Assembly (NCBI GenBank): GCA_029559475.1
Contig: JAKQBN010000049.1
Span: 34,950 to 98,949 of the forward strand
Length of the DNA stretch: 64,000 nucleotides
Reading direction: 5' to 3'
Origin: a bacterium
GTDB lineage: Bacteria > UBA4055
A program made the translations under genes and the position numbers. Shown piece by piece: positions 1 through 64,000 of this stretch. A model generated the notes under the pieces. The model was not told the DNA's origin. It made no database searches and saw nothing but the letters and a program-made list of their open reading frames with translations. Every line of letters starts with the position of its first letter. Position 1 is the stretch's first letter.

Positions 1-240
1 TTCTCCGTGCGTAGCCCACCTTGTATGGGCGATGCCGATGTTGCCTACAACTGAGCTGTCGATAGATTTTTCCAGTTCAGCTATTTTACCTACATTCTTA
101 ACAAGAGTTGATCTCTTGTCTTTTTCACGATAAACAAAAATACCCGCAGAATCATACCCTCTGTATTCGACTCTTTTAAGCCCGTCGACAAGAAACCTTA
201 CACAGTCCTTTTTACCTATATATCCTACTATTCCGCACAT
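1..240 (-). CDS. glmS: Glutamine:fructose-6-phosphate aminotransferase, N-terminal part (cut by window edge)
   Basis: First 80 residues of the enzyme that turns fructose-6-phosphate and glutamine into glucosamine-6-phosphate, the entry step to UDP-GlcNAc for peptidoglycan and lipid A. The protein starts MCGIVGYIG, so Cys2 becomes the N-terminal nucleophile of the class II (Ntn) amidotransferase domain. EYRGYDSAG and [10 protein letters not shown] are the other conserved blocks of that domain. The rest of the gene, including both sugar-isomerase domains, lies beyond base 1. An AAGGA ribosome site sits 7 nt before the ATG. It is the last visible gene of the minus-strand operon starting at waaA, separated from the ferredoxin gene by 59 nt. 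Identification is secure from the N-terminus alone. Confidence 0.95.
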
Positions 241-299
241 AATTATATCCTTAGAAAATTACATTTTTTAAAGTTCCGAATATATGCAAATTATCCTTT

Positions 300-488
300 T
301 TAATCAAGAACGTCTTTATCCTTATAAACGAGCGCATCCTTAGGACATATCCATACACATTTTTTGCATCCGGTGCATTTATCTGCATCGATCTCAATTA
401 AAGCTTCGTAAACTGTTATACAATCCGCTTCGCAAACGGCTACGCAGCATCCGCATCTGTCGCACAGTTTGTTGTCAATTACGATCAC
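300..488 (-). CDS. Small 2[4Fe-4S] ferredoxin
   Basis: 62-residue bacterial-type ferredoxin. Two CxxCxxCxxxC sets are visible: C9, C12, C15, C19 and a second set in the stretch KCTGCKKCVWICP, the latter ending in the usual C-P. Extra cysteines at 14 and 23 lie around the first cluster. Such proteins carry electrons in the cytoplasm between oxidoreductases; the partner cannot be told from here. The start codon overlaps the end of engB by 4 nt, so the two are probably translationally coupled, an odd pairing of an electron carrier with a ribosome-assembly GTPase. It could be the clostridial-type 2[4Fe-4S] ferredoxin or a related single-domain iron-sulfur protein. Confidence 0.88.
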   Translation of the reverse strand: MIVIDNKLCDRCGCCVAVCEADCITVYEALIEIDADKCTGCKKCVWICPKDALVYKDKDVLD

Positions 489-1099
489 TCGGAAACCTCC
501 GGTAAAGTTTTTTCAATATATTCAAGGACTTTATCTCTGTTGAAATGGCTGACTGAGCTGTAAGGTATAACCTCAACAACAGATGAATATTTAACGAATA
601 AATTCTTAAATGATCTCATTCTAACAAACAGTTCATTGTTGGATAGCTTATCCTTTTTGCTTAAAATTATTATCTGAGGAATATTTAAGCTTTCGAACAT
701 ATTTATAAGAGTCAGATCATTCGCAGTCGGATCATGCCTGATATCAAGAATTGAAAAAGCAAGTTTTATGTCTTTGGATTTAAGAAAATACGTTTTTATC
801 ATCTTTTCCCATTTAAGCTTTTCGGTCTTCGAGACTTCCGCATAGCCGTAACCGGGCAGATCAACAAAATAGAATAGCGAATTGATCAGAAAGAAATTGA
901 TCAGCCTTGTTTTGCCGGGCAGTTTGCCTGTTTTAGCAAGATTTTTCCGGTTAAGTATAGAATTTATCAGTGAAGATTTTCCTACGTTGGATTTTCCGGC
1001 AAATACGATCTGTATTTTTCCGTCATCGGCAATATCATCGCCCTTTGCAGAGCTGGTGATGTATTCAGAGCTCAGTATTCTGAAATTTTCTTTTATCAT
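485..1099 (-). CDS. engB: Ribosome biogenesis GTP-binding protein EngB/YsxC
   Basis: 204-residue TrmE-Era-EngA-EngB-Septin-like GTPase that helps assemble the 50S subunit. G1 is GKSNVGKSS at residues 35-43, the switch I Thr follows in the TGKLPGKTR stretch, G3 is DLPGYGYA, and the G4 position reads SKKD instead of the more usual TKxD. The length fits the family (about 195-210). The start ATG overlaps the lon stop codon as ATGA, and the stop overlaps the ferredoxin start, so it sits inside a coupled operon. lon-engB adjacency is seen in other bacteria, which supports the call. Confidence 0.95.
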   Translation of the reverse strand: MIKENFRILSSEYITSSAKGDDIADDGKIQIVFAGKSNVGKSSLINSILNRKNLAKTGKLPGKTRLINFFLINSLFYFVDLPGYGYAEVSKTEKLKWEKMIKTYFLKSKDIKLAFSILDIRHDPTANDLTLINMFESLNIPQIIILSKKDKLSNNELFVRMRSFKNLFVKYSSVVEVIPYSSVSHFNRDKVLEYIEKTLPEVSE

Positions 1100-3456
1100 T
1101 TATCGTCCGTAATTTTTTCTATGATCTCTGAAATATGATTTACCGGAATGATCTCCAAAGAACTTTTGATCTCATAATCGATCTCTTCGAGGTCCTTCAG
1201 ATTCTGTTTCGGAATATAAACTTTCTCTATTCTTGATCTTTTCGCAGCCATCAGTTTGGTTTTCAGTCCGCCTATCGCGAGAACATCGCCGTGAATAGTG
1301 ATCTCACCCGTCATTGCTATATTCTGATCGACGGGGATCTTTTTTATTGCGCTGATCAATGAAATCACGATCGTTATACCTGCTGACGGGCCATCTTTCG
1401 GTGTCGCTCCTTCCGGAAAATGCAGATGGATCTCGTTCTCTTCGAACGTTTTTCTGTCAATGGAATAATATTCGGCGTAGGTTCTTAAATAACTCAGCGC
1501 GGCCTGAGCGGATTCCTTCATCACTTCACCCAGCTTTCCTGTCAGCCTGAGATCGGGTTTTCCCGGTATGATGTTGGTCTCGACTTTTAGTATTGTGCCT
1601 CCAGAGATAGTCCAAGCAAGACCGTTGACTTCTCCGATCTTTTTACCAGTTACGTTTGAAAAATCTTTATATTCTTCAATACCGAGAAAGTCGTTGAGGT
1701 TGTTTTCGTCCACACGGACCTGAACATCAGGATCAGAGGATATCTCCCTGGCGGTTTTACGGCATATCTTTGCGATCTTCCTTTCAAGCTCCCTTACGCC
1801 TGCTTCCATTGTAAATTCCGATATGATCTTGTAAACGGCACCATCGGTTATCGTCAGATTCTTTTCTCCGATACCGTTCACTTTTTTTTGTTCCGGTATC
1901 AGAAATTTTGAAGCTATCATGAATTTTTCGATATCGATGTATCCGTCGAGCCTGATCAGTTCCATTCTGTCCAGAAGCGGTGCCGGAATTTTGTTCTGAT
2001 CGTTGGCTGTGGCTATAAAAAGGACATCGCTGAGATCGAATTCGATGTCAAGATAATTATCCGTAAAAGTATTGTTCTGTTCAGGATCGAGAACTTCTAG
2101 AAGCGCAGATGCGGGGTCGCCCCTGAAATCGGAAGATATCTTGTCGATCTCGTCAAAAAGGATCAGAGGGTTATTAACACCGGCTTTCCTTATAGACTGT
2201 ATTATTATTCCGGGCATCGCTCCGATGTAGGTTTTTCTGTGACCTCTGATCTCGGCTTCGTCATGTAATCCGCCCAGAGCTATCCTGATGTATTTGCGAC
2301 CGAGTGCTCTTGCTATTGATTTTCCAAGCGAAGTTTTTCCCGTACCGGGAGGTCCTACGAGACACAGTATCGGGCTTTTAAGTTTTTCTACGAGCTTAAG
2401 GACTGAAAGATATTCGAGAATTCTTTCTTTAGGCTTTATCAGGCCATGATGGTCTTCATCAAGAATATTTTCAGCGGTGCCGATATCGATATTGACTTCA
2501 CCGGACTTTTTCCAGGGCAGTGAGATCACAAGCTCCAGATAATCCCTGATAAGCCCGTATTCAGGCGACATCGAATGCATTTTGCTCAGTTTTTCGACCT
2601 CTATATCGGTTTTTGTAACCGCCTGTTCTGTAAGTTCGCCTTTCTTTTTCATCTCGTTAATTTTTATGATCTCGGGTATCTGAACTGAATCCGCACCGAG
2701 TTCATTGCTCAAACCTTTAAGTTTTTCTTTGAGAAAATATTCCTTCTGCTCTTTTATCGTTCTTTGCGTAACTTCCGCTTCGATCTTTTTTTCAAGCCTT
2801 GCGAATTCAATTTCGTTTATAAGAACAATATGAAGCTCGCTGACAAGATTCTTGATATCTTTTATTTCGAGCATATTCTGTGTTCTTTTGTAGTTAAGGT
2901 TCAGGCTTCCCAGAATACTGTCCGCGAAAGATAACGGGTTAATAAATTCATCATCTATACTGAGGATGTAATCCGGTTTTTCGATATGAGGAAAAATATC
3001 GAGATAATCTTTGTAAAGTTTTTTCAGTATTCTTAACGAAGCTTTTGTGAGTTCATCTGTCTCGGCATCGATCTCAACAGGCTCGATCCTGGCATAAAGG
3101 TTCATATTGCTTTTATTGAATCCTGTAACCTTCGCCCTTTTTAAACATCGTATTACAGCTTTATTGCCGAATGCGGGAAGTTTAATTACCTGCATTACTT
3201 TGGCTATACACCCGTACCTGTAAAAAGATTCCGGCGCAAGATCGGATGAGAACTGGTTCTTTTTACCCAGAACGATTATCATGGAATCGCTAAGTTCGGC
3301 TTCTTCAAGCATTTCTGTCATCTGATCGGTTTCGATATTTACAGAAATTATATTCCCCGGAACTGGAATCTTATCCTTTGAGGGAAGAACTTTAAGAACT
3401 ATTCCGCCTGTCATGTTTCCGGAAATATCAGAACCCGCGTTAAGATTTGAATACAT
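1096..3456 (-). CDS. lon: ATP-dependent protease Lon
   Basis: 786-residue LonA-type protease that degrades misfolded and regulatory proteins in the cytoplasm. Residues about 1-205 are the LON substrate-binding domain, followed by a charged coiled region (AEVTQRTIKEQKEY). The AAA+ module has Walker A GPPGTGKTS, Walker B LILFDEID and the ADNDQ-type sensor region. The C-terminal protease domain has catalytic Ser691 in PKDGPSAG and Lys734 in GLKTKLMAAKR; the 43-residue spacing equals that of E. coli Ser679/Lys722. It starts 7 nt after the sensor kinase gene with an AGAGG ribosome site and overlaps engB by 4 nt. No HrcA or heat-shock element was recognised nearby. Confidence 0.97.
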   Translation of the reverse strand: MYSNLNAGSDISGNMTGGIVLKVLPSKDKIPVPGNIISVNIETDQMTEMLEEAELSDSMIIVLGKKNQFSSDLAPESFYRYGCIAKVMQVIKLPAFGNKAVIRCLKRAKVTGFNKSNMNLYARIEPVEIDAETDELTKASLRILKKLYKDYLDIFPHIEKPDYILSIDDEFINPLSFADSILGSLNLNYKRTQNMLEIKDIKNLVSELHIVLINEIEFARLEKKIEAEVTQRTIKEQKEYFLKEKLKGLSNELGADSVQIPEIIKINEMKKKGELTEQAVTKTDIEVEKLSKMHSMSPEYGLIRDYLELVISLPWKKSGEVNIDIGTAENILDEDHHGLIKPKERILEYLSVLKLVEKLKSPILCLVGPPGTGKTSLGKSIARALGRKYIRIALGGLHDEAEIRGHRKTYIGAMPGIIIQSIRKAGVNNPLILFDEIDKISSDFRGDPASALLEVLDPEQNNTFTDNYLDIEFDLSDVLFIATANDQNKIPAPLLDRMELIRLDGYIDIEKFMIASKFLIPEQKKVNGIGEKNLTITDGAVYKIISEFTMEAGVRELERKIAKICRKTAREISSDPDVQVRVDENNLNDFLGIEEYKDFSNVTGKKIGEVNGLAWTISGGTILKVETNIIPGKPDLRLTGKLGEVMKESAQAALSYLRTYAEYYSIDRKTFEENEIHLHFPEGATPKDGPSAGITIVISLISAIKKIPVDQNIAMTGEITIHGDVLAIGGLKTKLMAAKRSRIEKVYIPKQNLKDLEEIDYEIKSSLEIIPVNHISEIIEKITDDK

Positions 3457-3463
3457 AGCGCCT

Positions 3464-4636
3464 CTAAATGAATTTATTTAACTCTATTCGGAAAACAGAT
3501 CCTTCTTGACCTGTTTCCTTCAAGAACAGTTTCCCGTTATGATACTGTTCGATGACTTTTTTAGCCAGTGAAAGCCCGAGCCCCCAGCCTCTTTTCTTTG
3601 TAGTGAACCCGGTATCGAAAATATTTTTTCTGATATTCGAGCTGATTCCGGTACCATTGTCGGCAATTTCGATAACGACAGCGTCTTTTTCTTCGAACAG
3701 CTTTATCGATATAATCCCTTTGGTTCCGGGTTTTAATGACTCGATAGCGTTCTTTAGAAGATTTTCTATTGTCCACTCAAGAAGTACGCGGTTAGCGTAT
3801 ATACCCGGCACCTTCTGCAGATCTTTCACTATCGATATTTTTTCGGGGTCGGCGGAAACTCGTTTGAAAATATAATCAGCGCTTCTTTCTACTACCTGAC
3901 CGGGTTCGCACATCGCGAAATCGTGTTCTGCGGATATTTTTGAGAAACGGTCAACGATAACAGCTATCCTTTCTATATCGTCTTTGATCCCTTCGTCTAC
4001 TTCAGAAAGGAATTCATGATCCCGGCTTAGCCTAGAAATATGTTCGTTCCAACCTTTTAATGATGTTAAGGGGGTTCCGAGCTGATGAGCGGTTTCCTTT
4101 GACATCGCGATCCATAGTGACTGCTTCTCGTTCCTGATCATGAAAATGTACAGATACCAGGTTATAAAAGCGGTCAGAACCATTGACCCGATAAGTATGA
4201 ACGGAAAATATCTCACTTTCTCATTAAGGTCATCAGGTATAAAATAGAGATACCGTTTATGAGTTCCGTTCGCCAGTACAACTGGATCGAACCCGGATCC
4301 GCGGAAATAAGCCAAAGAAGCTTCAGGATCGTTTTTTACAGGAAGATCCGACCAGATCACAGGCGTATCTTTTTCGTTCACGATAAGAAAAGACCTTCCG
4401 GATCTGGCTAAAAACAGGCTTGTATTCTTAAACGCTTCTTCTTTCAGCGAATCACTTTCATCCGGATAATCGTTGTAAGCCTTAATAGTGTTTACGATCA
4501 GACTAGATGTGGTCAGGCTGTGATTCTTTAAAATCAGCCATGTATAACCCAATACGAAAGCTATAGCGAGAAAAGCCAGCGCTATTAGGAATAGCTTAGA
4601 TACGAATTCATATTGCCTGTTAAGACCGTTTGTCAT
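3464..4636 (-). CDS. Membrane sensor histidine kinase
   Basis: 390-residue two-component sensor kinase. Hydrophobic segments at about residues 14-36 and 143-166 bracket a periplasmic domain of roughly 105 residues that resembles no ligand domain I can name. The HisKA box has His184 in SKETAHQLGTPLTSL, of the HQLGTPL subtype. The ATPase domain shows the N box ENLLKNAIES, G1 DNGTGIS and G2 GWGLGLSLAKK. No response regulator gene adjoins it, so the partner is elsewhere. It overlaps the waaA end by 17 nt and lies 7 nt before lon. That position, between a lipopolysaccharide gene and a protease gene, suggests envelope-stress sensing, but that is inference. Confidence 0.93.
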   Translation of the reverse strand: MTNGLNRQYEFVSKLFLIALAFLAIAFVLGYTWLILKNHSLTTSSLIVNTIKAYNDYPDESDSLKEEAFKNTSLFLARSGRSFLIVNEKDTPVIWSDLPVKNDPEASLAYFRGSGFDPVVLANGTHKRYLYFIPDDLNEKVRYFPFILIGSMVLTAFITWYLYIFMIRNEKQSLWIAMSKETAHQLGTPLTSLKGWNEHISRLSRDHEFLSEVDEGIKDDIERIAVIVDRFSKISAEHDFAMCEPGQVVERSADYIFKRVSADPEKISIVKDLQKVPGIYANRVLLEWTIENLLKNAIESLKPGTKGIISIKLFEEKDAVVIEIADNGTGISSNIRKNIFDTGFTTKKRGWGLGLSLAKKVIEQYHNGKLFLKETGQEGSVFRIELNKFI

Positions 4637-6005
4637 CTGGTCCGCCTGTTCCTCCGCTAATTAGCTTATCGAATTCTTGTTCGGTCAGAGATGTTCTTTT
4701 ATTAATCTTAGGTTTCTGGGTTATTGCCGTAATTATTCCGGCTATCTTGTCAGAAGCGCCGCTATTGTCACCAATATATCCGGAACTGATTTCTGCTACT
4801 TTAGAATAGAGTTTATTGTCAGACCAGAGACTGTCGATGATATTATACAGCTCTTTGTCGTCGTTAAATATCATACCGCAGCTGAGCCTGTTCATTTCCT
4901 GAGCTTCAGGTGATTTATCAAGGTTAGGACCGAAGACTACAGGAAGACCGTATACCGCAGGTTCAAGAACTGAATGAAGGCCGTTCTTTGAAAACCCTCC
5001 TCCCACATAGGCTATACTTCCGTATCTGTATAATTTGGTAAGCAACCCGATCTTATCTATTATAACAACATCGAACTCAGACAATTTTTCTTTGCCTGTC
5101 ATATTTGTAAAACTGATGGACGAGAGTTCTTTCTCCTGGCAAATACTTTCGAGCTTATATATATGGTCAGCTCCGATCTCGTGCGGAATAATTATAAGAA
5201 GGGCGGTTTTATACTTCTGCTTCAGATTCTTCCATGCGTTCAGAATATGCTTTTCGCCTGCAGGCCAGGAACTTCCGGCTATAAGAACGCGGTCGTTTCC
5301 TTTCAGCTGTTCGAAATGATTTATTCCCATCGGTGTACCGGCTTCATAAATAACCGCGTCATATCTTGTATCTCCGCTCACAGTGATCTTTTCCGGATAA
5401 GGGAAGATATCAAGAAATCTCTGCCTGTGTGTTTCGTTAACGGTCAGGATCCCCGTAAGGTCAGAAAATAAAGTTCTGAAAAAGAATTTCGCGTACCATT
5501 TATTCATTTTCGTATCATCCGCGAACAGGCCGTTTATCAGATATACAGCGACCTCCCTTTTTTTAAGCTCCCATATAAAGTTCGGCCATACATCATGCTT
5601 TGATATAAGAACAATGTCGGGATTGATCGCATTAATAAATTTCTTCGTTTCGAAATAAAAATCAAAAGGAGTGTAGGTTATAAGGCTGAAAGAAGGATTG
5701 TTCCTGTCTATGTGTTCATAGGCTGAAGGTGAATAAAGCGAAAGGACGATATTGTATTCCTGCTTTTTACATTCTCCGAGTTTTTTGATGACCGGAAGGA
5801 TCTGTTTGTATTCGCCCATTGATGAGCAGTGGAACAGAACCGTTGTCCTGTAGGGATTCAGTTTTGTTCTTTCCTTTTCGATCTTTTTCAGTACGTCTTT
5901 TCTTACATTAACCGATTTTCTTAATTTTGAGCTGAAAACAGCAGCAATGTTTAGTGTGATATACAGCACGGGTATTATTATCATATTGTATACTATTTTT
6001 ACCAT
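4620..6005 (-). CDS. waaA: 3-deoxy-D-manno-octulosonic acid (Kdo) transferase
   Basis: 461-residue GT30 glycosyltransferase that attaches Kdo to lipid IVA at the inner face of the inner membrane, an early step of lipopolysaccharide synthesis. An N-terminal hydrophobic anchor (VYNMIIIPVLYITLNIAAVF) precedes the Kdo-transferase N-domain. The SMGEY motif (CSSMGEYKQILPV) carries the expected catalytic Glu. The C-terminal GT-B half contains YVGGGFSKNGLHSVLEPA and the AVYGLPVVFGP sugar-nucleotide stretch. It is slightly longer than E. coli WaaA (425), with a charged tail after TAITQKPK. It is the first gene of the minus-strand operon and has a promoter-like sequence at 6082-6110, leaving a leader of about 70 nt. 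It is the best evidence here for a lipopolysaccharide-bearing diderm. Confidence 0.95.
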   Translation of the reverse strand: MVKIVYNMIIIPVLYITLNIAAVFSSKLRKSVNVRKDVLKKIEKERTKLNPYRTTVLFHCSSMGEYKQILPVIKKLGECKKQEYNIVLSLYSPSAYEHIDRNNPSFSLITYTPFDFYFETKKFINAINPDIVLISKHDVWPNFIWELKKREVAVYLINGLFADDTKMNKWYAKFFFRTLFSDLTGILTVNETHRQRFLDIFPYPEKITVSGDTRYDAVIYEAGTPMGINHFEQLKGNDRVLIAGSSWPAGEKHILNAWKNLKQKYKTALLIIIPHEIGADHIYKLESICQEKELSSISFTNMTGKEKLSEFDVVIIDKIGLLTKLYRYGSIAYVGGGFSKNGLHSVLEPAVYGLPVVFGPNLDKSPEAQEMNRLSCGMIFNDDKELYNIIDSLWSDNKLYSKVAEISSGYIGDNSGASDKIAGIITAITQKPKINKRTSLTEQEFDKLISGGTGGPDDKRS

Positions 6006-6081
6006 TTATCACCGATCTCCGTTTAGAACCGAATTAATTCATAAAAAGATAGAAAATTATAAGTAAATATTCAAGCTTATT

Positions 6082-6110
6082 TTTATATTTAATCGCCACA
6101 GATAATGCAA
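6082..6110 (-). promoter_or_regulatory. Promoter for the waaA-kinase-lon-engB operon
   Basis: On the minus strand, TTGCAT (6110-6105), a 17-nt spacer and TATAAA (6087-6082) form a sigma-70-like promoter. Predicted transcription begins near 6075, about 70 nt before the waaA ATG. It is divergent from the lipoprotein promoter at 6121. Seen by eye; no mapping data. Confidence 0.5.
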
Positions 6111-6120
6111 AATAAAAATA

Positions 6121-6149
6121 TTGCGCCGTCATTTTTTAATTATTATATT
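6121..6149 (+). promoter_or_regulatory. Promoter for the lipoprotein gene
   Basis: TTGCGC (6121-6126), 17-nt spacer, TATATT (6144-6149). This places the transcription start near 6156, downstream of the in-frame ATG at 6105, and so supports the ATG at 6186 as the true start. The -35 is weak (TTG only). Confidence 0.45.
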
Positions 6150-6185
6150 GCATTTCAGACATACAAAAAATCAAGGGAGGAAAAA

Positions 6186-7373
6186 ATGGTTAAAAAATTT
6201 ATGGTTCTACTGGCGGTCATGGCGGCTCTTTTAGTAACGTCATGCTCAGATGACAAAAGCTCGGATCCGAGCACGAACAGTTCTCAGGATTTCCAGAACG
6301 ACATAACAGGCGTTGTCGGCGATGTAACTTCAGCTCAGGGAGCATCAGCTATGGCCCAGACTTCAGGGATGATGGATTATCTGCCTTTCGCAATGCCCAT
6401 AAAAAGCATTAACGAGACTTTCGCAAAACTCGAAAAGGTGAATAAAGTATCCCAGATGTCGATGTTTAAAAAACTGTTCCCCGCATCCGATAAAGATCCC
6501 AAACAGGAAGATCATCTTATTTTTGTAGATCACGTAGGTACTTATACCCTGGCTTCTGTTACTTATTATACTGATCCCGATACAGGAGAGTCATACGTTA
6601 CGGCCGCAACATGGAACAGTACTCCCGGTGTTCCGGCAGACAAAATAATCATCGACATTCCTAAATCAGTTTCAGGACTTGATAACGACGTAAAGTACAT
6701 TCTCAACGGCTATACTGATATGTATGTTTACTGGACAGATTCAGAAGGATATTCGTACTATGACTGGTATCCGACTCATGTCGACTTCGATCTTCTTGTA
6801 GATAATGTCAACGTATTTGCCCTTGATATGACCGCATCAGGTTGGGCTTACCGCGGAGCGATGGACGATGTAATGGCTGAAACTATCGACTATAATATGG
6901 TAATGACTCCTTTTACTATGGTAATGACTCTGAATATGAACGGCACACTCGGACTCGATTTCACTATGAACCTGAAAGAGAACGCGATCACTCAGCTTAA
7001 TGTAACTCTCTCCGTTCTGTTTTTGGATCCTGCATGGGACGACATATCGAGCATAGATCTCACATATACCAGCAACAATTACACTATAGAGCTATATGCA
7101 GATTCTGATTTCACAACATATATGGACTCTGAAACTGCTACGCCTCAGGGTACAGTTGATTTTATCAACGCGGGAACTGATGTTTATGTAAAAATATTCG
7201 AAGGTGACAATCAGATAGGACAGCTCAAAGCGAAAGTCGTTCAGGTTACAGATCCTGAAACCGGTGAGGTCTACGATTCAGTAGCATTCTACATCGAGTT
7301 CACCGATGGCAGCCAGATGACTATGGAACAGCTTGCTGCGTTATTCTCGGAATATGCTGAGTATATCGGGTAA
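6186..7373 (+). CDS. Predicted lipoprotein of unknown function
   Basis: 395 residues. MVKKFMVLLAVMAALLVTSC is a lipoprotein signal peptide with lipobox V-T-S-C, so the mature protein should begin at a lipidated Cys20, followed by an acidic, Ser-rich linker (SDDKSSDPSTNSS). The rest is rich in Thr, Asp, Tyr and short beta-type repeats (DPDTGESY, DPETGEVY) with no cysteines or recognised domain. The ATG at 6186 is preceded by a strong AGGGAGG site and chosen over the longer in-frame ATG at 6105, which lacks one and lies upstream of the predicted transcript start. It is monocistronic, between its own promoter and the terminator at 7395. Probably anchored in the outer or inner membrane facing the periplasm; function unknown. 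Confidence 0.82.
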   Translation: MVKKFMVLLAVMAALLVTSCSDDKSSDPSTNSSQDFQNDITGVVGDVTSAQGASAMAQTSGMMDYLPFAMPIKSINETFAKLEKVNKVSQMSMFKKLFPASDKDPKQEDHLIFVDHVGTYTLASVTYYTDPDTGESYVTAATWNSTPGVPADKIIIDIPKSVSGLDNDVKYILNGYTDMYVYWTDSEGYSYYDWYPTHVDFDLLVDNVNVFALDMTASGWAYRGAMDDVMAETIDYNMVMTPFTMVMTLNMNGTLGLDFTMNLKENAITQLNVTLSVLFLDPAWDDISSIDLTYTSNNYTIELYADSDFTTYMDSETATPQGTVDFINAGTDVYVKIFEGDNQIGQLKAKVVQVTDPETGEVYDSVAFYIEFTDGSQMTMEQLAALFSEYAEYIG

Positions 7374-7394
7374 CATCTGTAAGAAACATTAAAT

Positions 7395-7426
7395 AAAAAA
7401 GCTGTCGGATGACAGCTTTTTTATTT
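7395..7426. terminator. Rho-independent terminator after the lipoprotein gene
   Basis: GCTGTC (7401-7406), loop GGAT, GACAGC (7411-7416), flanked by an A tract before and a T tract after. The near-symmetric flanks would let it work on either strand; only the plus strand has a gene upstream. Confidence 0.85.
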
Positions 7427-7455
7427 AGATTTAAGTCATCAAAACGGAGAAGCAG

Positions 7456-9168
7456 ATGATCAAAGGATTTCTTCCTTCGACAAAAAAGGAAACTGAAGAT
7501 CTGGGATGGAAAAGACCGGATATAATAATAGTTACAGGCGACGCTTATATAGACCACCCGTATTTTCAGGCCGCAAGCGCCGGCAGGTTTCTGAACGCGA
7601 ACAGTTTCAGGACTGCTATACTTGATATGCCTGATATTTCAAAGGAAGACGACTGGAAGAGGTTCGGAAAACCTTCTTTGTTTTTTCTGGTAATTACAGG
7701 AAAAGAAGACTCGATGGCTATGAATTATACAGCGTATAAAAAATTCAGAAGTACAGATCCTTACGTTCCGGGAGGTAAGAGAACGCACAGACCTGACAGA
7801 GCCGTAATAAAATACTGCAATATGCTGAAATCGATATATAAAGAAGTTCCTATCATTCTTGCCGGCCCTGAAGCTGCGGGAAGAATTTCGACACATTACG
7901 ATTACTGGACAGACAAGTTGAGAAAACCGATCCTGTTCGATTCTAAAGCTGATATGGTGCTTTTCGGAGCTATCGAGCATAATCTCATTAAGATCGCAGA
8001 ACTTATTAAAAGCGGTCAGAGAATATCGGACATAAAAAAACTCAACGGGACTGCCTATATCAGTAAAGATGTCACGGATATGAGAAATTATAAGAGATTA
8101 CCTTCGCACGAAAAGATCGAGAAGGACATCAGTATGCTTCCAGAACATCATCTGATGATTCATTTGAATATGAATCCGTACAGGTCGGAGATCCTTGTTC
8201 AGAAAGTTATGGACAGATTTTTAGTAATTCATAAAGTTCAGCAGCCTTTGGACGAAGAAATGACCGATGAGATCTTTTCAACCGGATTCAGGAGGAAAGC
8301 TCATCCGAAATATAAAGAAGAGATACCGATCCTAAGATTTATAAACGACCTGATAATAACGCACAGGGGCTGTCTTAACGACAGGCCGGATTCTCAGGAT
8401 ATTATTACGGAAGGAAAATTCATTTGTTCCCGATCGAACGAGAGGATCAGGCGCGAAGTAATTTCATTTATAAAATCGAAGGAGTACAACAAGACGATAA
8501 AGATCTTCGGGCTGCCTTTTTTTAACCATTATGCGATAAAAACCGGAAATCAGAAGCAGTGCGGCGAATGCGAAAGACTTTCATGCACATTACCGGGTGT
8601 CTGTCCGAATATAAAACCTCAAAGCGTAGAGATAATCAGAATAATCGAGGGATTCGATAAATTTCCTAACGTAAGAAATAATTTTTACGGAGGTGAACCA
8701 GATATGAAACTTCTTTTATCCGAGAAGGAAATTTATAAGGATTATCTGACAAGAAGAAATGACGGGAACATTCAGATCAGAGCCGAAAGCTTTTCTGATG
8801 ATGTGAGAAGCCTTCTCGGCCTTGATGATCGCGCATCGATCGTGAAAGATATAAAATTTCTTATAAAAAGATCAGGCGAATACGGCAAGAAGTTAAATTT
8901 TTCGATCAATGTGCTGACAGGATTTCCTCTGCAGGACGATGAAGAGGTCAACGAGAATATTAAATTGATCAAAGAGCTTGGAACGGTTCCGGGAGATATA
9001 AACAGCTATATTCCGCTGCCCATGACACTTGCAAGCGTGATCTATTATACCGGAATCGATCCGGTGAAGGGAAAGAAGATAACGGCCGAGAAAAAGCTTA
9101 GCTTTATGAAGAAGCATAACGAATGGTACAAAAAAGCAAAAAAGCAGAACAATGAAAAAAGAGCCTGA
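7456..9168 (+). CDS. YgiQ/UPF0313-like protein with a broken radical-SAM cysteine motif
   Basis: 570 residues with the YgiQ layout: the N-terminal block PTKKETEDLGWKRPDIIIVTGDAYIDHP, the central SIP barrel region, the second cysteine set CGECERLSC(T)LPGVC (C369, C372, C377, C383), and the C-terminal LTGFPLQDDEEV and YIPLPMTLASVIYYTGIDP blocks. Family members carry CxxxCxxC where S-adenosylmethionine and the 4Fe-4S cluster bind. Here that site reads C306-LND-R310-PD-S313, so two of three cluster ligands are gone while the frame stays open. It therefore cannot bind a standard radical-SAM cluster unless other residues substitute. It is not a broken gene by frame; it may be a catalytically dead or repurposed homologue. 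Its stop codon lies in the loop of the terminator at 9154-9178. Confidence 0.85.
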   Translation: MIKGFLPSTKKETEDLGWKRPDIIIVTGDAYIDHPYFQAASAGRFLNANSFRTAILDMPDISKEDDWKRFGKPSLFFLVITGKEDSMAMNYTAYKKFRSTDPYVPGGKRTHRPDRAVIKYCNMLKSIYKEVPIILAGPEAAGRISTHYDYWTDKLRKPILFDSKADMVLFGAIEHNLIKIAELIKSGQRISDIKKLNGTAYISKDVTDMRNYKRLPSHEKIEKDISMLPEHHLMIHLNMNPYRSEILVQKVMDRFLVIHKVQQPLDEEMTDEIFSTGFRRKAHPKYKEEIPILRFINDLIITHRGCLNDRPDSQDIITEGKFICSRSNERIRREVISFIKSKEYNKTIKIFGLPFFNHYAIKTGNQKQCGECERLSCTLPGVCPNIKPQSVEIIRIIEGFDKFPNVRNNFYGGEPDMKLLLSEKEIYKDYLTRRNDGNIQIRAESFSDDVRSLLGLDDRASIVKDIKFLIKRSGEYGKKLNFSINVLTGFPLQDDEEVNENIKLIKELGTVPGDINSYIPLPMTLASVIYYTGIDPVKGKKITAEKKLSFMKKHNEWYKKAKKQNNEKRA

Positions 9169-9178
9169 ACGGCTCTTT
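9154..9178 (-). terminator. Terminator of the initiator tRNA gene, embedded in the end of the YgiQ-like gene
   Basis: AAAGAGCC (9158-9165), loop TGAAC, GGCTCTTT (9171-9178). Read on the minus strand the hairpin ends in six T, so it mainly serves the tRNA gene transcribed toward it. The loop holds the TGA stop of the plus-strand YgiQ-like gene. Confidence 0.75.
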
Positions 9179-9188
9179 CTGAAATTAG

Positions 9189-9262
<74 letters not shown>

Positions 9263-9274
9263 ATGAGTGAGCCA

Positions 9275-9303
9275 AATATATATTTTTTTCATTGTAAAGT
9301 CAA
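9275..9303 (-). promoter_or_regulatory. Promoter of the initiator tRNA
   Basis: Minus strand TTGACT (9303-9298), 17-nt spacer, TATATT (9280-9275), placing the transcription start a few bases before the tRNA 5' end at 9262. It overlaps the plus-strand promoter at 9292-9320, so the two promoters may compete. Confidence 0.65.
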
Positions 9304-9320
9304 GTTATATTTTGTAATAT
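9292..9320 (+). promoter_or_regulatory. Promoter for the glycosyltransferase-like gene
   Basis: TTGTAA (9292-9297), 17-nt spacer, TAATAT (9315-9320). Transcription would begin near 9327, downstream of the possible TTG start at 9322, which argues for the TTG at 9346 instead. It overlaps the tRNA promoter on the other strand by 12 nt. Confidence 0.5.
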
Positions 9321-9345
9321 CTTGTACAAAAAGATACGGGGTATT

Positions 9346-10416
9346 TTGGGTAAAAAAAGAAAAATACTGTATGCTGTCCTCAACTGGGGACTGGGTCACG
9401 CGACAAGATCGCTTCCGGTCATCCGGAGGCTTGCTTTTAATAACGATGTCACGATCCTGTCTACCGGGCGTTCGCTTGAATTTTTAAAGGCGGAATTACC
9501 GGATCTTGAGTTTATCGATCACGAAGATTATTCGGTACGCTACACAAAAAGCGGTTTTTCTATGATACCGTACATGGCTTTTCAGCTGCCGAAGATATTT
9601 TTAAGATTAAAAGAAGAGCAAAAATATACGGAAATGCTTGTGGAAAAATATAAATTCGACAGAATAGTTTCTGACAACAGATACGGAATATATTCGGAAA
9701 GCATACCTTCATTTTTTATCACTCACCAGCTCAGATTCAAGCTCCCCGGGCAACTGAGTATATTTGAAAGATTTTCAGAATATTTCAATAAATTTTATTT
9801 CAGGAGCTACAGGAAAATATTTATCCCTGACGCAGAAAAGCCGCCCTGCCTTTCAGGAGTGCTTTCGCATGATCTTGCGTCTATTCAGAGAACCAAGCTG
9901 GTCTATACGGGCATTCTCGCCGATCTTGATTTTGAAATTGAACCTGTTCAATCAGATTATCTGATCATTGTATCAGGACCCGAACCGCAGAGGAGCATAT
10001 TCGAAGAAAAAGTTAGAGCTCAGTCAAAGCTGCTTAAAGGAAAAATCATCATAGTCTGCGGGAGAACTGAAGAAAGGAAAGTAGGATCCGAAGACGGCGT
10101 AACCGTTTACAGTCACGCGTCAAGGCGAGAGTTATTCGCGATGATGAAAGGAACGAAAACCGTAATCTCGAGACCGGGATATTCAAGCGTAATGGAGATA
10201 GTAAGCATGAATAAGAAAGCGCTTTTCATTCCGACACCGGGTCAGACAGAGCAGGAATATCTGGCGGACTATTTTAGAGAAAAAGGATATTTCCATTCCG
10301 TAACCCAGGAAAAGATGGATCTTGCAACCGATGTTATTCAGGCAGAAAATACAGTTTGCAGTTTAGATATGATCCCAAATGATATCAGCGGAATGATAAA
10401 TGAGATCGAAGCTTAG
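9346..10416 (+). CDS. GT-B fold glycosyltransferase-like protein (MJ1255/VC2487 family)
   Basis: 356 residues. The N-terminus KILYAVLNWGLGHATRSLPV has the glycine-rich loop of GT28/MurG-like enzymes, and the C-terminal half has SRPGYSSVMEI and ALFIPTPGQTEQEYLA, the nucleotide-sugar binding region. This is the pattern of the conserved MJ1255/VC2487 family; donor and acceptor are unknown. The start is uncertain: TTG at 9346 follows a GGGG stretch and lies inside the predicted transcript, whereas TTG at 9322 does not. The gene ends 17 nt inside the Omp85 gene. That coupling suggests work on an envelope glycan, but this is inference. No signal peptide, so probably cytoplasmic. Confidence 0.8.
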   Translation: MGKKRKILYAVLNWGLGHATRSLPVIRRLAFNNDVTILSTGRSLEFLKAELPDLEFIDHEDYSVRYTKSGFSMIPYMAFQLPKIFLRLKEEQKYTEMLVEKYKFDRIVSDNRYGIYSESIPSFFITHQLRFKLPGQLSIFERFSEYFNKFYFRSYRKIFIPDAEKPPCLSGVLSHDLASIQRTKLVYTGILADLDFEIEPVQSDYLIIVSGPEPQRSIFEEKVRAQSKLLKGKIIIVCGRTEERKVGSEDGVTVYSHASRRELFAMMKGTKTVISRPGYSSVMEIVSMNKKALFIPTPGQTEQEYLADYFREKGYFHSVTQEKMDLATDVIQAENTVCSLDMIPNDISGMINEIEA

Positions 10417-11866
10417 TTTTATAATATTTATTACCATTTTTATCAGCCTGACAGCTAAGGATCCAATAGAACTGATCTATTCCGGAAAAACGTATTTTAC
10501 AAATGAAATTCTTGATACTGCTGCAGGAACAGAAACATTACCCGATAGCGCGCTGACTGAAGGAACCGTTCTTGAAAAAATAAACAGGCTTCTGGATTTT
10601 TACAGCTCAAAAGGCTTCCCTCTGGCAAAAATCAAGGTCGACAGCATTATCAGCGCAACAACAGCAAGTTCTGTATATCTCTCGATAGATGCCGGTGATT
10701 ATGTAACATACAATTTTATCACTTTTTCAGGAAATAAGATATCAAGAAGTGAAACTCTTTTAAAACAGAGCGGTCTTAATATAAAAATGAGATTCGACGA
10801 AGAAAAAGTAAATGAAGCTGCCGGACTGATTTATTCAACAGGCCTTTTCATAAAAAAGCCGGAATTCCGGATCGTTAGACCGGAGGGAGAATACGGAATC
10901 GACTTTGTCGTAGAGGAAAGAAAATACATTCAGATATCGCTTATGGGAGGTTATTCTTCGGGCGATCAAGACGATGTTTTTTCCGGAACCGCGGGACTGG
11001 TATTTGATAATATCTTCGGCACCTTCAGAAAGGCTTCGGTTTACTGGGACAGGATCGGAAAATTAAGCGAAAAAATTAAACTTCAGTATAGAGAACCGTT
11101 CCTTCTCAGGTACAGAATATCAACGGGATTTTTATTCGAACAGAACTATAAGAAAGATGAGTTTTTATCGAGGCAGACAGGAATCGATGAGCAATATACT
11201 TTAAATTCGACTGCTTATATTATAGCCGGGTATAAGAAAAGCTATTTATATACTGATTCGCTTTATGCGGGACCGGATAACGATATGGTCACGGACAGGA
11301 TATCAGGCGGAGTAAGATTCGCGAATGAATTTATTAGTTCAGCTATACCTGTGTCAGGCGGATATTCAGTATCGGCAGAGATCGCTTCTTTGAAGATCGA
11401 TATAAAGGACTCTACGGTGATAACAGGAACAGAAATTATCGTTCATGCAGGATTTATCAAAAAGTTCAGGGACAATTTTTTTATAAAGACCATTTTTAAT
11501 TATGATCATATTTTGTCGGACAGCGATCTGCCCCTTTTCGGAAAAATATATTTCGGCGGAGCTGAAAGTTTAAGGGGCTTCAGGGAAGATTTTTTCGTAT
11601 CGGATATTTTCTTACTACAGAGCGCAGAATTCTATTTTGTTCCTGACTCAAAAGAACTCTCTTTCAGTTTATTTTTCGATAACGGGTTGTTTAATATAAA
11701 AAGAAAAAATATAGAAAAAATTTCAGGTCTGCATTCTGAACAGAGCTACGGAGGCGGCATGACAGTAATTTTCGGTTCGGGAGAGATAGCTCTTACAGCA
11801 GGGATCCCTGCACGCTACGGTATAGATGAAGGAATGCTCCATCTGCGATATTCTGTCAGGTTTTAA
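10400..11866 (+). CDS. Omp85-family outer-membrane protein (BamA/TamA-like, short)
   Basis: 488 residues. A signal peptide (KLSFIIFITIFISLTAKD) precedes about two POTRA-like modules (LLDFYSSKGFPLAKIKVDS and VTYNFITFSGNKISRSETLL), then a C-terminal beta barrel with the loop motif GGAESLRGFREDFF typical of Omp85 proteins, ending in an aromatic residue (LRYSVRF), as outer-membrane barrels do. It is far shorter than BamA (about 800) and nearer in size to TamA or FhaC-like proteins with few POTRA domains. The ATG overlaps the upstream gene by 17 nt. Likely role: insertion or export of proteins at the outer membrane; substrate unknown. Confidence 0.85.
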   Translation: MRSKLSFIIFITIFISLTAKDPIELIYSGKTYFTNEILDTAAGTETLPDSALTEGTVLEKINRLLDFYSSKGFPLAKIKVDSIISATTASSVYLSIDAGDYVTYNFITFSGNKISRSETLLKQSGLNIKMRFDEEKVNEAAGLIYSTGLFIKKPEFRIVRPEGEYGIDFVVEERKYIQISLMGGYSSGDQDDVFSGTAGLVFDNIFGTFRKASVYWDRIGKLSEKIKLQYREPFLLRYRISTGFLFEQNYKKDEFLSRQTGIDEQYTLNSTAYIIAGYKKSYLYTDSLYAGPDNDMVTDRISGGVRFANEFISSAIPVSGGYSVSAEIASLKIDIKDSTVITGTEIIVHAGFIKKFRDNFFIKTIFNYDHILSDSDLPLFGKIYFGGAESLRGFREDFFVSDIFLLQSAEFYFVPDSKELSFSLFFDNGLFNIKRKNIEKISGLHSEQSYGGGMTVIFGSGEIALTAGIPARYGIDEGMLHLRYSVRF

Positions 11867-11867
11867 A

Positions 11868-11896
11868 TTGACATATAGTTTATAAATAAATAAATT
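11868..11896 (+). promoter_or_regulatory. Promoter for the M16 peptidase gene
   Basis: TTGACA (11868-11873), 17-nt spacer, TAAATT (11891-11896), 30 nt before the ATG. It begins just after the Omp85 stop codon. Confidence 0.6.
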
Positions 11897-11926
11897 GTAA
11901 ACAAATTTTTACAGGAGCAGGAGATA

Positions 11927-14857
11927 ATGAGAAGAATATTACTGATAATCGCAGCTATCATATCTTTAAATCTGATGTGCGCCGCGCAGGACTATAAAAC
12001 TTTAAAAGCATCGGACAAAAACGGCTACAGTTACGAATATGTAACGAATGATCCTACATCGACAAGGATCTATACACTCAAGAACGGATTAAAATTATAT
12101 CTTTCGGTAAATAAAGACAAACCGAGGATATTAGGTTTTATCGCGGTACGGGCGGGTTCAAAGAACGACCCTGCGGAAACCACGGGACTGGCTCATTATT
12201 TCGAGCACCTTATGTTCAAAGGAACTGATGAAATAGGCACTATCAACTGGGAAAAAGAAAAACCTCTGATCGAGGAAATATCAGATCTTTTTGAGAAGCA
12301 CAGGAACGAAACAGATCCTGTTAAGAAAAGCAGGATATATTTAAAGATCGACAGCTTATCTTATGAAGCATCAAAGTACGCTGCTCCGAGTGAATACGAC
12401 AAGCTTGCGGCGTATATCGGAGCGGAAGGAACCAACGCATGGACATCGTTCGAGGAGACCGTATATACCAATGAAATTCCTTCGAATGAGCTTGAGAGGT
12501 GGCTGAAGATCGAAAGCGAAAGGTTCTCAAAGCCGGTCTTCAGACTTTTTCACACTGAGCTTGAAACGGTTTATGAGGAATTCAACATGAGCCAGGACAG
12601 TGATGGCAGCAGAAGTTTTGATGCTCTTCTCTCAGGTCTTTATCCCCATCATCAGTACGGAACGCAGACAACTCTCGGTAAAGGCGGACATCTGAAGAAT
12701 CCTTCCATGGTGAACATAATGAATTTTTTCGAAATTTATTATGTGTCTAACAACATGGCTATATGCCTGTCGGGCGATCTTGACTATGAGAGCACAGTAA
12801 AATTGATAGACAGATACTGGGGAGATAAACCTTCAAAGCCGGTCCCGGAATTTATCCCTGCGAAAGAGGATCCGATCCCGCAACCTGTTGTAAAAGAAGT
12901 TTTCGGGCCGGACGCGGAATCGGTAATGTTCGGGTTCAGATTCGAGGGAGCCGGAAGCGAACAGATAAAATATGTCGATCTGATCAATTCTGTACTTTAC
13001 AACGGCAAGGCCGGGCTGATTGACAATAATCTTGTACAGCAGCAGAAAGTTCTTTCGGCGTATTCATGGACATGGGAGAAGAAGGATTACACCGAACATA
13101 TTTTCGGAGGCACATCAAGAGAAGGCCAGAGCCTTGACGAAGTAAAAGAACTTCTTCTATCCCAGATCGAGAAGGTTAAAAATGGAGAGTTCGAGGACTG
13201 GATGCTTAACGCGGCTGTAAATCAGAAAAAACTCGGAACGATATACAGGTTCGAAGGAAACTGGAGAGCATACTCTTTCGTAAACGCCTTTATAGAAGGC
13301 AGAAGCTGGGAGGATATAATAAAGTATAACAGCGAGCTTGAGAAGATCACAAAGAAAGACATAATTGAATTTGCGAACAAATATTACAAGGATAATTACG
13401 TCATTGTTTACAAACGCGAGGGCAGGGATTCGACGATAATGAAAGTAGAAAAACCGAAGATCACTCCCGTAGTGATCAACAGGGATACTATTTCTGATTT
13501 TTATCATTCAGTTAAGAACATGAAAATAAGTGAAACCGCGCCTGAATTTTTGGATTATAAAAAGCTGATTAAAGAAAAGAAAATAAACAGCGGTGTGAAT
13601 TTAAAATATATAAAAAACACGACCAATGAACTTTTCTCGCTGTATTACCTTGTAGAAACCGGTACGAATAACGATCCGGAATATAAAAACGCAGTCGAAT
13701 ATCTCGATTATCTCGGAACTGAAAAATTTAGTCCCAAAGAATTCAAGCAGGAACTTTTTAAGAACGGGCTCGATATCAACTTCTGGTGCAACGGTAACAG
13801 AAGCTACATAAGCATTTCCGGGCTTGATAAGTCTTTTATTAAAGGTCTTGAGCTTATGTATGATCTTATGGCGAACGCGAAGCCCGATAAGGAAATATAT
13901 TCCGATTACGTTAAAGGGGTTCTAAAGCAGCGGGATGATTTTAAGAAGGACAAGGACATGATATTCTGGTCGGCACTTCAGGATTATGCGAGATACGGCG
14001 AAGGTTCGCCTTTCAAAAACGTCGTAAGCTCGGACGATCTTCAGAAGACCGATCCTTCCAGATTAGTATCGCTCGTAAAAGAATTTCTGAATTATAAGCA
14101 CGACATTTTGTATTACGGACCGAGAGAGATCGGAGAAATAGCGAGACTGATAAAAAAAGCGCAGCCTGAAATAAAAAAATATACAGATACTCCTTCCAAA
14201 AAAGATCCTGCCGAATTACCGACCGATGAGTCTAAAGTATATTTTGTGAATTTCGACATGGTGCAGATGAACATGATAATGCTTTCAAAGCTCGGTAAGC
14301 TTGATCTGAAAAATCTGCCTGTGATAAATGTATTCAACGAGTACTTCGACGGCGGAATGTCAAGGCTTGTTTTCCAGGAGATAAGAGAAGCGCAGGGACT
14401 TGCTTACGCTACCGGTGCCAGCTACGGAATACCGGAAACACCTGATAAGTCACATTATCTGTTCACATATATAATGACGCAGCCCGATAAATTCAAAGCT
14501 GCTTTGAATTCGATGGAAATGCTTCTTAACAATATGCCCAGAATAGATAAGAACTTTAACGACAGCGTTGAGAACATCAGAAAGAGGATACAGTCGGAAA
14601 GGATCATTAAGACCGAGATCTTTTGGAACAGAATTGCGAACGCTGATATGGGTATAGATAATGACATAAGAAAGAACATATATAACGAAGTTAAGAGTAT
14701 CACTATCGATAAAATGTTCGAGTTTTATAATAAAGAAGTGAAGGATAAGAAGTTCGTCTATCTGATCATGGCGGATAAGAACAGGATAGATTTCAAAGAG
14801 CTGGAAAAGCTGGGAAAAGTCGAAGAATTAAGCCTTGAGAAGATCTTCGGTTATTAA
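11927..14857 (+). CDS. Secreted M16-family zinc metallopeptidase (pitrilysin-like)
   Basis: 976 residues with signal peptide RRILLIIAAIISLNLMCAAQ. The zinc site is the inverted HxxEH motif, H90-YF-E93-H94, in GLAHYFEHLMFKGT. The third ligand is probably Glu217 in ELETVYEEFNMS; the gap of about 120 residues exceeds the usual 75 or so because of an inserted charged helical stretch (about residues 108-155). The C-terminal half repeats the fold (EIREAQGLAYATGASYG) without a zinc site, as in pitrilysin and insulysin. Members degrade peptides in the periplasm. GAGCAGGAG precedes the ATG. Own promoter; the AraC-type gene follows after 12 nt. Confidence 0.93.
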   Translation: MRRILLIIAAIISLNLMCAAQDYKTLKASDKNGYSYEYVTNDPTSTRIYTLKNGLKLYLSVNKDKPRILGFIAVRAGSKNDPAETTGLAHYFEHLMFKGTDEIGTINWEKEKPLIEEISDLFEKHRNETDPVKKSRIYLKIDSLSYEASKYAAPSEYDKLAAYIGAEGTNAWTSFEETVYTNEIPSNELERWLKIESERFSKPVFRLFHTELETVYEEFNMSQDSDGSRSFDALLSGLYPHHQYGTQTTLGKGGHLKNPSMVNIMNFFEIYYVSNNMAICLSGDLDYESTVKLIDRYWGDKPSKPVPEFIPAKEDPIPQPVVKEVFGPDAESVMFGFRFEGAGSEQIKYVDLINSVLYNGKAGLIDNNLVQQQKVLSAYSWTWEKKDYTEHIFGGTSREGQSLDEVKELLLSQIEKVKNGEFEDWMLNAAVNQKKLGTIYRFEGNWRAYSFVNAFIEGRSWEDIIKYNSELEKITKKDIIEFANKYYKDNYVIVYKREGRDSTIMKVEKPKITPVVINRDTISDFYHSVKNMKISETAPEFLDYKKLIKEKKINSGVNLKYIKNTTNELFSLYYLVETGTNNDPEYKNAVEYLDYLGTEKFSPKEFKQELFKNGLDINFWCNGNRSYISISGLDKSFIKGLELMYDLMANAKPDKEIYSDYVKGVLKQRDDFKKDKDMIFWSALQDYARYGEGSPFKNVVSSDDLQKTDPSRLVSLVKEFLNYKHDILYYGPREIGEIARLIKKAQPEIKKYTDTPSKKDPAELPTDESKVYFVNFDMVQMNMIMLSKLGKLDLKNLPVINVFNEYFDGGMSRLVFQEIREAQGLAYATGASYGIPETPDKSHYLFTYIMTQPDKFKAALNSMEMLLNNMPRIDKNFNDSVENIRKRIQSERIIKTEIFWNRIANADMGIDNDIRKNIYNEVKSITIDKMFEFYNKEVKDKKFVYLIMADKNRIDFKELEKLGKVEELSLEKIFGY

Positions 14858-14869
14858 AACAGGGTTTTT

Positions 14870-15727
14870 ATGGCTGATCAGGCCGCATTAAAATACTACA
14901 GGGAATACAAGCCCGACCTTTTCTGGCAGAACTATATTGAATGTTTCTGGGAATTCGATATAGAGCCTGAAATTCTTACCGAAGCAAACCAAATATATCT
15001 TCCTGACGGCAATTCTCAGATCATAATAATCATCAAAGGCAGCTATGAAAGGTACTTCAAAGACGGCAGGAGGGAGAAAGTAAATTCTGCCGTAATAATT
15101 CCTCAGAGAACTCATGCGGTGAAGATAGATCACGAACCCGGTACTAAACTGTTCGGCATAACATTTAAGCCTTACGGACTGAGGTGCGTTATAAATGAAA
15201 AAATGTCCGATCTCGGGGATCTAAGCATACCTCTTGAAAAGAAATTCGGTTCTGAAGACGCCGGTCTTTTAAAAAAGGCTGCCGAAGAACCTGCCGAGTC
15301 GCGAAGGCTTCTTGAAATTCAGAAGATACTTACAAGGCACTTTCAGGCTCTACCGGTGAGAACAAAGATCATAGATATAGTAAATTTTCTGAATCTAAAT
15401 CACGCGGTATCCATATCTGAACTGGCGAAGAAATTTTCTATGAGCACAAGTTCACTTGAAAAACTGTTCAGCGGATATATCGGGATCTCAGCCAAGAATT
15501 ACATGAGGATCATCAGGCTGAACAAATCGGTCAGGTATTTTAAACGGCATTCAAAATATCTGCCGAACCTGACTGCAACCGGTATAGAGGCTGAATTCTA
15601 CGACCAGTCGCACTTCATAAAAGATTTCAGGCAGGTATCCGGTGTAACTCCCGGACAATATTTTAAGGAAAACAATTTCTTCAATATTTTCATAATAAGT
15701 TCGATCGACAAGAAGACCGATTTCTGA
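14870..15727 (+). CDS. AraC-family transcriptional regulator
   Basis: 285 residues. The N-terminal domain (about 1-140) resembles the DUF6597 cupin-like sensor domain found ahead of AraC helix-turn-helix units (YIECFWEFDI, YLPDGNSQIIIIIKG). The C-terminal 100 residues are the double helix-turn-helix: SISELAKKFSMSTSSLEKLF and the second unit ending ATGIEAEFYDQSHFIKDFRQ, then GVTPGQYF. It follows the M16 gene by 12 nt, so it may share its transcript and perhaps control neighbouring envelope genes; targets are unknown. The ligand is unknown. Confidence 0.9.
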   Translation: MADQAALKYYREYKPDLFWQNYIECFWEFDIEPEILTEANQIYLPDGNSQIIIIIKGSYERYFKDGRREKVNSAVIIPQRTHAVKIDHEPGTKLFGITFKPYGLRCVINEKMSDLGDLSIPLEKKFGSEDAGLLKKAAEEPAESRRLLEIQKILTRHFQALPVRTKIIDIVNFLNLNHAVSISELAKKFSMSTSSLEKLFSGYIGISAKNYMRIIRLNKSVRYFKRHSKYLPNLTATGIEAEFYDQSHFIKDFRQVSGVTPGQYFKENNFFNIFIISSIDKKTDF

Positions 15728-15803
15728 TTTTTTACGGATTTTTACAATTTAATCTTCCGCCGGAGAATTAATTTTCACTTAACAAAACGGCGGGGGCTTT
15801 TGT

Positions 15804-16568
15804 ATGAAGACCAGAGAGCAGGTCGCGGAAGAGATAAAGTCTTTGATAATCAAAGATAGAAAGATCATTGCAGCGTGGGAAGGCGGATCGGCCGCTACGG
15901 GATATCTGGATGAATATTCCGATCTTGATCTTGCTATCGTATGCGAGGACGATCATGTTGAAAAGGTTTTTAAGAAACTCGAAAAGCTCATAGATGAAAA
16001 ATACGGGATCGAGAGAAAGTACAGAGTGCCTGAACCTGCCTGGCACGGATTCTCGCAGTGCTTCTACAAAGTCGGCAACGTTCCGGAACTTTACTATCTC
16101 GATATAGCTGTCATCAAAAAATCTCTCCCTGATAAATTCACAGAAAGAGACAGGCACGGAGACTCTGTTGTATGGTTCGAAAAGGAAAAGATGATCGATC
16201 CTACTCCCACGCCTGAGAAAAAAGTTATTGAAAAAGGTAAAAAATACTTCAGGTACATCGCCGACTCTGATTTTCTTATGGAGATCGAGCTTAAAAAAGC
16301 GATTGCCAGGAAGAATTTTACGGAAGCTTTTCCTGCATATATGAGGCTGATCAGCAGCAACCTGGGAATATTACTCAATCTGAAATACCGTCCCTGCAAA
16401 GTCGATTTCGGACTCAGATACGCATACAGGGATTTTCCGAATAAAGAAGTGAAGCTGATCGAGGAATCTTTCAAAGCATCCTCGATAGAAGAGATCGAAG
16501 CAGGATCAAAGAAGGTGATGAAAAGGATCGAAGAGCTGAAAAAAGAACTTAGTAAGAAATGGAATTAA
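15804..16568 (+). CDS. Nucleotidyltransferase-domain protein
   Basis: 254 residues. The N-terminal 100 residues have the Pol-beta-type signature GGSAATGYLDEYSDLDLAIV: the GS...SDxDL pattern places the two metal-binding acids at the DLDL step, and a later Asp in YYLDIAVI is a likely third. The C-terminal half is helical and Lys-rich with no named domain. Similar proteins include kanamycin and aminoglycoside nucleotidyltransferases and MNT-type antitoxins; the substrate cannot be assigned. A CCGCCG (15757-15762) and CGGCGG (15788-15793) inverted repeat lies just upstream and could hold the ribosome site in a stem. No HEPN partner adjoins it. Confidence 0.82.
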   Translation: MKTREQVAEEIKSLIIKDRKIIAAWEGGSAATGYLDEYSDLDLAIVCEDDHVEKVFKKLEKLIDEKYGIERKYRVPEPAWHGFSQCFYKVGNVPELYYLDIAVIKKSLPDKFTERDRHGDSVVWFEKEKMIDPTPTPEKKVIEKGKKYFRYIADSDFLMEIELKKAIARKNFTEAFPAYMRLISSNLGILLNLKYRPCKVDFGLRYAYRDFPNKEVKLIEESFKASSIEEIEAGSKKVMKRIEELKKELSKKWN

Positions 16569-16583
16569 AATCAAGGAGAGACC

Positions 16584-17963
16584 ATGCTTAAAAAAGATTT
16601 GAGCAAATTTAAAAATGAGTTCGCCGAATACACTGAGCTGAGAGTCCAGGAAAACCGGAACATCAATATCACTTTAGTGAACGGGGATGTTATGGGCAAC
16701 CAGTCTTCGGTATCGAGCGGTATTTCTGCTCGGGTGAACAAGAACGGGAACTGGGGTTTTGCGTCAAACCCGGTGATAAGCGATATCGAGATCGAAAAAG
16801 TAATTCTTTCTGCTACCGAGAACGCAAATTTTCTGGGTACAAAGCAGAGCAGAGGAAAAGTAACTTTTCAGAAACGAATTCATAAATCCGAAAATGAATT
16901 CTATGCTAAAGGCGAGATCAAAGGACAGTCAGAAAAGATCGCTTTTCTAAAGAAAATCGACAGCTATATATCTGAAAAATATCCTGATCTGCTTTCAAGA
17001 ACAATAGTGCTCAGCGCACTCGATATGGAGAAGAATCTGATAACTTCAGACGGTACAGAGTCTTATTCAATGATACCTAAAGCGCATATTTATGTGATCC
17101 TCAGCAAGCAGTCAGAAGGCGAGAATTTCGAATTGTATAAAGTTCTCGGCGGAAGCGGCCAGTTCGAGGATGTATTCAAAAAACCGGAAGACCTGTTCGC
17201 AGACATTGATGAATGTTATAAAAATCTTATAGATAAGACTAAAGGTGTTCATGCAAATTCAGGCATGAAGGATGTTATTTTGGATGCAAAACTCGCAGGG
17301 ATCCTTGCCCATGAGGCAATAGGTCATACTACTGAGGCTGATTTCGTTTTAAGCGGATCAGTCGCGGCGGATTATCTTGACCAGCAGGTTGCAAGCCCGC
17401 TGATCAGCCTTGTTGATTTCGCCAACACATATAATGGGGAAACATGCCCCGTACCGGTTTATGTTGATGATGAAGGAACGAAAGCTGAAGATCAGGTGAT
17501 AATAGATAAGGGAGTGCTGAAAGGTTATATGCACAATAAAGAATCAGCTCTGCAGCTCGGCCAGAACATAACCGGCAACGCAAGAGCATACAGCTTCGCT
17601 GATGAACCTATAATCAGAATGAGAAATACAGTAATACTTCCCGGGAAAAGCAAACTTGCCGATATGATAGCGTCGATAGAAGACGGATACTACCTGGTAC
17701 AGTCGTCAAACGGACAGGCGGACTCGACAAGTGAGTTCATGTTCGGTATCACATTGGGTTACGAGATCAGGAACGGAAAGATAGGTAAAGCTATAAAAGA
17801 CACTACGATCTCAGGAATAGCCTTTGATGTTCTCAAAAGCGTAACAATGGTTTCTGATGATATGGTATGGGACTGTTCAGGAATGTGCGGCAAGAAGCAG
17901 TCTATTCCCGTAGGAATGGGCGGCCCGGCAGTAAAGTGTAAAGTCAATATTGGAGGTAGATAA
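16584..17963 (+). CDS. tldD: TldD-type metalloprotease subunit
   Basis: 459 residues of the TldD/PmbA family. The zinc motif HExxxH is present as H243-E244-AIG-H248 within AHEAIGHTTEAD, which marks this as the catalytic TldD member rather than TldE. TldD and TldE form a heterodimeric barrel that degrades unfolded peptides, matures microcin B17 in E. coli, and trims other modified peptides. AAGGAGAG lies 6 nt before the ATG. Its last codons contain the GGAGGT ribosome site of the next gene. Next to the nucleotidyltransferase gene but no modified-peptide cluster is visible, so the role is probably general proteolysis. Confidence 0.95.
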   Translation: MLKKDLSKFKNEFAEYTELRVQENRNINITLVNGDVMGNQSSVSSGISARVNKNGNWGFASNPVISDIEIEKVILSATENANFLGTKQSRGKVTFQKRIHKSENEFYAKGEIKGQSEKIAFLKKIDSYISEKYPDLLSRTIVLSALDMEKNLITSDGTESYSMIPKAHIYVILSKQSEGENFELYKVLGGSGQFEDVFKKPEDLFADIDECYKNLIDKTKGVHANSGMKDVILDAKLAGILAHEAIGHTTEADFVLSGSVAADYLDQQVASPLISLVDFANTYNGETCPVPVYVDDEGTKAEDQVIIDKGVLKGYMHNKESALQLGQNITGNARAYSFADEPIIRMRNTVILPGKSKLADMIASIEDGYYLVQSSNGQADSTSEFMFGITLGYEIRNGKIGKAIKDTTISGIAFDVLKSVTMVSDDMVWDCSGMCGKKQSIPVGMGGPAVKCKVNIGGR

Positions 17964-17964
17964 G

Positions 17965-19257
17965 ATGAAATATAAAGAAATTCTGGATTACTGCACAGCA
18001 GAAATGAAATCGAAGGGCGCCGATAAATCGAAGTGCAGTCTCAATCTTGATGAAAAAAGAGAGCTGTATTTTAACAACGGCAAGATCAGCATGTTCAGGA
18101 CTACCTACAACGCTAAACTTCAGCTTTCAGCCATAATAGGGGACAAGCTGGGAACCACTTCGCTGAACAAACTTGACAAAGAATCAATTGACTCGGCTGT
18201 AGAGAAAGCGATATCGAATTCAAATGCGTCTCAGCCTGACCCGGCTAATGATATCAGCGAATTTCAGCCGGCCGAGGACTTTACTTCAGGCGTGATGGCG
18301 CCTGACAATGATAAAATGTATTTCAGGCTAAATGAATTTCTTACCCATGTTAAATCAGCATATCCAATAACGCATTTTGAAGAAGGCGGCATCTCATACA
18401 TCCGTTCAAATTATTTTTTCAGAAATTCAAACGGTGTCGATTATTCGCATGATCAGGGACTTTATCAGTTCATGACTATGTTCACTTCGAAGAAGGATAA
18501 AAAAATGTCGTCATTCAATTATACATACAAGCTGATGAAAGGACTTGATGAAAAGCTGATAGATATCGTAAACCTCAAAGCGCTTTTAAAGCAGAGCGCG
18601 GAAGAGATCGATGCAAGACCGTTCAACCAGAAATTCGAAGGCGATATTATCATAACTCCCGACTGCATGGGCGAGATGCTTTCTCCGATGCTCGGCCATT
18701 TAAGCGATTACTCGCACATTACGGGTTCTTCTCTGCTTAAAGACAGTATCGGCAAAAAGATAGCTTCAGAAAAGCTTACTCTGCGTTCAAATCCTCTTTC
18801 CGATGGATTTGCTGTCAAAAGTTTTTTCAACGATGACGGATATAAAAATGTTGAGATGCCTATAGTCGAAAATGGCGTGTTAAAGACTTTCCTTCTCAGT
18901 CTCAAAGGATCAAAAAAGACCGGCAAAGAAAGAGCTCTAACAGACGGTTCGAATATGTCTGTTGATGCGGGTGATATAAAACTCGCCGACATGATAAAAA
19001 ATACAAAAAAGGGTATAATGCTTGCAAGATTCTCAGGCGGTAATCCAAATGATAACGGGGATTTCTCCGGCATAGCTAAAAACAGCTATTACATTGAGAA
19101 CGGCGAGATCAAATATCCGGTTAAAGAGATCATGGTATCCGGAAACGCCTTAAAGATGCTCAATGACATCGAAGAAATATCAAGAGAAACAGTTGATTAC
19201 GGATTCTGCAAATATCCGTGGGTGAAAATTAAAAATATCACGATATCCGGAAAATAA
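17965..19257 (+). CDS. tldE: TldE/PmbA-type partner subunit
   Basis: 430 residues of the same family without the HExxxH zinc site, as expected for the non-catalytic half of the TldD-TldE dimer. Family blocks are PDCMGEMLSPMLGHLSDY, SNPLSDGFAVKSFFNDDG and the C-terminal DIKLADMIKNTKKGIML and GNPNDNGDFSGIAKNSYYI. The ATG at 17965 is chosen over the in-frame TTG at 17950 because GGAGGT at 17952-17957 lies at the right distance, 1 nt after the tldD stop. Pairing of the two genes supports the dimer. Transcription ends at the hairpin at 19277. Confidence 0.93.
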   Translation: MKYKEILDYCTAEMKSKGADKSKCSLNLDEKRELYFNNGKISMFRTTYNAKLQLSAIIGDKLGTTSLNKLDKESIDSAVEKAISNSNASQPDPANDISEFQPAEDFTSGVMAPDNDKMYFRLNEFLTHVKSAYPITHFEEGGISYIRSNYFFRNSNGVDYSHDQGLYQFMTMFTSKKDKKMSSFNYTYKLMKGLDEKLIDIVNLKALLKQSAEEIDARPFNQKFEGDIIITPDCMGEMLSPMLGHLSDYSHITGSSLLKDSIGKKIASEKLTLRSNPLSDGFAVKSFFNDDGYKNVEMPIVENGVLKTFLLSLKGSKKTGKERALTDGSNMSVDAGDIKLADMIKNTKKGIMLARFSGGNPNDNGDFSGIAKNSYYIENGEIKYPVKEIMVSGNALKMLNDIEEISRETVDYGFCKYPWVKIKNITISGK

Positions 19258-19276
19258 AATCTCTTCCCTCCAAAAG

Positions 19277-19308
19277 ACCCCGATTAACAGTCGGGGTTTT
19301 TTATTTTG
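19277..19308 (+). terminator. Terminator after tldD-tldE
   Basis: ACCCCGA (19277-19283), 7-nt loop, TCGGGGT (19291-19297), then a T-rich tract. Strong GC stem. Confidence 0.88.
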
Positions 19309-19337
19309 TTGAAAAAGATAAATAAATAGTTTATCAT
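19309..19337 (+). promoter_or_regulatory. Promoter for the nitroreductase gene
   Basis: TTGAAA (19309-19314), 17-nt spacer, TATCAT (19332-19337), 28 nt before the ATG, directly after the preceding terminator. Confidence 0.6.
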
Positions 19338-19364
19338 ACTTTAAATCAAATACGGGAGACCGGA

Positions 19365-20243
19365 ATGAAGAATAAACATGTAAATGAAACGATGGAACTT
19401 CTGCTTGGAAGAGGCAGTCTTAGAAATTTCTCGAATAAAAAGATCGAGCCTGAAATACTTGATAAAATTCTCGCTGCAGGGATCCAGAGCGCATCCGGCG
19501 GAAATCTTCAGCCGTATTCGGTCATAGTAATACAGGATCCAAAGATGAACGAGAAGCTCGGAAAACTCTGCTATCAGAAATTCGTCGGCACGGCTCCTGT
19601 AAATCTTCTCTTCTGCATTGACTGGAACAGGATGAAGCAGATCGCAGACGAAGGCTGTGCTCCATTTTCAGCGAATCATGCGTTCAGGCATTTCTGGATC
19701 AGTTTTCAGGATACTATAATAGCAGCCCAAAATATCTGTACCGCCGCGGATTCGTACGGAATGGGGTCATGTTATATCGGCACAGTGATGGAGTTTCTGG
19801 AAAAGCTTATAAAAATGTTCGAGCTTCCAAAGGGCGTTTTTCCGGTGGTTCTGCTGCCAATCGGATATCCGTCCGTCAAGATCAGAAAAGCGAATAAATT
19901 TCCTGCGGAGTTCATGGTGCATCACGAAAAGTATCAGCCTTACGACAATAAAAAGCTGTTCGAAGCTTATATGAAAAGGCAGAACAATACGACTTACGAT
20001 ATCGATGAGAAAAAGGTTAAGTTAATAGAGCAGAACTGCCTGGATACCGGCGGAAACAAACTCGCGAAAAAGTGCCTGAAAGAGATAAAAGACAAAGGAT
20101 ATATAAATCCTGTTCAGTACAGGTTCGGGCTTCATTATCCTGCAGGAGAGATGCCGAAGCTTAACGAAAAATTCCTAAAGATCCTGAAAAAACAGAACAT
20201 GGATTTTTTTGAAAAGTGGCCTAATGATAAGGTAAAGAAATAA
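19365..20243 (+). CDS. Nitroreductase-family flavoprotein with C-terminal extension
   Basis: 292 residues. The FMN-binding nitroreductase fold is shown by RGSLRNFSNKKIEPEILDKIL, AGIQSASGGNLQPYSVIVI, the IAAQNICTAADSYGMGSCYIG core and the PVVLLPIGYP strand. Homologues reduce nitroaromatics, quinones or other substrates with NAD(P)H; the natural substrate is unknown. About 90 residues after the usual end (from HHEKYQPYDN) are extra and rich in Lys; they hold two Cys (QNCLDTGGNKLAKKC) that do not form a recognisable cluster motif. Monocistronic, between its own promoter and the terminator at 20251. Confidence 0.9.
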   Translation: MKNKHVNETMELLLGRGSLRNFSNKKIEPEILDKILAAGIQSASGGNLQPYSVIVIQDPKMNEKLGKLCYQKFVGTAPVNLLFCIDWNRMKQIADEGCAPFSANHAFRHFWISFQDTIIAAQNICTAADSYGMGSCYIGTVMEFLEKLIKMFELPKGVFPVVLLPIGYPSVKIRKANKFPAEFMVHHEKYQPYDNKKLFEAYMKRQNNTTYDIDEKKVKLIEQNCLDTGGNKLAKKCLKEIKDKGYINPVQYRFGLHYPAGEMPKLNEKFLKILKKQNMDFFEKWPNDKVKK

Positions 20244-20250
20244 ATGTGAA

Positions 20251-20279
20251 AATCCCCGATAGCAGGGGATTTTTTATTT
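20251..20279 (+). terminator. Terminator after the nitroreductase gene
   Basis: AATCCCC (20251-20257), 7-nt loop, GGGGATT (20265-20271) followed by a T tract. Confidence 0.88.
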
Positions 20280-20414
20280 CACCATAAAGTTGAAATTAGT
20301 CTTAAAATATAAGAACGGAAGGAACACATCGAAGGAATTACAACAACATTCTAATCTATAAATATTTGTAAATGTAAACCTTTAAAAGCGCAATATCAAA
20401 GGAAAAACCGGTTT

Positions 20415-21713
20415 TTATTTTAGCAGAATAACCTTTTTTACATAATCCGAATCGCCGGTTCTAAAGCGGCAGAAATACAATCCGGTCGGTAAGTTTTCAG
20501 GTGACCATTCGACTGAATAGTAACCTGCAGGCATGAAGCCGTCTTTCAGAGTATCAGTTTTCCTTCCTCTGATATCATATATGTCGAGGCTGACAGTAGC
20601 TACTTTTTCAAGCGAAAAGCGTATGGTTGTGGAAGAATTGAACGGATTGGGATAATTCTGCTTCAGCTCGGTCCGGTCGGGTATAAGTCCGGAGTATGGC
20701 GGATTTGCGATATCAATATAATATCCCTGCGCTAATTCAGGATGATTACCGCCTTTATCGGTGGCATAAACGTAAAGAACACCGCTTGAATTTAATTTTA
20801 TTCTGTGCGAGTAAGAGTCAAATGGCGGATCTATCGGCTGAGACCGGGTTTTTACCCATTCTGTCCCGCCGGGAACCATGTATGAGATGTTATGGATTCC
20901 GGATTCATCCTCAGCAATTATTGTAACAGCAGCAGATCCGGCGGAATCGGTCTGAAAAACCTGAACTAAAGGCGGTTTTATTACTGAAGGACGGATAAGG
21001 CGGGTATCAGGCTGCGGATAAGAAGAAGGGTCATCAGGATAAGGGCCTGTTTCGTACGGTGCGCCTCTCTGTGCCCATGGAGACATCTCGATATCCGGTC
21101 TGCGTTCTCCTCCAGGTTTGTTGTTGTGAAGATCGGGATATTTTAATATGCTCCACATGCTGTCAGGAAAAACTTTGTTACTCCAGACACGAAAACCGTT
21201 CTTTTCATAAGCATATTCGACAAGCCCGTCGCACCGGATGCCAGACATATCTGAAACCGAGCCGTCAAATGAACTGCCGTAATATTCGATGCAGACCGGG
21301 ATCAAATCCGAAGTGAAAGGAACTTCCGCATCAGTTATTTCTTTTGCTGTCATCGCAATGCTTCTTCGTTGCCCGAAGTCAAGATCGACATCTTCAAGCG
21401 TATATGCGCCGTAGTATTTCGATCCGTAGGAAGAAAAGGTCTCATAAAAAGGAACTTCGGCGGCATTTGTTCCGGAGCCGAGCGCGACTCTCGCTTTCGG
21501 AACACCCAGACTGTCAAGACCGGCAAAGATCCCTGCGTGATTATAATTATAGGCAGGCATATTCAGAACTCTGTAAACCGCATCGCCGTACTCGCATCCG
21601 GTTTTATTCCCGTTATATTTTGAATCAGGTACAGGAATAGTTTCCGGGCAGGGAAGAACTTCGTAAGCCGTAACCGAACTTAGTATAGCGGACAGTAAAA
21701 GAATCAGCACCAT
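20415..21713 (-). CDS. Secreted protein with permuted NlpC/P60-like region and type IX sorting domain
   Basis: 432 residues. Signal peptide VLILLLSAILSSVTA. Residues about 30-190 contain HAGIF (His) before RCDGLVEYAYE (Cys); in classical NlpC/P60 enzymes the Cys comes first, so this order suggests a circularly permuted (YiiX/LRAT-type) papain-like fold, by inference. A middle Ig-like region follows (ITIIAEDESGIHNISY). The last 80 residues form the type A sorting domain: LKQNYPNPFNSSTTIRFSL, then DIYDIRGRKTDTL, PAGYYSVEW, LPTGLYFCRF and a lysine end. The ATG at 21713 has CCGGAG 7 nt upstream; the longer TTG at 21767 is part of a TTGACA and lacks support. Likely an outer-surface or released hydrolase or binder. 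Confidence 0.82.
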   Translation of the reverse strand: MVLILLLSAILSSVTAYEVLPCPETIPVPDSKYNGNKTGCEYGDAVYRVLNMPAYNYNHAGIFAGLDSLGVPKARVALGSGTNAAEVPFYETFSSYGSKYYGAYTLEDVDLDFGQRRSIAMTAKEITDAEVPFTSDLIPVCIEYYGSSFDGSVSDMSGIRCDGLVEYAYEKNGFRVWSNKVFPDSMWSILKYPDLHNNKPGGERRPDIEMSPWAQRGAPYETGPYPDDPSSYPQPDTRLIRPSVIKPPLVQVFQTDSAGSAAVTIIAEDESGIHNISYMVPGGTEWVKTRSQPIDPPFDSYSHRIKLNSSGVLYVYATDKGGNHPELAQGYYIDIANPPYSGLIPDRTELKQNYPNPFNSSTTIRFSLEKVATVSLDIYDIRGRKTDTLKDGFMPAGYYSVEWSPENLPTGLYFCRFRTGDSDYVKKVILLK

Positions 21714-21760
21714 AATTATCTCCGGAAGTTTTTCCTCCTTCAGATAATATAAAAAACAAA

Positions 21761-21789
21761 TTGTCAAGTTGCGAATATTTTGTTATATT
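21761..21789 (+). promoter_or_regulatory. Promoter for mtgA
   Basis: TTGTCA (21761-21766), 17-nt spacer, TATATT (21784-21789). Transcription would start near 21796, which rules out the in-frame TTG at 21769 and supports the ATG at 21817 as the mtgA start. Confidence 0.6.
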
Positions 21790-21816
21790 CGGGCGGGTTT
21801 AAAAAACATTGCGGAA

Positions 21817-22617
21817 ATGAAAAAGTATTTTAAAAAGACATATGAGGTTCTGAAGAAAGCTTTAAAGAGTCCAGGATATCTGTTCTTATTTCCTTTCAGG
21901 ATGCACGGCAAGAGAAATTCAGCATTAAAACAGCATGGATTCCCGAAATGGAAAAAATCGATAATATGGATGGGCTGGGCAGTATCGGTATTTCATGTAT
22001 TAGTGATCCTTTTCGGGCTTTTCTTTTCTGTACTTTACAGCTTTATCGATCCGCCGGTCTCGTCATTTATGATATACAGGGCGGTATTTGACGGATACGA
22101 AATACGTAAGAACGAGTTCATTCCTTTGAAAAAACTTCCCAAAGGAACTTCCCGAATGCTCGTCAGGGTCGAGGACAGTAATTTCTACGATCACTGGGGA
22201 ATAGATATCGATGCTATTGAGTCGGCAAGGAAAAGGAACGAAAAGGCCGGATATAACAAATACGGCGGAAGCACGATAACGCAGCAGCTTGTAAAGACCC
22301 TTTTTCTTGTTCCTGAAAAGCTGCTTATAAGAAAATATGCAGAGGTTATCATTGCTATCGAATTCGATCTTATTCTGAGTAAGGACAGGATACTCGAGTT
22401 ATATCTCAATAACGTCGAATGGGGGAAAGGTATTTTCGGGATCGAGGCCGCGGCAGTATATCATTATAATAAGCACGCTGTAAAGCTGAACAGGGAAGAG
22501 ACTGCAAGGCTGATTACGATATTGCCGAATCCGTTAAAATACAACGTTAAGAATTTTGCGCGAAAGAAAAGTATGTCGAGAAGGTATTACAGGCTTATGC
22601 CTTCACTTGAAGAATAA
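21817..22617 (+). CDS. mtgA: Monofunctional peptidoglycan transglycosylase
   Basis: 266 residues. After a basic start, one transmembrane segment (about residues 48-72, MGWAVSVFHVLVILFGLFF) anchors a GT51 domain in the periplasm. The catalytic Glu is in VEDSNFYDHWGID (family EDxxFxxHxG), followed by GGSTITQQLVKTLF, RKYAEVIIAIEFDLILSK, and ELYLNNVEWGKGIFGIEAAA. It polymerises lipid II glycan strands without a transpeptidase domain. The ATG at 21817 is chosen because the upstream TTG lies inside the predicted promoter. The MFS gene starts 15 nt downstream, so the two are probably one operon. Confidence 0.94.
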   Translation: MKKYFKKTYEVLKKALKSPGYLFLFPFRMHGKRNSALKQHGFPKWKKSIIWMGWAVSVFHVLVILFGLFFSVLYSFIDPPVSSFMIYRAVFDGYEIRKNEFIPLKKLPKGTSRMLVRVEDSNFYDHWGIDIDAIESARKRNEKAGYNKYGGSTITQQLVKTLFLVPEKLLIRKYAEVIIAIEFDLILSKDRILELYLNNVEWGKGIFGIEAAAVYHYNKHAVKLNREETARLITILPNPLKYNVKNFARKKSMSRRYYRLMPSLEE

Positions 22618-22632
22618 TAAATCAGGCAAAGT

Positions 22633-23895
22633 ATGAAAAGAATAGCAGAAGAGTATATAAAAATAACGAAGATCATCAGAAAAGACGCGTGGTATTTTCT
22701 TGTCGGGAATTTTTTCGCGGGATTCGGGTTCACGGGATTCAGCCTTCTTTTTAATCTTTATCTGAAAGAGTCGGGTAAGAATGAAGGGACAATAGGGCAC
22801 GTGCTTTCGACCGGTACGTATGCGACTGTGCTTATGATATTCCCGGCTGCTTATATAGTCAGAAAAATGTCTATCAGACCCATAATGATCATTGTTCCTG
22901 TCGTAATGTCCGCAGGATATGCTCTGGCTATTCAGGCCGATTCTCTTCAGATGATAATGGCAGGTATTGCTTTATCAGGATTCGCCGGAGCTTTCAGTTC
23001 GGTGATAGGGGGACCGCTATTAATGCAGAGCAGCGGAGAGACCGAAAGAACACATCTATTCTCCATAAATCACGCCGTAGCACTTCTTTCAGGCATAACG
23101 GGAAATCTTGTTGCGGGAAAACTGCCTGATTTTTTAATCAGCAAGAACATTTCTTTCGCAGTCGGATACAGATACGCGATATTCATTCATCTTGTAATCG
23201 CTCTTATCTCACTATACTTTTATGGGAAGATAAGAGTAAGGCACATTTCTTTCTCCGATAACGGTGAAGATGAAGACGGAGTGTTCAGGTTCAGGATCAA
23301 AACATCTAAAAAACTTCTCGCTTATCTGGCAATTCCGCCGATGATGGTAGGTCTGGGCGCAGGAATGACGATCCCGTTTCTGAACCTGTATTTCAAGACC
23401 AGGTTCGAAATGAGCTCTAACAATATCGGGATGCTGTTCGCACTGGCGCAGCTTTTTACGATAGGCGGTGCTCTCATTGCGCCGATGCTGGCGAGAAGGT
23501 TCGGTAAAATAATGTCGGTGATACTTTCTCAGATATTTTCGCTGCCGTTCCTTTTTATATTGGGAATGTCGCATTATCTTCCTCTTGCGATCACCGCTTT
23601 TCTAATACGTAATGCGCTTATGAATATGTCAGCTCCGATCTCATCGAACTATTCAATGGAATCGGTTCATCCGGACGACAGGTCCATTACCAGCGGGCTT
23701 CTTTCTCTCGCCTGGCTTTTCACATGGGGTATAACTGCAAACATCGGCGGATACTTCATCGAGAATTTCGGATACGAGCTGCCGTTCGCTTTCACGATGA
23801 TATTCTATATACTCTCGTCATACCTGTATTACAAACTTCTGTATCCTTTAGAAAAAGAAGCGCGGGAAAAAAATAAACAGGAAGAAATCAAATAA
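22633..23895 (+). CDS. Major facilitator superfamily transporter
   Basis: 420 residues with about 12 hydrophobic segments in two halves of six, joined by a hydrophilic loop near residues 195-225 (SDNGEDEDGVFRFRIKTSKK). The loop between helices 2 and 3 has VRKMSIRPIM, a loose form of the MFS motif A, and the second half repeats it as MLARRFGKIMS. Substrate cannot be inferred; drug efflux or metabolite export are both possible. Co-transcribed with mtgA by spacing (15 nt), but no functional link to peptidoglycan is visible. The last 20 residues are charged and cytoplasmic. Confidence 0.88.
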   Translation: MKRIAEEYIKITKIIRKDAWYFLVGNFFAGFGFTGFSLLFNLYLKESGKNEGTIGHVLSTGTYATVLMIFPAAYIVRKMSIRPIMIIVPVVMSAGYALAIQADSLQMIMAGIALSGFAGAFSSVIGGPLLMQSSGETERTHLFSINHAVALLSGITGNLVAGKLPDFLISKNISFAVGYRYAIFIHLVIALISLYFYGKIRVRHISFSDNGEDEDGVFRFRIKTSKKLLAYLAIPPMMVGLGAGMTIPFLNLYFKTRFEMSSNNIGMLFALAQLFTIGGALIAPMLARRFGKIMSVILSQIFSLPFLFILGMSHYLPLAITAFLIRNALMNMSAPISSNYSMESVHPDDRSITSGLLSLAWLFTWGITANIGGYFIENFGYELPFAFTMIFYILSSYLYYKLLYPLEKEAREKNKQEEIK

Positions 23896-23976
23896 ATCAG
23901 ATTTTTGTGGAAAGAGATGTTGATTTGATTTATATTTATCGGAAATTAAATAAAACTGAAAATTAAAGGAGTAAAA

Positions 23977-24246
23977 ATGGGCAGAGGCGACAAAAAAACA
24001 GCAAAGGGAAAGACATTCAGACATTCTTCCGGCAACACAAGATTAAAAAAGAAACATCCGACAAATCCTCTTTCCCAGCCTGATCCGACAAAAAAGGCAG
24101 CGGTAAAAACTGATTCGATCAAAAAACTCGCTGAAGCAAAAGCCGCTCCGGCAGAAAAGAAACCGGCTGCAGAAAAGAAACCGGCTGCCGCACCAGATAA
24201 AAAAGCTCCGGCTGATAAAAAGCCTGCAAAAGCTAAAAAAGAATAG
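23977..24246 (+). CDS. Ribosomal protein bTHX with a long Ala-Lys-Pro tail
   Basis: 89 residues. The first 30 residues, MGRGDKKTAKGKTFRHSSGN followed by TRLKKK, match the bTHX (S31e/THX) family, which in Thermus is a 26-residue peptide on the 30S head and is common in FCB-group bacteria. From about residue 35 on the protein is a low-complexity tail of Ala, Lys and Pro with repeated AEKKPAA/ADKKPA units, similar to histone H1-like tails. The tail is not known from Thermus bTHX. AAAGGAG precedes the ATG. Own terminator follows. It might instead be a nucleoid-associated protein that kept a bTHX-like N-terminus, but the MGxGDKKT start favours bTHX. Confidence 0.8.
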   Translation: MGRGDKKTAKGKTFRHSSGNTRLKKKHPTNPLSQPDPTKKAAVKTDSIKKLAEAKAAPAEKKPAAEKKPAAAPDKKAPADKKPAKAKKE

Positions 24247-24265
24247 TATTTTTCTCAGAAATTTT

Positions 24266-24295
24266 AAGGCGCATTTTTCTGCGCCTTTTTTATTT
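24266..24295 (+). terminator. Terminator after the bTHX gene
   Basis: AAGGCGCA (24266-24273), loop TTTTTC, TGCGCCTT (24280-24287) and a T tract. The end of rsgA, coming from the other side, runs up to this hairpin, but the minus-strand T tract is poor. Confidence 0.88.
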
Positions 24296-25219
24296 GTCTT
24301 TTTTAAAATATAAATGTCTATTATCGTAAAGCGTCTGAAATATCTTCAGATAGTTTTCATAACGGAATTCAGGAATTTTACCCTCATCCGCTGCTGCTAT
24401 CACCGCGCATCCGGGCTCATTTGTATGCAGGCAGTTATGATATCTGCATTGAGAACTGAGTTTGTAGATCTCCGGAAAAAAATTCTTTAACTCCTCAAAA
24501 TCCATGTTCCACATTCCGAACTCCCTGATGCCCGGAGTATCGAGGACGAAACCTCCGTTTGAAAGAGGGTAGAGTCGCGCCTGCTTTGTAGTGTGTTTAC
24601 CTTTCAGAGAATAAGAAGACGTTTCGTTCACTTTTCTTCTGAAAGCAGGGTCTATTGCGTTCAGAATAGATGATTTGCCCACGCCGGAATTGCCGATGAG
24701 AGCTGAAACCGAACCTGAAGTAAGACAGGATATCTTATCGATATTAATACTCTTCTCGACGGAAGTTTCGATGACCTCATAGCCGATCTGCCTGTAACCT
24801 TCTATATAATACTGCTCTTCGTCAGATATGCCGTAATCGGTTTTATTAACAACTATCTCAGTCTCGATTCTCTGCATATTGCTGTAAGCGAGTATCCTGT
24901 CGAGAAATCCCGTATTCATCCTCGGAGAAAAGACTGAACTTACCAGTAAAAGGTGGTCGATATTCGATGCGATAACCTGCTCTTTTCGCATTCCGTAATT
25001 CGCCGGTCTTGATATTCTGTTCATCCTGGGAAGGATCTCTGCCATTACGAGTTCAGAGCCTTCTTGTTCAATACGCACATAATCGCCCGGGCATACAGGA
25101 TGATGTGATCTTTTTGTTGTATGCAGAAGAGTTCCTTTTAGATGGGCAACGCATTCTTTTCCGTCCAAAGAAACGGTATAATCGGTTCCGTTCCCGTAAA
25201 GAACCAGCGCTTTATTCAT
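24290..25219 (-). CDS. rsgA: Ribosome small-subunit maturation GTPase RsgA
   Basis: 309 residues of the circularly permuted YjeQ/RsgA family. An N-terminal OB fold (about 1-70, GTLLHTTKRSHHPVCPGDYV) is followed by G4 NKTD near residue 125, then G1 GNSGVGKSS near 176 and G3 DTPGIREFG, the permuted order that marks the family. The C-terminal zinc knuckle is C-RYHN-C-L-H-TNEPG-C. It checks late 30S assembly in the cytoplasm and releases RbfA. It overlaps the upstream propeller-like gene by 8 nt and faces bTHX, another 30S component. Length fits the family (about 300-350). Confidence 0.97.
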   Translation of the reverse strand: MNKALVLYGNGTDYTVSLDGKECVAHLKGTLLHTTKRSHHPVCPGDYVRIEQEGSELVMAEILPRMNRISRPANYGMRKEQVIASNIDHLLLVSSVFSPRMNTGFLDRILAYSNMQRIETEIVVNKTDYGISDEEQYYIEGYRQIGYEVIETSVEKSINIDKISCLTSGSVSALIGNSGVGKSSILNAIDPAFRRKVNETSSYSLKGKHTTKQARLYPLSNGGFVLDTPGIREFGMWNMDFEELKNFFPEIYKLSSQCRYHNCLHTNEPGCAVIAAADEGKIPEFRYENYLKIFQTLYDNRHLYFKKDK

Positions 25220-25955
25220 TCATAATCCGCTTAATGTGACTGCTACCGGGAAAGAACAAGAACAGCTTACCGCTCAGAATAAAAGCCTGCGAATCCTTTT
25301 CAGCAGTAAATTCCGCCGATTTTCTTTCCTTCATATCGAAAAGAGTGAATTTTTCAACTGATCCGGCCAAAACAAGATCGTTCTCGGCATAAATATAATT
25401 ATATTTCAGGTCAGTATTTACCGACTTGAGAAAAACTCCTTCGCTATTATAGACCGACAGACTACCTTCGAACAAAACATAGATCTTCGCCGCCGAAAAG
25501 AAGAAGTCTCTGAAAGGCTTATCGGACGAAATAATTTTTTTCAGAATGTTATTAGTTAGTCTATAGATAGATGTACCGTCTTCAGAAGCCAGAATAATTG
25601 AATTGTAGGCTGACGGGAAAATGTGTCTGAAAATACCGCTATTTTCGGCTAATACAATATCCGAACTCTTTTTCAACCTGTAATTTTCATCGAGAAGGTA
25701 AACCGTTTTTCCTGCAGCGTCCGTGACGTACGAAAGATACTTGTCGTACTGAATAAAATGATCGAAATATCCTGACTGCGAAATATTTTTAAGATCGATC
25801 TTTTCTGTTATCGTACCGTCTTCATCAAATACAAAAATCTGTTTATCAAAACCGTCTAACACATAAATCCGCCCGTCAAAACAGCTTAGAGAATAAAAAT
25901 CTCTCGGAAAACAGATTCTGAACGCAGTAAGAAAAATAAAAAAATAAAATTTCAT
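25212..25955 (-). CDS. Secreted protein with beta-propeller-like repeats, unknown function
   Basis: 247 residues. The N-terminus MKFYFFIFLTAFRICF looks like a signal peptide, though it has few charges. The rest holds loose repeats of four-strand type (FDGRIYVLDGFDKQIFVFDEDG, DAAGKTVYLLDENYRLKKSS, GTSIYRLTNNILKK) that look like NHL- or YVTN-like beta-propeller blades, by inference. No catalytic motif is visible. It shares a transcript with rsgA (8-nt overlap). I do not recognise a family. Expected in the periplasm or outside the cell. Confidence 0.7.
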   Translation of the reverse strand: MKFYFFIFLTAFRICFPRDFYSLSCFDGRIYVLDGFDKQIFVFDEDGTITEKIDLKNISQSGYFDHFIQYDKYLSYVTDAAGKTVYLLDENYRLKKSSDIVLAENSGIFRHIFPSAYNSIILASEDGTSIYRLTNNILKKIISSDKPFRDFFFSAAKIYVLFEGSLSVYNSEGVFLKSVNTDLKYNYIYAENDLVLAGSVEKFTLFDMKERKSAEFTAEKDSQAFILSGKLFLFFPGSSHIKRIMNE

Positions 25956-25977
25956 GAACTCTCCGTAAAAGAAGTGT

Positions 25978-26006
25978 ATTTTAATGTTTTAACTGATAAA
26001 TCGCAA
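25978..26006 (-). promoter_or_regulatory. Promoter for the propeller-like gene and rsgA
   Basis: Minus strand TTGCGA (26006-26001), 17-nt spacer, TAAAAT (25983-25978), 22 nt before the ATG at 25955. Divergent from the plsC promoter. Confidence 0.5.
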
Positions 26007-26041
26007 CCAATAATTCATAACGTTTCAAAAATAAAATTAAC

Positions 26042-26070
26042 TTGACTAATCGAATATATAGTAATAAATT
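26042..26070 (+). promoter_or_regulatory. Promoter for plsC
   Basis: TTGACT (26042-26047), 17-nt spacer, TAAATT (26065-26070), with a leader of about 60 nt before the plsC ATG. Confidence 0.6.
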
Positions 26071-26135
26071 TACCTAGCGGAAACAAAAAATGCTTCTGCA
26101 GAGTTGTATATAACGTAATATCTAAGACTTACGCA

Positions 26136-26882
26136 ATGACAGAAGAAGAAAAAAAGAGCGTGGTTGATCATTGGAAAGTTCCAGAAGAAACGTTCGCGTT
26201 TAAAATAATTTCCAAACTTCTGACTTTCATAACGACGCTTTTCATATGGATCATAATGTATGTTCTGAATCGTACAAAATTCTACGGTAAAGAAATAATA
26301 ATGAAAGAAAATGCGCCTTACGTATTCGCATCTAATCATACTACCATTTTCGACTCGGGATTTATCGACTGTTCCGCGTTCTTCAGAAAATCGCTCTTAT
26401 CATACAGATACCTTCCTTATCATACTCCGGAATACGGTAATTTTTACAAAAATTCCCTTCTTTCATGGTACATGGACCATGTAAAATGCATTCCTCTGGA
26501 AAGGGGTAAGGGTATCGATCAGTTCGCGCAGAAGATAGTGACACAAAAACTGAAGGAAGGGAATATAGTTCATATTTTTCCCGAGGGAACAAGAAGCAGA
26601 ACGGGAGAACTTCTTCCCGGAAAAGCCGGAGTGGGCAAAAGGGTCTATGAATCCAGAGTCAAGGTCATACCGTGCTACCATGAAGGACTCAGATCGATGC
26701 TGCCTGTCGGTAAAACGATCCCGAAATTCGGGAACAGGATCAGGATAATCATAGGAGAACCGATTTTCTTTGAAGAATATTTCGAAATGGAGAACGTTCC
26801 CGAGACATGGAGAAAAATATCCGACAGGATCATGGAGGAAATAACAAAATTAAAGGAGAAACTTCATGAGCTCGAAGCTTAA
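26136..26882 (+). CDS. plsC: 1-acyl-sn-glycerol-3-phosphate acyltransferase (PlsC-type)
   Basis: 248 residues. The lysophospholipid acyltransferase motifs are present: block I SNHTTIFDSGFID (NH-x4-D), block III FPEGTRSRTGELLPGKAGVG, and block IV VIPCYHEGL. A hydrophobic N-terminal helix (LLTFITTLFIWIIMYVLN) anchors it at the membrane. It makes phosphatidic acid from lysophosphatidic acid, feeding phospholipid synthesis. The gene overlaps an ArsR-type regulator gene by 17 nt. There is no clear ribosome site at the ATG, so the exact start is less sure than the family. Confidence 0.88.
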   Translation: MTEEEKKSVVDHWKVPEETFAFKIISKLLTFITTLFIWIIMYVLNRTKFYGKEIIMKENAPYVFASNHTTIFDSGFIDCSAFFRKSLLSYRYLPYHTPEYGNFYKNSLLSWYMDHVKCIPLERGKGIDQFAQKIVTQKLKEGNIVHIFPEGTRSRTGELLPGKAGVGKRVYESRVKVIPCYHEGLRSMLPVGKTIPKFGNRIRIIIGEPIFFEEYFEMENVPETWRKISDRIMEEITKLKEKLHELEA

Positions 26883-27180
26883 TGAAATGCCTGATAAAAA
26901 CTGTAACGAATTTCTTCAGGAAGAAGCTGAAGTACTAAAGGCGATAGGCCATATCGTAAGGTTAAAACTTTTGCTTGCGATAGAAATGAAAAAGTGCATA
27001 GTAAAAGGCCTTGTTGACTGCGTGGCGGAAGAACAGCCAATCGTATCACAGCAGCTTGCAGTTCTAAAAAGAAGCAAGATAATTGAAGGCGTAAGGAAGG
27101 GCAACACGATCTATTACAAGATAATCGACCCGACAGTCAAACAGATAGTGGGAATCCTGGCGGACAAATATAATAAGTAG
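26866..27180 (+). CDS. ArsR-family winged-helix regulator
   Basis: 104 residues. The winged helix covers about residues 20-90: EVLKAIGHIVRLKLLLAIEM, then PIVSQQLAVLKRSKIIEGVRKGNTIYYKI, the recognition helix and wing. Cysteines at 13, 44 and 52 are not in a metal-binding pattern I recognise, so metal sensing cannot be claimed. AAGGAG lies 7 nt before the ATG inside plsC. Overlap by 17 nt with plsC suggests coupled translation and perhaps autoregulation of the plsC transcript, by inference. Confidence 0.88.
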   Translation: MSSKLNEMPDKNCNEFLQEEAEVLKAIGHIVRLKLLLAIEMKKCIVKGLVDCVAEEQPIVSQQLAVLKRSKIIEGVRKGNTIYYKIIDPTVKQIVGILADKYNK

Positions 27181-27200
27181 CATTATTGTTATCAAATCAA

Positions 27201-27229
27201 TTGATTTTTAAAATATTTATATTTATATT
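27201..27229 (+). promoter_or_regulatory. Promoter for the REC-PAS gene
   Basis: TTGATT (27201-27206), 17-nt spacer, TATATT (27224-27229). The leader of about 38 nt contains CCCC-AAAA-GGGG (27256-27267), whose GGGG would be the ribosome site, so the small hairpin could hide it. Confidence 0.55.
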
Positions 27230-27273
27230 ATAAAAGTGACGAACCAATATAGTATCCCCAAAAGGGGTCGGTT

Positions 27274-28029
27274 ATGAAAAAAGTATCGGTATTATACCTT
27301 GAAGACGACGATCTTGATGTGGAGCTTATCAAAGAGACTTTGAACAGCGCTGACATAAGATTCAATCTTTTCCATGTTCAGAATAAGAACGATTTCAGGA
27401 TCGCTTTAAAGACGATGAAATTCGATATAATTCTAGCCGATTTCAATCTTCCGGACATCGACGGATATGGAGTTCTTTACATCGCAAAAGAGATAAATCC
27501 CGATATTCCGACGATCATACTTTCCGGAACGATCAATGAGGAGATAGCTATCGACACCCTAAAATACGGCGCTATCGATTATATTTTCAAATCAAAGCTC
27601 GAAAAGCTGATACCGGCCATTGATTCCGCGCTTGGAAAAGCTGAAGAGAACAGGAAAAAGAGAAAATACGAAAAAGAACTCGTGATGTCCGAATCGAAAT
27701 TCAGAACGATATTCCATGAACTGACCGAGCCTGTTTTCATCATAGATCCTTTTACGAAAAAGATAGCCGAGGCAAACGAGCAGGCTGAAAAAACTTTCGG
27801 TTTCAGAATGAACGAAATGATAGGCGGCAAAATGGAAATGCTGCTCGCAGATAAAAAGAGTTCATTTCCGGAAGCAGAGGCGCTTGAGCAGCTTTTTCTT
27901 TTAGATAAAGGTCCCGGAGAATCCGTTTTCATAACTAAGGAAGGAGATCAGTTCAGATCCGGATACAAGATCAAGATCATACCATGGGAAGATGCCAAAG
28001 CCTGGCTTCTTATTATTTTTACTGCATAA
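27274..28029 (+). CDS. Response regulator receiver protein with a PAS domain
   Basis: 251 residues. The receiver domain fills about 1-120: acidic pocket E10-D11-D12, phosphoacceptor Asp56 in ILADFNLPD, Thr/Ser in IILSGT, and Lys near FKSKLEKL. A PAS domain spans about 125-250 (FRTIFHELTEPVFIIDPFTKKIAEANEQAEKTFG would be its core, starting at residue 142). No DNA-binding, GGDEF or kinase output follows, so it probably passes phosphorylation or a ligand signal to a partner protein. The gene ends 11 nt inside the convergent comF gene. The lone kinase at 3464-4636 is not close enough to call a pair. Confidence 0.9.
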   Translation: MKKVSVLYLEDDDLDVELIKETLNSADIRFNLFHVQNKNDFRIALKTMKFDIILADFNLPDIDGYGVLYIAKEINPDIPTIILSGTINEEIAIDTLKYGAIDYIFKSKLEKLIPAIDSALGKAEENRKKRKYEKELVMSESKFRTIFHELTEPVFIIDPFTKKIAEANEQAEKTFGFRMNEMIGGKMEMLLADKKSSFPEAEALEQLFLLDKGPGESVFITKEGDQFRSGYKIKIIPWEDAKAWLLIIFTA

Positions 28030-28687
28030 TAGACTGATTCGAACTTGTAGCTACACTTACCGCAAAAAAATTAATAAATCCGTATTTTTTCAAAGTCTGT
28101 GATGCTTCTTTAGAAGTCGCTCCCGTTGTGATAAGATCATCAACGAGGATTATAAGAGTATCTTTATCGAGCTGTGCGCCTGAATAATCAAAAATACCTT
28201 TCACATTTTCCGATCTCCCGGCGGCGTTCAGCCTTGTCTGAGACATGTTATTGAGCTTTCTTACAAGAATGTCTTTTCTTACTTCCAGCCCCGTAACTTC
28301 CGACAGTCCGGAACAGATAAGTTCGCTCTGATTATATCCTCTTTTCTTCAGCCTTTTTATATGAAGAGGCACAGGAATCAGAACCGTTTTACCGGATTCA
28401 AAATACTCTTTCAGCCTTTTACCCATTTCTTTACCGAAAATATAACCTAACTCCGGCCTTCCGTTATATTTAAGTTCGTGGATCAGTGTTTTTATGGTAT
28501 CATTATATGAAAATACGGACATGTAGTTTTTACTTTCATTCTTATGGATCTCAAGGTTGTTTAAGCATTTTCTGCAAATATATATTTCATCATTCAGATA
28601 TTTAGCGCAAACGAGACATGACTGCGGGAACAAAAAATCCAGAATGCAGGAAATGAAATAAGCGGCCTGTTTTTTCATAAAGTTCAT
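28019..28687 (-). CDS. comF: ComF-family phosphoribosyltransferase-like protein
   Basis: 222 residues. A zinc-ribbon-like N-terminus with C24, C27, C38 and C41 precedes a type I phosphoribosyltransferase domain whose PRPP loop is LIILVDDLITTGATSKE. ComF/GntX proteins are linked to DNA uptake and recombination; the biochemical substrate is not settled. The ATG at 28687 overlaps the nrdR stop as ATGA; an alternative ATG lies 9 nt later. It is the last gene of the holA-nrdR-comF operon and ends 11 nt into the convergent REC-PAS gene. Confidence 0.92.
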   Translation of the reverse strand: MNFMKKQAAYFISCILDFLFPQSCLVCAKYLNDEIYICRKCLNNLEIHKNESKNYMSVFSYNDTIKTLIHELKYNGRPELGYIFGKEMGKRLKEYFESGKTVLIPVPLHIKRLKKRGYNQSELICSGLSEVTGLEVRKDILVRKLNNMSQTRLNAAGRSENVKGIFDYSGAQLDKDTLIILVDDLITTGATSKEASQTLKKYGFINFFAVSVATSSNQSIMQ

Positions 28688-29139
28688 TTGATAATATTCT
28701 GCAGTTCAGACATAAATTCTTTCACATCCTTGAATTTTCTGTAAACGGACGCGAAACGGATGTATGCGACCTCATCTGTTTTCTTTAGCTTTTCCATTAC
28801 AAGTTCGCCTATCTGAGATGTTTTAACAGTGCCGGAACTGTCGCTTTTTGTTATAAGGTCGTTGTATATTTCATTCACCATAGATTCGATCTTCTCGGGA
28901 GTGATCTGTCTTTTACGGCAGGCTATCATAATGCCGTTCTTTACCTTATCTCTTTCGAATTCCTCCACCGTGCCGTCGTGTTTTTCGACCATTAGCTCGA
29001 TCTTTTCAATATATTCATAGGTCGTGAACCTGTAACCGCAGTCCGTGCATTCCCTGCGCCTTCTTATCGCAGTATCATCCCTTACTACCCTTGAATCAAT
29101 TACTTTACTGTCTATCTTTGAACATTTAGGGCATTTCAT
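28684..29139 (-). CDS. nrdR: Transcriptional repressor NrdR
   Basis: 151 residues. The N-terminal zinc ribbon has C3, C6, C31 and C34 (MKCPKC, ECTDCG) and the RRRREC basic stretch; the ATP-cone domain follows (VEKHDGTVEEFERDKV to VYRKFKDVKEF). It senses ATP and dATP and represses ribonucleotide reductase genes by binding paired NrdR boxes. No NrdR box was recognised in this window, so its targets lie elsewhere. It sits 7 nt after holA and overlaps comF. Length matches the family (about 150). Confidence 0.97.
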   Translation of the reverse strand: MKCPKCSKIDSKVIDSRVVRDDTAIRRRRECTDCGYRFTTYEYIEKIELMVEKHDGTVEEFERDKVKNGIMIACRKRQITPEKIESMVNEIYNDLITKSDSSGTVKTSQIGELVMEKLKKTDEVAYIRFASVYRKFKDVKEFMSELQNIIK

Positions 29140-29146
29140 AATGATC

Positions 29147-30211
29147 CTATTTTCTTATTTCATTAAAAAAAGTAAGATAACCGCATTCCCTGTTGTCGGA
29201 ATGAAGTATCAGTTTCTCCAGAAGCGTTATGATAGCGGTCCTCGGGTCCTGATAGCCTGATTTTAACTTGATATCGCACTCGAGAAAATACCGCTGGCAT
29301 CTGATAAGTTCGGTGACTTTATATTTCTTTGCGCAGGTAATAATGTCGGCATCTTTCCATGCGTTGTTGTATCCGGCTTCATAAGCGGCTTTATCGACCG
29401 GTACCTTACCTGTAACTGCCTGATATCCTACTTCAAAAGCGGAAGTGAAAACCCTCGAAAGAAAAAGGTTTATCGCGATAGGATCGGTCTTGTTGTTTTT
29501 ATTTTTCATAATATTATCGCAGATCACTAATGATCTTTTAAGATCTTTTTCGGCCACACAATTCTGCAGTCTGAAAATATTGTATTCCTTTGAAATTCCG
29601 AGAACCTTCTCGACAATATCGTCAGTTATTGTCTTTCCTTTTGAATATTCGATCAGCTTATCGGCTTCGGAAGCGACCTGAGAAAGATTGGATGAAAGAG
29701 TAAGGCTGAGCATCTGCAGCCCTTCCATCGAAATACTGCATCCTTTGGAAGAAATATAGTTCTTGACCCAGTGCATGATCTCTCTTTCATTCTTTTCTTT
29801 AAACTCCAGACAGAGAGCTCTTTTATCAGATGTGATCTCTTTGAAAAAAGTTTTCCGTTTGTCCGGTTTAGTGCCTGTTAGAACCAGTACCGTCGTATCG
29901 ATTTTCTTCTTGAGAAATCTAGAAAGCATGTCATAAATGTCGATGTTCACTGTATCAATGTCCGATATAAGTACTATCCTTTTTACAGACATTACAGGAA
30001 GCGAATAAAGAGCGGACCCGATAAGCTCGGCAGACATATTCTCAGCGTTGAAATGCGAGTAATTAAAATCTTTCAGATCGTTATCCATAAAGGCGGAAAT
30101 GATCTCGCCGGTTTTCATTTCGATAGAAAAACTGTCTTCTCCTGAAAGCAGAAAGATCATAAATTTATTAAGTTCAACATCATTTTCGGTTTTTTTCGCC
30201 ACAATATACAT
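29147..30211 (-). CDS. holA: DNA polymerase III delta subunit
   Basis: 354 residues. The clamp-loader delta subunit opens the sliding clamp during replication. Family features: LLSGEDSFSIEMKTGEIISAF near the start, LYSLPVMSVKRIVLISD, TVLVLTGTKPDKRKTFFKE, LEFKEKNEREIMHWVKNYIS, and the helical C-terminal collar (ITCAKKYKVTELIRCQRYFLECDIKLKSG is its core region, near residue 300). The ATG at 30211 lies close to the predicted transcript start; a Met at residue 18 (MIFLLSGED) is another possible start since no strong ribosome site precedes either. It leads the holA-nrdR-comF operon. Confidence 0.9.
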   Translation of the reverse strand: MYIVAKKTENDVELNKFMIFLLSGEDSFSIEMKTGEIISAFMDNDLKDFNYSHFNAENMSAELIGSALYSLPVMSVKRIVLISDIDTVNIDIYDMLSRFLKKKIDTTVLVLTGTKPDKRKTFFKEITSDKRALCLEFKEKNEREIMHWVKNYISSKGCSISMEGLQMLSLTLSSNLSQVASEADKLIEYSKGKTITDDIVEKVLGISKEYNIFRLQNCVAEKDLKRSLVICDNIMKNKNNKTDPIAINLFLSRVFTSAFEVGYQAVTGKVPVDKAAYEAGYNNAWKDADIITCAKKYKVTELIRCQRYFLECDIKLKSGYQDPRTAIITLLEKLILHSDNRECGYLTFFNEIRK

Positions 30212-30232
30212 CCGTTAAATTAAGTTCCGTGA

Positions 30233-30261
30233 AATATAATTTTTATTAAATTAAATTGCAA
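30233..30261 (-). promoter_or_regulatory. Promoter for holA-nrdR-comF, sharing its -35 hexamer with gcvT
   Basis: Minus strand TTGCAA (30261-30256), 17-nt spacer, TATATT (30238-30233). TTGCAA is its own reverse complement, and the same six bases are the -35 of the gcvT promoter on the plus strand. Confidence 0.6.
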
Positions 30262-30284
30262 TTTCAGTTTTGCATTCTTAAATT
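30256..30284 (+). promoter_or_regulatory. Promoter for gcvT, sharing its -35 hexamer with holA
   Basis: TTGCAA (30256-30261), 17-nt spacer, TAAATT (30279-30284), 35 nt before the ATG. No glycine riboswitch is visible in the short leader. Confidence 0.6.
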
Positions 30285-30318
30285 CTCGGCGAAAGAAACC
30301 AATTAAAAAGGAGCTGAA

Positions 30319-31437
30319 ATGCGAACGATTTTATATGATGAACATGTTAAACTCGGCGGAAAAATAGTGGATTTCGCCGGCTGGGAAATGCCTTTATGGT
30401 ATAAAAAAGGTCAGAGCGTTGAGCATCATGCTACAAGGAAAGCCGTCGGGCTGTTCGATATATGCCATATGGGTGAATTCGACATCACCGGAAAAGGCAG
30501 CAGAGAAATGATGGCTAAGATTCTTACCAATGACATACTGGGAATGGAAGAAGGCCAGGCGATGTATAATTTCATGCTGAATGAAAAGGGCGGAGTCATA
30601 GATGACTGCATCATCTACAAATTCAATGACGAGAAATGGTTCCTCGTCGTTAACGCGGGAGGAATTCCGGGAGATTTCGAATGGCTGAAAAAGAACGCGC
30701 CGGCCGGGGTTTCGGTCGTAAATAAAAGCGACAATATGGCAAAACTCGATCTTCAGGGACCGAACGCGCCGAAAATTATTAGGGATCTGGCAGGAGAAGA
30801 AGTGCTCGATAAATTCGGTTTCTTCAGATTCAGAGACAACGTGAAATTAAAGAACATCAATGTCCTGCTTTCAAGGACGGGATATACGGGCGAGATCGGG
30901 TTTGAGATCTATTCAGACATAAAAGACGCAGTCGAACTCTGGAATATGCTTTTATCAGCCGGCGAAAAATACGGGATAGAGCCTTGCGGACTCGGCGCTA
31001 GGGATTCTTTAAGAACGGAAGCCGGACTTCCACTTCACGGACACGAGATACATCCGGACATCCCCGCTCTGGCAACGCCGTGGGATTTCGTATTCGAATG
31101 GGAGCATGAGTTTATCGGTAAAGCTGCGTTAAATAAAGTTAAAGCTGAGGGTATAAAAAGCCATACCATTCCTTTCGTAATGAACGGCAGAAGCAAGGCG
31201 ATGCACGGATGGAACGTTTTTCTCGACGGAAAAAAGATCGGCCATGTAGTATCAGGCGTTCTCTCGCCGACACTGGATAACAAACCGATAGGATTTCTGA
31301 TCTCCGAAATACCTCTTGAAACAGGAACGAAGCTGACGTTCTGCGAAGAAGGGAAGAACAGGATACTCGAAGGTGAAGTTTCTACATCACCCTTCGTAAA
31401 ACCGACATCCCGAATGAAAATGAAGAATTTTCTGTAA
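30319..31437 (+). CDS. gcvT: Glycine cleavage system T protein (aminomethyltransferase)
   Basis: 372 residues. T protein moves the aminomethyl carbon from the H-protein lipoyl arm to tetrahydrofolate, releasing ammonia. Signature blocks: VDFAGWEMPLWY, GLFDICHMGEFDITG, DDCIIYKFNDEKWFLVVNAG, LDLQGPNAPKII, LSRTGYTGEIGFEIY and ARDSLRTEAGLPLHGHEI, the last with the folate-binding Glu and Arg. The C-terminal barrel ends KPTSRMKMKNFL. AAAGGAG precedes the ATG. It stands alone: gcvH and gcvP are not in this window. Length equals the family norm (about 365-375). Confidence 0.97.
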   Translation: MRTILYDEHVKLGGKIVDFAGWEMPLWYKKGQSVEHHATRKAVGLFDICHMGEFDITGKGSREMMAKILTNDILGMEEGQAMYNFMLNEKGGVIDDCIIYKFNDEKWFLVVNAGGIPGDFEWLKKNAPAGVSVVNKSDNMAKLDLQGPNAPKIIRDLAGEEVLDKFGFFRFRDNVKLKNINVLLSRTGYTGEIGFEIYSDIKDAVELWNMLLSAGEKYGIEPCGLGARDSLRTEAGLPLHGHEIHPDIPALATPWDFVFEWEHEFIGKAALNKVKAEGIKSHTIPFVMNGRSKAMHGWNVFLDGKKIGHVVSGVLSPTLDNKPIGFLISEIPLETGTKLTFCEEGKNRILEGEVSTSPFVKPTSRMKMKNFL

Positions 31438-31442
31438 ATGAA

Positions 31443-31473
31443 AAAGGGCGGTCATCGAACCGCCCTTTTTTTT
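31443..31473. terminator. Bidirectional terminator between gcvT and the C10 peptidase
   Basis: AAAGGGCGGT (31443-31452), 6-nt loop, ACCGCCCTTT (31459-31468). Eight T follow on the plus strand and five on the minus strand, so it can serve both convergent genes. Confidence 0.9.
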
Positions 31474-31483
31474 GACTTAATTA

Positions 31484-34045
31484 TTATTTTGTCAGTACCA
31501 TTTTTCTAGTCATCTTAGATCCACCGGCTTCAAGAGTGTAATAGTAAACACCTGAATTCAATCCGGCAGCGTCAAATCCGATAAAATGTTTTCCTGAGTT
31601 CAAAAGACCTTTTACAAGTTCCGCGACTTTCTGTCCTGAAGTATTGAAAACTGTAAGTCTGACATCGGCAGCTTTATTAAGTGTAAACCCTATCTGAGTA
31701 ACCGGATTGAAAGGGTTCGGATAGTTCTGATATAGTTCAACAGAAGACGGTTCTGTAGAATTATCAATTCCGTTCGCGGAATTTACGCTTATGATAGCAG
31801 TTTTTTCATCCGTGACAGCTTTTCCGTAAGTGATCACATATTTTATCGTGTCAATACCGCTTGCATCCGTTTGCGGAGTATAGGTGAAGTCGCCGCTGTT
31901 CGAATTAGTAATTTCGAATGAGCCGAAAGAAGGTCCGTCAGTAACGCTGTAAACAGCCGTCGCATCGTAGCTTCCCAATAGAGTACCGTTCAATGAGACG
32001 TTCTGACCCATAAAGAAATACTGCGGAGCCTGAGAATCGGTCCAGTAATCAAGGCTGTTATTTACAAAAAGACCGTCGTTCACGCCGGTTAGATCATATG
32101 CGGCATCAAAAAATCCCTCGTCAAAAATCCAGTAAGCCGTGATCTTCGGATCCGGCATTTCGGGTTTTTTACCCATGATGTCTCTGATCTGAGATACTGA
32201 AAGCGGCTGATCCCACAAGATCGTTTCATCAAGCTGCCCGTCAAGATAGATCCCGTTAGCGTAGCCTAAAGTGATATATCTTGCTGTATCGTGAAGCATG
32301 GGTGACTGAGCTGTATATGATGTTTTTATATTGTCAATATTTCCGTTAATATAAATTACAAGATCTTTTCCGTCATAAACCAGATCGATATGATACCACT
32401 GTTCTGCTTTGAGAGTCTGAATGCCGTAAACTCTTCTTGTTAATCCGTCCTGAGTTTTTACGGAGAACTTAATGATGTTGTTACTTTGAACGATAGCTGA
32501 CCATCCGCTGTTTGAAGATTCGGATTTAGAAGCGATGCCGTGTTCTCTTCCTACAGTATCGAGCTTAAGCCATGTTGAAAAAGTAATTTTCGTCATGTCA
32601 TTTAGAACCTGTGCGTTTCCTGCATTTAGATAGGCTGCAGAATTGAAATCGTATGAGTTACCGAATCCTGCCAGAATTCCGCCTGCACCGAATTTTAAAT
32701 AGAACTCATCGAAAGAATTATCATTTCTTGAAGCAGCTGTAATGATTATATGAGACAACCCCTCGCCGGTCTTATTTAAAGTTAGGATACTGTCCGTGAT
32801 CATATACTGCGCGCCGTTCAGTTCGCTTGATGCGTCAATAGCAAAAGTCAGAGCCTGAGTAGTGAAGTTGTCGAAATGATCCATAAGATTTATCTGATAT
32901 GTTTCGTCTGAAGTAAATACATCATCAATAGGATCATTAAGAGAAAGTTCTTTACTTTTCGGCTTGATCTCTCTTACGACAGCCTGCCATTCATTAAATG
33001 TAGATCCTCCCGGATTAAGATTGTCGATATGATAATAACCGTCCGCCGATCCGCCCCAGCCCCAGTTGAAATGGTAATAGCTTGCATCCTGATATCCGTC
33101 GCACACAAAAGCATGTCCGCCGTCAGTACCCTGGCCTGAATAATATACAGGAAGAGATCTGTCGATTTGATCCATCAGCATGTTTTTCCAGTTCGTGCTT
33201 GTATAAGAAGAGCGGTATTCATGAATCGCAGATGTGTTATACTTAAAATAAGTTTCCAGAGCATAAGGTACGTCCTCAGAAGAAGCACCTGACCCGTCAG
33301 CGCCATAATCCATTTCAACTGCTACCCCGGCATGATAGGATATCTGAGCTACTTCGTGGATCTGATCGGAAGAAGATCCTGATGAAATTGCGTTAGGCAT
33401 CATATCCCAGTTGTATTTGGAAAGATAATAATTGGCTGATAGTGTTTGTCCCAGAACTTCGTACGAAGATGAGCTTTTACCAACTTCCGGGTACTGGTGA
33501 TAGTTCATGATCTGCGCCATAGCGGTGGCCACGCATCCTACGACTGAAAGCGATCCGCCGTCGAGAGGGCAGTAGTTGTTGTAGATAGGGCTCTGGTTCC
33601 ATGTCGTGGAGAGAAGAGGTTCCACAGCTTTTGAGCTTTTTGTAGTAATATTTCCTGATAGAATGTTTTTCCATTCCTGCGATACAGGTTCGCTGCTCAG
33701 TTGTTTATTTCTGATCTCTTTAATAGCTTTGCTGTAAAGTTCGAGCCAGAAACTTATATTCGCTTTTTCTTTATCAGCTTCGAATATTCCGTTCAAAGAA
33801 TATCCGAGTACCGGTACGGACGCGTCATCGGCAGCGATAAGAACAAAACCTCCCGACTTGAAATTGAAAGCATAAAAAGCTTCATCGTAAAGAACATAGT
33901 CCGATATTTCACCGGTAGATCTATTCTCAGATTTGACTTTCATCCAGTTCTTTGCTGCGGTCTCGGCAGTATTTATCTCTACAGGAACAGCAAAAATAGA
34001 GAAAATAACCGATATTATCATCACAGCCAGAGTTTTTCGTAACAT
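31484..34045 (-). CDS. Secreted C10-family cysteine peptidase with LamG and type IX sorting domains
   Basis: 853 residues. Signal peptide TLAVMIISVIFSIFAVPV, then a Spi-type propeptide (AETAAKNWMKVKSENRS) and the streptopain-like catalytic domain: nucleophile Cys in LSVVGCVATAMAQIMNYHQY and His in GGHAFVCDGYQDASYYHFNW. About residues 455-625 form a LamG/concanavalin-like domain (FSTWLKLDTVGREHGIASKS, LDGQLDETILWDQPLSV). A beta-sandwich module follows, then the type A sorting domain (LYQNYPNPFNPVTQIGFTL ... GVYYYTLEAGG). Close to the Bacteroidota interpain and periodontain peptidases. Secreted through a type IX-like system to the surface or medium, by inference. AAGGAG precedes the ATG. Confidence 0.93.
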   Translation of the reverse strand: MLRKTLAVMIISVIFSIFAVPVEINTAETAAKNWMKVKSENRSTGEISDYVLYDEAFYAFNFKSGGFVLIAADDASVPVLGYSLNGIFEADKEKANISFWLELYSKAIKEIRNKQLSSEPVSQEWKNILSGNITTKSSKAVEPLLSTTWNQSPIYNNYCPLDGGSLSVVGCVATAMAQIMNYHQYPEVGKSSSSYEVLGQTLSANYYLSKYNWDMMPNAISSGSSSDQIHEVAQISYHAGVAVEMDYGADGSGASSEDVPYALETYFKYNTSAIHEYRSSYTSTNWKNMLMDQIDRSLPVYYSGQGTDGGHAFVCDGYQDASYYHFNWGWGGSADGYYHIDNLNPGGSTFNEWQAVVREIKPKSKELSLNDPIDDVFTSDETYQINLMDHFDNFTTQALTFAIDASSELNGAQYMITDSILTLNKTGEGLSHIIITAASRNDNSFDEFYLKFGAGGILAGFGNSYDFNSAAYLNAGNAQVLNDMTKITFSTWLKLDTVGREHGIASKSESSNSGWSAIVQSNNIIKFSVKTQDGLTRRVYGIQTLKAEQWYHIDLVYDGKDLVIYINGNIDNIKTSYTAQSPMLHDTARYITLGYANGIYLDGQLDETILWDQPLSVSQIRDIMGKKPEMPDPKITAYWIFDEGFFDAAYDLTGVNDGLFVNNSLDYWTDSQAPQYFFMGQNVSLNGTLLGSYDATAVYSVTDGPSFGSFEITNSNSGDFTYTPQTDASGIDTIKYVITYGKAVTDEKTAIISVNSANGIDNSTEPSSVELYQNYPNPFNPVTQIGFTLNKAADVRLTVFNTSGQKVAELVKGLLNSGKHFIGFDAAGLNSGVYYYTLEAGGSKMTRKMVLTK

Positions 34046-34084
34046 TTTGACTCCTTTATAATTAATGATCTAAATTAACGAACT

Positions 34085-34113
34085 AATATAAATAATAAAA
34101 TGAAAAAAGTCAT
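34085..34113 (-). promoter_or_regulatory. Promoter for the C10 peptidase gene
   Basis: Minus strand ATGACT (34113-34108), 17-nt spacer, TATATT (34090-34085). It starts immediately after the DUF4340 stop codon. Confidence 0.45.
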
Positions 34114-34115
34114 AT

Positions 34116-35003
34116 TTATTTTTTAGTCAGATCTTCAAATGTTTTATAATCGTTCTCAGTTATCACATAAACCTGATCTTTTTCTTTTACAAAAGCCAGA
34201 AATGAGTCATGATGTTTGAATAACACAACTTCACCGATATCGGAAGAAGAACTTTTATAGTTAACTACAACTTCAGGTACAACATCATTTGATTTCAAAG
34301 AATCATTAAAATCAGAAGCCCGGAAGGATGAGAGTTTTGTGAGCGTTTTTTGGATCTTTTCTGTATCGGCAGTTACGGAATCACCATTAAGGACAGCTTT
34401 CCATACGTTCTGAACTCTCTCGGCTGAAAAATTTCCGGACTTTGATCTGACAGAAAGATAAGAGATATTATCAGGATTTTCTTTTACGATCAATCTGTCT
34501 CTCCACATTTTTACATCGGATGACAGCCTGTAGCGCGGAAATATCGTGCCCAGATAGATCCTGCTGTCATTATGAACTCTGTAGAATGAATAATTCCTGT
34601 CCCTGTCATCGGATCCGATAATGTAACTGATGCTGCTGTTATCCTGCTTTCTGACAGAAATTATCGTTCCCGTGCTGTCGACGCCGAATTTTGAGAATTT
34701 GTCCTGTTTTTCAGAAATAATATTCTTTAATTCAATATCATTAATAAACTGCAGCATAGTCTGAACAGCAGCCGGTTCAGGTTCAAAATTCCCTGGCTCC
34801 TTTATCTGCCATCTGTTTAAACCTTTCGAAAGAAGGATCTTTTTTCCGTTCTTCTCAAATGACACCTCAATGACGGCTGCCGAATCGATTTTCAGTATCT
34901 TTCCGTCAAAATCTTCTGTTGTTTTTACAGGTTTTTTCAGAAGGTAAAAAGAAAGTGCGCTCAGGATTATTATGACCGAAAGAAAAATTATATTTTTTTT
35001 CAT
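34116..35003 (-). CDS. DUF4340 membrane-anchored protein of the Gld-like ABC operon
   Basis: 295 residues with an N-terminal transmembrane anchor (NIIFLSVIIILSALSFYLL) and a periplasmic remainder. Family pattern: KILKIDSAAVIEVSFEKNGKK, SRWQIKEPG-like RWQIKEPGNFEPEP, FSKFGVDSTGTIISV and the repeat DNISYLSVRSKSGNFSAERV with WKAV. DUF4340 proteins regularly sit after GldG-like genes in FCB bacteria, Myxococcota and others; the biochemical role is unknown. It starts 14 nt after the GldG-like gene and is the last gene of that operon. Confidence 0.88.
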   Translation of the reverse strand: MKKNIIFLSVIIILSALSFYLLKKPVKTTEDFDGKILKIDSAAVIEVSFEKNGKKILLSKGLNRWQIKEPGNFEPEPAAVQTMLQFINDIELKNIISEKQDKFSKFGVDSTGTIISVRKQDNSSISYIIGSDDRDRNYSFYRVHNDSRIYLGTIFPRYRLSSDVKMWRDRLIVKENPDNISYLSVRSKSGNFSAERVQNVWKAVLNGDSVTADTEKIQKTLTKLSSFRASDFNDSLKSNDVVPEVVVNYKSSSSDIGEVVLFKHHDSFLAFVKEKDQVYVITENDYKTFEDLTKK

Positions 35004-35017
35004 GATATCTCTCTCCG

Positions 35018-36541
35018 TTATCTTTTTAGACTGAAATCTTTTCTGTTCCTGTTATTTCTCCATCTTAGAATTCCGATAGTAGCCAGAAGTATAGGGATAA
35101 GAGCGATATTGAGCCATTTTATGATGGTTTTGCCTGTATCCTCCACTTTATCCAGAGGCCTTTGAGTTATGACTTTCGAGCGTATGCTTATCAGCGCTTC
35201 ATCGGCGGTCATCCAGTCAACAAGGTTTAAAAAGAGATTTATATTCTCCTGAGAACCGAATTTACCTTCGCTGAAAAACTCAGAATCTCCGCTAACTACT
35301 ATTCTTGTATCAGTTCCTTTGCTATCTGAATTATAAAAAGAAGAAAAAGATCCTGTAAGAAGCGCGATCACAGGAAGGCTCTTTTTATCAAAAACGTACT
35401 GATCTATGTCCCTGTCCGCCATTATGTTGTAAGTCCCTGACTGGGTGAAAGAATTTTCGGATGTTCTCGCTATTACCTTGAGATCAATGCCTTTTGATGA
35501 AGCGGCAGATGTATCGAGAGAGCTTGCAAAATACAGATCTACGGCTTCAAGTTTCTGAGTAACGGGGCTCGATCTGTCAAGACCCGTTATTCTCGGCAGG
35601 AAAGGATATTTAATCGGATTGGCAATAGTGAAAAATCCCTTCTGCTGTCTTACAGTCACTATTCCCGCTTCTTTATCCCCGATAAGATCAGTGTTCACTT
35701 TTACACCGTAATTCGACATCAGCGAATCAATATTAAGAGAAATATCCTGCGCGTTCTGGTTCTGAAGGCTTACCTGAACCTTATCAATGAAAAAAGCTGT
35801 TTTTCCGCCTGAAACTATATAATTATCTATGGCCTTGAGCGCATCATGCGTGAAATTCTCTTTAGGTCCTATGATCAAAAGAGAATTTATTCTCTCCGGT
35901 GTCAGACTGCCGTCAGCCTGAACTTCATCTACTACATACTGGGAAGAAAGCACCTGAACAGCCGTCTTTATCTCTTCAAAACTAACGCAGCCCGCACCGG
36001 ATAAAATACCGACGGTCGGAAGTTTGTCCGTTGTCAGCTTTTTGATCCTGCTGGAGATTTCGTATTCCATAACAGGAAGATCACCCTGCTGAATGAAAGG
36101 AATTATCTCTTTTTTATCTTCGTATAATATCACCATTCCCATAAATATACGTTTTATCTTGAACTCGTCCTTTTCGAGTATCTGCGCCTGAAGTGAAGGA
36201 AGCTGATATTCCATGATCTGTTTAGAAAATTCCTCGTTCGATGCGTCTATGAACTCGTAGTCAAGATTTCCGTTGGAATAAGCTTTATATTCATCCAGAT
36301 TGTCTTTTATAAGCGCAGGTATGGTTTTCATTTCGGGTGGCAGTTCGTTCGAAAAGAAGCATTTTACTATCACTTTATCATCAAGACCGGCAACTAAATT
36401 TTTACTTGCGTCCGACAGAGAATAAACATCTCCTTCCGTTAGATCTATCCTGAAGAAAAAGAATGCGGATATAATGTTTATCATCAGAGCGATAACGGCT
36501 ACATATATCAGGCTGAGATCATAATTGCTTTTTTTTCTCAT
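35018..36541 (-). CDS. GldG-like ABC transport auxiliary protein
   Basis: 507 residues with transmembrane segments near residues 11-30 (IYVAVIALMINIISAFFFF) and 478-494 (LNIALIPILLATIGILRW). The large periplasmic region has the ABC_transp_aux pattern: VKCFFSNELPPEM, VGILSGAGCVSFEEIKTAV, SLLIIGPKENFTHDALKAID, YIVSGGKTAFFIDKV, and RIVVSGDSEFFSEG. In Flavobacterium GldG forms with GldA and GldF a putative ABC transporter needed for gliding in some species. Homologues occur in many non-gliding bacteria, so gliding cannot be assumed. 22 nt separate it from the permease gene. Confidence 0.9.
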   Translation of the reverse strand: MRKKSNYDLSLIYVAVIALMINIISAFFFFRIDLTEGDVYSLSDASKNLVAGLDDKVIVKCFFSNELPPEMKTIPALIKDNLDEYKAYSNGNLDYEFIDASNEEFSKQIMEYQLPSLQAQILEKDEFKIKRIFMGMVILYEDKKEIIPFIQQGDLPVMEYEISSRIKKLTTDKLPTVGILSGAGCVSFEEIKTAVQVLSSQYVVDEVQADGSLTPERINSLLIIGPKENFTHDALKAIDNYIVSGGKTAFFIDKVQVSLQNQNAQDISLNIDSLMSNYGVKVNTDLIGDKEAGIVTVRQQKGFFTIANPIKYPFLPRITGLDRSSPVTQKLEAVDLYFASSLDTSAASSKGIDLKVIARTSENSFTQSGTYNIMADRDIDQYVFDKKSLPVIALLTGSFSSFYNSDSKGTDTRIVVSGDSEFFSEGKFGSQENINLFLNLVDWMTADEALISIRSKVITQRPLDKVEDTGKTIIKWLNIALIPILLATIGILRWRNNRNRKDFSLKR

Positions 36542-36563
36542 ATTTTATCCTCAAGAATGAATT

Positions 36564-37268
36564 TTACTTTTTTCTGCTTTCAAGCGATTTAGAGGCCGCG
36601 AAAAGAAATACGACCGTAATAGAAATAAAATAGACCAGATCCTTTGAGTCGATCACGCCTTTCAGCATGTTCTCATAATGAACAATTACACTGATGTACT
36701 CAAAAACTCCCGGAAAAGGAAGAAAGATAAGAAGGCTGTTGATCACGATAAGAATAAATAGAATGAAGAAACTTACTATAAAGGCTATGATCTGATTGTC
36801 GGTAACAGATGAAGTATATATTCCGATAGCCGTAAATGCCGCTCCTGTAAGAAAAAGTCCCGAATATCCGCAGAAAAGAACGCCCCAGTCGGGTTTTCCA
36901 AGAATGCCGATCGTCAGAACACCGGGAAATGTTAGAAGAACTGCCAGAACGAGAATTGCCATTGATCCGAGAAACTTTCCGAGTATTATGTCGGTGTCTT
37001 TTAACGGCAGAGTGGTCAGAAGCTCAATAGTTCCGCTTTTTTTCTCCTCGGCAACCATTTTCATAGTTAGAGCCGGAACGAAGAAAAGGAAAAGGAAGGG
37101 AATGATGTTAAAATTAGATCTCAATTCAGCCTGGCCTCCTTCAAGAAAAAGTGTATTGGTGAAAAACCATCCTGTAAGTGCAAGGAAAAGAATAAGTATT
37201 ATGTAGGCTGCGGGCGAAGCGAAGTAAGATCTCGTCTCTTTGATAGATATGTTAATAATATTTCTCAT
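36564..37268 (-). CDS. GldF-like ABC-2 type permease
   Basis: 234 residues with six hydrophobic segments, the ABC-2 permease layout. Family blocks: SIKETRSYFASPAAYIIL at the start, KMVAEEKKSGTIELLTTLPL between helices 2 and 3 (the coupling region), and LGKFLGSMAILVLAVLLTFP. It is the membrane channel of the ABC system with the ATPase encoded 11 nt upstream. Substrate unknown. Length fits GldF-type permeases (about 240). Confidence 0.92.
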   Translation of the reverse strand: MRNIINISIKETRSYFASPAAYIILILFLALTGWFFTNTLFLEGGQAELRSNFNIIPFLFLFFVPALTMKMVAEEKKSGTIELLTTLPLKDTDIILGKFLGSMAILVLAVLLTFPGVLTIGILGKPDWGVLFCGYSGLFLTGAAFTAIGIYTSSVTDNQIIAFIVSFFILFILIVINSLLIFLPFPGVFEYISVIVHYENMLKGVIDSKDLVYFISITVVFLFAASKSLESRKK

Positions 37269-37279
37269 GTTATTTCTCC

Positions 37280-38203
37280 TTAAAGCGTTAATTCTCTGAA
37301 AACTTTTTCCAATGAATCTTTTTCAAGCTTCATTTCTACTATTTTTGCGTTAAGTCTGACGCATTCGTCGAAGATCCTGTCTCTGATATCCGAGTCTTTA
37401 TCGAACTTAATAGAGTAAGAGAATAATCCGCCAACGGATGATTTTCTTTCGGCTTCGATAACGCTATAGATCGATTTAAGATCATGCAGAATATCGTCAT
37501 GAGCTTTAACGGTAAGTGAAAGTTCTTTCGAGCCGGATGAAGAGCCGCTCATCGATTCGGGATCCCCGTCACCGACGATCTCGCCTTTATTAATGATGAT
37601 CGCCCTGTCACAGACCGCCTGTACCTCCTGAAGTATGTGACTGGAGAAAAGCATGGTTTTCATTTTGCCGAGTTGTTTTATAAGCTCACGTACTTCAAGT
37701 ATCTGGTTAGGGTCCAGACCGGATGTCGGCTCGTCGAGAATAAGAATTTCGGGATCATGAATTAGGGCCTGGGCGAGACCGACCCTCTGCCTGTAGCCTT
37801 TCGAAAGAGCGTCGATCCGCTTGTAAGCTACCGATCTTATATCGCACTCGTCGGATACTTTCTGAATACGGTCCATTATCTTTTCCTTCGGAATGTTCCT
37901 CACAGAAGCGATAAATTTAAGATAATCAAGAACCGTCAGATCGGAGTATAAAGGCGCGTTCTCGGGAAGGTACCCTATCATCTCCCGGATCTTAAGGCTC
38001 TGATTGTAAATGTCGAAATTGTCCACGATGACTTCGCCGGAAGTCGGATACATGTAGCATGTTATGATCTTTAGAAGGGTGGTTTTTCCGGCACCGTTAG
38101 GACCGAGGATACCGGTTATTTCCCCTTTGTTGATCACGGCGCTGAAATCCTTCAGGGCTGTTACGTGCCCGTAGTTCTTTGAGACGTTCTTGATTGTGAT
38201 CAT
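37280..38203 (-). CDS. GldA-like ABC transporter ATP-binding protein
   Basis: 307 residues. Walker A GPNGAGKTT, Q loop GYLPENAPL, signature LSKGYRQRVGLAQAL, Walker B ILILDEPTSGLDP and the H switch FSSHIL are all present within the first 225 residues. The remaining 80 residues are the extra C-terminal domain seen in GldA/NatA-type subunits (VIEAERKSSVGGLF). First gene of the operon gldA-gldF-gldG-DUF4340. Promoter at 38252-38280 overlaps an inverted repeat. Confidence 0.94.
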   Translation of the reverse strand: MITIKNVSKNYGHVTALKDFSAVINKGEITGILGPNGAGKTTLLKIITCYMYPTSGEVIVDNFDIYNQSLKIREMIGYLPENAPLYSDLTVLDYLKFIASVRNIPKEKIMDRIQKVSDECDIRSVAYKRIDALSKGYRQRVGLAQALIHDPEILILDEPTSGLDPNQILEVRELIKQLGKMKTMLFSSHILQEVQAVCDRAIIINKGEIVGDGDPESMSGSSSGSKELSLTVKAHDDILHDLKSIYSVIEAERKSSVGGLFSYSIKFDKDSDIRDRIFDECVRLNAKIVEMKLEKDSLEKVFRELTL

Positions 38204-38245
38204 AGTCCTTTCCTGTAATTATTTGACATTTGAATTACTCTTCAG

Positions 38246-38280
38246 ACCCCAAATTTAACATATATGCTGGGGTTTGAAAA
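38246..38280 (-). promoter_or_regulatory. Promoter of the Gld-like operon with an operator-like inverted repeat
   Basis: Minus strand TTTTCA (38280-38275), 17-nt spacer, TAAATT (38257-38252). The arms ACCCCA (38246-38251) and TGGGGT (38268-38273) form an inverted repeat with one arm just downstream of the -10 and the other within the spacer, so a bound dimer would block RNA polymerase. The binding protein is unknown. Confidence 0.4.
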
Positions 38281-38336
38281 GTTATTTTTGCACTTTTACT
38301 GAACAATTTCATTTTTGTTCTGTTAAATCAATTTGA

Positions 38337-38365
38337 TTGACAAAAGTTTCTAAATTATATATAAT
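38337..38365 (+). promoter_or_regulatory. Consensus promoter for lepB
   Basis: TTGACA (38337-38342), 17-nt spacer, TATAAT (38360-38365): both hexamers match the sigma-70 consensus exactly. The ATG lies 32 nt downstream. Confidence 0.75.
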
Positions 38366-38396
38366 TCGACGCAATTAATTCAGGGTCAAAGAAAGA

Positions 38397-39152
38397 ATGA
38401 AAGAAGAAAATAAAGATACGAAAATAAAACATGCAGTAAAATCTATCGCAGTTCTGATAATAACTCTTTATCTGATAATGTCATTTATAGTATCGGCATA
38501 CAGGATACCTACAGGTTCGATGGAGAGAACTTTGAGAGTAGGAGACATGCTGCTTGTGAACAAATTCATATACGGGTTCAGATCTCCGGACTGGTTCGGA
38601 ATACCCTTCACAGAATTCGGCTTCGATATACCCTATTTCAAAACACCGCTTTTTAAAAGCATAAAACAGGGCGATGTAGTTGTTTTCAAACATTTCGACG
38701 AACAGATGAACCAGTGGCTTTATTACGTAAAAAGATGTGTTGCTCTTCCGGGTCAGACAGTCGAAGTTGTAGATAAAGAACTTTTTGTTGACGGAAAAAA
38801 GTTCAGCGAATTTTACGATACTGTCGAAATCGATCATGGCACAGAAGACCTCAAAGCTAAAGCAAGATTTGTTGATATGAATATTTATCCGAAAGGTGCA
38901 GTTCAAAACGGAATTTTCAAAGGTCTAGGCAACAGGGATAATTTCGGGCCTCTTACAGTTCCCGAAGGATCATATTTTATGATGGGCGACAACAGGGACA
39001 ACAGCTACGACAGCCGTTACTGGGGATTTGTAACTGAAGATTTTATCGTCGGTAAACCGATAATGGTCTATTTCTCATTCGATTCAGAATATCCGCTCAC
39101 AAAATTATGGAAAGCTATTCGCTGGGACAGAATAGGGTATTTTATACAGTAA
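38397..39152 (+). CDS. lepB: Signal peptidase I
   Basis: 251 residues. One N-terminal transmembrane helix (SIAVLIITLYLIMSFIV) is followed by box B with catalytic Ser41 in IPTGSMERTLRVGD, box D with catalytic Lys112 in YYVKRCVALPG, and box E GDNRDNSYDSRYWG. It removes signal peptides from secreted proteins on the outer face of the inner membrane. Between boxes D and E there is the usual insertion of a Gram-negative type enzyme. Consensus promoter upstream; rplM follows with its own promoter. Length is within the family range. Confidence 0.96.
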   Translation: MKEENKDTKIKHAVKSIAVLIITLYLIMSFIVSAYRIPTGSMERTLRVGDMLLVNKFIYGFRSPDWFGIPFTEFGFDIPYFKTPLFKSIKQGDVVVFKHFDEQMNQWLYYVKRCVALPGQTVEVVDKELFVDGKKFSEFYDTVEIDHGTEDLKAKARFVDMNIYPKGAVQNGIFKGLGNRDNFGPLTVPEGSYFMMGDNRDNSYDSRYWGFVTEDFIVGKPIMVYFSFDSEYPLTKLWKAIRWDRIGYFIQ

Positions 39153-39170
39153 ATCTTTTTAATAAAACAG

Positions 39171-39199
39171 TTGCAATTATAATTTCAGATAATTATATT
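39171..39199 (+). promoter_or_regulatory. Promoter for the rplM-rpsI operon
   Basis: TTGCAA (39171-39176), 17-nt spacer, TATATT (39194-39199). Transcription would start near 39206, giving a leader of about 138 nt before rplM. Confidence 0.6.
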
Positions 39200-39213
39200 T
39201 GGTTTCGCGTGTG

Positions 39214-39274
39214 AAGACGGTTGATTTTCAGGCACAAACCGAGGTCAATTATGATATTCATCCGTGTCTTTTTT
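39214..39274 (+). promoter_or_regulatory. Structured leader of rplM-rpsI, attenuator-like
   Basis: AAGACGG (39214-39220) can pair with CCGTGTCTT (39262-39270), leaving a 2-nt bulge, and TTGA (39221-39224) pairs with TCAA (39245-39248) inside. Six U end the element, so it resembles an attenuator. A ribosomal-protein-controlled leader at this place is plausible (L13 leaders exist in other phyla) but this one is unproven. Confidence 0.4.
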
Positions 39275-39343
39275 GTTTAAAATTCAGAAAAGACGAAATG
39301 GGAGAGACGAAAACTAATTAAAATAGACAGAACAGGAGAAACA

Positions 39344-39775
39344 ATGAAAACAATCAGCGCAAAGCACAGCGATATAGACAGAAAATGGCTAATCGTAGAT
39401 GCTGAAGGCAAAACACTCGGAAGAGTCGCTACCGAAATAGCCTACAGGCTTATGGGAAAGCATAAACCGCTCTACACTCCCCATATAGACCTCGGAGATT
39501 TCGTCATCGTAGTAAACGCGGAGAAAATAGTCCTCACAGGGAACAAAGAGACCGCGAAGACATATTTCTCATACTCCGGATATCCGGGTGGAGATAAGTT
39601 CACAAGCGTGGAAACGATGAGGGAAAAACATCCCGACAGAATTATTACATTCGCAGTCAGCGGAATGCTCCCGAAGAACAAGATGCGCGACAGAAGGCTG
39701 ACCAGACTGAAAGTTTATGCGGGACCGGATCATCCTCACGCAGCACAGCAACCTGAAGTGTTAGTTTTTAAATAA
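39344..39775 (+). CDS. rplM: 50S ribosomal protein uL13
   Basis: 143 residues, the family norm. Recognised by WLIVDAEGKTLGRVATEIA, YTPHIDLGDFVIVVNAEKI, the GGDKFTSVETMREKHPDRII stretch, and GMLPKNKMRDRRLTRLKVYAGPDHPH. It helps start 50S assembly. AGGAG lies 7 nt before the ATG. First gene of rplM-rpsI; the leader upstream may be regulatory. Confidence 0.98.
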   Translation: MKTISAKHSDIDRKWLIVDAEGKTLGRVATEIAYRLMGKHKPLYTPHIDLGDFVIVVNAEKIVLTGNKETAKTYFSYSGYPGGDKFTSVETMREKHPDRIITFAVSGMLPKNKMRDRRLTRLKVYAGPDHPHAAQQPEVLVFK

Positions 39776-39797
39776 TAAATATAAGGAAATCACATAA

Positions 39798-40199
39798 ATG
39801 AAAGCAAATGCGCACGGATTTATTACTGCTGTAGGAAGAAGAAAAACTGCCACAGCCAGAGTAAGAATAAAAGCAGGATCAGGAAAGATCACGGTAAACA
39901 ATTCGGTAAGTCTGGATTATTTTAAGAAAAAGATCCTACAGATGGACCTAGAACAGCCTCTCGATATAACAGGCAATACGGGAAAATTCGATGTTTTCGT
40001 TAACGTAAGAGGAGGCGGACTTTCCGGACAGGCAGGAGCTGTTAGGCTAGGGATCTCCAGAGCTCTCGTTAATTACGATGAGACTTTAAAAAGTTCTCTG
40101 AGAACCGCAGGAATGCTGACAAGGGATTCCAGACAGAAAGAAAGAAAGAAATACGGACTTATGAAAGCAAGAAGAAGATACCAGTTCTCTAAAAGGTAA
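39798..40199 (+). CDS. rpsI: 30S ribosomal protein uS9
   Basis: 133 residues. [15 protein letters not shown] near the start and the C-terminal RRYQFSKR, whose tail reaches the P-site tRNA, mark uS9. [19 protein letters not shown] is the central block. It follows rplM by 22 nt, the nearly universal rplM-rpsI pair. The region downstream to rpsB holds a structured RNA (40222-40334). Confidence 0.98.
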
Positions 40200-40221
40200 T
40201 TTCTTCTATTATAAAATAAAA

Positions 40222-40334
40222 GTATTCCGCGATCTTCTGCCGGGGTGCGCAGCTTAATGCGTGTCGGTAAAAGAGATGAACGGAATACGGATAATCCGGA
40301 CAAAAAGCCCGGATGGCGCTCGTAAGATAGCGTT
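40222..40334 (+). ncRNA. Structured RNA leader between rpsI and rpsB
   Basis: Four nested or serial stems: GTATTCCG (40222-40229) with CGGAATAC (40281-40288) enclosing TGCCG (40238-40242) with CGGTA (40265-40269) and GCGCA (40247-40251) with TGCGT (40258-40262); then ATCCGG (40294-40299) with CCGGAT (40309-40314); then GGCGCT (40315-40320) with AGCGTT (40329-40334), two of its pairs G-U. No U tract follows, so it is not a terminator. Its place 22 nt before rpsB fits an S2-type autoregulatory leader; a free small RNA is less likely. Confidence 0.6.
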
Positions 40335-40355
40335 AAAACCCCAAAAGGAGACAAA

Positions 40356-41177
40356 ATGCCGAGAGTAACAACACACCAGCTTCTTTTAGCAGGATCCCAT
40401 TTCGGGCACCTGTCAAAAAGATGGAACCCCAAGATGAGACCTTACATCTTTACAAAAAAGAAAGGAATTCATCTTATCGACCTTAACAAAACCGTAGAAA
40501 AAGTCGACGAAGCCTGTGATGCAGTCATGAAGATAGTGGCTAAAAGGGGAAAGATCCTTTTCGTAGGAACAAAACCTCAGGCCAAAGACCTTCTAAAAGA
40601 AGAAGCGATCAGATGCCAAATGAACTATGTAACCGAAAGATGGCTTGGCGGATTTTTAACTAATTTCCAGACGATCAGGAATTCCATCAGAACGCTTGAA
40701 GAACTAGAGAGAAAAGCTGTTGACGGTACATATCAGAAGATCACGAAAAAAGAAAAGATCATGATCGAGAAAGAAAAAGCCAAGCTCAACAAGGTACTCG
40801 AAGGCGTCAGGACAATGAAAGTTGTTCCCAATGCGATCTTCGTTGTCGATACGATCAAAGAAACAATTGCGATAAAAGAAGCGAAAAAACTCAACATTCC
40901 CGTTTTTGCTATCTGCGACACGAACTCGGATACAGACGATATTGATTATGTGATCCCGGCAAACGATGATGCTTTCAAATCAATCGGCCTTATCACAAAA
41001 GTATTCAGCGACGCTATACTTGAAGCAAGCCAGGTCGCCAACATAAAAAGCGCTGATGAAGGCAGACCGGTACAGGAAACGGCGGTTTCAGATTCAGATA
41101 AGAAAAGAGCGCCGAAAAGACCTTTAAGAAAACCCGTCAGGAACGAGGAAGAAAAAGAAGAAACAACAGAGAACTAA
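40356..41177 (+). CDS. rpsB: 30S ribosomal protein uS2
   Basis: 273 residues. Blocks ShFGHLSKRWNPKMRPYIF-like HFGHLSKRWNPKMRPYIF, WLGGFLTNFQTIRNSI, PNAIFVVDTIKETIAIKEA and IPVFAICDTNSDTDDIDYVIPAND are characteristic. About 35 extra residues at the C-terminus (from SADEGRPVQ) are charged (RKPVRNEEEKEETTEN), a tail often seen in this protein. AAAAGGAG precedes the ATG. It pairs with tsf 23 nt downstream, as in most bacteria. The upstream leader (40222-40334) probably controls it. Confidence 0.98.
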   Translation: MPRVTTHQLLLAGSHFGHLSKRWNPKMRPYIFTKKKGIHLIDLNKTVEKVDEACDAVMKIVAKRGKILFVGTKPQAKDLLKEEAIRCQMNYVTERWLGGFLTNFQTIRNSIRTLEELERKAVDGTYQKITKKEKIMIEKEKAKLNKVLEGVRTMKVVPNAIFVVDTIKETIAIKEAKKLNIPVFAICDTNSDTDDIDYVIPANDDAFKSIGLITKVFSDAILEASQVANIKSADEGRPVQETAVSDSDKKRAPKRPLRKPVRNEEEKEETTEN

Positions 41178-41200
41178 ACAAAACATATCGGAGACAGATT

Positions 41201-42055
41201 ATGGCAGAAATAACAGCAAAAATGGTAGCGGACCTCAGAAAATCGACCGGATCCCCGATGATGGACTGTAAAAAAGCTCTGGCGGAATCCAACGGTGATT
41301 TTGACGAAGCAGTTAAGATATTAAGAGAAAAAGGAATGGCCAAAGCGGCTAAAAGGATCGGTAACGAGACCAATCACGGAAGGATATTCTGCAGAATTTC
41401 GGAAGATAATAAGACAGCTTCAATGCTCAAATTAACATGCGAAACTGAACCTGTGAGAGCTACTCAGGAATTCATCAGTTTCGGCGAAAAAATGTCAGCG
41501 ATCGCATTCAGCGGAGATTTTGCTAAGTTTGAAAGCGAAGAGATAAATACGGAGCTTACTGAATTAAGAGCAAAGCTCGGCGAAAATATTACGATCATCG
41601 AATATGAAAGATTCGAAGGCGATGTGGTTTCTTATTATATACATTCTAATCTTAAAGTCGGTGTTCTGATAAAGCTTTCTCTTAGCGACAAAGCAAAAGC
41701 ATCGAGCAATTCAGTTATAGAGCTTGCAAAGAACCTCACGCTTCAGATAGCTTCTCTATCACCCAAATCGGTATCATCAGACGATCTTGATCCCGAATTC
41801 GTAAAGGGCGAGCTCGAAATTATAAAGGCGCAGCTTAAAGAAGATCCTAAGAACGCTAACAAGCCCGACAATATTCTTGAGAAGATAGTTGAAGGCAGAA
41901 AAGGAAAAATATTCGCGGAGTCATGCCTGTTGGAACAGGAATATGTAAAAGAAAAAATGTTCGTAAAAGAACTGATCGCATCTGTCGAAAAACAGGAAGG
42001 CGTTCAGATCAAAGTTGACAAATTCGTCCGTTTCCAGATAGGAGCTCAGCAGTAA
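41201..42055 (+). CDS. tsf: Translation elongation factor Ts
   Basis: 284 residues. The N-terminal UBA domain has LRKSTGSPMMDCKKALAES and DEAVKILREKGMAKAAKRIG; the core domains follow with TCETEPVRATQEFI (usual form CETDFVAR) and the C-terminal EKQEGVQIKVDKFVRFQIG. It exchanges GDP for GTP on EF-Tu. GGAGA precedes the ATG. A terminator follows at 42066. Confidence 0.97.
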   Translation: MAEITAKMVADLRKSTGSPMMDCKKALAESNGDFDEAVKILREKGMAKAAKRIGNETNHGRIFCRISEDNKTASMLKLTCETEPVRATQEFISFGEKMSAIAFSGDFAKFESEEINTELTELRAKLGENITIIEYERFEGDVVSYYIHSNLKVGVLIKLSLSDKAKASSNSVIELAKNLTLQIASLSPKSVSSDDLDPEFVKGELEIIKAQLKEDPKNANKPDNILEKIVEGRKGKIFAESCLLEQEYVKEKMFVKELIASVEKQEGVQIKVDKFVRFQIGAQQ

Positions 42056-42065
42056 AATGATCATT

Positions 42066-42096
42066 AAGGCTTTGTTAATTCAAAGCCTTTTTTTTA
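42066..42096 (+). terminator. Terminator between tsf and pyrH
   Basis: AAGGCTTTG (42066-42074), 6-nt loop, CAAAGCCTT (42081-42089) with a T tract through 42095. pyrH follows after only 26 nt, so some read-through is likely. Confidence 0.9.
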
Positions 42097-42121
42097 ACTA
42101 CATAAACGGGTGAGGCTTATA

Positions 42122-42835
42122 ATGGAACAGACTAAATATAAAAGGATCCTTTTAAAACTTTCGGGAGAGGCTCTAGTAGGTGGCCAGGGATACGGTATCG
42201 ACCCTGAAGTAGTCAAATATACTGCGAAAGAAGTTAAAGAGATACATGATCTTGGTGTTGAGACGGGAATAGTGATCGGCGGCGGAAATATATTCAGAGG
42301 CCTTTCAGCTCATGCGAAGAACATGGACAGGATCGAAGCTGACTATATGGGAATGCTTGCAACAGTGATCAATTCTATAGCTTTAAAGAACGCCTTGAAT
42401 TTGGAAGGACTGGAGGCTGTAGTTCAAAGCGCGATCCCGATGTCTCAGGTAACAGAACCTGTGATAATCAGTAAAGCGCTGAATCATTTTAAAAAGGGAA
42501 GAATCGTGATCTTTGCCGGCGGTACAGGCAATCCTTACTTTACTACCGATACTGCAGCGGCTTTAAGAGCCGGAGAGATAAAAGCCGACATCATCATAAA
42601 AGCTACAAAAGTAGATGGTGTTTACGATTCCGATCCTGTTAAAAATCCCGCAGCAGTTAAATTTGATAAAATATCATATATTGATGTATTAAATAAAAAT
42701 CTTAGAGTGCTTGATACTACTGCCATCAGTTTCTGCATGGAAAATAAACTGAAGATCGGCGTATGCAACCTTTTAAAGAAGGGATATCTTATGAAATTCT
42801 TGTCCGGAGAGCAGATCGGGTCGATAGTAGAATAG
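42122..42835 (+). CDS. pyrH: UMP kinase
   Basis: 237 residues of the amino acid kinase fold. YKRILLKLSGEALVG at the start, GIVIGGGNIFRG, ADYMGMLATVINSIALKNAL, IVIFAGGTGNPYFTTDTAAALRA and KATKVDGVYDSDPV are the family blocks. It phosphorylates UMP to UDP for pyrimidine nucleotide synthesis. ATG at 42122 has GAGG 6 nt upstream and is preferred to the GTG at 42110. The usual downstream frr gene is missing; instead a terminator and mraZ follow. Confidence 0.97.
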   Translation: MEQTKYKRILLKLSGEALVGGQGYGIDPEVVKYTAKEVKEIHDLGVETGIVIGGGNIFRGLSAHAKNMDRIEADYMGMLATVINSIALKNALNLEGLEAVVQSAIPMSQVTEPVIISKALNHFKKGRIVIFAGGTGNPYFTTDTAAALRAGEIKADIIIKATKVDGVYDSDPVKNPAAVKFDKISYIDVLNKNLRVLDTTAISFCMENKLKIGVCNLLKKGYLMKFLSGEQIGSIVE

Positions 42836-42858
42836 AATAAAGTTTAATATTTTTACCA

Positions 42859-42882
42859 AGCCGTCATCCGACGGCTTTTTTA
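42859..42882 (+). terminator. Terminator after pyrH
   Basis: AGCCGTC (42859-42865), loop ATCC, GACGGCT (42870-42876), T tract. Confidence 0.88.
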
Positions 42883-42909
42883 ATTAAAGAAAAAAAAATA
42901 AATTTATCT

Positions 42910-42936
42910 TGACAAGAGATGATTAATGTTATAATT
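42910..42936 (+). promoter_or_regulatory. Promoter of the mraZ-headed division cluster
   Basis: TTGACA (42910-42915) and TATAAT (42931-42936) are both perfect but only 15 nt apart; a weaker TAATTT at 42933 would give 17. No repeated TGGG-type MraZ boxes are visible between it and mraZ. Confidence 0.55.
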
Positions 42937-42974
42937 TTACTACGTGTGTATGAAAATGTATAAAAGTGGGGAAA

Positions 42975-43448
42975 ATGAGTTTCTTTTCCGGTAAATACAA
43001 GTACTCGGTGGATGAAAAGAACCGCATAAACTTCAAGAAATTTCTAAACAGAGTAGATGAGGATGATAAAAAAAGCGGGATCTTTCATCTGTTGAAACAA
43101 ACAGTGAACGTTCTCGGTACTAACGAATCATATCCCGTCTTCTATATTTTTACGGAAAAGACCTGGAAAGAATTTTACTCCGGACTTGAAGAAACAAGAG
43201 AGCCGGAAGAACTGTCGGCATTCAACACCCAGTTTTGCGACGAGGCGACACTTGACAATATGGAAAGAATAACGTTCCCGAAAGAATTTCTAGGCTATAT
43301 AAAATCGAGCAAAAACCTTTTTCTGCAGGGATTCGGCGATAAGCTTCAGGTATGGTCTCTCGAGAATTTCGAAGGCTACAGCAGAAAACTGACTGAAAGC
43401 GCTCCGATGAAAGATTTCTATAACATACTGAGCAAGAAAAAGAAATAG
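42975..43448 (+). CDS. mraZ: Division/cell-wall cluster regulator MraZ (diverged)
   Basis: 157 residues. Two MraZ halves of the AbrB-like fold can be seen: FFSGKYKYSVDEKNRINFKK (usual F.G.Y..S+D.KGR) and LDNMERITFPKEFLGYIKSS followed by LFLQGFGDKLQVWSLENFEGY. The key Gly of DxKGR is replaced by Asn. MraZ binds DNA upstream of its own gene and adjusts division genes. The ATG at 42975 is preferred to the GTG at 42966, though the GGGG ribosome site is close (3 nt). Position ahead of rsmH is canonical. A hairpin terminator follows at 43484. Confidence 0.9.
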   Translation: MSFFSGKYKYSVDEKNRINFKKFLNRVDEDDKKSGIFHLLKQTVNVLGTNESYPVFYIFTEKTWKEFYSGLEETREPEELSAFNTQFCDEATLDNMERITFPKEFLGYIKSSKNLFLQGFGDKLQVWSLENFEGYSRKLTESAPMKDFYNILSKKKK

Positions 43449-43483
43449 ATTAATAGATCATTAACATAAACAAAGAACCTCTT

Positions 43484-43512
43484 CCGCTACTTCGGTAGCG
43501 GTTTTGTATTTA
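43484..43512 (+). terminator. UUCG-loop hairpin between mraZ and rsmH
   Basis: CCGCTAC (43484-43490), TTCG loop, GTAGCGG (43495-43501), then TTTTGTATTT. The C-UUCG-G tetraloop is especially stable. No new promoter is visible before rsmH, so it probably acts as a partial terminator that lowers the rest of the cluster relative to mraZ. Confidence 0.75.
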
Positions 43513-43528
43513 AAAGGAAATAATATAA

Positions 43529-44458
43529 ATGATTTCAGACTTCTATCACATACCTGTCCTGCAAAATGAAACGGCGCAGCTTCTTGTGACGGATAAGAAC
43601 GGCGTATATCTCGACTGCACGTTAGGCGGCGGAGGTCATGCGAAAAAGCTCCTGGAATCGATCTCGGAGAAAGGTTTCCTTCTCGGTATTGACCGCGATG
43701 AACAGGCGATCAAATACGCCGGTGAGTTTCTGAAAGGATTTAAGAATTTTAAAAGCGAGAAGATAAGTTTTTCAAGACTCAACGAACTCGATCAGATCGT
43801 TTTCGGAATGAAATTCGACGGGATACTATTAGATATCGGGGTATCATCTAAACAAATAGATGATCCGGAAAGGGGATTCGCTTATTCTGCCGACGGCGAA
43901 CTCGACATGAGAATGGACAGATCGGCAAAAATTTCCGCTTTTGACGTTATCAACGGCTACTGCGAACAGGAGCTTACCGATATTTTCTTCAGATACGGCG
44001 AAGAAAAGAATTCAAGAAAAATAGCTCGGAAGATCGTTCAGCAGCGGGATATTAAGCCGATAAAAACAACCCGGGAACTTGTTGATGCTGTCTCGTCAGT
44101 AATTTCCTCTAATTTCAGAACGAAGACGCTTTCAAGGATCTTCCAGGCCGTAAGAATTGAGGTCAACGGAGAGCTTGACGAGCTTATGTCAGTTCTTAAA
44201 TTCAGCCTCGAGATCCTCAAGCCGAACGGCAGAGCGGCGGTGATATCGTACCATTCGCTCGAGGACAGGATCGTCAAGCAGTTCATTACAGAATTTTCGA
44301 CAGGCTGCATATGCCCGAAAAATTTCCCTAAATGCATCTGCGGAAAAGTACCGGTCATCAGGAATCTGACCAAAAAGCCCGTATGCGCGTCCGAAGAGGA
44401 GATCGAAAAAAATTCAAGGGCAAGAAGCGCAAAATTAAGAGTTTATGAAAAAATTTAA
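43529..44458 (+). CDS. rsmH: 16S rRNA (cytosine-1402-N4) methyltransferase RsmH
   Basis: 309 residues, the family norm. SAM-binding loop YLDCTLGGGGHAKKLL, then FDGILLDIGVSSKQIDDPERGFAY with the helical insert, and the C-terminal ISYHSLEDRIVKQF. It methylates N4 of C1402 in the ribosomal P site. AAAAGGAAA precedes the ATG. It overlaps ftsL by 14 nt. Confidence 0.98.
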   Translation: MISDFYHIPVLQNETAQLLVTDKNGVYLDCTLGGGGHAKKLLESISEKGFLLGIDRDEQAIKYAGEFLKGFKNFKSEKISFSRLNELDQIVFGMKFDGILLDIGVSSKQIDDPERGFAYSADGELDMRMDRSAKISAFDVINGYCEQELTDIFFRYGEEKNSRKIARKIVQQRDIKPIKTTRELVDAVSSVISSNFRTKTLSRIFQAVRIEVNGELDELMSVLKFSLEILKPNGRAAVISYHSLEDRIVKQFITEFSTGCICPKNFPKCICGKVPVIRNLTKKPVCASEEEIEKNSRARSAKLRVYEKI

Positions 44459-44903
44459 GGGAGGATATATGCCGTCCGAACAGTATGCGAGAGGTAACGG
44501 TGCGAAAGCATTAAAAAAGAGGTTCAATGTTTTCAGCAGGATCACAAAGTATGTTCCGCTTGCGCTTATAATTGCAACATACGTTATACTTCAGGCTCAG
44601 GTTAAGGCTGTTTCGAGAGAGAACAGCAGACTTTTATCTGAAAAGAACATTCTTAATGAGCAGCTCGAAAGATTGAATTCGGATTATGACAAGATGATCC
44701 CGTATGGTGAGATCAGGGACTATGCTGTAAACAGTTTGTCAATGAATTCATCTGCAAGCAACATCAGGACTTTTGCAGTACTTGACAAAGATAATATTTT
44801 CGAAAAGTCAAAAAGATCGGATCTTCCCGTTCTTTTTGAAACAGATTACGATCTGGCGTCAATAGAACTTCAGGAACCGGCCGAAACAAAAAAAGAGCAG
44901 TAA
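44445..44903 (+). CDS. ftsL: Cell-division protein FtsL (candidate)
   Basis: 152 residues. A short cytoplasmic tail, one transmembrane helix (YVPLALIIATYVILQAQVKAV, core near residues 35-55) and a leucine-rich coiled coil (SRLLSEKNILNEQLERLNSDY) match FtsL, a bitopic scaffold with FtsB and FtsQ. Sequence conservation in this family is low, so the call rests on topology and the position between rsmH and ftsI. AGGGAGG precedes an alternative ATG at 44469, 6 nt upstream, so that may be the real start; the ATG at 44445 lies inside rsmH. Confidence 0.82.
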   Translation: MKKFKGGYMPSEQYARGNGAKALKKRFNVFSRITKYVPLALIIATYVILQAQVKAVSRENSRLLSEKNILNEQLERLNSDYDKMIPYGEIRDYAVNSLSMNSSASNIRTFAVLDKDNIFEKSKRSDLPVLFETDYDLASIELQEPAETKKEQ

Positions 44904-47075
44904 TTGATCAGAAAATCTTCCGGCATAGTCAAAAAAAACGATAAAACGGTCGATAAGAAATTAAGATCGAGAGTTCTATTTATAATAATTTTAAGTATAA
45001 TCGCTTATTCGGTAATAATCTCAAAATTATATATTGTTCAGGTAATGAACCACGATTATTACGCAAAAAAATATAAGGAACAGTCCAGGAGAAAAATAAC
45101 GTTATTTTCGCCCAAAGGAATAATCTACGACAGAAAATATCACAAGCTTGCTGAGAACATCGGCTTCAATCTGGCTTTCGGAATTAATACAAAATACGTT
45201 AAAAATAAAAAAGATCTTGCAAAGAGGATTTCCAACATAACCGGTGCGGATAGCGAAAGATATATGAAAGCGTTGAATTCAAAAACCGGTTTTGTATGGG
45301 TAGCCAACGATCTGACAGAAAAAGAGAGATCGCAGGTTCTCGGTATATTGACCGAAGAAGAAAGTTCAGCGGCTTCATTCGACGTAACTCCCAATAGAAT
45401 TTATCCGCAGGGTAAAACAGCCGGACAGATCCTCGGTTATATCGACATTGACGGGAAAGGTCTCAGCGGAATAGAAAAAGAGTACAGCGATAACCTTTCG
45501 GGTAAAGACGGTTGGGAATACATTTTTAAAGACGGGAAACAAAAAAAATCATTCGGGCCAGAATTGAATAAAAAAGATCCGGTACCCGGAAACAGCGTCG
45601 TACTTACAATAGACGATAATTATCAGACAATTGTGGAAGACGAGCTCGCAAAAGCGGTTACGGAATGGAAAGGCCAGAAGGGCGTTGCGATAGTAATGGA
45701 GCCTAATTCCGGCGAGATACTGGCTATGGCGAGTTATCCGGATTTTGATCCGAATAAACCGGGCGACTATGATCCTTTCGCGAGAAAAAATAAAGCTATA
45801 ACAGATTTTTACGAACCGGGCTCAACATTCAAAACTCTGTCCACAGCGATCTTATTTGAAGAGAACCTGGTGAATGAAACCGATATGTTCTTCTGCAGCA
45901 ACAACGGATACAGGATAGGATCAAGGGTCATTAAAGATTCACATAAGAATCCGGTTGAAAACATGAATTTCATGGACGTAATCGCGAATTCGAGCAACAT
46001 CGGGACACTTCAGGCTATGATGCGGCTTGATAAACAGAAGCATTATGAATATTTAAGAGATTTCGGGTTCGGCAATAAAACTGAAATAGGGCTTATCGGA
46101 GAAGTAAAAGGGTATCTTTTAAAACCGGGAAAGTGGAGCCAGACAACACAGCCTACTATAAGTTTCGGACAGGGTATAAGCGTAACACCGCTGCAGCTCG
46201 TAACTGCTTATGCGGCAATTGCAAACGGCGGAAATCTTGTTAAACCCATGATAGTAAAAGGGATAATTGACAAAGATAACAATATCGTAAAGAAATTCGA
46301 GCCCTTTAAAGTAAGAAGAGTGATAAGCCAGAAGACTTCCGAAAGAGTTAGAAAAGTTCTGCGTTACGTTGTAGAGAACGGAACAGGTAAAGGAGCAGAA
46401 ATACCGGGATTAAAGATAGGCGGAAAAACAGGCACATCCCAAAAAGTAGTTGCCGGAAGCTATTCGAAAAACTGCTACGATGCAAGTTTTATAGGTATGG
46501 TACCTTACGACGATCCTAAGCTGATATGCTATGTAATGGTAGATACTCCAAAAGGCTGTATATACGGAGGAACAGTATGCGCTCCTGCTTTCAGGAACAT
46601 TATAAAAAGGATCTACGATGAGAACAGGTCGAGATCTTTCTCTGATAATAAAAATGAATCGCTTATGATAGAAGTTCCGGATATAACCGGAATGAAAATA
46701 TCGGATGCGGAAGATATTCTTAAGTCTAAAGGTATAGTGTATAAAGTCGAAAGCGAATGTGATGTAATAGCATATCAGTCACAAAAACCGTTCAGCCTGA
46801 TAAAGAAGAGCGAATGTTTAATAATTTCAGGTAAAACAGATACCGCAACGAGAAAAGAGAAACTGAAACTGACGCCTTCGGTTACCAGCCTGTCATTAAG
46901 AGAGGCAGTTAAACTTCTGCACTCTCTCAATATTGAAACCGTCGTAGAAGGAAAAGGAAGCGTTTACAGACAATCGGCGTTAATAAAAGATGAACTGACG
47001 GGAGCGGAAAGATGCAGCCTTTTCTGCAGGCTGCCTATACCTGATAAAACGAAAAAACTTGCGATGAAGAAATAA
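44904..47075 (+). CDS. ftsI: Division transpeptidase FtsI (PBP3) with PASTA domains
   Basis: 723 residues. One transmembrane helix (VLFIIILSIIAYSVIISKL), a pedestal domain, then the transpeptidase domain with Ser307 in EPGSTFKTLS (SxxK), SSN in ANSSNIGT and KTG in GGKTGTSQ. Two PASTA modules close the protein (VPDITGMKISDAEDILKSKG and the LTPSVTSLSLREAVKLL repeat). PASTA modules on FtsI/SpoVD-type proteins are common in Gram-positives and some FCB bacteria. Start is TTG right after the ftsL stop. It cross-links septal peptidoglycan in the periplasm with FtsW. Confidence 0.95.
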   Translation: MIRKSSGIVKKNDKTVDKKLRSRVLFIIILSIIAYSVIISKLYIVQVMNHDYYAKKYKEQSRRKITLFSPKGIIYDRKYHKLAENIGFNLAFGINTKYVKNKKDLAKRISNITGADSERYMKALNSKTGFVWVANDLTEKERSQVLGILTEEESSAASFDVTPNRIYPQGKTAGQILGYIDIDGKGLSGIEKEYSDNLSGKDGWEYIFKDGKQKKSFGPELNKKDPVPGNSVVLTIDDNYQTIVEDELAKAVTEWKGQKGVAIVMEPNSGEILAMASYPDFDPNKPGDYDPFARKNKAITDFYEPGSTFKTLSTAILFEENLVNETDMFFCSNNGYRIGSRVIKDSHKNPVENMNFMDVIANSSNIGTLQAMMRLDKQKHYEYLRDFGFGNKTEIGLIGEVKGYLLKPGKWSQTTQPTISFGQGISVTPLQLVTAYAAIANGGNLVKPMIVKGIIDKDNNIVKKFEPFKVRRVISQKTSERVRKVLRYVVENGTGKGAEIPGLKIGGKTGTSQKVVAGSYSKNCYDASFIGMVPYDDPKLICYVMVDTPKGCIYGGTVCAPAFRNIIKRIYDENRSRSFSDNKNESLMIEVPDITGMKISDAEDILKSKGIVYKVESECDVIAYQSQKPFSLIKKSECLIISGKTDTATRKEKLKLTPSVTSLSLREAVKLLHSLNIETVVEGKGSVYRQSALIKDELTGAERCSLFCRLPIPDKTKKLAMKK

Positions 47076-47076
47076 A

Positions 47077-48543
47077 ATGAAACTGAGCGTTCTGCTTGAC
47101 AGAATTAAATATTCGGATGTTCAGAATTATAAAGATCAAGAGATCGGGCACGTGATCTCGGATTCTAGAGAGAAATTCAGAAATTCGCTTTTCATAGCTG
47201 TAAAGGGCTTAACAAGCGACGGGGCGGAGTTCGCTTCCGATGCAGTAAATTCGGGAGCAGTTGCAGTAATATACGAGACTGAAATAACAAAAATGCTGCC
47301 CGGAATAGTATATATTAAAGTAGAAAACGCAAGGCTGATCCAGTCTCTCGCCGCAGGGCTCGTTTACGGCGAACCGTCAAAAAAGATAAACCTGACCGGA
47401 ATAACGGGAACCAACGGCAAAACGTCATCAGCTTATATATACAGGCACATACTTAACAACAACAACATTAAATGTTGTCTTCTGGGCACGACCGAATATG
47501 ATCTGGGCAAAAGAATATTCACGCCCGTAAGAACGACTCCGGACGCGGTCTTTCTTCAGAGATATTTTAAGGAAATAGCGGATTCAGGGGCAAAACACGC
47601 AGTTATGGAAGTGTCATCTCATGCTTTAAGCCTGAACAGAGTCGAAAATATCTCCTTTGACGCGGCAGTATTTACCAATCTTACCCAGGACCATCTGGAT
47701 TTTCATCATACAATGGATGAATACGCAAATGCGAAATCTTCTCTTTTTTCAAAGCATCTTAAAAAAGACGGACTTTCTGTCATCAATGCTGATGACAAAT
47801 ATTCAGGCATGATGAAAAGATCTGCCGCATACGCCGTAAGAACGTTCGCAGAAAAAGATAATTTAGCAGATTTGAAAGTTAAAAGCATCGAATACTGTCC
47901 GGCCGGCATGGAAATAATCTACCAATACGGCAGAACTACATTCGCGGTCAGGACGAACATTACCGGAAGATTTCAGGCGATGAACATTGCCGGAGCGATT
48001 CTGTGCGCGTTGAGTGCGGGGCTGGATACAGAAGATATAATTAGAGCTTTTAAAAGGCCGCTGTTCATTCCCGGGAGAATGGAAAAAGTATATGAGGACA
48101 ATTTTTCCGTCATAATCGATTACGCTCACACTCCTGACGCGCTCGAAAGGGCTATTAACACCATTATCGAGTTCAAAAAAGGCAAACTCATCACCGTATT
48201 CGGATGTGGCGGCAACAGAGATCAGGAAAAACGTCCGCTAATGGGAGACATTTCAGCGTCATTATCTGATTATACTATCATAACAAGCGACAATCCGAGA
48301 GATGAAGATCCCGAAGAAATTATTAAAGCGATACGTTCGGGCATAAAAAACGGGAAATATGAAGCTATCTCCGACAGACTTGAAGCTATAAAAAAAGCAA
48401 TCGGAATTGCCGGTGACGATGATATCGTGCTTATCGCAGGAAAGGGGCACGAAAATTATCAGGAGATAAAAGGAGTGAAATATCCTTTTTCCGACAAAAC
48501 ATCAGTATTGAATCTATTGGAACGGCAAAATGGTCAGACTTAG
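47077..48543 (+). CDS. murE: UDP-MurNAc-tripeptide synthetase MurE
   Basis: 488 residues of the Mur ligase family. P-loop GITGTNGKTSSAYIY, the HAVMEVSSHALSLNRV block, FTNLTQDHLDFHHTM, and SDNPRDEDPEEII. The DNPR motif is the one that binds meso-diaminopimelate in E. coli MurE, so the wall should be DAP-type rather than lysine-type. Adds the third residue to UDP-MurNAc-L-Ala-D-Glu in the cytoplasm. Starts 1 nt after ftsI and overlaps murF by 14 nt. Confidence 0.97.
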   Translation: MKLSVLLDRIKYSDVQNYKDQEIGHVISDSREKFRNSLFIAVKGLTSDGAEFASDAVNSGAVAVIYETEITKMLPGIVYIKVENARLIQSLAAGLVYGEPSKKINLTGITGTNGKTSSAYIYRHILNNNNIKCCLLGTTEYDLGKRIFTPVRTTPDAVFLQRYFKEIADSGAKHAVMEVSSHALSLNRVENISFDAAVFTNLTQDHLDFHHTMDEYANAKSSLFSKHLKKDGLSVINADDKYSGMMKRSAAYAVRTFAEKDNLADLKVKSIEYCPAGMEIIYQYGRTTFAVRTNITGRFQAMNIAGAILCALSAGLDTEDIIRAFKRPLFIPGRMEKVYEDNFSVIIDYAHTPDALERAINTIIEFKKGKLITVFGCGGNRDQEKRPLMGDISASLSDYTIITSDNPRDEDPEEIIKAIRSGIKNGKYEAISDRLEAIKKAIGIAGDDDIVLIAGKGHENYQEIKGVKYPFSDKTSVLNLLERQNGQT

Positions 48544-49852
48544 CGAACTATTAAAAGTATCAGGCATAACCGGATACGAAAACGTTGACAGAAACGCTTT
48601 AGTTTCAGGAGGAAAAACAGATTCCAGGCTGATAGGCAGCGGAGATATCTATTTCGCATTTAAGGGCCAGAATACTGATGGACATGATTTTGTTCCGCAG
48701 TGCTCAGAAAAAGGCATGGCTGCCGCTGTTGTTGACAAAGATTATAAGAACTCAGGGGAATTCCCTGTAATATACAGCTCTGATGTAGAAAAGACTCTCG
48801 GAGAATTCGCTTCGGCATGGAGAAAACTGCATAAAGCCAAGATCATCGGAATAACCGGAACCAACGGCAAGACAACGACGAAAGAGATCCTGTCGAAGAT
48901 ACTTTCGTCAAAATTCAATTTGATATCGACATTTAAGAACTACAATAATCAGATAGGCGTTCCGCTTACTCTGCTTTCTATCAAAGACGATACAGAGATC
49001 GCCATAGTTGAATTGGGCACCAATCATCAGGGTGAAATAGAATATCTTGCAAACCTTTCCGATCCGGATACCGGCATAATTACCAACATTGGCGAAGGTC
49101 ATCTTGAATTCTTTAAAGATAAAAAAGGCGTTTATCTGGAAAAAAGCAGCCTGTACGAATATCTTTATAAAAAAGGCGGCAGAATATTCGTAAATACAGA
49201 CGACGAATTTTTACGTGAGTGGAAAAAAGGGAATATAACGACTTTCGGCTTTAAAAATTCGCCGGACATCACATTCGAAAACGTGAAACTTAACGGAAAA
49301 GGGTTCCCTGAATTCAGCTTTAATGGTTTACCGGCTTCTCTGGCAGTACCGGGAATACTGAATCTGAAGAACGCGCTCGCTGCAGCTGCAATAGCCTGCG
49401 GATTCGGAATGAGCGCTATTGAAATTACCGCCGCTCTAAGTCAGTACAGATCGTCCGATAAAAGATACGAGCTTGTCAGATATAAGAATTCAGATGTTAT
49501 CCTTGACTGCTATAACGCAAATCCGACCTCTATGGAGAATTTTTTAAACGACATTTCACTTATGGGTAAAGATTTTGTGCTGGTTCTTGGCGATATGCTC
49601 GAACTCGGAGGCGCATCCGCAGATTCCCATAAAAGGATCATTTCTGCTGCTGCCAAGATCGGGTTCAGACATGTTTATTTATATGGCGGCGAAATGAAGA
49701 AAGCTCTTGGTTCAGAACATCCCGGATCATCTGTTGAGCATATCGAAAATCTCGGGCTGCTTAAATCAGAATTCGACAAAGTTGCTTCTGAAGGCGCGAG
49801 AATAGCCGTAAAAGGATCGAGAGGAATGAAACTGGAAAAATTAATGGAATAG
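48530..49852 (+). CDS. murF: UDP-MurNAc-pentapeptide synthetase MurF
   Basis: 440 residues. P-loop GITGTNGKTTTKEIL, the FKNYNNQIGVPLTLL block, IVELGTNHQGEIEYL, ITNIGEGHLEFF, and DCYNANPTSMENFL are typical of MurF. It joins D-Ala-D-Ala to the UDP-MurNAc-tripeptide. Its ATG lies 14 nt inside murE, suggesting translational coupling. In other clusters mraY and murD follow; here ftsW follows after 3 nt. Confidence 0.97.
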   Translation: MVRLSELLKVSGITGYENVDRNALVSGGKTDSRLIGSGDIYFAFKGQNTDGHDFVPQCSEKGMAAAVVDKDYKNSGEFPVIYSSDVEKTLGEFASAWRKLHKAKIIGITGTNGKTTTKEILSKILSSKFNLISTFKNYNNQIGVPLTLLSIKDDTEIAIVELGTNHQGEIEYLANLSDPDTGIITNIGEGHLEFFKDKKGVYLEKSSLYEYLYKKGGRIFVNTDDEFLREWKKGNITTFGFKNSPDITFENVKLNGKGFPEFSFNGLPASLAVPGILNLKNALAAAAIACGFGMSAIEITAALSQYRSSDKRYELVRYKNSDVILDCYNANPTSMENFLNDISLMGKDFVLVLGDMLELGGASADSHKRIISAAAKIGFRHVYLYGGEMKKALGSEHPGSSVEHIENLGLLKSEFDKVASEGARIAVKGSRGMKLEKLME

Positions 49853-49855
49853 ATC

Positions 49856-50974
49856 ATGCTTACAAGACAAGCTACTGATGAAGGCACAACATACGATTTT
49901 CTGCTTCTCGCAATGGTTTTTATACTTCTGGTATTCGGTTCCATTATGGTCATGAGCGCGGGATCGTTCATAGCGGCTGAGAAATTCAATAACGATAATT
50001 ACTTTATATCAAGCCAGTTAAAGAACGCATTTATCGCGCTGGCGGCATTTATTGCGGGAATGACACTTAATTATAAAATCTACAACAGTAAAATACTTAT
50101 GTACAGCGGAATGGCGGTAACAGTACTTGCGCTTGCTTATCTGCTTATATCAAATCATGGAGAGAGCATTAAAGGCGCGAAAAGATGGATCTTCGGATTC
50201 CAGCCTTCGGAGATAGCGAAGAACATGATAGTTTTCTATTTCGCCTACAGCCTTGATAAGTACAGGGATGTATTAGATAAATTTCTTAAGGGTTACGTGT
50301 TTCATCTTGTTATACTATGTGCGATCGTGGGAATGGTCTTTTTACAGCCGGCCTTTTCGACATCCATGATGATATTCGCGATAGGGTATTCTATGTTCTA
50401 TGTCGCCGGAATGAAGCTGAAACATCTTCTCTCATCGATGCTTCTTTTAATACCCGTCATTATAGCTGTCGCGATAATGCAGCCTTACAGAATGGACAGG
50501 ATCAAGACCTTCTTTGAGCCTGATAACGACATTTCAGGAAAAGGCTGGCAGGTCGAACAGTCCTTAATAGGTTTCGGGAACGGCGGTATAGACGGCGTAG
50601 GACTCGGCGAATCAAGGCAGAAGGAATTCTATCTGCCGGAACCTCACAATGATTTTATATTTTCGATAATCGGAGACGAGCTCGGTATTATCGGAACGGC
50701 ACTTCTGGTACTATGCTATATTGTTATAATGCTCAGAGGGTTCAGGATAGCTTCACGAGCCCCGGATTATTACGGGTTCATACTCGCTTCGGGGATCACT
50801 TTAACCATACTGATATATTCAGTATTTAATATGTGCATCACTCTCGGGCTTGTGCCGCCGACGGGACTTCCGCTTCCGCTCGTAAGCTATGGGGGAACAT
50901 CTCTTATTATGACTATGTTCAGCATGGGAGTTCTTTTAAACATATCATATAAAAGTAAAACGGACGCATCCTGA
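49856..50974 (+). CDS. ftsW: SEDS glycan polymerase FtsW
   Basis: 372 residues with about ten transmembrane segments. SEDS blocks: GSIMVMSAGS near the start, GAKRWIFGFQPSEIAKNMIV, PDNDISGKGWQVEQSLIGFGNGGIDG region, EPHNDFIFSIIGDELGIIG and GLVPPTGLPLPLVSYGGTS. The Asp/Glu pair of the periplasmic loop is in the usual place. FtsW polymerises septal glycan from lipid II. Position between murF and murC, next to ftsI, favours FtsW over RodA. Confidence 0.95.
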   Translation: MLTRQATDEGTTYDFLLLAMVFILLVFGSIMVMSAGSFIAAEKFNNDNYFISSQLKNAFIALAAFIAGMTLNYKIYNSKILMYSGMAVTVLALAYLLISNHGESIKGAKRWIFGFQPSEIAKNMIVFYFAYSLDKYRDVLDKFLKGYVFHLVILCAIVGMVFLQPAFSTSMMIFAIGYSMFYVAGMKLKHLLSSMLLLIPVIIAVAIMQPYRMDRIKTFFEPDNDISGKGWQVEQSLIGFGNGGIDGVGLGESRQKEFYLPEPHNDFIFSIIGDELGIIGTALLVLCYIVIMLRGFRIASRAPDYYGFILASGITLTILIYSVFNMCITLGLVPPTGLPLPLVSYGGTSLIMTMFSMGVLLNISYKSKTDAS

Positions 50975-50975
50975 A

Positions 50976-52352
50976 ATGTTTGAACTAAAGCCTAATATGA
51001 AACTGCATTTTATAGGCATCGGCGGAGCCGGAATGCTTCCTTTAGCTGTATATTCCAGAGATCTCGGGTATTTTGTTGCCGGATCGGATCTCAGCGATGA
51101 GAATTTTCATATTTTAAGAAGTGCAGGTATAAATCCGGAAAAGGGGAATCCGGGCGTAGCGGCTGATACAGATCTTGTGATATACAGTTCGGCGGTGAAA
51201 GACGACAACGAGGAGATGATATCGGCGAAGAAGCTGAACATCCCCAGAATAAAGAGAGCGGAGTTTTTAGGCCTTATAACAAAATATAAACATTCTGTAC
51301 TTGTAAGCGGTTCTCACGGTAAAAGCACTACGAGCGCGATGCTCGCCGACATTCTCAACGGTTACGAAAAGATCAACGCGACGGCATTAGTCGGAGCAGA
51401 GACTGTGAGTAAGAATTCAAATTATTATAAGGGCAGCGGAGAACACGTAATACTCGAGGCGGATGAGTACGACAGAAGCTTTCTGAAACTGTTTCCTTCC
51501 GATCTTATAATACTGAACATTGATGACGATCATATGGACATTTACGGCGACATCGAAGGTCTGAAAAAGGCTTTCACAGAGCTTACCGGCAGGCTGAAAG
51601 AAGATTCAATTCTAATCTATAACGGAGATGATGAAGCTGTAGTTCAGGCAGTATCTGAGCATACGGGAAGAAAGGTTTCATACGGCTTAAACGACGGATG
51701 TATTTACCGCGCAAAGGAGATCGAATTTAAGGATTTTTCCACAAGATTCATTTTTACAAAAAACGGTTCGCCGGTAACTGATCTGAATTATTATTATTCA
51801 GGAATTCATAACGTATATAATATGCTTGCATCGGCGGCTCTTTTATCGGAATACGGCATAGACGGAAAAATCATATCGGAATTAGCGCTAAAATTCAAAG
51901 GGGTAAAGAGAAGGCAGGAGATCATTTTCAGAAATGACGATTACATACTGATTGACGATTACGGTCATCATCCGTCCGAAGTGAGAAGTTCGTTAAATAA
52001 TCTCAGGCTTAATCACAGCGGAAGAATGATCGTAATGTTCCAGCCGCATCTGTATTCCAGGACAAAATATCATTCAAAAGGATTCGCCGAAAGCTTTAAC
52101 GATGCGGATATAGTGCTCATATCACAAATATATCCGGCGAGAGAGAAATTCGATCCGTCTGTTTCTGGCAAGAACATTTATATGGATATGAACGAGACCG
52201 AACGCAGAAAAACGACGGTGTTCGACAATTTTGACGATCTTTACCTGATGCTCAAAAGAGACATGAAGCCGGGCGATCTGATCGTGAGCATGGGCGCGGG
52301 CGAGATTAATAAACTTCTTTATAAACTTAAGAAAGAGCTGGGGAATAAGTGA
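50976..52352 (+). CDS. murC: UDP-MurNAc-L-alanine ligase MurC
   Basis: 458 residues. N-terminal HFIGIGGAGMLPLAVYSRDLG binds UDP, the P-loop is SGSHGKSTTSAM (a variant of GTHGKTTT), then LEADEYDRSFLKLFPSD, NIDDDHMDIYG and DDYGHHPSEV. It attaches L-Ala to UDP-MurNAc. Starts 1 nt after ftsW and shares a 4-nt GTGA overlap with murB. murD, which usually lies nearby, is absent. Confidence 0.97.
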   Translation: MFELKPNMKLHFIGIGGAGMLPLAVYSRDLGYFVAGSDLSDENFHILRSAGINPEKGNPGVAADTDLVIYSSAVKDDNEEMISAKKLNIPRIKRAEFLGLITKYKHSVLVSGSHGKSTTSAMLADILNGYEKINATALVGAETVSKNSNYYKGSGEHVILEADEYDRSFLKLFPSDLIILNIDDDHMDIYGDIEGLKKAFTELTGRLKEDSILIYNGDDEAVVQAVSEHTGRKVSYGLNDGCIYRAKEIEFKDFSTRFIFTKNGSPVTDLNYYYSGIHNVYNMLASAALLSEYGIDGKIISELALKFKGVKRRQEIIFRNDDYILIDDYGHHPSEVRSSLNNLRLNHSGRMIVMFQPHLYSRTKYHSKGFAESFNDADIVLISQIYPAREKFDPSVSGKNIYMDMNETERRKTTVFDNFDDLYLMLKRDMKPGDLIVSMGAGEINKLLYKLKKELGNK

Positions 52353-53254
52353 ACGTTTTAGATAAAATAAAACAGGCCTGCAGAACCGTACTGACCGGTG
52401 AACCGATGAGCAAGCACACTTATTATAAGATAGGCGGTCCGGCGGACATGTATGCCGCGCCGGAAAGCGTCGAAGAGCTTAAAAATGTTATTCAGATATG
52501 CAGGCAGTATAAAACTGATTATTTTATGCTTGGCAACGGATCGAACATTCTGGTCTCTGACAACGGATTCAGAGGCTGCGTGATCGACACTTCAGCAAAA
52601 TTTAAAAGCATATCCGTTTCGGACGGGGTTATAAGCGCAGAGGCCGGATGCACTATGAATAAGATAGCAAAAACTGCATTAAAATATTCTCTTACAGGAT
52701 TTGAGGAGCTTGCAGGCGTACCGGGAACGATAGGCGGCGCATTAGTAATGAACGCGGGATGTTACGGAAAAGAAATATCAGAAGTAGTATCAGAAGCTGA
52801 AATACTTGACAACGGGTCGATAATGACTATTAAAAGACCCGAAATGATCTTTGGGTACAGGGAATCAAGCCTGAGATCAAGGATCATAGTTTCAGCAAAG
52901 ATCAGGCTTGTGAAAGGAATTAAGCAGGATATCGAGGAAAAAATGAATGAAATTCAGGCGAAAAGAAAGAGCAGTCAGCCTCTGCATCTTCCCTCATGCG
53001 GATCTGTTTTCAAACGTCCTGAAGGACATTTTGCGGGTCGTCTCATTGAAGACTGCGGACTAAAAGGAAAATCAATAGGCGGCGCTATGGTATCCAATAT
53101 GCACGCGGGTTTTATCGTGAATTCAGGCGGCGCGACAGCTTCGGACGTAGCAGAACTGATAAGAGTAATTAAAGATAAAGTCTATAACAGAACCGGCATC
53201 AGGCTCAAAGAGGAAGTGATCTATGTAGGTTTTTCAAAGGAAGATCTGAAATGA
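52349..53254 (+). CDS. murB: UDP-N-acetylenolpyruvoylglucosamine reductase MurB (type II)
   Basis: 301 residues, the length of type II MurB. TYYKIGGPADMYAAPES starts the FAD domain; FMLGNGSNILVSD, GVPGTIGGALVMNAGCYG and YRESSLR follow; the catalytic Ser is in LPSCGSVFKRPEG, and the substrate-binding end is DCGLKGKSIGGAMVSNMHAGFIVN. It makes UDP-MurNAc using NADPH. Start is GTG overlapping the murC stop (GTGA), and its stop overlaps ftsQ by 4 nt. Confidence 0.97.
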   Translation: MNVLDKIKQACRTVLTGEPMSKHTYYKIGGPADMYAAPESVEELKNVIQICRQYKTDYFMLGNGSNILVSDNGFRGCVIDTSAKFKSISVSDGVISAEAGCTMNKIAKTALKYSLTGFEELAGVPGTIGGALVMNAGCYGKEISEVVSEAEILDNGSIMTIKRPEMIFGYRESSLRSRIIVSAKIRLVKGIKQDIEEKMNEIQAKRKSSQPLHLPSCGSVFKRPEGHFAGRLIEDCGLKGKSIGGAMVSNMHAGFIVNSGGATASDVAELIRVIKDKVYNRTGIRLKEEVIYVGFSKEDLK

Positions 53255-54006
53255 ATTTCTTTAAAAGACTATATGAAAAACTCAAAACGGCGGTTATGTG
53301 GCTGCTGCTTCTGACAGGATCGGTGCTGATTCTTGTGTCCGCTTTCTATCTGTTCTCTCTTTATAGAAGCACGGATATCTTCGATCTAAAAAAGATCGTC
53401 GTTAAAGACACGAGGATACTTGACAGCGATAAAGTGATCGGGATTTCCGGGATCAAAAAAGGAACAAGGATAATGGATATTGACAGAGAATCGGCTGTCA
53501 AAAAGCTCAATAAATCGCTTTACATCGAAAATTCGAAGATCACGCTTCTGTATCCTTCAACAATTATTATTGAAATTATCGAAATCGAACCTCTTGCGTA
53601 TGTCAAATCGGACGGGATACTTAAATATGTGGACAGCTCGGGCAATATTCTCGGACCCGCAAAGGCCGCAGGCGGTTACGATCTGCCCATCATTAATTCT
53701 GAGGGCATGAAAAAGACCGTCGAGTTTCTGAATTATGCAAAAAATTCAAGTCCTCTGGCTTATCATCAGATATCCGAAGCTGATCATACAGAAAAGGGAA
53801 TAGAGCTTTATCTAAACAATTCAAGTACAAGGGTGATCATAGGTGATGAATGTTTGAAAAAAAAGATCGTTATTCTTGAAAGCTTCATAAAGGAAGAGTA
53901 CGGCAACATACCGTTCGGAAGGGTCGATTATATAGATCTCAGGTTCGACGGCCAGGTCGTAATGAAAGAGTTCAGTATGGCTGATAATAAATCCGGAGAG
54001 TTGTAA
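53251..54006 (+). CDS. ftsQ: Cell-division protein FtsQ/DivIB
   Basis: 251 residues. A short cytoplasmic start, one transmembrane helix (VMWLLLLTGSVLILVSAFYLF near residues 15-36), then a POTRA domain (FDLKKIVVKDTRILDSDKVI ... GIKKGTRIMDI) and the beta domain ending with YIDLRFDGQVVMKEF. It links FtsL/FtsB to the septal synthases in the periplasm. Its ATG overlaps murB; ftsA starts right after its stop. The low-similarity family makes the topology and position the main evidence. Confidence 0.93.
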   Translation: MNFFKRLYEKLKTAVMWLLLLTGSVLILVSAFYLFSLYRSTDIFDLKKIVVKDTRILDSDKVIGISGIKKGTRIMDIDRESAVKKLNKSLYIENSKITLLYPSTIIIEIIEIEPLAYVKSDGILKYVDSSGNILGPAKAAGGYDLPIINSEGMKKTVEFLNYAKNSSPLAYHQISEADHTEKGIELYLNNSSTRVIIGDECLKKKIVILESFIKEEYGNIPFGRVDYIDLRFDGQVVMKEFSMADNKSGEL

Positions 54007-55236
54007 ATGTATTTACTCGGAATTGATTTCGGCAGCAGGTACATAAAGGCTGCTCTGTGCGTAAAAGATATTGAAACAGGAGAAATTACCGTTCTAAAGC
54101 TCTATAAATTCCAGCATAAAGCCGCCAAGCAGGGTACGATAACCGATGTCGTAAAAGCCAAAGAAGCTTTTACCGAGCTTATCGATAAAATGAGGACGGA
54201 ATTTCAGGATAAGATAGATAATTATATAATTTCCATTTCGGGTGAGAATGTTAATTCGTACTCCGGAACCTCCACCATACCTTTATGGAAGCAGGAGAAC
54301 GAGGACAGAAGAGTAAAGATCACTCATGCGCATGTTAGTGAAGTGATAAAAGCTGCGAAAATGACGGCTTACAACAGGGATGACAAGGTTGAGCTTCATT
54401 CGATTCCGCAGGAATTCCAGATAGACGATCAGCCTGCCACGCAGAATCCCGTCGATATGTACGGCGTAAAGCTAAGAAGCAGCGTTTATGTCATACAGAC
54501 CGACAAAGCCAATATGGAGAATCTCGGAAGCATTCCGGAAGAAATGTCTTTCGGGAATTACAGGATAGTTTATTCCCCTCTCGCTACTGCCGAAGCCGTT
54601 CTCGATCCGGACGACAAGGAGGCCGGAGCCATAGTTATTTCCATAGGCGATCAGACTACTGAACTTGTAGTATATCTGAACGGAATAGTGAGAATGGCTA
54701 AAGTGATCCCTTTCGGATCCGCAAATATAACGAAAGACCTGAAAATAATGCTGAAGACGGATTATGCAACAGCTAATATTATCAAAAAAGAGCAGGCGAC
54801 GGCATTTCCGAAGGACGCCGATCCCGAAAAAATGATCGAAGTGCCGAACTCATCGGCTCAGAAAAACGAATACACTGAAGAGCACATCGCCAGGGTTACC
54901 GAAGCGAGGCTGAAGGAAATTTATGATTTCGTTACAAAAGAGATATATAAGGGATCGTATCAGAGGCAGGTTCACACTCCCGTCATAATAACCGGGCCGG
55001 GAAGCAGGCTAAAAGGCGCGGAAAAACTTTTCTCCGAGATCAACAACTCGAGGACGGTTAAAGGAAAGATAGTCGGAGTAAAGAGCAAGATAGATGTTAT
55101 TTCAGATGATTATTTTACTGCTGTCGGGCTTGTAAAATACGCGGTCAATTATGACATTTTCTCTGACGAGAGCGCTGACGGAGGCAGAAGATCGGTAGCG
55201 CAGAAGCTTAAAAAGTTTTTTGCCGATCTGCTATAG
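54007..55236 (+). CDS. ftsA: Cell-division actin homologue FtsA
   Basis: 409 residues. Actin-fold blocks: LGIDFGSRYIKAALC (phosphate 1), ISISGENVNSYSG, AGAIVISIGDQTTELVVYL (phosphate 2) and VIITGPGSRLKGAEKLF (adenosine). The SHS2 (1C) insert contains HSIPQEFQIDDQ. The end RRSVAQKLKKFFADLL is an amphipathic helix that would bind the inner membrane. It tethers FtsZ. The interval to ftsZ is 25 nt with CGGAGG. Confidence 0.95.
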   Translation: MYLLGIDFGSRYIKAALCVKDIETGEITVLKLYKFQHKAAKQGTITDVVKAKEAFTELIDKMRTEFQDKIDNYIISISGENVNSYSGTSTIPLWKQENEDRRVKITHAHVSEVIKAAKMTAYNRDDKVELHSIPQEFQIDDQPATQNPVDMYGVKLRSSVYVIQTDKANMENLGSIPEEMSFGNYRIVYSPLATAEAVLDPDDKEAGAIVISIGDQTTELVVYLNGIVRMAKVIPFGSANITKDLKIMLKTDYATANIIKKEQATAFPKDADPEKMIEVPNSSAQKNEYTEEHIARVTEARLKEIYDFVTKEIYKGSYQRQVHTPVIITGPGSRLKGAEKLFSEINNSRTVKGKIVGVKSKIDVISDDYFTAVGLVKYAVNYDIFSDESADGGRRSVAQKLKKFFADLL

Positions 55237-55261
55237 AATATAAAATTTTACGGAGGATATA

Positions 55262-56395
55262 ATGTCAACTATGATTTTCGAGTTCGACAACGAGATCAAA
55301 GGAAGCGCGAAGATACGCGTTCTGGGCGTCGGAGGCGGAGGATGCAACGCTCTCGACAGCATGATCGACATGGGGCTGAAAGGTGTTGAGTTCATAGCCT
55401 TGAACACGGACGCTCAGGCTCTTCAGCAGTCAAAGGCGAATACAAAGATCCAGATAGGCCCGAATACGACCAAGGGTCTGGGCGCGGGCGCAAATCCCGA
55501 CATCGGCCGTCAGGCGATGGAGGAGGACAGGGAGAAGCTGGTCAATCTGCTCACCGATTCAGACATGGTTTTCATAGCAGCGGGAATGGGCGGCGGAACA
55601 GGTACGGGAGCGGCTGGAGTTCTTGCGGAAATTACTAACGAACTTGGAATACTTACGGTCGCGATAGTTACGAAACCGTTTAAGTTCGAAGGTCCGAAGA
55701 GGGCTTCCAACGCGGAAAAAGGCATCCAGAAACTTAAAGAGAACGTCGATGCTCTTATTATCATTCATAATCAGAGGCTGGCTCAATCTACTGCCGATCC
55801 GAATACGTCTATTAAAAAAGCCTTCCTACAGGTCGATGAGGTTCTTTACAAAGCCGTCAGGGGTATAGCCGACCTTATTACAGTGAAAGGGCTCATAAAC
55901 CTCGATTTTGCCGATATTAAAACAATTATGAAAGGGATGGGCGACGCGATGATGGGTGTCGGCGAGGCTGAAGGTGAACACGCCTGCATAGAAGCTGCCC
56001 AGTCCGCGATCCAGAGTACTCTTCTCGAGAATATCGATATCAAGGGTGCGAAAGGAATTCTTGTCAATATCTGCGCGAATGAGGATCTATCGCTGTTCGA
56101 GGTCGATCAGGCTATGGAGCTTATCTACGATGCGGCCGGAACTACTGACGCGAACGTGATCTTCGGTGTTGTTACCGATCCCGATATGAGAGATAAGGTG
56201 AGAGTTACAGTAATAGCTACCGGGTTCGATTCCGGCGCCAAAAAAGACAAGAGATCAGAATATGAAAAGCTGAATACTGCAAAAGACGTAAAGTCGGTTG
56301 AAGTCGGAAGTGATGTTCCGGGGTCAGTTAAAGGTGTAAAATTTCAGCATGATGATTATGAAATCCCGGCATTTTTAAGAATGGCGAAGGATTAA
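55262..56395 (+). CDS. ftsZ: Cell-division tubulin homologue FtsZ
   Basis: 377 residues. GTP-binding elements: VLGVGGGGCNALDSM, NTDAQAL, AAGMGGGTGTGAAG (tubulin signature) and FKFEGPKRASNAEKG; T7-loop LINLDFADIKTIMKG. The linker is short (about 35 residues) and the conserved tail DDYEIPAFLRMAKD binds FtsA and other partners. Forms the Z-ring. CGGAGG sits 6 nt upstream. A 160-residue unknown gene begins 1 nt after its stop. Confidence 0.98.
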   Translation: MSTMIFEFDNEIKGSAKIRVLGVGGGGCNALDSMIDMGLKGVEFIALNTDAQALQQSKANTKIQIGPNTTKGLGAGANPDIGRQAMEEDREKLVNLLTDSDMVFIAAGMGGGTGTGAAGVLAEITNELGILTVAIVTKPFKFEGPKRASNAEKGIQKLKENVDALIIIHNQRLAQSTADPNTSIKKAFLQVDEVLYKAVRGIADLITVKGLINLDFADIKTIMKGMGDAMMGVGEAEGEHACIEAAQSAIQSTLLENIDIKGAKGILVNICANEDLSLFEVDQAMELIYDAAGTTDANVIFGVVTDPDMRDKVRVTVIATGFDSGAKKDKRSEYEKLNTAKDVKSVEVGSDVPGSVKGVKFQHDDYEIPAFLRMAKD

Positions 56396-56396
56396 T

Positions 56397-56879
56397 ATGC
56401 AAAATCTTAACGAGAGCGAGATCATTAAAAGGTTCATCGGCCATTTTCAGTCGAAAGCGGATTCAACGTACGGTCTGAATCTGTCTGTGAGAGACCTGAA
56501 GATCGAAAAGCCTCAGCCTACAATGGATTTCAAGGATTTCAAGAACGGTAAAGCTTCGTCCAAAACTGATGTGTCGTTCGAGCTTGCAGGCTGGAAAAGC
56601 TATGCTGAGGACGGTATTAAGAGTTTTATGGATTCTCTTCTTGACGATGACGATATGTTCGCGCCTGTTGTGGACATCGAAATCTTCGAGGTTCAGAATA
56701 AGGGCAGGATGTCGGTTAAAATGACCTTCTCGACGGTTTATACCGGCTATGATGTCGAGACCGAGGAAAAGGTTTCAAGCGACATTAAGAAGGGGAATCT
56801 GAACAGGAACGATATTATCGAGGAGATAGAGATAAGGCTTTCCGAGATCTATACACTTCTGAAAAAACTTAAGGGTTAA
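56397..56879 (+). CDS. Unrecognised 160-residue protein encoded directly after ftsZ
   Basis: 160 residues, cytoplasmic, acidic, no cysteines, no signal peptide. Predicted mixture: a helical start (NESEIIKRFIGHFQSK), beta-rich core with paired motifs DLKIEKPQPTMDFKDFKNG and PVVDIEIFEVQNKGRMSVKM, and a helical charged end (NRNDIIEEIEIRLSEIYTLL). I do not recognise the family. It starts 1 nt after ftsZ and ends 1 nt before queD with AAGG-type ribosome sites, so it is surely translated with them. A role with FtsZ or in division is only suggested by location. Confidence 0.78.
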   Translation: MQNLNESEIIKRFIGHFQSKADSTYGLNLSVRDLKIEKPQPTMDFKDFKNGKASSKTDVSFELAGWKSYAEDGIKSFMDSLLDDDDMFAPVVDIEIFEVQNKGRMSVKMTFSTVYTGYDVETEEKVSSDIKKGNLNRNDIIEEIEIRLSEIYTLLKKLKG

Positions 56880-56880
56880 T

Positions 56881-57249
56881 ATGTATGAGATCATAGTTAA
56901 ACATCATTTTTCATCCGCGCACAGGCTGATCAACTACGACGGCGAGTGCAGGAACCTTCACGGGCACAACTGGAAGATCAAGGTGTACGCCCGCGCCGGG
57001 GAACTGAACGACATCGGTATCTCGATGGACTTTAAAGAGTTTAAGAAGATCGTGAGGGAAGAAATTGATAAGTATGATCATGTTTTTCTTAACGAACATC
57101 CGGATTTTGAGGGCATCAATCCCACTGCCGAGAACATCGCGCGGATACTTTTTCAGAAGCTTTCACAGAAGATCAACGACGGGGTTCTGAAGATATTTAT
57201 GATCGAGGTCTGGGAGTCCGACAATAACGGGATGAGGTATTTTCAGTAA
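56881..57249 (+). CDS. queD: 6-carboxy-5,6,7,8-tetrahydropterin synthase QueD
   Basis: 122 residues of the PTPS/QueD family. Zinc ligands are His12 or so in FSSAHRL and the pair in CRNLHGHNW; the Cys of CxxxHGH is the catalytic Cys that distinguishes QueD, and DHVFLNEHPDF and the VWESDNNGMRYF end supply the Asp-His-Glu relay. It converts dihydroneopterin triphosphate to carboxytetrahydropterin for queuosine. Starts 1 nt after the unknown gene. No other queuosine gene is in this window. No terminator is obvious downstream. Confidence 0.94.
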   Translation: MYEIIVKHHFSSAHRLINYDGECRNLHGHNWKIKVYARAGELNDIGISMDFKEFKKIVREEIDKYDHVFLNEHPDFEGINPTAENIARILFQKLSQKINDGVLKIFMIEVWESDNNGMRYFQ

Positions 57250-57686
57250 ATATCTGGCATTTATTATCACTCGCCATGATATCCTCCGAAAAAATATCGG
57301 CATTAATTTATCTCGTCATATCATTTTTCAAAGCAGGCCGCAACCGGCAAAGCCGGCATTAATTGCATGATGATTTGGGAAGAACACGTACCGGCGACAA
57401 TGCGAGGATGCGTTCCTGCTTCTCAAAATATATGACTCGAACTTGAAACCTCTATCGGTCAAACATCGAGACATAATTCATGAAGGATCAACATCCGTTA
57501 CGTGTGAGTTTAATTGTAGTAATTGAACGAATGGCTGCAGGATGAGATCCGGAATGAAGTTATGCCGAGCATAAAATAAATAGATTGCATTGACGGCGCA
57601 ATATTATTATAATTGAAAATAAAATGATACAACGACATTATCTGGCGTACCGGCTATGGTATATTGGATAAAAAACGGAGAAAACT
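57250..57686 (+). other. 437-nt intergenic region with no recognised gene
   Basis: I find no coding region with a plausible ribosome site or recognised product, no tRNA and no strong hairpin terminator here. It contains CCGGC-AAA-GCCGG at about 57346-57358 and a promoter-like sequence at 57585-57613. It is the longest gap of the window and separates the division cluster from the helicase-nuclease gene. Confidence 0.7.
57585..57613 (+). promoter_or_regulatory. Promoter for the AddB-AddA fusion gene
   Basis: TTGCAT (57585-57590), 17-nt spacer, TATAAT (57608-57613), followed by a leader of about 67 nt. The -10 is perfect, the -35 weak. Confidence 0.5.
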
Positions 57687-60600
57687 ATGTCAAATATCGA
57701 TTTCAGTATAATATTTTACAACGCGAACGGCGATTTCAGACAGCCTGAGGAGATCGCGGAATCGATTCTGCTTATCAAAGATATTAATCAGAGCTACAAT
57801 ATTAAGCTTGCTATGATGGAATGGCTGAAAATAAAAGGGCATGAAACTTCATTTCTGCCCGAGATCAAGGCTGTTTACGATCATGCGAGGGAATTGTCGG
57901 GCATTGGCGTCGGCAGAGAGATAAGGGAAGAGGACTTCCTGATCCTTATGGAAAGATGTGATGCCGAAGGGCTTTTGTCGAAATTCAGAAAGTCGAATTT
58001 CAGGAATTATAAGAAGAGCCTTTTAAAGCTTATGAACTATATGGATCTCGATGCTGAAAGCAGGATAGAAAAAGCAGTATATGCCGACCTTGAAAAGAAC
58101 GGGCTTTATCCCGTGGTTCTTGACGGCATCAGGGAATATATAAACAAAAATGAATTCTATTTTAAAGGGCAGATATACGACAAGGCAGTTGATTCGATCA
58201 AAAAGGACGGAGCAAAGGATAATGTTTTCAGCCTTAATTTCTATCCGGGCGAATTATCATCAAAGGAGCACGGATTTTTAAATGCCCTCGGAGCACAGAA
58301 AATCGAATTCAATGCGGAAGGTAAATATTCTTCACTCGTGAAGGTATTCAGAGGCGAGGCGGATGCGGGATTCAACCCCGACGATATAGACTTCATCGTG
58401 TCGGATTCAAGACTGGATGAAGTCAGGAAGATCAAGCATCTGATCATGGGCAAGATTACGGGAGATAAGCCGGAATTCAGACCGGATGATTTTACAGTCG
58501 TATGCTCAGACGAGCAGACATTCAAAGTGATAAATAATCTGTTCTTCGCGGAACAGATCCCTGCGTATTCATCATATAAATACGCACTGAACGATATCTC
58601 GACCGATGTCTTAAGGCTCATCAAAGCCGGGATCGAAGGCGACGCTCAGAGCATTCTGAATTTTTATAATCTTTATATAGCGAATGAGCCTATTCAGTTC
58701 TCCGATATGACAGGAACTGATATCAGAACGCTCTATACCAAGCTTACAGCTTCTAAATCGGATCTGAAACTGAAGCCAAAAAAAGGTAAAGATAAAGATA
58801 TTGGGGAATTAAAAAAGCAGTTTATAAAAGAGTTTCTAAAACTTCTGAATATTGATGATGAACAGGTTTCGGTCGATAAAGCTCTTTCGGTTTTGAATTT
58901 AAAAATTAATAAATTGAACGATCTTTTAAAGTTCGTAGATAAAAAAGTCGAGCTTGAAATCTTTTCATATAAGGAGCCGTTTTATAAAATTTTCGGGGAT
59001 CATACTAGAAAATTTTCGGAATATATCGAATATCTTTATCTGATCAGTTCAAAATCGAACAAAGAAAAGCTGAATAAAGACATGTCAGGCGTCAGGATCA
59101 ACATGATGACAGAGCCCGGCTTCAGCGGGAAATTTCTTATTTTCGCCGATATGTCGGAAGGAAATTTTTTAAAAGCATCAAACCCGATCGGAATACTCAA
59201 AAAAGATAATTTTTTCAGCATGTATAAAAGCATCTACGGTGTTGATCCCGAGCAGGCTGTTTTCGAGAACTTCAGAATACTGACTTCAGGCACGATCGAA
59301 AGGGTCGCTATGTTCGTTCCCCAATGGGGCGACGAGTTCATTCCTTCGACGAAGATCGATAAAATTTTAGAATTGTATCCGAAGAATAATTTAAATATCG
59401 AAATTGTACCTGAAAAAGAAGGTTTGAATGATCTGTCGGCTGAATTCAGCGTTACGCTCAAAGACAGGCTTGAAGATACTGACTTCGGCAAGCTTGAAAC
59501 GACTGAGTTGAAACCCAGACCGGCTCAAGCTGAATTCACAATAGCCCTGCGCGAAGGGAACATCGAAAAATATCTCGTATCGCCTTCAAAGGTCGAGAGC
59601 TTTATGTCATGCCCGGCAAAACATGTTCATGATCTAAATCTGAGCTACGATCAAATAGAATCGCAGATGCCTTACACAAAAGGGAATTTCTTCCATAATA
59701 CTACCGAATCTTTTCTCAGGCATTATAAGGGGAAAGATCTTCTGACAGGATCAGAATATTCATTAGTAACCGGAATTTTGAGTTCAAATAAAGGCAATGA
59801 CAAGATCGCTAACGAAAGATATAAGGAGTTTTGCGAATTTTACTGGTCGGGACTTGAAAATGAAAAATTCGGTGCAGCCTATATAATCCTTCATGATAAG
59901 ATAAAAGCATCAGGAGTTGATGCTGAAATAGATAAATATTTAAAAATTCAGACCGAGAATGATCCGTACGGCTATTTCGCTTATGAGAAGCAGAAATACG
60001 AGATCATCGGTTTTATAGCCAGACTGATCATCACAATGGGAGAAACTCCTGCCGAAGTTTCAAATACCTTTTCTACCGAGGTAAAATTCGGCAGCTTTGT
60101 TGTTTCGGAAGATCCTGAGATCAGGATCAGGGAAGCGTATATTGATTTTATGTTCGTTGACAGAACAGGCAACGTGCGTATATTTGATATAAAATCAACA
60201 AAGAAATTCGAAGAGTTTGAAGATGAAATATTAAATTATCAGAAAGTTCAGATACTGATCTATAGAGAGGCTGTTTCGAGACGGTTGAAAAATGAATGCG
60301 GTGTCAGCTTCGATGTCCTTAACGACGGGAACAACAGAGACTGCACGATCCTGTCTGATGACTATTTTAATGCAATAGGTAAAGATGCGACCGTGACGGC
60401 TGATTATATTTCATCGAATAAGCCGTATATCCTTTCAAGCAGGGAGCAGAACTTTAAGGACTTCCAGAAGATATTGACTGAAAGGCTGAACGATCTTAAA
60501 CAATTTGCACCGCTGCCTAATTCAGGCTGTGAATACTGCACGCTGGCGGCATCATGCCCGGTTAACGAACAGTCAAAATTCGACAGGAAGAATATTGAAA

Positions 60601-63600
60601 CATTCAGACCTTCAGACAAGGCTGAAAAGCAGTTCGTTCAATATACTCCGCAAGACGTTAAGAAGACTGCCGGAAATAAAAAAACGAAAAAGTTTATAAT
60701 ATTCTCCGGCGATAAAGAAAAAGCGGTTAATTTAAATGAAAATACGATCATCTCAGCAGGTGCGGGAGCCGGAAAGACCGAAGTCCTTTCATCAAAGTAC
60801 GTTAATATGCTCGTAAATCACGATGCGGATACCGAAGACATAGTCTGCATCACTTTCACAAAGAAAGCCGCGGGAGAGATGCAGAAGAGGATATATTCAA
60901 AATTGAACGATGTGATCGAGAGCGGGTTCTTTTTCGTAACAGATCTCGGCGCAGATCCTGAAAAGTACAGAATAGACGAAAAGAAAAAAGCGAAGCTGAT
61001 AAAAATAAGGGACGGATTTTACGAGAACAACCTGATCTCTACCTTCCACTCATTCTGCAACAAGTTCATTTCGGACTACGGATATTCAAGCGAGAGGCTG
61101 AAAAATTACGATGTGGCTCAGGACTTGTCTGACGATTACAGGATAAATGATGAATCGGTAAAATTTCTGAAAAGGGAATTTGACAACGGGTTTAAAGAGA
61201 TATTATCAGACAACCTGAACGGAGAAGAATACGCAGTATTTAACGACTGGCTGACTTCAAGACATCTTGTCTATTCAGGCGATTTCGAGGGTGGATTCAT
61301 TCCGGACCTTCTCAGCCTGTACGCCGAAATGAAACTCAGCGGAAGAGAACTTGAACAGGATCAATGGCTGGTTCCGCTTGATAATTATATAAATCAGATC
61401 GAAGAGAGATTCAGAAAAGAAGCTTCAGATTACATTGAACTGAAAAAACAGGCCATAGCCATGCTGGAAGAAGAGATCGGTTCATCCGGTCAAAATGAAA
61501 AGCTTTCAAGCCTGAAAGACAAGATATCGGCAGATCAGGATTTTACCTATAAAAGCGTACTTTCCGAGAAGAAATTTCCCGAGCTCAGGGAGATCGTGAC
61601 TGAACTTACTGAAACTCAGGCTTATGAATATATCAACAAAAGATCGGTTGATTTCAGCCTGAACGGAAATGAATGGATGATCAAGAAGGCTGTTTTCGGG
61701 ATCATCTCAGCTTTAAACGGCTATATTTCGGAATATAAAGCTTTAAAAGGACTTTTGGAGCAGAACGATCTACACCTTCACTTTCTCGAGATGCTCAAAG
61801 ATGAAGATGTGAGAAGTGAACTTCACAAAAGGTTTAAATATATCCTCGTGGACGAATTCCAGGATACCAACTGGCTTCAGGATAAAATACTGGAAAAACT
61901 GAAAACTGCCGGAAATAAATATTTTCTCGTCGGCGACAGAAAGCAGTCGATCTACAGATTCCAGCAGTGCGATGTTCAGATCTTCGAAAAATACTTGGAG
62001 AAGTTTAGAGTTCTTCACTTCAGTGATAACTTCAGATCGTCTCCGCAGATAGTAGATTTTAATAACTCCGTTTTTTCACCGTCGGCAGCGAACGGCTATG
62101 ATATCATCAAAGACAAAAACGAGCTTTCAAAAACGCCCGAAGGGAAAGTCAGCAGGTACCCGTCATCCGTCAATTTTGTCAATATCAACAGTGCAGGCAC
62201 AAAAGAGCTTGTAAAAGGAGACGAATCCTATGATCTGTCTCAATCACAGACGGGCATGATCAGCAAGATGGCAGAAGCGGCATTCGTATCTGATACAATT
62301 CTGAAGAACTACGAAAACGGCAGAAACTTCGGTGATTGGGCTGTGCTTATACGCAAATACACCCACATCGGATTTATAACCGAGGCTTTCAGGAAGAAGA
62401 ACATTCCCTATACTCTCATTTTGAAGCGAGATCTGTTCATTCTCAAGGAAGTTGCCGAATTTATCAATATTCTCAAAACAGCCATGAAAGTGATAAACCC
62501 GGCGGAGATCGAATTCTTACAGGGCTCTTACAGCCTGCTCCAAAGCATAAAAGAAGGCGATCCGCTTATCTGTGTCATTTATAAAATATTCAGCCATGAA
62601 ATTTACAGGAATTATCTTGCATCGTTTCCGGATTACGAAACAAAGCTTGCAAACATAGAGATACTTATCGAAAATCTGCTCGGTCTTCTTACAGAATCTG
62701 AGAACGACAGGGAAAGGTTCCTCACAGAATTAGAAAAGAGCATCAGGAATAATTCTGCGGGTGTTGTAGTCCAAAAGCCGGACGCGGTGACCATTATGAC
62801 CGTCCACAGCGCAAAAGGCCTTGAATTTGAGAATCTGATACTGGCTAATGTTGACGAGTACGATAAAAATCAGACCTCTACCTTCAATTATCTTAATTTA
62901 TGGGAGAAAGGCAGCAATTACATTGATTTCTCCATGACGGGATATAAATCTGCTACAGGCATGAACGGGCGCAATTTTTTCAAAAACGAATATATCAAAT
63001 TCAAAAATAAGGATTTTGATGCCGCCGAAAGAGCCAATCTGCTTTATGTCGCGCTCACGAGAGCAAAGAGTTCTCTGACGGTAGTTATTCAGACAAAAAA
63101 TGAAAGCGACGGCAGTTATGAGGAAGATAAAGTAACAGGCTGGGCAAAATACCTCAATAAATTCGGTGCTGAGAATAACGGAGAAATTGAAGGTTTCAGC
63201 TATATTCAGAAAGATATAAGCGAATTCGATCTGAGCGGGTATTTTGAAACCAGCGCAGGCAGTGAAAATAAATATCATGCCGAGAAAATTTATGATGCGG
63301 CATTTGAGGCTAAAGGCAATAAAATAGATTCAGCTACGGGGCTGTCTCATAAAGATGACGAAGTCACGCATGAGAAAGGAAATACGACAGCTATAGACAC
63401 TGGTAATTTCGTACACCTTTTTATGAGTAAAAAAATATCAGTACTTTTCAAGCCTGATTTTCAACTTGAAACAGAGCTGAAAGAATTCAAAAAGACTGAT
63501 ACCGAAAGCAATTCGGTCAATCTCAAAGCAGTTCAGAAAATGATAGAAAATATAATGGATGAATCGGTTTTTAAAAAATACGCTGAATGCGGGCATATTT

Positions 63601-63860
63601 TATGCGAAAAAAATATCGTGGATACAGGAAAGAATCTTCAGGGCTACATTGACCTTGTACTGCTTTGCGGTGATGAAGTCATAGTTCTCGACTATAAAAC
63701 ATACCTGAACAAATTCCCGGACGATGAGCTTGTCGCAAAATATAAGCATCAGGTAAATATTTATGCCGATGCGCTCTCAAAGATATATCCAGATAAGAAC
63801 GTCAAAAAATACCTTTTCTTCATAAGCACAGATAAAGCTGAACTTAAAGAAATCGAATAA
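57687..63860 (+). CDS. AddB-AddA-like single-chain helicase-nuclease (2057 residues)
   Basis: One open frame holding two proteins that are usually separate. Residues about 1-1000 are AddB-like: no Walker A, then a PD-(D/E)XK nuclease with acid and lysine in VRIFDIKSTKK (near 830) and the cysteine set for a 4Fe-4S cluster (C642 in MSCPAK; C948, C951 and C957 in CEYCTLAASC). Residues about 1015-2057 are AddA-like: Walker A SAGAGAGKTE near 1025, Walker B VDEFQDTN near 1386, the GDRKQSIYRF motif, VHSAKGLEFENL, and a second C-terminal nuclease with D1989 (QGYIDLVLL), D2002 and K2004 (VLDYKTY). Likely processes DNA double-strand ends for recombination. CGGAG lies 7 nt before the ATG. The stop is followed by 140 nt without a recognised gene. 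Confidence 0.88.
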   Translation: MSNIDFSIIFYNANGDFRQPEEIAESILLIKDINQSYNIKLAMMEWLKIKGHETSFLPEIKAVYDHARELSGIGVGREIREEDFLILMERCDAEGLLSKFRKSNFRNYKKSLLKLMNYMDLDAESRIEKAVYADLEKNGLYPVVLDGIREYINKNEFYFKGQIYDKAVDSIKKDGAKDNVFSLNFYPGELSSKEHGFLNALGAQKIEFNAEGKYSSLVKVFRGEADAGFNPDDIDFIVSDSRLDEVRKIKHLIMGKITGDKPEFRPDDFTVVCSDEQTFKVINNLFFAEQIPAYSSYKYALNDISTDVLRLIKAGIEGDAQSILNFYNLYIANEPIQFSDMTGTDIRTLYTKLTASKSDLKLKPKKGKDKDIGELKKQFIKEFLKLLNIDDEQVSVDKALSVLNLKINKLNDLLKFVDKKVELEIFSYKEPFYKIFGDHTRKFSEYIEYLYLISSKSNKEKLNKDMSGVRINMMTEPGFSGKFLIFADMSEGNFLKASNPIGILKKDNFFSMYKSIYGVDPEQAVFENFRILTSGTIERVAMFVPQWGDEFIPSTKIDKILELYPKNNLNIEIVPEKEGLNDLSAEFSVTLKDRLEDTDFGKLETTELKPRPAQAEFTIALREGNIEKYLVSPSKVESFMSCPAKHVHDLNLSYDQIESQMPYTKGNFFHNTTESFLRHYKGKDLLTGSEYSLVTGILSSNKGNDKIANERYKEFCEFYWSGLENEKFGAAYIILHDKIKASGVDAEIDKYLKIQTENDPYGYFAYEKQKYEIIGFIARLIITMGETPAEVSNTFSTEVKFGSFVVSEDPEIRIREAYIDFMFVDRTGNVRIFDIKSTKKFEEFEDEILNYQKVQILIYREAVSRRLKNECGVSFDVLNDGNNRDCTILSDDYFNAIGKDATVTADYISSNKPYILSSREQNFKDFQKILTERLNDLKQFAPLPNSGCEYCTLAASCPVNEQSKFDRKNIETFRPSDKAEKQFVQYTPQDVKKTAGNKKTKKFIIFSGDKEKAVNLNENTIISAGAGAGKTEVLSSKYVNMLVNHDADTEDIVCITFTKKAAGEMQKRIYSKLNDVIESGFFFVTDLGADPEKYRIDEKKKAKLIKIRDGFYENNLISTFHSFCNKFISDYGYSSERLKNYDVAQDLSDDYRINDESVKFLKREFDNGFKEILSDNLNGEEYAVFNDWLTSRHLVYSGDFEGGFIPDLLSLYAEMKLSGRELEQDQWLVPLDNYINQIEERFRKEASDYIELKKQAIAMLEEEIGSSGQNEKLSSLKDKISADQDFTYKSVLSEKKFPELREIVTELTETQAYEYINKRSVDFSLNGNEWMIKKAVFGIISALNGYISEYKALKGLLEQNDLHLHFLEMLKDEDVRSELHKRFKYILVDEFQDTNWLQDKILEKLKTAGNKYFLVGDRKQSIYRFQQCDVQIFEKYLEKFRVLHFSDNFRSSPQIVDFNNSVFSPSAANGYDIIKDKNELSKTPEGKVSRYPSSVNFVNINSAGTKELVKGDESYDLSQSQTGMISKMAEAAFVSDTILKNYENGRNFGDWAVLIRKYTHIGFITEAFRKKNIPYTLILKRDLFILKEVAEFINILKTAMKVINPAEIEFLQGSYSLLQSIKEGDPLICVIYKIFSHEIYRNYLASFPDYETKLANIEILIENLLGLLTESENDRERFLTELEKSIRNNSAGVVVQKPDAVTIMTVHSAKGLEFENLILANVDEYDKNQTSTFNYLNLWEKGSNYIDFSMTGYKSATGMNGRNFFKNEYIKFKNKDFDAAERANLLYVALTRAKSSLTVVIQTKNESDGSYEEDKVTGWAKYLNKFGAENNGEIEGFSYIQKDISEFDLSGYFETSAGSENKYHAEKIYDAAFEAKGNKIDSATGLSHKDDEVTHEKGNTTAIDTGNFVHLFMSKKISVLFKPDFQLETELKEFKKTDTESNSVNLKAVQKMIENIMDESVFKKYAECGHILCEKNIVDTGKNLQGYIDLVLLCGDEVIVLDYKTYLNKFPDDELVAKYKHQVNIYADALSKIYPDKNVKKYLFFISTDKAELKEIE

Positions 63861-64000
63861 AAGGAGTCAACTATTAATAAAATGAATTTTTAGAACCGCC
63901 CAAAACCCGTTCATTGACATAGTCAAGACAGTCCAAAAAAATCACGCTATTTCAAAGAGCATAAGACATTGATATTATGGCTAAGCATTCGCAGGACAAA

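Follow-up and report, generated by a model that had tools for sequence, protein, structure and literature searches.

Does the long frame that nearly closes its contig in the window, a 64,000-nucleotide stretch of bacterial DNA, encode both halves of an AddAB-type helicase-nuclease in one chain, or was it produced by an error of sequencing or assembly? The first-pass annotation had read it as an AddB-like and an AddA-like half within one uninterrupted frame, and the frame indeed comprises 2057 codons with zero internal stops, ending 140 bp short of the contig end (Table 1). A search of relatives, all of them draft assemblies, recovered the fusion in 12 of the 13 family genomes, the exception being G004. 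Six carry a full-length single frame of 1996-2057 aa (G000, G005, G006, G007, G008 and G011), fragments spanning the junction occur in three more (G002, G010 and G012), and the matches in G001, G003 and G009 are truncated by contig ends. The junction is therefore intact in 9 of the 13, and the protein search reported no internal stop within any family match, including the fragments cut by contig ends; nor does a stop, which could have overturned the annotation, lie between the halves in the window. Identity to the window falls as low as 28% (G006), with the order of modules and the catalytic residues retained. The frame recurs in six genomes, five of which share 28-57% identity with the window, so that an assembly join can be rejected, and for practical purposes both sequencing error and mis-assembly are ruled out as its source. 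Over 1184 codons compared with a congener dN/dS is 0.036/0.306 = 0.12, and on these substitution rates the family gene is under purifying selection. Sequence comparison thus confirms the AddB-to-AddA fusion as real and not a product of chance.

Table 1. Features of the fusion gene (window positions) and further AddAB fusions (positions given with their locus handles)
Feature	Position	Strand	Basis
addB-addA fusion gene	57687..63860	+	single open frame, ATG start, 2057 aa
Shine-Dalgarno-like GGAG	57677..57680	+	sequence; 6 nt before ATG
Predicted AddB-like inactivated SF1 helicase fold, residues 1-578, no Walker A	57687..59420	+	AF2 model, VIA matches, no GK[ST]
AddB-type PD-(D/E)XK nuclease, residues 631-958; H670, D820, D834-x-K836	59577..60560	+	PF12705 E 2.4e-14; motifs invariant
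Iron-staple cysteine C642	59610..59612	+	motif
Iron-staple cysteines C948, C951, C957 (CEYCTLAASC)	60528..60557	+	motif
Linker, about residues 958-1008	60558..60710	+	no in-frame ATG/GTG/TTG in window genome
AddA-like UvrD N-terminal motor region (PF00580), residues 1011-1440	60717..62006	+	E 5e-50
Walker A	60756-60779	+	motif
Motif II DEFQD	61851-61865	+	motif
UvrD_C region, best stretch residues 1652-1801	62640..63089	+	profile match; motif VI
Motif VI LLYVALTRAK	63039-63068	+	motif
C-terminal AddA nuclease, residues 1901-2046; H1910, D1989, D2002-x-K2004	63387..63824	+	PF12705 E 3.2e-8 in C-terminal half; residues invariant
G168 AddB-to-AddA fusion, 2125 aa	L157:4801-11175	-	Pfam + NCBIfam
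G360 AddB-to-AddA fusion, 2463 aa	L158:2651-10039	+	Pfam + NCBIfam
G208 AddB-to-AddA fusion, 2000 aa	L159:6359-12358	-	Pfam + NCBIfam
G307 AddB-to-AddA fusion, 1559 aa	L161:2239-6915	+	Pfam + NCBIfam
Neomarinimicrobiota MAG fusion in reverse order (AddA-to-AddB), 2067 aa	L074:8016-14219	+	profile matches

The N-terminal half is the more divergent of the two by sequence, with PDDEXK_1 as its only match. None of the NCBIfam AddB models, TIGR02773 and TIGR02786 included, recognizes it, so that the HMM search proposed in the first-pass annotation failed for this half, and its profile matched nothing among the PDB sequences. Weak sequence likeness is usual for AddB, the B. subtilis and proteobacterial proteins likewise showing no significant similarity to each other (PMC1193525). 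The AddB identity of this half therefore rests on structure, profile-profile comparison and the iron-staple cysteines. In Foldseek searches with its AF2 model, of middling confidence (pLDDT 62.8), the best hit is the B. subtilis AddB chain 4ceh_B (E 1e-11), with AdnA close behind (E 3.9e-11). In VIA comparisons residues 1-578 of this model match UvrD-type helicases at 3.9-4.5 A, and an AddB match extends over residues 1-947 (Z 13.1, rmsd 19.8 over 678 residues). Aligned by hhalign to a profile of five other AddB halves, each of which directly matches an AddB model and PDDEXK_1, residues 433-966 give 97.9% probability (E 5e-13). The four cysteines lie exactly where the annotation had placed them, in the arrangement of an iron-sulfur staple, and are predicted to bind an Fe-S cluster. 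Together with the H/D/D-x-K residues of both nucleases and the Walker A they are invariant in relatives wherever these positions are covered, the sole departure being a Ser at position 957 in G009, at the extreme end of a contig fragment. A single GK[ST] occurs in the 2057-aa protein, at 1029-1031 (AGAGAGKT, 1024-1031), and the N-terminal half therefore has no Walker A, as had been noted. These results support, on modeled folds and profile comparison, the assignment of the N-terminal half as an AddB-type protein.

The C-terminal half carries the motor motifs and the nuclease residues of Table 1, in keeping with its earlier description as an AddA-like UvrD helicase with a C-terminal PD-(D/E)XK nuclease of its own; the motor is of the UvrD type (PF00580/PF13361), its second part being recognized by UvrD_C at E 1e-25. 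Here the proposed HMM search succeeded in part: addA_Gpos (TIGR02785) is the best NCBIfam model with 202.7 bits, ahead of recB with 190.2 bits, but the score lies under its curated cut-off of 707.65, a narrow one that excludes all but 2 of 14 control genomes. With the AF2 model of this half, likewise of middling confidence (pLDDT 57.0), Foldseek places four AddA chains ahead of any RecB (4cei_A, E 7e-23, versus 1e-15 for RecB), and the VIA Z values for AddA and RecB are tied at 18.6 and 18.5. The suggested structural comparison with B. subtilis AddAB thus returned its subunits as the top hits of both predicted halves. The NCBIfam ranking and the modeled fold support a motor of the AddA/RecB type with its own C-terminal nuclease, AddA ranking first. 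The expectation of a single ATP motor holds, there being one Walker A in the chain, but it is no special consequence of the fusion, because B. subtilis AddAB also runs on the AddA motor alone (PMC4027173).

The genomic context bears on what the fused protein does. In G000 every PDDEXK_1 match falls within the fusion, and there is therefore no stand-alone AddB in this genome; its other SF1 matches are two UvrD/PcrA-sized proteins (682 and 735 aa) and one short frame. RecA is present, with a score of 550.7 bits, and was found in 6 of the 7 genomes tested; RecD did not score above its cut-off in any fusion genome tested. G004, which lacks the fusion, encodes a RecB of 1111 aa (L136:6944-10279, plus strand; 602 bits) and, on another contig, a RecD (463 bits), while the RecC model matched in no genome tested, G004 included. 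In G004 a RecBCD-type set has thus naturally taken the place of AddAB, RecC not being found by the model. Across the tested genomes there is either the fusion without RecD or RecB and RecD without the fusion, a pattern that rests on this one swap. As G004 has recB and recD in place of the fusion, the latter most likely performs the AddAB/RecBCD job, namely end resection for RecA. In two genera the fusion is flanked by ftsQ/A/Z and a QueD-like gene; elsewhere its neighbors vary, and no recurrently linked gene was seen beside it across the family flanks. In the window itself, the 437 bp that separate the QueD-like gene from the fusion (57250-57686) hold no ORF of at least 80 aa.

The junction raises the question of whether the product stays in one piece. 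An internal re-start yielding a separate AddA was considered and rejected, there being no in-frame ATG, GTG or TTG at the junction in the window or G007, and the few that occur elsewhere not being shared. Alternatively, one chain might be made and then cut in the linker by a protease to give an ordinary AddA-AddB heterodimer. Of the parts tested, the linker is under the weakest constraint (dN/dS about 0.43 across the 75 codons at the junction), and it shows no sequence conservation in the family, as might be expected of a cleaved segment, but the spacing from the last cysteine to the Walker A is kept at 61-67 aa even where identity drops to 28%, and we consider cleavage unlikely. A derivation of the fusion from AdnAB or RecBC instead of AddAB is suggested by the close second rank of AdnA for the N-terminal half and by the near-level scores of RecB and AddA for the C-terminal half. 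However, AdnA bears a motor and keeps its Walker A, unlike the N-terminal half, whose intact iron-staple nuclease is in turn absent from RecC; with RecD also not found in the fusion genomes tested, such an origin appears decidedly improbable.

Fusions of a Cas4-like nuclease to UvrD with defense genes as neighbors are known (PMC5704561), and the protein might by comparison be an anti-phage or accessory UvrD-Cas4-like helicase-nuclease and not a housekeeping resection enzyme. This we regard as very improbable, given the near-universal presence of the fusion in the family, flanks that in two genera hold ftsQ/A/Z with QueD-like genes and that vary elsewhere, free of any recurrent partner, and the RecB and RecD that stand in for it in G004. 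Moreover, relatives of the N-terminal half were absent from the phage collection and none was confirmed in viral contigs; matches in plasmids were to the helicase region only, none covering 80% of the query. The best explanation, to which we give a probability of about 0.85, is a single-chain AddAB-type helicase-nuclease that arose by in-frame fusion of an addB-addA pair and probably acts like the two-part enzyme.

AddAB is characterized by Chi recognition together with an ionic latch formed by AddB E129 and R629. In the known enzyme translocation is powered by the one SF1A motor of AddA, each strand has its own RecB-family nuclease, and Chi is read by the dead helicase domain of AddB (PMC4027173, PMC4824097). 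By analogy, the fused protein would bind a double-strand DNA end, which the AddA half, as the only ATP motor (SF1A, 3'-5'), would unwind. On its way to the C-terminal AddA nuclease the 3' strand would thread through the inactive helicase domain of the AddB half, which in known AddAB is the Chi-scanning position, and the 5' strand would be led to that half's iron-sulfur nuclease, leaving a 3' overhang for RecA. A response to Chi and a hand-over to RecA may be expected on the same analogy, and the linker would lock the subunit ratio at 1:1, which might in turn influence assembly, polarity or regulation.

The first-pass annotation had implied that such a fusion is singular. We searched a 386-genome sample with an AddA-AddB query, typing the long frames by Pfam and NCBIfam, and recovered further AddB-to-AddA fusions, which thus occur in at least three other bacterial groups; a Neomarinimicrobiota genome has one fusion in the reverse order (Table 1). 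As fusion also occurs in unrelated lineages, that of the window is less singular than had been implied. G168 and its relatives G395, G398 and G401 make up a second lineage in which the fusion is conserved, with frames of 2042 and 1941 aa among the relatives; none was seen in the relatives of G208. The last Fe-S cysteine precedes the Walker A by 60-64 aa in three of the four other AddB-to-AddA fusions, close to the 61-67 aa of the window family, and by 121 in G360. The G168 and G307 chains stop about 70-86 residues past motif VI and therefore lack the AddA nuclease; in G307 the AddB half is also shortened, leaving one Fe-S nuclease and one motor, a Dna2-like layout built from AddAB parts. In G360 there is a second Fe-S-like CxxC...C motif at the C-terminus. 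In the tree the fusions of the window family form one fully supported clade, and those of G168, G360 and G307 another; the tree does not group all AddB-to-AddA fusions by a single origin, nor is such an origin rejected (AU p = 0.30). Some 30 named genomes have addB immediately upstream of addA on the same strand, its end falling at the addA frame or just ahead of it, so that fusion needs the loss of just one in-frame stop; such a pair is the obvious precursor.

The searchable literature yielded no account of AddA and AddB fused in nature, which is weak evidence as many key subscription papers lie outside its coverage. The data support reading the window protein as an AddAB-type enzyme that is divergent and single-chain, and as one among several such fusions in nature. 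A natural single-chain AddAB provides a one-gene, fixed-ratio form of the complex; as long as the subunits need co-expression, the communication between them and the switching at Chi are hard to dissect. How a bacterial resection complex could shift toward Dna2-like layouts is indicated by the recurrence of fusion, in either order, and by the two lineages with reduced forms. We tentatively speculate that AddB-AddA fusion is a recurring route to a one-chain resection machine whose stoichiometry is built in and whose Chi control is altered, from which G168 and G307 have shed modules toward a Dna2-like enzyme with one motor and one nuclease.

Among known systems, AdnAB shares with the window fusion the paired SF1 helicase folds and two nucleases, but has a Walker A in both helicase domains where the window chain has one. 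Dna2/Bad likewise joins an Fe-S nuclease to a following SF1 helicase in one chain (PMC7430649); however, it combines an SF1B helicase with one nuclease, whereas the motor of the window fusion is UvrD-type and is accompanied by a dead helicase domain and a second nuclease. The Dna2-like Bad (PMC7430649) and the UvrD-Cas4-like fusions (PMC5704561) are proteins different from the AddB-AddA fusion. The G168, G360, G208 and G307 fusions share the AddB-to-AddA order with the window family but belong to different families, and the Neomarinimicrobiota protein has all four functional modules in one chain, as in the window, with AddA placed first instead. The closest likeness is to the AddAB (RexAB) of B. 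subtilis, which has the dead helicase fold and Fe-S nuclease in AddB and the single SF1A motor and nuclease in AddA. The sequence of the N-terminal half is too distant for the AddB models, but the SF1A motor motifs, the C-terminal nuclease, the predicted dead AddB fold and the four-cysteine nuclease are all present in the fusion. The B. subtilis enzyme consists of two separate subunits and that of the window family, in six genomes, of one chain; separate polypeptides are an AddAB feature that the fusion lacks, and this is a variant trait and not a functional one.
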